This document shows positions 1 through 14,394 of a stretch of DNA of 14,394 bases, one piece after another. The translations under genes were made by a program, and so were the position numbers. The DNA is taken from the NCBI GenBank assembly GCA_018333395.1, contig JAGXSQ010000161.1, positions 1 to 14,394 of the forward strand, given 5' to 3'. The notes below the pieces were generated by a model that was given only the letters and a program-made list of their open reading frames with translations, searched no databases and was not told the DNA's origin. This stretch comes from Dethiobacter sp. (lineage in GTDB: Bacteria > Bacillota_D > Dethiobacteria > Dethiobacterales > Dethiobacteraceae). Position 1 is the first letter of the stretch, and every line of letters starts with the position of its first letter.

Positions 1-9
1 CCGCTGCCG

Positions 10-474
10 CTACGGCCTGGTAATCGTGGCAGTACCGCCTGGGCCCAGGCCGTTAGGCGTAGCCCAGGAGAAGCTGGGGTGAAGAACAGGAGCGGTACCA
101 AAGGCAGTTCCCGTTGCTGTATAGCGCTCGTTATAAGGGAGACGACCAACGAGTCCAGCCGGCACTGCGGGCAGCGTGCCAAAGAAAGCTCCGAAGGTTC
201 CCGCAGCAGTTGCAATCATATCCGCCCGGGTCGGATACCCTAGCCGCGGGCCGGTGGCGGTAACCTCCAGGTAGTACGCTTCCAAAGCGTTTAGAATCAT
301 GCGTTCGTTAGCGATATCCGCCGCGATGCGCGCCGACTGGATATTTTGCGTCACGCGCGGTACGGCGATGCCCGCCAGGATGCCAAGGATGGCCACCACG
401 ACCAAGAGTTCCACCAGGGTAAAGCCGCGCCTGTCGCGGCGGCACCGCTGCAGTAAACTAGCAATTTTCAACAT
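10..474 (-). CDS. Type IV prepilin (major-pilin-like), 154 aa
   Basis: This is a prepilin, probably the structural subunit of the pilus built by the upstream pilBTC genes. A 17-residue basic leader ends in RRG and is followed by FTLVELLVVVAILGILAG, the type III signal that prepilin peptidase cuts after Gly17. Mature Glu5 (residue 22) is present and the hydrophobic stretch forms the N-terminal helix. The C-terminal half is rich in Gly, Thr, Ala and Pro and has no Cys pair. I chose the ATG at 474 because it gives a normal leader and has a Shine-Dalgarno-like AAGGGAG 9 nt upstream. The frame stays open to a GTG at 690, but that would add 72 residues of low-complexity translation. Expression is probably set by the cyclic-di-GMP riboswitch and terminator at 861-998. 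Whether it is the major or a minor pilin cannot be told. No prepilin peptidase gene is in view. Confidence 0.93.
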   Translation of the reverse strand: MLKIASLLQRCRRDRRGFTLVELLVVVAILGILAGIAVPRVTQNIQSARIAADIANERMILNALEAYYLEVTATGPRLGYPTRADMIATAAGTFGAFFGTLPAVPAGLVGRLPYNERYTATGTAFGTAPVLHPSFSWATPNGLGPGGTATITRP

Positions 475-500
475 TTTCTTCCACTCCCTTAATAAATTTC

Positions 501-520
501 GACCTGTACAGACCTGTACA
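501..520. repeat. Perfect tandem 10-mer, two copies, in the pilin leader
   Basis: The plus strand reads GACCTGTACA twice in immediate succession. Each copy contains the palindrome TGTACA. The repeat starts about 27 nt upstream of the prepilin ATG, just outside the Shine-Dalgarno region. It could be an operator, an RNA element or chance duplication. No function is established. Confidence 0.6.
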
Positions 521-603
521 GTAGGACTGCTAAAGCGATACGAATATTGGGTGCATTTCTCTCTGGTAAAAACTTCCTCTGATTTTGTTTCCCAGGAAAT
601 ATT

Positions 604-649
604 TCCTGCCTGACCGTTGCAGACAGGCCCGCCTGCCGGACAGGCAGGC
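604..649. repeat. Palindromic repeat pair in the pilin leader (copy A)
   Basis: Two adjacent imperfect palindromes lie here. The first runs from CCTGCCTG to CAGACAGG (604-627). The second is GCCTGCCGGACAGGCAGGC at 631-649, a 7-bp stem with a 5-nt loop, followed on the plus strand by TTTTT. The 19-mer matches one inside pilC (2690-2708) at 18 of 19 positions, which suggests a dispersed repeat family. A 14-bp perfect palindrome, AGGAAATATTTCCT, lies next to it at about 594-607. In the leader RNA these would fold as strong hairpins. Confidence 0.65.
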
Positions 650-794
650 TTTTTAGATTTTTGCGGTTTCTTTCTCGACCCTCCTCTCACCGATTATTTC
701 TACTTGTTGTTTTCATTCCCACCGGCAAAAACATTCGCCTTTGTTTACCTTTTTCCTGCTGTTTTTCCTTTTATCTTTCTTCCGGCCCGCAGCG

Positions 795-822
795 CCTGTC
801 TGCCGGCCGGGCAGAGGCAGGT
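795..822. repeat. Imperfect palindrome related to copies A and B (copy C)
   Basis: CCTGTCTGCC is followed after GGCCG by GGCAGAGGCAGG, an imperfect inverted repeat. It shares CCTGTCTGCC and the AGAGGCA motif with the copy inside pilC at 2678-2716, so it looks like a diverged member of the same family. It lies in the leader between the riboswitch terminator and the pilin gene. Confidence 0.5.
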
Positions 823-860
823 CGGCAAATTGCGCGTTGCCGCCCCCAATTTTGTACAGC

Positions 861-886
861 AAAAGGCTTCAGCCTAAGCTGAAGCC
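861..886 (-). terminator. Intrinsic terminator just after the riboswitch
   Basis: On the minus strand GGCTTCAGC and GCTGAAGCC form a perfect 9-bp stem around the loop TTAG, followed at once by TTTT. It begins 21 nt after the 3' end of the cyclic-di-GMP aptamer and lies upstream of the prepilin. This is the layout of a riboswitch expression platform acting by transcription termination. Whether ligand promotes or prevents termination cannot be read with confidence, because I could not define the competing antiterminator. Confidence 0.85.
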
Positions 887-907
887 CTATAAAACAAACT
901 CCTGCTC

Positions 908-998
908 TTCGGCGGCCCGGCTGTCAATAGGCTCACGGCCCTTAGACCCGCAGCTTTGCGTCCCAGCCTTTCGGCAGGTTAGCCCTTTTCGGTTCAGA
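908..998 (-). ncRNA. Cyclic-di-GMP-I riboswitch (GEMM-I aptamer)
   Basis: The minus strand carries the conserved core of GEMM-I in order. First comes AGGGCTAACC, then the hairpin CCTGCCGAAAGGCTGG with a GAAA tetraloop. Next is the near-invariant GGGACGCAAAGC, then GGGTCTAAGG, a short variable stem, and ATTGACAGCCGGGCCGCCG. This matches the Vc2 aptamer of Vibrio cholerae and clostridial examples element by element: GNRA loop, tetraloop receptor region and ligand-binding junction. The basal P1 pairing is less clear by eye, so the ends are approximate. A sigma-A-like promoter lies just upstream, a terminator just downstream, and the first downstream gene is the prepilin. The RNA therefore probably links pilin transcription to cellular cyclic-di-GMP. 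Confidence 0.93.
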
Positions 999-1037
999 TT
1001 CCCAGGCAATTTTCTCATTTATTGTTACTTTGCCATT

Positions 1038-1066
1038 AGTTTACAGCAAACGACAGATTTCGTCAA
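1038..1066 (-). promoter_or_regulatory. Sigma-A-like promoter of the riboswitch-prepilin transcript
   Basis: TTGACG (1061-1066) and TAAACT (1038-1043) are separated by exactly 17 bp on the minus strand, matching the -35 box at 5 of 6 and the -10 box at 4 of 6 positions. Transcription would start near 1030, about 30 nt before the riboswitch aptamer. An inverted repeat, GCCATT at 1032-1037 and AATGGC at 1065-1070, brackets the promoter and could be an operator, though this is not shown. Confidence 0.65.
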
Positions 1067-1183
1067 TGGCGAAATAAGCTGAAAATCAGCAGCAAAAGGC
1101 AAGTAAACCAAAATATCTCTGCCCTGCTCCGCAAACGGTCTGTTCTCCAGATAATCCATGCTATTCCTGCCATCTGTGAATCC

Positions 1184-1594
1184 TTACTTCAGTCTGCGCA
1201 TAATAAGCTCGTCGTAACTGGCTACTTCCGTCTCAATTCGGTCCAGCTTTTCTGAATTCAGTTGGTAACCGTCTAATAAAGCCTTTATCTTGGGGCCATG
1301 GTCAGTTTCGATTTTTACAACGGTCTTCTCCACAAAAGACATTCTCTCTTCTACTAAAGACAGCCGTGCCTCCACTAAAGACAGCCGCTCAGCCACAAAA
1401 GAAAGACGTACTTCCACAGAAGACAGCCGCTCATCAACCGTCAAAAGCTTTTCATTAACGGTCCTGAATCCTTCTTGCATTTCATTGTACATCTTCTCCT
1501 GGCTGCTCTTCAGGTCATTGTACATCTTCTCCTGGCTGCCCTTCAGGTCAGTGTACATCCTGGTCATAAGCTCCAGGATTTTTTCATTCTCCAC
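1184..1594 (-). CDS. Heptad-repeat coiled-coil protein of the pilus operon, 136 aa
   Basis: This small cytoplasmic-looking protein has no signal peptide or membrane segment and is almost entirely coiled coil. Residues about 12-43 are three 11-residue repeats beginning MYTDLK, MYNDLK and MYNEMQ. They are followed by about eight near-perfect heptads of the form xVEERLS (TVNEKLL, TVDERLS, SVEVRLS, FVAERLS, LVEARLS and so on). The tail contains IETDHGPKIKALLDGY and resembles a family of uncharacterised Firmicute proteins with the same IExDHG...LxDGY ending; that is from memory and was not searched. It starts at a GTG with GGGAGG upstream, 23 nt after the pilC stop, so it is probably cotranscribed with pilBTC. 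A role in pilus assembly is inferred only from position. Confidence 0.8.
   Translation of the reverse strand: MENEKILELMTRMYTDLKGSQEKMYNDLKSSQEKMYNEMQEGFRTVNEKLLTVDERLSSVEVRLSFVAERLSLVEARLSLVEERMSFVEKTVVKIETDHGPKIKALLDGYQLNSEKLDRIETEVASYDELIMRRLK
1484..1549. repeat. Two 33-bp direct repeats within the coiled-coil gene
   Basis: Positions 1484-1516 and 1517-1549 are 33-bp units differing at one base, with a partial third copy from 1550. They encode the 11-residue MYxDLKxSQEK repeats. The near identity at DNA level points to recent duplication. The heptad region next to it (about 1320-1450) is also repetitive in 21-bp steps. Confidence 0.85.
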
Positions 1595-1617
1595 GCGGTG
1601 CCGCCTCCCAAAAAGGG

Positions 1618-2916
1618 TTACTGGATATGTTGAAAGATTTCAAACATGGGCGTGACGATGGCTACCACGATGGTGCCGACAATGATAGCCACGCCAAGAA
1701 TCAGGATGGGCTCGATGACCGCGCTCAGGCGGGAGACGGCGTAGGCCACGTCCGCCTCGTAAAAGTCAGCCACTTTTCCCATCATGGTGTCAATGGCGCC
1801 GGTTTCCTCACCGATTTTCAGCATCTCGGTCAGCATGGGCGGGAAGATGGCACTCGCCCGCAGCGGCGCCGCCATACTTTGGCCCTGGCGGATGCCGGTG
1901 GCCGACTTGGCTATGGCCTCCTCCACTACTTTATTGCCGGAAACCCGCCCGACCAGGAGCAAGGCGGGCAACACGCCGACACCGGAGGCCAGCAGCGTGG
2001 CCAGCGTGCGGGAAAAACGGGCAAAGACCACTTTCTGGTAAAGCGGGCCGAAGACCGGCAGCCTCATTTTCAGCCGGTCCAGGGAGTAGGCGCCGCGGGT
2101 GGTGCGGACGTAACGGCGCAAAGCCAGTACCAGCAGCACCAGACCTAGAAAAATAAAGGGCCACCACTGTTGCGCGCCGGTGCCAAGCGACATCAGGAGC
2201 CTCGTAATCAAGGGCAACTCGGCGCCCATACCGGCGAACATCTGGGCAAACATAGGCAGGACACGGATGATCAGGAAAGCTACCACCAGCAAGGCCACCA
2301 CCATGATTACCGCAGGGTAGGTGGAAGCCGACTTGACCTTTTCCCGCAGGTCGTGTTCTTTCTCAAAGTAGTCGGCCAGCCGTTTCAATGTTACGTCCAG
2401 CGAGCCGCTAATTTCCCCGGCCTCCACCATATGGACTAAAATGCGCGGAAAAAACGGGCTGTGTTCGACAAAAGCCTCCGCTAGGCCGCTACCTTTCTCA
2501 AGGGCGGTGATAACTTCCTGTACCTTTTGCGCCAAGCTTTTGGGCCGCGTCTGAGCGGCGAGGATTTTCAGGGCGGCAAGTACTGTCATGCCCGCTTCCA
2601 CAGCTGTGGCAAATTGGCGGCAGAAAACCATCAGGTCACGGGAATTAGGCTTTTTGTCACGAACAGTAAACAGCGAACCTGTCTGCCCTGCCTGCCGGTC
2701 AGGCAGGCGGAGAGGCAAGCGGCGTACCGCAAGCGCTACCGGTGCTCTGCTTTTGCCGGCCGGCCGCGCGGAGAGGCCGGCCTCCCTGATGCTGACAATA
2801 TAAAGCCCGCTCTCGCGCAGTTCCTGCGCTGCCTGGTGCGGCGCCACTGCTGCCAGCTCACCGCTGATACTTTGTCCTTTGCCGTCCCTGGCCTGGTATT
2901 TGTAAAGCGGCGACAC
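1618..2916 (-). CDS. pilC: Type IV pilus inner-membrane platform protein PilC, 432 aa
   Basis: PilC is the polytopic membrane platform on which the PilB and PilT motors act. The N-terminus (MSPLYKYQARDGKGQ) is the usual short N-domain. Two T2SSF domains follow, the first from about residue 92 (SRDLMVFCRQFATAVEAGM) and the second from about residue 290 (FSRTLATLLASGVGVLPAL). Hydrophobic segments lie near 205-225 and 255-270 and at the C-terminus (ILGVAIIVGTIVVAIVTPMF). It starts at a GTG with AGGAGG 6 nt upstream and lies 27 nt after pilT. It is somewhat longer than the common ~400 residues. The extra length is in the linker before the first T2SSF domain, where residues about 70-76 (LPDRQAG) are encoded by a palindromic repeat that also occurs in the pilin leader. 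Confidence 0.95.
   Translation of the reverse strand: MSPLYKYQARDGKGQSISGELAAVAPHQAAQELRESGLYIVSIREAGLSARPAGKSRAPVALAVRRLPLRLPDRQAGQTGSLFTVRDKKPNSRDLMVFCRQFATAVEAGMTVLAALKILAAQTRPKSLAQKVQEVITALEKGSGLAEAFVEHSPFFPRILVHMVEAGEISGSLDVTLKRLADYFEKEHDLREKVKSASTYPAVIMVVALLVVAFLIIRVLPMFAQMFAGMGAELPLITRLLMSLGTGAQQWWPFIFLGLVLLVLALRRYVRTTRGAYSLDRLKMRLPVFGPLYQKVVFARFSRTLATLLASGVGVLPALLLVGRVSGNKVVEEAIAKSATGIRQGQSMAAPLRASAIFPPMLTEMLKIGEETGAIDTMMGKVADFYEADVAYAVSRLSAVIEPILILGVAIIVGTIVVAIVTPMFEIFQHIQ
2678..2716. repeat. Palindromic repeat inserted in frame in pilC (copy B)
   Basis: The core GCCTGCCGGTCAGGCAGGC at 2690-2708 differs at one of 19 bases from the copy at 631-649. Flanks CCTGTCTGCC and GGAGAGGCA resemble copy C at 795-822. 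It keeps the pilC frame open and lies in the variable linker, where an insertion should be tolerated. This resembles the known behaviour of palindromic elements that insert into coding sequence. Confidence 0.7.
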
Positions 2917-2943
2917 TTTTTCCCTCCTCTCTTCGACCTCTGC

Positions 2944-4017
2944 TTAATGTCTTACTTCCAGTTCGCGGAGCATGCTTTCCGGGTCGATAGCATAATTTAA
3001 GGCATCTTCATAGCTGATTTTCCCTTCCCGGTACAGGGTGCGCAAAGAAGAGTCCATCGTTTGCATGCCAAACCTGGCACCGGTTTGCATGGCGGAGTAA
3101 ATCTGGTGCGTCTTGCCTTCGCGGATCAGGTTGCGCACGGCTGGAGTTACCACCATCAATTCGGTGGCGGCAATCCGGCCCTCTTTTTCGCGCAGGCGGA
3201 GAAGTTGCTGGGAAAGGACGCCAATCAGCGAGTTGGATAGCTGTACTTTGATTTGCTGCTGCTGGTGGGGTGGGAAAATATCAATAATGCGGTCTATCGT
3301 CTGCGGCGCATTGATAGTGTGTAGAGTAGCCATCACTAAGTGGCCGGTCTCGGCGGCGGTAATGGCAATACCTATCGTTTCTAGGTCGCGCATCTCCCCT
3401 ACTAGGATAACGTCTGGGTCTTGCCGCAGCGCCGCGCGTAACGCGTTGGCAAAAGAGTGGCTGTCAGCGCCGATTTCCCGCTGGTTGACGATGCTCTTCT
3501 GGTGGGAATGCAGGTATTCGATGGGATCTTCCAGCGTCAGGATATGACAGGAGCGATTTCTGTTGACCATATCGAGCATGGCAGCCAAAGTAGTCGATTT
3601 TCCGCTGCCGGTAGGCCCTGTTACCAAGAACAGCCCCTTAGTGCGCTTGGTGAAAGAGTCAAGTACTGAGGGCATATTGAGCTTCTCCAAGGAGGGGATG
3701 TTGCCTGAGATGGCGCGCAACGCCATACCGACAGAGCCGCGCTGGCGGTAGACGTTGACTCGGTAGCGGCCTATACCGGCTATCCCTATAGAAAAGTCAA
3801 TCTCGCCTCGCTCAGTAAACAGCGCCCACTGGCGCTCGCTTAAAATCTGTTTCGCCATTGCCTCTGTGTCGTCCGGCATCAGGGGCGGGTATTCTAGGCG
3901 TATCAACTCGCCGTGCAAGCGGATGATGGGCGGCACACGCACGGAAATATGTAAGTCAGAGGCTTTCTTTTCGGAAACTTGAGCCATCAGTTCACTGATG
4001 GTTGGCAGTTTGCTCAT
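2944..4017 (-). CDS. pilT: Twitching/retraction ATPase PilT, 357 aa
   Basis: PilT is the hexameric cytoplasmic ATPase that powers pilus retraction. All the family motifs are present: Walker A GPTGSGKS (134-141), Asp box TLEDPIEYLH (161-170), Walker B DPDVILVGEMRD (200-211), His box TGHLVMATLHT (224-234), and the retraction-specific AVRNLIRE (293-300, usually AIRNLIRE). Length is normal. The ATG at 4017 is preceded by GAGGGGGT, which lies inside the last codons of pilB. The pilB stop is only 3 nt upstream, so translation is probably coupled. Together with pilB it implies pili that both extend and retract. Confidence 0.97.
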   Translation of the reverse strand: MSKLPTISELMAQVSEKKASDLHISVRVPPIIRLHGELIRLEYPPLMPDDTEAMAKQILSERQWALFTERGEIDFSIGIAGIGRYRVNVYRQRGSVGMALRAISGNIPSLEKLNMPSVLDSFTKRTKGLFLVTGPTGSGKSTTLAAMLDMVNRNRSCHILTLEDPIEYLHSHQKSIVNQREIGADSHSFANALRAALRQDPDVILVGEMRDLETIGIAITAAETGHLVMATLHTINAPQTIDRIIDIFPPHQQQQIKVQLSNSLIGVLSQQLLRLREKEGRIAATELMVVTPAVRNLIREGKTHQIYSAMQTGARFGMQTMDSSLRTLYREGKISYEDALNYAIDPESMLRELEVRH

Positions 4018-4020
4018 TAT

Positions 4021-5706
4021 TTATACCCCCTCAAAGACTACCCTGATGACCTCGCTGATACTGGTGACGCCTTCGCTAACAAGCCGCATCCCTTCCTCCT
4101 GCAGAGTTACCATCCCGGCGCGCAAGGCCCCCTGCTTGATGTCTTCCATGGACGCCTTGTTGATAATCAGGGAGCGCAAGTCGTTGTTTAAGGCTAGTAC
4201 CTCGTGGATGGCGGTGCGGCCGCGGTAGCCGCTCTCCTTACATTCCTTGCAGCCCTTGCCCTGATAAAAGACCGGCAGATCATGGCTGGTGCCGTAGTGG
4301 TTGTAAAGGCTAAGCTCCTGAGGCGTAGGCGTGTATTCAGCCTTGCAAGAGAGGCAAAGCTTGCGGAGCAGCCGCTGGGCCACGATGCAGACCACAGAGG
4401 AGGCGATCAAGAACGGTTCGATGCCCATTTCGGCAAGGCGGGGAAGAGCGCGGGGTGCATCGTTGGTGTGTAGTGTGGAAAAGACCTGATGGCCTGTCAA
4501 AGCGGCGCGGATGGCGATTTCCGCCGTTTCGCCGTCACGTATTTCCCCCACCATGATAATATCCGGGTCTTGACGGAGAATGGAGCGCAACGCCGCGGCA
4601 AAGGTCAGGCCGATTTTGGTGTTGACCTGCACCTGATTGATGCCGTCTAGGCGGAATTCCACCGGGTCTTCCACGGCAATGGCGTTTTTTTCCGCCGTCG
4701 CGATGGCGTTTAGCGATGAATAGAGGGTAGTTGTCTTGCCGCTACCGGTCGGTCCCGTCACCAGGATCATGCCGTAAGCCGCCCGCAGGCAGGAACGGAA
4801 AATCGCTTCATTGTGAGGTGAGAACCCGAGCTGTTCCACAGGCATCAGCATTTTGGCCTTGTCCAGCACGCGCAGCACTACTTTTTCGCCCTGCATCGTC
4901 GGCAGCGAAGAAACCCTGATATTGATGGGCCGCCCCTCCGCTTGCAGGGAGAAACGGCCGTCCTGTGGCAGGCGGCGCTCCGCGATGTTCATGCCGGAAA
5001 TTATCTTGACCCGGGAAGTTATCAGGGCCTGCGTATTTTTGGGGGAAAGCATCACGTCGCGCAGGAAGCCGTCCACCCGCAACCGCACCTGCAGCCCGCC
5101 TTCACGCGGCTCCAGGTGGATGTCGCTCGCTCCCTCGCTAACGGCTTGTTGGATAACCGAGTTGACCACCTTGACAATCGGCGCGTCATCAACCATCGCC
5201 GCCAGGTTTTCCTGGTCGGCCAGGTCCTTTTCCGTATCATCAAGTTGAAGCGCCGCCTCAGCAGACTCCTTAAGGCCAAAAACCTGGTCTATGGTCTGCC
5301 GGATAATACTCTCCCTGGCGATGACCGGCTCCACCTCAGCACCTGTTAACAACGCCACATCGTCCATAGCCAGGATATTGAGCGGGTCGGCCATAGCCAG
5401 GACAATTTTTTCCCCTTTGCGGCGCAGCGGTAGAACAGCGTGTCGCTTGGCCAGATAGGCAGGGATAGCGTAAGCTACCTCCGGGTCCACCATGGCCGGA
5501 TTTAACTGCACGGAAAGGATGCCCAGCTGCTCAGCCAACAGGGCAATGATCTGGTTTTCCGTAACCAGACCCTTGTCCACCAGAATCTTACCGAGCCGTT
5601 CCCGCTTGCGCCCCTGTTCAAGTAGTGTCTCTTCCAGCTGCTGTGCGGTAAGCAGACCCGCCTGCAGCAACATATCTCCCAGCCTGCGCCGTTGCCGTTT
5701 AACCAT
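4021..5706 (-). CDS. pilB: Type IV pilus extension ATPase PilB with MshEN cyclic-di-GMP domain, 561 aa
   Basis: PilB is the motor for pilus extension. Residues 8-62 form an MshEN domain. RLG-x2-L-x3-G-x6-L-x3-L-x2-Q is matched exactly (RLGDMLLQAGLLTAQQLEET then LLEQ), with a second half RLGKILVDKGLVTENQIIAL. This motif binds cyclic-di-GMP in the MshE family. The core has Walker A GPTGSGKT (318-325), Asp box VEDPVEF, Walker B DPDIIMVGEIRD (380-391), a His box GHQVFSTLHT, and the zinc tetracysteine CLSC...CKEC (C451, C454, C486, C489). The start is the ATG at 5706, with only GGGGG upstream as a ribosome site. It heads pilB-pilT-pilC. The MshEN motif fits the cyclic-di-GMP riboswitch at 908-998, suggesting the same ligand acts on motor activity and pilin transcription. 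Binding is inferred from the motif. Confidence 0.97.
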   Translation of the reverse strand: MVKRQRRRLGDMLLQAGLLTAQQLEETLLEQGRKRERLGKILVDKGLVTENQIIALLAEQLGILSVQLNPAMVDPEVAYAIPAYLAKRHAVLPLRRKGEKIVLAMADPLNILAMDDVALLTGAEVEPVIARESIIRQTIDQVFGLKESAEAALQLDDTEKDLADQENLAAMVDDAPIVKVVNSVIQQAVSEGASDIHLEPREGGLQVRLRVDGFLRDVMLSPKNTQALITSRVKIISGMNIAERRLPQDGRFSLQAEGRPINIRVSSLPTMQGEKVVLRVLDKAKMLMPVEQLGFSPHNEAIFRSCLRAAYGMILVTGPTGSGKTTTLYSSLNAIATAEKNAIAVEDPVEFRLDGINQVQVNTKIGLTFAAALRSILRQDPDIIMVGEIRDGETAEIAIRAALTGHQVFSTLHTNDAPRALPRLAEMGIEPFLIASSVVCIVAQRLLRKLCLSCKAEYTPTPQELSLYNHYGTSHDLPVFYQGKGCKECKESGYRGRTAIHEVLALNNDLRSLIINKASMEDIKQGALRAGMVTLQEEGMRLVSEGVTSISEVIRVVFEGV

Positions 5707-5766
5707 TTGCCAAACCCCCGTTGCCTGCTCAGCAGCAAAATGAACTTATTTTAATGCGTCTGGCTT

Positions 5767-5817
5767 CGACAGGCCAGGCCGAAAACCCTGTCGCTTCGGA
5801 AAAAGGGGCAGGGTTTT
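5767..5817 (-). terminator. A/T-flanked hairpin between the HD gene and pilB
   Basis: AAAACCCTG (5782-5790) and CAGGGTTTT (5809-5817) form a 9-bp stem flanked by A/T runs. It could terminate the yqeG-aroE-HD transcript from the minus strand. A second stem, CGACAGG (5767-5773) with CCTGTCG (5787-5793), shares bases 5787-5790 and cannot form at the same time. A weak -10-like TAAAAT (minus strand, 5748-5753) lies downstream with no good -35 box, so a separate pilB promoter is possible but not supported. Confidence 0.6.
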
Positions 5818-5826
5818 TGTGCTTTT

Positions 5827-7236
5827 TCAGTGAGAAGTGTTTTTCATGGCATAGATCCACTCTTGGCCGTTATACAAGTCAATCTCGGCGGTGCGGTTGT
5901 ACTCCGGGTGCGTATTATGCTCCAGCACCGTCAGGCGTGAACCGCTGAGTCGGAAGCCAATGCGGGCGTTACGCCTCGTCAGCCCGGCCGACAGGCCGTC
6001 AATAATTTTAAACAGTCGGAGCATAGGCAACAGGTGTCGCGGGAAATCGGCAGGCAGTTCCTCTTCCCGGTGGTGGTGGTAACGAATCAGCGTCACCACG
6101 TTCTGGTGCTTGCTATAGTAGCTCTCGATAATGTCGGCGCTGCGCGCTGCGTGCCGCGTGCTTTCTTCAAAGACTTTGAGCGGGTCTGCTAGCTGCCCCA
6201 CATACAGCACCGGTTGAGACTTGCCCAAGTCATGGAAAATCAGCGACTGTACCAGCGTGTTTTTGTCGATGCCAAGAAGGCTCATGACGCCCTTTTCGTT
6301 TAAGTCTGCCGCTACTTTCAGGGCGTTGACCACATGGAGATACCCGCCGTCTTCAATCACCTCGGTCACTTCAATCATCCCTGTGGCCCGGTCGAAAACA
6401 TCCCGATATTCCGGTGTGTGTTTTAGTTTTTGTTCCACCCTGGAGTCGGGCAGCGTCACAGCAAAGGCCTTGTCCAGCTCGTCCCTGGCTTTGAGCAACT
6501 GAAAATGCAACTCCTTCATTTCCGTAGTCTCCGTAGACGTTTGGAGAACTCCGGCAATCTGTCCGTCAACTATAATCGGCACATTGTTAGTCAGGAAAAC
6601 CTGCCCCTTTTTATTTTGCATCTCCACATTGTAGAGCGGTGCGCCGCTTTCCATCACCTTGCGCACCGCTGAATCAGATGCCCTATATGTTTTTGACTGG
6701 CGGCCAATCATCTGCCTGGCGGTAAGCCCACTCGCCCTTTCGGCCGCCGGGTTGAACTCACGGATGACAAAATCTTTGTCCACCACTACTAAACTCTCTC
6801 GCATGACCTCTATCAGCATCGTCGCCTGCCGGAACTGTTCCAGCATGTCGCGGGTCTCTCTGACTTTGGCTGCCGTAGCGCTCAACACCACCGCCATATC
6901 CACGTACCCTACCAGCACCTCTCCCTCCACTACCGGCAGTTGGCTGACACCATGCTCCGTCAGCATCTTTGCTACCTCCTCCACCGGCGTGTCCGGAAAC
7001 GCCACCAGTAGCCGCGCGCGGGGAACCATCACTTCCGCGGCGCTACAATCGCAACATACATCTGCTACCGCGGCGCACAAATCATGCCCGCAGATCAAAC
7101 CAAGCAGGCGCCCCGACTCATCAACTACCAGCACATGCGCCGTCTCCATGGTCAGCATCTTGCGGGCCACTTCTTTCAGGCGAGCATCCGGCCCAACCAG
7201 AGGAATCTTGGTGATCATAATTTCTTTCGCCAGCAC
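5827..7236 (-). CDS. CBS-CBS-PAS-HD domain signalling protein, 469 aa
   Basis: This cytoplasmic multidomain protein is probably a sensor with a phosphohydrolase-type output. From the GTG start, two CBS domains cover about residues 3-122, a PAS domain about 137-240 (ESLVVVDKDFVIREFNPAAE), and an HD domain about 295-425 with H301, H335-D336 (IFHDLGK), H362 and D413. It lacks the GYP signature of HD-GYP phosphodiesterases. The first CBS domain carries clustered cysteines (C49, C54, C61, C62, C64) that could bind metal or sense redox state. I chose the GTG at 7236 because GGGAGG lies 10 nt upstream and the protein then begins MLAKEIM, as CBS proteins often do. An in-frame ATG at 7260 overlaps the aroE stop and lacks a ribosome site. 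It follows aroE by 16 nt. The substrate is unknown. Confidence 0.85.
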   Translation of the reverse strand: MLAKEIMITKIPLVGPDARLKEVARKMLTMETAHVLVVDESGRLLGLICGHDLCAAVADVCCDCSAAEVMVPRARLLVAFPDTPVEEVAKMLTEHGVSQLPVVEGEVLVGYVDMAVVLSATAAKVRETRDMLEQFRQATMLIEVMRESLVVVDKDFVIREFNPAAERASGLTARQMIGRQSKTYRASDSAVRKVMESGAPLYNVEMQNKKGQVFLTNNVPIIVDGQIAGVLQTSTETTEMKELHFQLLKARDELDKAFAVTLPDSRVEQKLKHTPEYRDVFDRATGMIEVTEVIEDGGYLHVVNALKVAADLNEKGVMSLLGIDKNTLVQSLIFHDLGKSQPVLYVGQLADPLKVFEESTRHAARSADIIESYYSKHQNVVTLIRYHHHREEELPADFPRHLLPMLRLFKIIDGLSAGLTRRNARIGFRLSGSRLTVLEHNTHPEYNRTAEIDLYNGQEWIYAMKNTSH

Positions 7237-7252
7237 AGCTAGACATCCTCCC

Positions 7253-8134
7253 TTATTCATGCCGGAGACAGCATTGCTCCAGTAGCGTCTGCCGCATCAC
7301 ATCCAGCGGCGCCTCACAACCGGTGAAGAGGCTAAATGCTCTGGCCCCCTGGTAGAGCAGCATGCCCAGGCCGTCTAACGACGGGCTGTTTAGTTCCTTG
7401 GCCAAAGCGAGGAAGTCCGACGCACCTTTGCCATAACGCAAGTCAAAGAACAGCGATCCCGCCGCCGGGCGCAGGTCAGCAAGCCACTGTCTGTCCCGGC
7501 GGAAGGACACCGCCACTGTATTTACAACTAGGCGGGCGCCATGGATGGCCTCACGCAACTCCCCGTCCAAAGGCAAAACACGGATACTCGCCGCTCCGCC
7601 ATTCCTGCCAAAGCAGGAATCTTCCCCCAGCGCTAGCGCCCTAGCCAAGGTGCGGTTAAGCAGGATAATTTCCGCCACCCCGGCAGCCAGTAGCCCGGCC
7701 ATAACGGCTCTGGCCGCGCCACCGGCACCGAGTACCACCGCTTTGCCGCCCTGCAGGTCAAGGCAGGAGTCTTGGCGCAACGCATCAAGAAAGCCGGCGA
7801 CATCGGTATTGTAGCCGGTAAGCTTCCCCCCGCTGTTGACAACGGTATTGACGGCTCCGCAGTTAACCGCAGAGTCATCGAGTCGATCTAGGTAAGGAAT
7901 GACCGCTTCCTTATGGGGCACAGTAACATTGACCCCGGTTAGATGAAGAGCACGGACGGCTGCTACTGCCGCCGGCAAATTGTTCGGCAAGACGTGAAAC
8001 GGGACATACGCATAAGGGATGTCAAGGTGTACAAAAGCAGCGTTGTGCATAGCCGGCGACAGGGAATGAGCCACCGGGTCACCAAAGATGCCGATAATTT
8101 TCGTCTCTCCGCTAATCTTGAGCAACGCTTGCAC
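7253..8134 (-). CDS. aroE: Shikimate dehydrogenase AroE, 293 aa
   Basis: AroE reduces 3-dehydroshikimate to shikimate with NADPH in the chorismate pathway. Substrate-binding residues are in place: SLS (24-26), the catalytic Lys in VPHK (K75), NT at 96-97, the catalytic Asp in GYNTDVAGF (D111) and Gln in YQGARAF (Q262). The NADP site is LGAGGAARAV with NRT at 160-162. Two points are unusual. The common NTTPxGM segment reads NTVAVSF, and the following D-x-V/R-Y-x-P reads DLRYGKGAS. Residues 172-178 (DSCFGRN) are encoded by a palindrome and look like a small insertion. The start is a GTG with GAGG 9 nt upstream, 22 nt after yqeG. It probably shares the yqeG promoter. The fold and catalytic pair support normal function. 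Confidence 0.95.
   Translation of the reverse strand: MQALLKISGETKIIGIFGDPVAHSLSPAMHNAAFVHLDIPYAYVPFHVLPNNLPAAVAAVRALHLTGVNVTVPHKEAVIPYLDRLDDSAVNCGAVNTVVNSGGKLTGYNTDVAGFLDALRQDSCLDLQGGKAVVLGAGGAARAVMAGLLAAGVAEIILLNRTLARALALGEDSCFGRNGGAASIRVLPLDGELREAIHGARLVVNTVAVSFRRDRQWLADLRPAAGSLFFDLRYGKGASDFLALAKELNSPSLDGLGMLLYQGARAFSLFTGCEAPLDVMRQTLLEQCCLRHE
7601..7620. repeat. Perfect 8-bp inverted repeat in frame in aroE
   Basis: ATTCCTGC and GCAGGAAT flank the 4-nt spacer CAAA. The form resembles widespread bacterial palindromic repeats of the ATTCCCGC...GCGGGAAT type. It encodes DSCFGRN in a loop after the NADP-binding NRT motif, where AroE proteins vary in length. Only one convincing copy is in the window. 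Confidence 0.55.
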
Positions 8135-8156
8135 CTCTATTGTCCTCGACCTCTTT

Positions 8157-8645
8157 TTAATCGATGCCGCGCATCAATAAACGCTCCAGCAAGCGCATCA
8201 TCTTGGTACCAACGAACTCTTTGTCACAAAGCGGGGTGACTAGGATGGTATACATACCGCTACGGTTGCCGCCTAGGATGTCAGTCAGCAGCTGATCACC
8301 GATGACGCATACCTGACCGGGAGCAAGGCCAAAGCGGTCAGCAATGCCGAGAAAAGGGCGACGGCGCGGTTTGACAGCCCGGGCCACGGCAATAACGCCC
8401 ATCAGTGTGGACATCACTTCCACGCGCGACGAAAAATTATTTGAAACGATGGCCAGCTGCAGTCCCGCCTCCCGGAGTTTGCACAGCCATTCCTGCAGAC
8501 CTTCGTCTACTTCCGACATGTTCCAGGGAACCAGGGTGTTGTCCAGGTCGGCAATTACCGCACTGATTCCCTGGCCCCGGAGAGCAAGCAGATCTATGTC
8601 GTAGATAGACCCGACGATTTGGTCGGGCCGGAGTATTTTCGGCAT
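8157..8645 (-). CDS. yqeG: YqeG-family HAD phosphatase, 162 aa
   Basis: This belongs to the HAD superfamily, subfamily IIIA, YqeG type. The DxDxT motif is ADLDNTLV (nucleophile D33, acid/base D35), motif II is VSNN (S68), motif III is K92 in VKPRRRP, and motif IV is GDQLLTDILGGNR with D117 and D122. The family has been linked to phosphatidylglycerophosphate phosphatase (GEP4-like) activity in some members; the substrate here is not shown. Length is typical. The ATG at 8645 has GAGGTG 4 nt upstream and lies about 30 nt after a strong -10 box. It is the first gene of a yqeG-aroE-HD transcript. Confidence 0.93.
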   Translation of the reverse strand: MPKILRPDQIVGSIYDIDLLALRGQGISAVIADLDNTLVPWNMSEVDEGLQEWLCKLREAGLQLAIVSNNFSSRVEVMSTLMGVIAVARAVKPRRRPFLGIADRFGLAPGQVCVIGDQLLTDILGGNRSGMYTILVTPLCDKEFVGTKMMRLLERLLMRGID

Positions 8646-8675
8646 GGTTCACCTCACAGTAACACACTGCATGTC

Positions 8676-8704
8676 ATTATAGCACACGGCACAAGCGACG
8701 GGAA
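8676..8704 (-). promoter_or_regulatory. Extended -10 promoter of yqeG-aroE-HD
   Basis: A perfect TATAAT (8676-8681) is preceded by TGC, giving an extended -10 box. The -35 region at 17 bp is a weak TTCCCG. The expected start of transcription is near 8669, about 25 nt before the yqeG ATG. The rest of the 8646-8873 interval must also hold the plus-strand promoter of the divergent response regulator, which I could not identify. Confidence 0.7.
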
Positions 8705-8873
8705 CCCCCTAAAAACAACACTTTCGCTATGTTCGCCACTGGTCAGCATACTTTACTTCATTATACCTTAAGGCGCGCGGCAAAAAAAGTTATTTTTGGT
8801 CAGAAAACAGCAGGAACTAAGGGACTGATGCAGAAAGAAGCAGGAAAAGAACGGCCTGACGCGGGAGGTATCA

Positions 8874-9734
8874 ATGATGCTCTGCTCCAAGAGCAAGATC
8901 GTGATTGTGGACGACTCTCCCCTGTTTCGCACCTATCTAAAGGGCCTACTGGCTAGCCAGTACGACTTGGAACTGATTGAAATCAACACTGCCCAAGAAC
9001 TTCATTCCTACCTCAGAAATGCTAACATCCAGGATATCGCCTTGGTGCTGCTGGATCTGAACCTGCCGGACGGTAACGGCATAGAGGTCATCCAAAAAAT
9101 GAAAGAGAGCCCGGCTACCCGCGACTTGGCCGTTATCATTGTCAGTACCTACATCGACAAAGACACAGCGCTGCTGGCCATCAAAACGGGCGCCCAGGAT
9201 CTGGTCGTCAAGCCTTTTAAAGCCGAGGAACTCCTAGAGAGCATTGACAAGCTATTTTCCTCCGCACCGCTTGTCCAGCAGATTTACCTGCGCGACCAGA
9301 AAGAGGTCAAGGACTACTACCAGCAGATTAACACAGAAATCAAACGGGCCAGACGCGCCAACTACCAGCTGACGTTGCTCATGACAGGCTTTTTCCGTAA
9401 TGGCTCTCTCGATTCCCCGACTCGCGGTGATGACTGCCGCCAAAATATTGCTCTCGGCAGCGCGTTTCTGCAACTTCTGCGGGAAAGCCTACGGGAAACC
9501 GATTCTGTCTTCTCTCTCTCGACCCACGAGTACCTGCTGATCCTGCCCTTTACCTCCGCTCAAGGGACAGCCACTGTTCTGGAGAATATGGAGCAGTCTT
9601 TTGCCAAAACGCTGCAGCACAAAGGCTGTGTCGCCATGAAGATGCTGACTGCGATGGTATCTTATCCCTCTGATGGAGGAGACTTCCGGGAAATAATCGC
9701 CAAACTGGAAGCGCGGTACAAAGAACAGCTGTAA
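8874..9734 (+). CDS. Response regulator: receiver plus degenerate GGDEF-like domain, 286 aa
   Basis: The receiver domain covers about residues 8-127, with acidic pair D13-D14, phospho-acceptor D61 (LLDLNLPDG), S91 and K113 (VKPF). The C-terminal part (about 150-286) follows the GGDEF fold by its flanking motifs: KRARRANYQLTLLM, then LRETDSVFSLSTHEYLLILP, then YPSDGGDFREIIAKLEARY. The GGDEF signature itself is replaced by STHEY, so it should not make cyclic-di-GMP and may bind a nucleotide or act only as a protein-interaction domain. GGGAGG precedes two consecutive ATGs at 8874 and 8877; either may be used. It is the only plus-strand gene, divergent from yqeG, and ends 6 bp from the end of sigK. 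No partner kinase is in view. Confidence 0.9.
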   Translation: MMLCSKSKIVIVDDSPLFRTYLKGLLASQYDLELIEINTAQELHSYLRNANIQDIALVLLDLNLPDGNGIEVIQKMKESPATRDLAVIIVSTYIDKDTALLAIKTGAQDLVVKPFKAEELLESIDKLFSSAPLVQQIYLRDQKEVKDYYQQINTEIKRARRANYQLTLLMTGFFRNGSLDSPTRGDDCRQNIALGSAFLQLLRESLRETDSVFSLSTHEYLLILPFTSAQGTATVLENMEQSFAKTLQHKGCVAMKMLTAMVSYPSDGGDFREIIAKLEARYKEQL

Positions 9735-9740
9735 GTAGGC

Positions 9741-10475
9741 TCAGTATTTTTCCGGCCCAAATTCCCCGGCGATTTTGGCCAGCACTTTTTTTTCAATGCG
9801 GGAAACGTAGGAGCGGGAGATGCCGAGTGTGCCGGCAATTTCTTTTTGCGTCTTGCGTCCACCAGCAGGTAGGCCAAAGCGCATGGCCAGCACTTGGCGT
9901 TCGCGGGCCTGCAGCCGCTTGATAATCGCATAAAGCTTGGCTTCAGCCATTTTTTTGTGGACTTCTTCCAGTACGTGCTCGGCATCTGTGCCGAGGATAT
10001 CCAGAAGCGAGATTTCGTTGCCTTCCCTGTCTTTGCCGATGGGGTCATGGAGCAAGACCTCGTTTCTGCGCTTGGAGGTGGCCCGGATGTGCATGAGGAT
10101 CTCATTTTCAATGCAGCGTGCGGCAAAAGTAGCCAGGCGAGCACCCTTGTGCCGGTCAAAAGAGTCAATGGCTTTAATCAGGCCGACGGTGCCGATGGAG
10201 ATGAGGTCCTCTTGGTCTTCGTTGGTGTTGTCATACTTCTTGATGACGTGGGCCACTAGGCGCAGGTTCCGCTCGATAAGTACCGCTCTCGCCTCGTCGT
10301 CCCCCGTGGCTAGTCTGCCAAGATAGTCTTTTTCTTCCTGCGGAGAAAGCGGCTGCGGGAAGGAATTATTGTTCAGGTAGGAAACGAGTAGGAGCATTTC
10401 TTTGACGACCGCCGCCACAACGGTAACGAGCACCAGCAAAAAGTACACCCCCCCGGCATAAAGTAACTCGTACAT
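9741..10475 (-). CDS. sigK: Sporulation sigma factor, pro-sigma-K, 244 aa
   Basis: This is the late mother-cell sigma factor of sporulation. It closely resembles Bacillus subtilis pro-sigma-K: LVSY followed by NNNSFPQPLS, EDLISIGTVGLIKAIDSF (region 2), LHDPIGKDREGNEISLLDIL, and the region 4 helix-turn-helix TQKEIAGTLGISRSYVSRIE. A hydrophobic pro-sequence precedes the conserved cleavage site LVS|Y (after residue 32), so activation by SpoIVFB-type proteolysis is expected. The gene is uninterrupted, with no skin-like element. The start is uncertain. The ATG at 10475 has no Shine-Dalgarno and lies in the loop of a strong hairpin. In-frame TTG at 10439 or GTG at 10433 would give a pro-sequence closer in length to the B. 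subtilis one. It follows the penicillin-binding protein gene by 56 nt. Confidence 0.95.
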   Translation of the reverse strand: MYELLYAGGVYFLLVLVTVVAAVVKEMLLLVSYLNNNSFPQPLSPQEEKDYLGRLATGDDEARAVLIERNLRLVAHVIKKYDNTNEDQEDLISIGTVGLIKAIDSFDRHKGARLATFAARCIENEILMHIRATSKRRNEVLLHDPIGKDREGNEISLLDILGTDAEHVLEEVHKKMAEAKLYAIIKRLQARERQVLAMRFGLPAGGRKTQKEIAGTLGISRSYVSRIEKKVLAKIAGEFGPEKY

Positions 10476-10498
10476 AATATGCTGGGGGGGTAGTTTTT
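10447..10498. terminator. G/C hairpin over the sigK start, terminator-like on both strands
   Basis: Seven C's at 10448-10454 pair with seven G's at 10484-10490. The stem continues inward through GGCATA and TATGCT and outward by one A-T pair, giving about 14 pairs around a 17-nt loop. On the plus strand TAGTTTTT follows. On the minus strand TGTACTTTTT follows. It could end the mltG-PBP transcript or attenuate sigK from the minus strand, or end plus-strand transcription that comes from the response regulator gene through sigK. On the minus strand one pair is an A-C mismatch, so the plus-strand RNA hairpin is the stronger. Confidence 0.6.
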
Positions 10499-10531
10499 GT
10501 GTCCTCTTTTTCGCATTGTCAAACCCCTAGC

Positions 10532-12187
10532 CTAACGTGCCAGCGTCTCCTCGGCTACCAGGCGGAAGAGAGCGGCGGCGGTGAGGTCCCGGCGCTTTTC
10601 CACAAAGACGACGATGACGAGCGGCTTGTCTCCCGCTGTCAGGCCGGCAAACCAGGAGTAGGTGGGGATATCAGCGCGGCCAGTCTGGGCTGTTCCAGAT
10701 TTTCCGGCGGTGTCCAGGCGCAGACTGTAGGCCTCACGGGCCGTGCCGGTGAGGACTACCTGTTCCAGCATGGACCGCAGTTGCCGTGCAGTACTTGGGG
10801 AGATAACACGCTGACCGCGCTCGCTGTGATAGCGGCGGACGATAGCGCCCTGCCTGTCGGTGACAGCCTGGACAAGGCGGGGAGAAACGTCCCCTCCGTT
10901 GCCCGCCACGACAGCCAGCAGGCGCGCCAGTTGCAGCGGCGTAGCGGCTACCAGTCCCTGGCCGAGGGAAGTGTTGGCTAGATCCCCAAGATAGGGGAGC
11001 TCGGCCAGAGTAGGCAACCGGCCGGGCGACTCGCCGGGCAGCAGGAGATTAGCCGTACGCCCGAAGCCAAAGCGGCTGGCAAAATCGAGCACCGTCTCCC
11101 GCCCCAAGCGCTGGGCCAGTCGGATGAAATAGGCGTTGCAGGAGACGGCCAGCGCTTTTTTCATGTCCACCTCGCCGTGGGGCCGGCTACCATAGCAGGA
11201 GAAGGAGCGGTCACCAACCTGCAGTGTGCCAGTACAAAAAAAGCTCTCCTCGGGCAGGCGTTGCTCCAGCGCAGCCGCTGCCAGGACGACCTTAAAGACC
11301 GAACCGGGCGGGTAAGCGGCGATAGCTTTATTGACAAAGGGTGCGTAGCGGTTTTCCGTGAGCTTGGCAAATTCTTCTGGACTGACGCCGCTATGCAACG
11401 ACGCCTGGTCAAAGGCGGGAAAGGAAGCAAGCGCTAGGATGTCGCCGTTTTGCGGCTCAAGGACGACAATGGCGCCGCTGGTCAGGTGGCGGTAGCCGAG
11501 GCGCTCCACAGTAGCCTGCAGGCGACTGTCCAGAGTAGTGAGGACGCTATACGGGCGGCGGGGATTTATTTCCTGCCAATGTCGCAGGCCAACCCCGGGG
11601 ATAAGCAGGCCTCGACCGTCTATGACGGCGGCCAGCGCCTGGGGACGGCCAGCCATCTCCTCGTGGAAAAATTGTTCGAGCCCACCCTGCGGACTGTAGC
11701 TAAGCTCACGGTAGCGCGGGCGGCGGCTGACCTGCTCCCGGCGCTGGACATACCCGGTAACATGCGGAGCCAGTGCCCGCGGCCCGTAGCGTACCTCTTG
11801 AGAAAGCGCCGCCATCCCGGCGTCCCCGCCCGCCAGCAAGCCGCGGATGGCGACCGGAGAAAGGTCGCGCACGACCTGCACAGCTTTTTCTGGCGCCGTG
11901 CCGACTGGCACCAGCGCCAGCTTTGTTTCCTCGTCGAGGACAGGCGTAAAGGCAACCAGCACCGTTTCAAAGCGCGTGTCGAGCAGAGAACGGCCGTGTC
12001 GGTCAAGTATCTGGCCGCGGCCGGTGGTGTAGACATGACGGAGCGAACGCTGGAGGACGACGGCTTTGGCCAGTTCCGGCCCCTTGATTACCTGCAGCCA
12101 AAAAAGGCGGCCCAGAAGAAAAAGTCCGGCCACCTGAACAAGGAAAAGTAAAACAATGATTCTTTTTTGCCGTTGTTGCCGGCGCAT
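10532..12187 (-). CDS. Class B penicillin-binding protein (transpeptidase), 551 aa
   Basis: This is a membrane-anchored DD-transpeptidase that cross-links peptidoglycan outside the cell. One N-terminal membrane segment (about residues 9-30) is followed by a dimerisation/pedestal domain with GRGQILDRHG, then the transpeptidase domain. The active site has SVFK (S296, K299), SCN (349-351) and KSGTAQTG (496-503). There are no PASTA repeats and no glycosyltransferase domain. It is shorter than many PBP2 or SpoVD proteins. I chose the ATG at 12187, with GGGGTG upstream; a TTG one codon earlier is the other option. The position between mltG and sigK suggests a role in elongation or spore wall synthesis, but this is inferred from context. 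A specific name (pbpA, spoVD, mrdA) cannot be assigned. Confidence 0.93.
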   Translation of the reverse strand: MRRQQRQKRIIVLLFLVQVAGLFLLGRLFWLQVIKGPELAKAVVLQRSLRHVYTTGRGQILDRHGRSLLDTRFETVLVAFTPVLDEETKLALVPVGTAPEKAVQVVRDLSPVAIRGLLAGGDAGMAALSQEVRYGPRALAPHVTGYVQRREQVSRRPRYRELSYSPQGGLEQFFHEEMAGRPQALAAVIDGRGLLIPGVGLRHWQEINPRRPYSVLTTLDSRLQATVERLGYRHLTSGAIVVLEPQNGDILALASFPAFDQASLHSGVSPEEFAKLTENRYAPFVNKAIAAYPPGSVFKVVLAAAALEQRLPEESFFCTGTLQVGDRSFSCYGSRPHGEVDMKKALAVSCNAYFIRLAQRLGRETVLDFASRFGFGRTANLLLPGESPGRLPTLAELPYLGDLANTSLGQGLVAATPLQLARLLAVVAGNGGDVSPRLVQAVTDRQGAIVRRYHSERGQRVISPSTARQLRSMLEQVVLTGTAREAYSLRLDTAGKSGTAQTGRADIPTYSWFAGLTAGDKPLVIVVFVEKRRDLTAAALFRLVAEETLAR

Positions 12188-12248
12188 CAAAACACCCCGC
12201 GGGAATTTTACTGCTATTTTTCCCGTCAGGGTGATTTTTCATACACGT

Positions 12249-13298
12249 TTATGGATTTCTCTGGCCGCGCCTGGCACGTGCTCTGCGAATGTTCTCCGTA
12301 TGCTCGCCAAAGGTTTTGGCAAAGTAGTGGCCGCCGCTGCCGTCTTCCCTAGCTACATAGTAAAGGTAGTCTTCGTCTGCCGGGTAGAGCGCAGCTAGGA
12401 GAGCAGCGCGGCCGGGAGAGGCAATCGGCCCGGGCGGGAGGCCGGCCACCCGGTAGGTGTTGAACGGCGAGTCCACTTCCAGGTCGCGATACAGAACTAT
12501 CTCCTGATGACGGGCTAAAGCGTAAAGGACGGTGGCATCCACCTGGAGAGGCATGCGCGTACGTAGGCGGTTATGAAGTACGGCAGATACCAGTTCTCTT
12601 TCCGCCGGCACCCGGACTTCCCGCTCGATAAGCGAAGCCAAGGTAATAATCTGATGCACGTCAAAGTCAAGCTGCTGGGCACGTTGGCGCAAATCTTCGT
12701 CAAAAACATCCATCAGGCGCTGCTGCAGGCGGTTGATGACCGCCTCGGCTGAGGTTTGCGCGTCAAACTCGTAAGTATCAGGGAAAAGAAAGCCTTCCAG
12801 AGCATGGCGCTGACCGGGAAGTTGCCGTCCGAGCACCGGGACGGCAGCAGCGGCTGCAGACATGAAGTCAGCCTCGTTCAACAAGCCTGCTTCGGCCAGG
12901 ACGGCAGCGATTTGTTCCAGAGTCAGGCCTTCGGGGATAGTAACGGTGACGGTGGGACGAAAGACTTCGCCTGCAGCCAGTGCCTGCAGGAGCTCAGCAG
13001 AGGTCATGCCGCGCCGGAACTGGTAAGTACCGGCCTGCAGTTCCTGGTCCAGTCCTCGATACATAGCGTAATAACGAAAAAGCAGGGCGCTGCGCACTAG
13101 GCCCGCCTCCTGCAAAACCTCAGCGACGTCCTTGGAAGAAGCGCCGGGAGAAATAGTCACCAGTACCGGAGCACTAGTAGCAGCCGGTATCTCCGGCGGT
13201 AAAAGCAACATATGCATTTGCAGAGATAAAAAGCCAACCCCTACACCCAAGAAAATGGCCAGACCTCCCAGGAATCGTAGCGGTACGCGTGTCCTCAT
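12249..13298 (-). CDS. mltG: Endolytic murein transglycosylase MltG (YceG-like), 349 aa
   Basis: MltG cuts nascent glycan strands at the outer face of the membrane and helps set their length. One membrane segment (about residues 8-31) anchors a LysM-like subdomain and the YceG catalytic domain. Signature stretches are LEGFLFPDTY (167-176), ASLIEREV (221-228) with the catalytic Glu at 225, NRL...MPLQVDATVLYA (243-260), and FNTYRVAGLPPGPIASPG (279-296). Length is typical. The ATG at 13298 has GGAGGT 5 nt upstream. It lies 15 nt after the DUF1292 gene and 61 nt before the penicillin-binding protein gene, with which it is probably cotranscribed and shares a peptidoglycan substrate. Confidence 0.96.
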   Translation of the reverse strand: MRTRVPLRFLGGLAIFLGVGVGFLSLQMHMLLLPPEIPAATSAPVLVTISPGASSKDVAEVLQEAGLVRSALLFRYYAMYRGLDQELQAGTYQFRRGMTSAELLQALAAGEVFRPTVTVTIPEGLTLEQIAAVLAEAGLLNEADFMSAAAAAVPVLGRQLPGQRHALEGFLFPDTYEFDAQTSAEAVINRLQQRLMDVFDEDLRQRAQQLDFDVHQIITLASLIEREVRVPAERELVSAVLHNRLRTRMPLQVDATVLYALARHQEIVLYRDLEVDSPFNTYRVAGLPPGPIASPGRAALLAALYPADEDYLYYVAREDGSGGHYFAKTFGEHTENIRRARARRGQRNP

Positions 13299-13313
13299 CT
13301 TTTACCTCCGCTA

Positions 13314-13622
13314 CTACTGTTCCGTCTCTTCCTCGTCTTCATCGGCCCAGACGTCGGCATTGCCTTCTTCCCAGGCAACTGCCACAGACTGCCATTCCGC
13401 TTCGTCATCAACGACCAGCAGTGCCAATTCTTCACCGTCAGGCACCAGGCGGAAAATAACGACTTCCTGCTCTTCCGCCTCTTGGTCAGGCAGTTCCTCT
13501 GCGTCAACCGGGATGAGAACAGCGTAGTCCTGCCCGTTGAGTTTTAGCATATCGAGCACCATAAAATGGTGTTCCTGCCCTTCTTCGTCTACCAGCGTAA
13601 TCAGGTCTTCTTGTTGTGACAT
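13314..13622 (-). CDS. DUF1292 (YrzB-like) acidic protein, 102 aa
   Basis: This is a small, very acidic cytoplasmic protein of the DUF1292 family, found next to ruvX and mltG in many Firmicutes; its function is unknown. The family core is ITLVDEEGQEHHFMVLDML, then YAVLIPVD, then VVIFRLVPDGEEL, and the C-terminus is rich in Glu and Asp. I chose the ATG at 13622, which has TGAGGA 8 nt upstream and gives the usual MSxxxD...VDEEG opening. Upstream in-frame starts (ATG at 13637, TTG at 13670) are possible. It begins about 50 nt after ruvX. Confidence 0.9.
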   Translation of the reverse strand: MSQQEDLITLVDEEGQEHHFMVLDMLKLNGQDYAVLIPVDAEELPDQEAEEQEVVIFRLVPDGEELALLVVDDEAEWQSVAVAWEEGNADVWADEDEEETEQ

Positions 13623-13672
13623 CTTTTCGTTCCTCATTTCGTCGCCTTTAGACGACCGTATTTTTAGCAAGC

Positions 13673-14110
13673 TTACTGGCTGCTCTCCGTGGCGGAAACC
13701 GGATTGGCCGCCAGGTAGTTTTGTAAAATCAGGACAGCAGCGAGCTTATCCACTACCTGCTTTCTTTTGGCGCGGCTCATATCGGCGGCCAGCAGCATTC
13801 GCTGTGCCTCCATGGTAGTCAGGCGTTCATCCCACAGCACCACCGGCAGGCCCAGGGCCACAGCCAACTGGCTGGCAAATTCTTCGGCGAGCCTAGCACG
13901 CGGCCCACTGCTGCCGTTCATGTTGCGCGGGTGACCCACCACAATTTTCGCCACCCCGTATTCGCCTACTAACGCCTGTAGCCTGGCTACGTCCTCGTCC
14001 CATGTGCCCCGCCTGATAACAGTCAGACCCTGTGCCGTCCAACCCAACTCATCGCTGACAGCCACACCGATGGTACGGTCACCGGCGTCCAAGGCCATGA
14101 TACGCATCAT
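13673..14110 (-). CDS. ruvX: Holliday junction resolvase-like nuclease RuvX/YqgF, 145 aa
   Basis: This is a YqgF-family RNase H-fold protein. The family acts in 16S rRNA 5'-end processing in some bacteria and has been proposed to resolve Holliday junctions. Motifs are [16 protein letters not shown] (D8), [22 protein letters not shown] (D94, E95), and [14 protein letters not shown] (D121), giving a full acidic active site. Its ATG at 14110 overlaps the ireB stop by 4 bp, which indicates translational coupling. A second ATG follows directly. Length is typical. Confidence 0.96.
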
Positions 14111-14376
14111 ACGCGTTTATCCAGCCGTTCTAGGTAGGCGCGGACGAGCTCTTCCAGCAACTCGTCCCGCTCCAGCTTGCGGATTAAGACGCGGGCCTCG
14201 TTATGACTAGTGATATACGCCGGATCTCCTGACAGCAGATACCCCACAAGCTGGTTAATGGGGTTGTAGCCCTTTTCCTGCAGCGCGGCATAAACATGTG
14301 TAAAAACATCTTTAGCCAAGAAGACCTCCTCTGCCTTCGGCCTGAATTTCATTGTCCGGTCAAACGTACTGCCCAT
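14107..14376 (-). CDS. ireB: IreB family regulatory phosphoprotein (DUF965), 89 aa
   Basis: IreB is a small Firmicute protein that in Enterococcus faecalis is phosphorylated by the Ser/Thr kinase IreK and affects cephalosporin resistance. The family core [20 protein letters not shown] and the [13 protein letters not shown] stretch are near-invariant here. The N-terminus [11 protein letters not shown] has Thr4 and Thr8, near the phosphorylated threonines of the Enterococcus protein (MGFTDETVRF), and supports this ATG. The start has GAGGAG directly against it with no spacing; the G run further upstream may serve instead. It overlaps ruvX by 4 bp. In related genomes alaS lies upstream, which would be beyond this window. 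Confidence 0.96.
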
Positions 14377-14394
14377 CTCCTCACCCCCCCCCCC

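Follow-up and report, generated by a model that had tools for sequence, protein, structure and literature searches.

The pilus locus described here, from Dethiobacter sp., rather probably carries a class-I transcriptional OFF riboswitch acting on its prepilin gene and the genes that follow, while an MshEN-bearing PilB, encoded in the same locus, would likely bind the same signal, cyclic di-GMP, and favour extension. The original prediction, which placed two layers of c-di-GMP sensing in one pilus locus, is borne out by the sequence, with matches for both the aptamer and the MshEN domain. Its further proposal, that both layers act with the same sign in a feed-forward design, is unsupported; a separate terminator, together with the antiterminator of 12 of 13 relatives, points to an OFF layout.

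Layout of the locus

The window is the whole 14,394-nucleotide stretch analysed, and its closest relative is locus L001 in genome G001. The features are as follows, all on the minus strand.

4021..5706, minus: pilB, extension ATPase with MshEN domain (Pfam T2SSE 455.8 bits; MshEN, PF05157, 65.6 bits)
5527..5685, minus: tandem MshEN c-di-GMP motif, 53 residues (PilB residues 8-60), 21/22 key positions, spacer 5
2944..4017, minus: pilT, retraction ATPase (T2SSE 170.6 bits; pilT versus pilB decided by reading)
1618..2916, minus: pilC, platform protein (T2SSF 195.6 bits)
1184..1594, minus: small coiled-coil-like protein with no assigned role (L001 has a counterpart in the corresponding position)
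1038..1066, minus: sigma-70-like promoter TTGACG-17-TAAACT (9/12 consensus matches; 23/29 identical to L001)
907..993, minus: c-di-GMP-I riboswitch aptamer (cmscan, RF03167, 67.0 bits)
991..998, minus: 5' flank strand, which in computed folds may pair with the terminator 5' arm when ligand is absent, or weakly with 904-901 as outer P1
872..913, minus: candidate antiterminator hairpin GCCGAAG...CUUAGGC, which draws in the terminator 5' arm together with C912 (C92) (computed folds; the main fold in L001, a minor one in the window)
864..887, minus: terminator hairpin, arms 887-878 and 873-864, U tract 864-861 (fold; the stem changes of L001 keep the pairing)
10..474, minus: prepilin (pilA-like), first gene after the riboswitch (N_methyl 41.2 bits; ATG at 474; counterpart in L001)

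The riboswitch follows pilB-pilT-pilC, leaving the motor genes upstream of the switch, and 386 nt separate the U tract from the prepilin ATG. From this gene order the riboswitch would gate the distal half only, which in L001 comprises pilA, pilD, minor pilins and pilM.

The aptamer

Within the window, the only cmscan match at E<=1 lies at 907-993 on the minus strand, to RF03167 (c-di-GMP-I-GGC; 67.0 bits, E 2.6e-14, gathering score 59); this listing omits two overlapping hits from the same clan, so that the score is given under the clan-mate RF03167 alone. This agrees with the GEMM-I aptamer foreseen before the prepilin, at 67 bits over a cut-off of 59. The RF01051 assignment of the original prediction holds at the orthologous site of L001, which exceeds the RF01051 gathering score of 35 with 74.1 bits and reaches 66.6 bits for RF03167.

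In Vc2 numbering, G20 is position 984, A47 is 957 and C92, counted by hand, is 912. All three are canonical in the window and the same set is found in L001. A47 is invariant in 41/41 and G20 present in 38/41 of the aptamers aligned, the alignment having taken in 41 of the 66 listed. The GGC-variant name presumably denotes a G at the A47 position, with the consensus CGCGAAgC; the window reads CGCAAAGC, with A47 and not G, and the variant identity was dropped. Judged by these bases, we read the window's aptamer as a canonical c-di-GMP-I aptamer rather than Rfam's first-ranked "GGC" variant. An assignment of position 20 to the base before GGC, from which a ligand difference between the window and its relative had followed, was likewise dropped, the Vc2 numbering giving G20 in both. 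A20-type aptamers are present in the order, including one before pilB in G015.

Over 998-907 the window and L001 are identical at 88/92 positions (96%), and at 19/19 in the linker; the terminator is 85% identical. Surrounding stretches of the leader are at 38-60%, the -35/-10 elements (79%) and the start site (84%) apart. P2 of both sequences contains a U-U mismatch, and both have U in place of A at position 23.

Promoter and terminator

Both the promoter and the terminator attributed to the riboswitch are present, a sigma-70-like TTGACG-17-TAAACT and a 10-bp terminator-like hairpin, and the coordinates given for the elements were correct. The promoter call is weak taken alone, since positions 400-1300 hold two promoter-like sites against a mean of 1.0 in shuffled sequence. 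The hairpin, 887-864, has a computed energy of -16.7 to -18.5 kcal/mol depending on the cut, and the two stem changes in L001 both preserve pairing. Its U tract is short, with four U in the window and five in L001, which is probably why the hairpin is absent from the output of a simple terminator scan. It begins 20 nt beyond the aptamer, contains no aptamer strand and is compatible with a folded aptamer.

Competing folds

In the OFF layout described for Clostridioides difficile Cd1, the terminator lies outside the aptamer and the antiterminator takes the aptamer 3' strand (PMC9262584); flgB of C. difficile is reported to be under such a class-I OFF switch (PMC11477304). As a calibration we used 12 of the 16 flgB-labelled riboswitches of the order. 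In the seven whose terminator is simple, it falls outside the aptamer, at +9 to +17; the competing fold takes in C92 itself in only 2/7, which counts against OFF.

An antiterminator of the Cd1 kind is clearest in the relatives. The hairpin spanning G91 up to the beginning of the terminator 3' arm, cut out, has -12.9 to -18.4 kcal/mol in 13/13 members of what we call the platform family (whose labels elsewhere place it ahead of transglutaminase-like and flagellar genes) and is reached by 0-5 of 200 dinucleotide shuffles, on segments that we delimited ourselves, two of them by hand, and with GCCGAA and UUCG loops that are common motifs. With the whole leader and an incomplete 3' arm, C92 is held in the antiterminator with a probability of at least 0.94 in 12/13, L001 included. 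Covariation in the antiterminator is slight, its score being reached by 49/500 shuffles. A first candidate, an inner A:T hairpin only, was abandoned when 83/300 shuffles proved as good in the window.

For the window itself the C912 hairpin, cut out, reaches -13.4 kcal/mol (5/200 dinucleotide shuffles do as well); in the whole leader its probability is 0.17 unconstrained and 0.00 with the aptamer core forced, against 0.99 in L001. The window's terminator 5' arm is paired to the aptamer 5' flank with a probability of 0.68-0.77 in the whole leader. An antiterminator step that competes with the aptamer would thus, for the window, rest on the relatives. Outer P1 complementarity is no better than in shuffles in the window (321/400) and in most platform members. 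Forcing P1 in the window makes the terminator form earlier, at 0.60 versus 0.00 with the 3' end at 868 and 0.88 versus 0.15 with the 3' end at 866; the unconstrained window also forms it early, at 0.86 with the 3' end at 866, which counts against OFF. At full length the terminator has probability 1.0 with or without forced P1, and switching would therefore have to be kinetic.

The signs given here were read case by case, leaving aside L282, L283, L285, L287, L288, L238 and L010. Run on 72 riboswitches, an automatic terminator finder proposed hairpins too long to be usable in several cases, L173 among them. At L214, the relative's own switch, it gave an ON-like hairpin overlapping the aptamer, a call that was rejected, the fold being an antiterminator.

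The MshEN domain of PilB

MshEN is defined by two RLGxx[LVI][LVI]xxG[LVI][LVI]xxxxLxxxLxxQ motifs separated by a 5-residue spacer (PMC5013675). Residues 8-60 of PilB comprise two such 24-residue motifs, the sole departure among the key positions being one L to I, and confirm the motif claimed for this protein. The region matches MshE (PDB 5htl, E 2.7e-17) and the c-di-GMP domain of PilF (8pdk, E 1.2e-10). In L001, motif I of PilB differs from the definition at two positions, one of them R1K and the other hydrophobic. The window's PilB would likely bind c-di-GMP and, by analogy, favour pilus extension. A review reports that MshEN favours extension in V. cholerae, and also that PilB2 of C. perfringens binds c-di-GMP with its ATPase rate unchanged.

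Distribution of the pairing

L001 keeps both sensing layers. A riboswitch accompanied by at least 19/22 MshEN positions recurs in five other loci, namely the closest relative, G015, G087, L010 and L013, so that the novelty claimed for the pairing was overstated. Four further loci of the class have a riboswitch before the prepilin and a degenerate PilB motif (12-15/22, spacer 10, when spacers of 3-15 are allowed; an earlier count with spacers of 4-7 gave 10-12). At L013 (before pilB) and L016 (before the prepilin), an ON-like terminator is partly made of the aptamer's own 3' strand. The genome of the closest relative has 9 GGDEF matches over the cut-off, of 11.

Alternative explanations

It is quite unlikely, in our estimate, that hairpin 887-864 is a leaky terminator without ligand-dependent switching and the aptamer a relic. 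The short U tract, the weak outer P1, the P2 mismatch and position 23 change found also in L001, and a terminator that is complete in all ensembles computed at full length would all fit a decayed switch; against this, the aptamer and linker are 96-100% identical to L001 versus 38-51% in the leader around them, and the aptamer scores above the curated cut-off. Less probable still is a preference of the aptamer for another cyclic dinucleotide, such as 3',3'-cGAMP, by which the two layers would read different signals. The best Rfam E-value does belong to the variant family RF03167, and A20-type aptamers occur in the order, as in G015 before pilB; however, the window and L001 both carry G20, A47 and C92, the canonical c-di-GMP set.

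A coherent feed-forward, in which c-di-GMP both switches ON the riboswitch before the pilin gene and activates PilB, deserves more weight, and we still regard it as unlikely. The pilus precedents described, the class II pilin operon of C. difficile and Geobacter pilM, are ON, as are by appearance the terminators of L013 and L016, and the C912 antiterminator is minor in the window itself. On the other side, no aptamer strand enters the window's terminator, the platform family's antiterminator competes with the aptamer in 12/13 members, and flgB operons of this order also use the separate-terminator layout. We favour the OFF switch because its terminator is separate from the aptamer and the antiterminator occupies the ligand-binding strand in those 12/13 relatives.

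Relation to known systems

The window shares with Cd1 a class-I aptamer and a terminator outside it, and is here predicted OFF; the Cd1-type antiterminator on the aptamer 3' strand is present in the window's relatives and less clear in the window. Cd1, by contrast, heads a flgB operon and controls flagella, whereas the window's switch precedes a prepilin. The c-di-GMP-II riboswitch of the C. difficile pilin operon likewise heads a Gram-positive type IV pilus operon, but is described as of another aptamer class and of opposite sign (ON). In Geobacter metallireducens, a GEMM-I aptamer also precedes a pilus gene, pilM; there the reported ligand is cGAMP and the terminator contains an aptamer strand, hence ON.

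V. cholerae MshE, C. perfringens PilB2 and T. thermophilus PilF, like the window's PilB, are pilus ATPases with an N-terminal c-di-GMP domain, and the window's PilB retains almost all of the tandem 24-residue motif known from MshE; the accounts consulted mention no riboswitch in the loci of these three. Those accounts have c-di-GMP acting on type IV pili via a riboswitch in one species and via MshEN in others. In the titles and abstract openings of the open-licence papers retrieved by our searches, a riboswitch and MshEN in one locus are not described.

Model and implications

We propose a model in which, at low c-di-GMP, another strand would hold the terminator 5' arm (887-878) and polymerase would read on into the pilin module. 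In the relative and the platform family this role would fall to the aptamer 3' strand, C912 included, and in the window mostly to the 5' flank. With c-di-GMP bound, both aptamer flanks would be kept in P1 and the binding pocket, hairpin 887-864 would form and transcription would stop before pilA. The motor genes, being upstream, would escape the switch. The analysis shows the sequence matches, an almost intact MshEN motif, the conservation and the competing folds as computed. Ligand identity, sign, motor activation and net physiology are what we infer in this scheme; on the computed folds the riboswitch branch is predicted to be negative, and the motor branch would be positive by analogy only. 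The signal would likely lower the supply of pilin (and, judging from L001, of PilD, minor pilins and PilM) and at the same time engage the motor. Given the predicted shut-off of pilin at high signal, the two sensors would likely work against each other. As c-di-GMP rises, PilB would be set to work on the pilin already present with resupply closed, and the result would be a pulse of piliation or piliation restricted to a limited range of c-di-GMP.

It is tempting to speculate further, and we do so tentatively, that one messenger acts here with opposite signs, the OFF riboswitch closing resupply of pilin, peptidase and minor pilins as MshEN engages the motor. The outcome would be a single burst from the stored pool or piliation confined to a window of signal, and, the switch platform being of a family labelled elsewhere ahead of transglutaminase-like and flagellar genes, a foreign OFF cassette could have inverted the sign of a pilus riboswitch. 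With six loci that have both layers and four with a degenerate MshEN, the pairing can be studied as an evolutionary variable. Two sensors with a predicted sign conflict would also provide a clean two-input test of whether pilin supply or motor engagement sets pilus number.

A conserved riboswitch element upstream of the prepilin gene

The pilus locus is arranged as follows in the window:

8134–7253, minus strand, aroE-like gene (labelled by eye)
7260–5827, minus strand, CBS-PAS-HD protein
5706–4021, minus strand, pilB
4017–2944, minus strand, pilT
2916–1618, minus strand, pilC
1594–1184, minus strand, small coiled-coil-like protein, encoded after pilC and ahead of the riboswitch
1066–1038, minus strand, promoter TTGACG-17-TAAACT
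993–907, minus strand, c-di-GMP-I aptamer (RF03167, 67.0 bits, cut-off 59, E 2.6e-14)
887–864, minus strand, 10-bp hairpin followed by four U
about 710 nt, minus strand, leader from the small protein to the prepilin gene, with the aptamer within it
474–10, minus strand, prepilin

The original prediction placed a c-di-GMP riboswitch before the prepilin gene and an MshEN motif on PilB of the same locus, and both parts hold. The aptamer is the sole Rfam match in the window at E ≤ 1 after clan competition. Its lowest E-value goes to the GGC variant; that family's consensus shows CGCGAAgC at the place of CGCAAAGC in the window. At the orthologous site of L001, the closest relative's locus, RF01051 outscores RF03167 (74.1 against 66.6 bits). 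We take the ligand positions G20, A47 and C92 (Vc2 numbering) to be G984, A957 and C912 in the window; given these residues and the higher RF01051 score in L001, the aptamer was filed as canonical c-di-GMP-I, with binding of c-di-GMP predicted. PMC9262584 likewise describes the part played by G20 and by a ligand-pairing cytosine.

L001 (MAG Bacillota bacterium HKB214, QLUR01000011.1) is the nearest locus found, with the same pil gene order and a PilB 88% identical to the window's. Identity between the two is 79/131 5′ of the promoter, 23/29 across −35/−10 and 15/39 from promoter to aptamer, then 88/92 over 998–907, 19/19 in the linker (906–888) and 23/27 in the terminator, where two differences fall in the loop and two in the stem, the latter preserving pairing. 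Beyond the terminator it is 91/177 and then 105/244 in the leader, and 21/25 at the start site. On this comparison, aptamer, linker and terminator together form the longest constrained element.

The relative's order yielded 68 c-di-GMP-I matches across 19 genomes, of which 66 were retrieved; the two lowest-scoring, on two G004 contigs, were left out. Twelve of the 66, chosen by eye, share the window's expression platform, GCCGAAGAGC(A)GGAGUUUU...CUUCAGC-loop-GCUGAAG. By regex label, the gene 3′ of these encodes a transglutaminase-like secreted protein in six (the label for L174 is confirmed by PF01841), the flgB operon follows L200, the relative's prepilin follows L214, and four are unlabelled. 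Searched against the 97 genomes of the class, platform model R2 recovered the same 12 at 130–173 bits, the next among the matches listed scoring 105. In the order of G001, the relative's genome, L173–L198 include a c-di-GMP-I family with one expression platform in common.

In an alignment of 41 of the 66 listed aptamers, A47 is present in all 41 and G20 in 38, the other three (L184, L212 and L230) having A20. L212/L238, in genome G015, lies directly 5′ of an MshEN pilB, and L230, in G001, 5′ of a TasA/camelysin-like gene (regex label). These A20 c-di-GMP-I-like aptamers may differ in ligand specificity.

The sign of the switch

In the OFF switch Cd1, the terminator is compatible with the aptamer and the antiterminator takes the aptamer's 3′ strand, while in the ON switch pilM that strand is part of the terminator itself (both from PMC9262584). 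The window terminator begins 20 nt past the aptamer and, like that of Cd1, can coexist with it. The layout is ON-like in L013 (5′ of pilB) and L016 (5′ of a prepilin gene in an Omnitrophota MAG), where the terminator starts inside the aptamer, by 9 and 14 nt respectively.

The order has 16 flgB-labelled riboswitches, 12 of which served for calibration; PMC11477304 places the C. difficile flgB operon under a class-I OFF switch. Seven have a simple terminator, at +9 to +17, and five have none. The competing fold in those seven uses part of the aptamer's 3′ end (reached by 6–31 of 200 shuffles), with C92 itself included in two.

In the 12 platform members and the window, we folded in isolation the segment that runs from G91 up to where the terminator 3′ arm begins. 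In all 13, G91-C92-C93 pair with the GGC at the start of that arm, at −12.9 to −18.4 kcal/mol, energies reached by 0–5 of 200 dinucleotide shuffles (window −13.4, 5/200; L001 −17.8, 1/200). L187 is branched internally and the remaining 12 form a single hairpin. In whole-leader ensembles ending just short of the complete 3′ arm, the C92 helix has a probability of at least 0.94 in 12 of 13, whether or not the aptamer core is forced. In the window it has 0.17 (unconstrained) and 0.00 (core forced), and the terminator arm is paired by the 5′ flank instead (0.68 and 0.77). The flank keeps the arm in leaders that start between 1031 and 1007; once the start is trimmed to 1000 or 996, the pairing reverses to C92.

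Forcing the aptamer's closing helix, P1, gives a window terminator probability of 0.60 versus 0.00 (3′ end 868) and 0.88 versus 0.15 (866); unconstrained, the values are 0.21 and 0.86. P1 formation would thus free the terminator arm from its competing strand, and whether that strand is the C92 helix or the 5′ flank, P1 would undo the exchange. Because the full-length terminator forms with probability 1.0 in every run, P1 forced or not, switching in the window would have to be kinetic.

Alignment A4, of 12 sequences, has 177 antiterminator cells, of which 91.5% pair; slid controls give 18.5–53.8%. Covariation is slight in the antiterminator (score reached by 49/500 shuffles) and present in the terminator (0/500); by eye, the L200 inner helix has two paired changes with both sides altered. 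Further weak points of the OFF reading are the inner hairpin alone (matched in the window by 83/300 shuffles), the outer P1 (321/400) and the short U tract. Layout, relatives and the undoing of either strand exchange by P1 together predict that the window riboswitch is an OFF switch.

The motor layer and the controlled genes

The window PilB scores 65.6 bits for MshEN and carries 21 of the 22 key positions, with a spacer of 5 residues, by the motif as defined in PMC5013675; L001 PilB has 19/22. In the PDB, the first 144 residues of the window PilB match T. thermophilus PilF and the PilB structures 5zfr and 5tsg; 5htl, V. cholerae MshE, is matched at E 2.7e-17, and 8pdk, the c-di-GMP domain of PilF, at E 1.2e-10. 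Of 11 GGDEF matches in the relative, nine are above cut-off, and so c-di-GMP is likely made there. A review reports that c-di-GMP binding to MshE favours extension and that the ATPase of C. perfringens PilB2 is unchanged by c-di-GMP; by analogy with MshE, the window motor may be activated on binding. A response regulator (8874–9734, plus strand), separated by a few genes from the pilus locus, has a C-terminal stretch resembling a degenerate GGDEF; it scores 18.2 bits with PF00990, whose cut-off is 23.8.

pilB, pilT and pilC all lie upstream of the riboswitch. Since the window stops just past the prepilin gene, the gene set presumably controlled beyond it is taken from L001, where the switch is followed by prepilin, a PilD-type peptidase (A24) and two minor pilins, then a PilX_N protein that scores under its cut-off, followed by PilM and, where PilN would stand, a LysM protein.

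The coiled-coil-like protein (1184–1594, minus strand) has short internal repeats of 21 and 33 nt, and 136 residues against 188 in L001 (14053–14619). Palindromic elements of the CTGCCTGNCNGGCAGGC type have 17 matches in the window against 1.2 expected (≤3 mismatches), 12 of them in clusters at 627–649 and 796–816, within the pilin leader, and 2686–2710, inside pilC, whose product is 14 residues longer than that of L001 (432 versus 418).

Recurrence of the pairing

Among the 80 best PilB loci on genome contigs, searched with model R1, at least six have a c-di-GMP-I aptamer (L001, L010, L013, L016, L026 and L065), and in at least four (L001, L010, L013 and L016; frames read) it adjoins a pilus gene; these counts are lower bounds because flank lengths vary. 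Across the 97 genomes of the relative's class, PilB occurs in 83 (E ≤ 1e-60) and a c-di-GMP-I match in 91 (E ≤ 1e-8), and at least 10 genomes, among the matches listed, have an aptamer within 6 kb of pilB. We read nine regions from eight of those 10, identifying prepilins by regex. In five, a riboswitch lies 137–194 nt 5′ of a prepilin-like frame, and MshEN is kept in L282 only (21/22); PilB of L283, L285, L287 and L288 has 12, 13, 15 and 13 of 22, respectively, with a spacer of 10. Both layers, with MshEN at 19/22 or better, are found in the window, L001, L010, L013, L238 (spacer 6) and L282. By these surveys, the pairing is recurrent, not universal. L285–L288 each have two or three c-di-GMP-I aptamers per pilus gene cluster, 5′ of prepilin and of other genes too.

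The original prediction joined the two layers in a feed-forward design, one ligand setting both. Read as a coherent loop, it is likely wrong in sign, as riboswitch layout and relatives predict OFF. The locus would instead join known parts, with the pilin half predicted to be under a well-conserved OFF-type riboswitch and the motor carrying a near-complete c-di-GMP motif.
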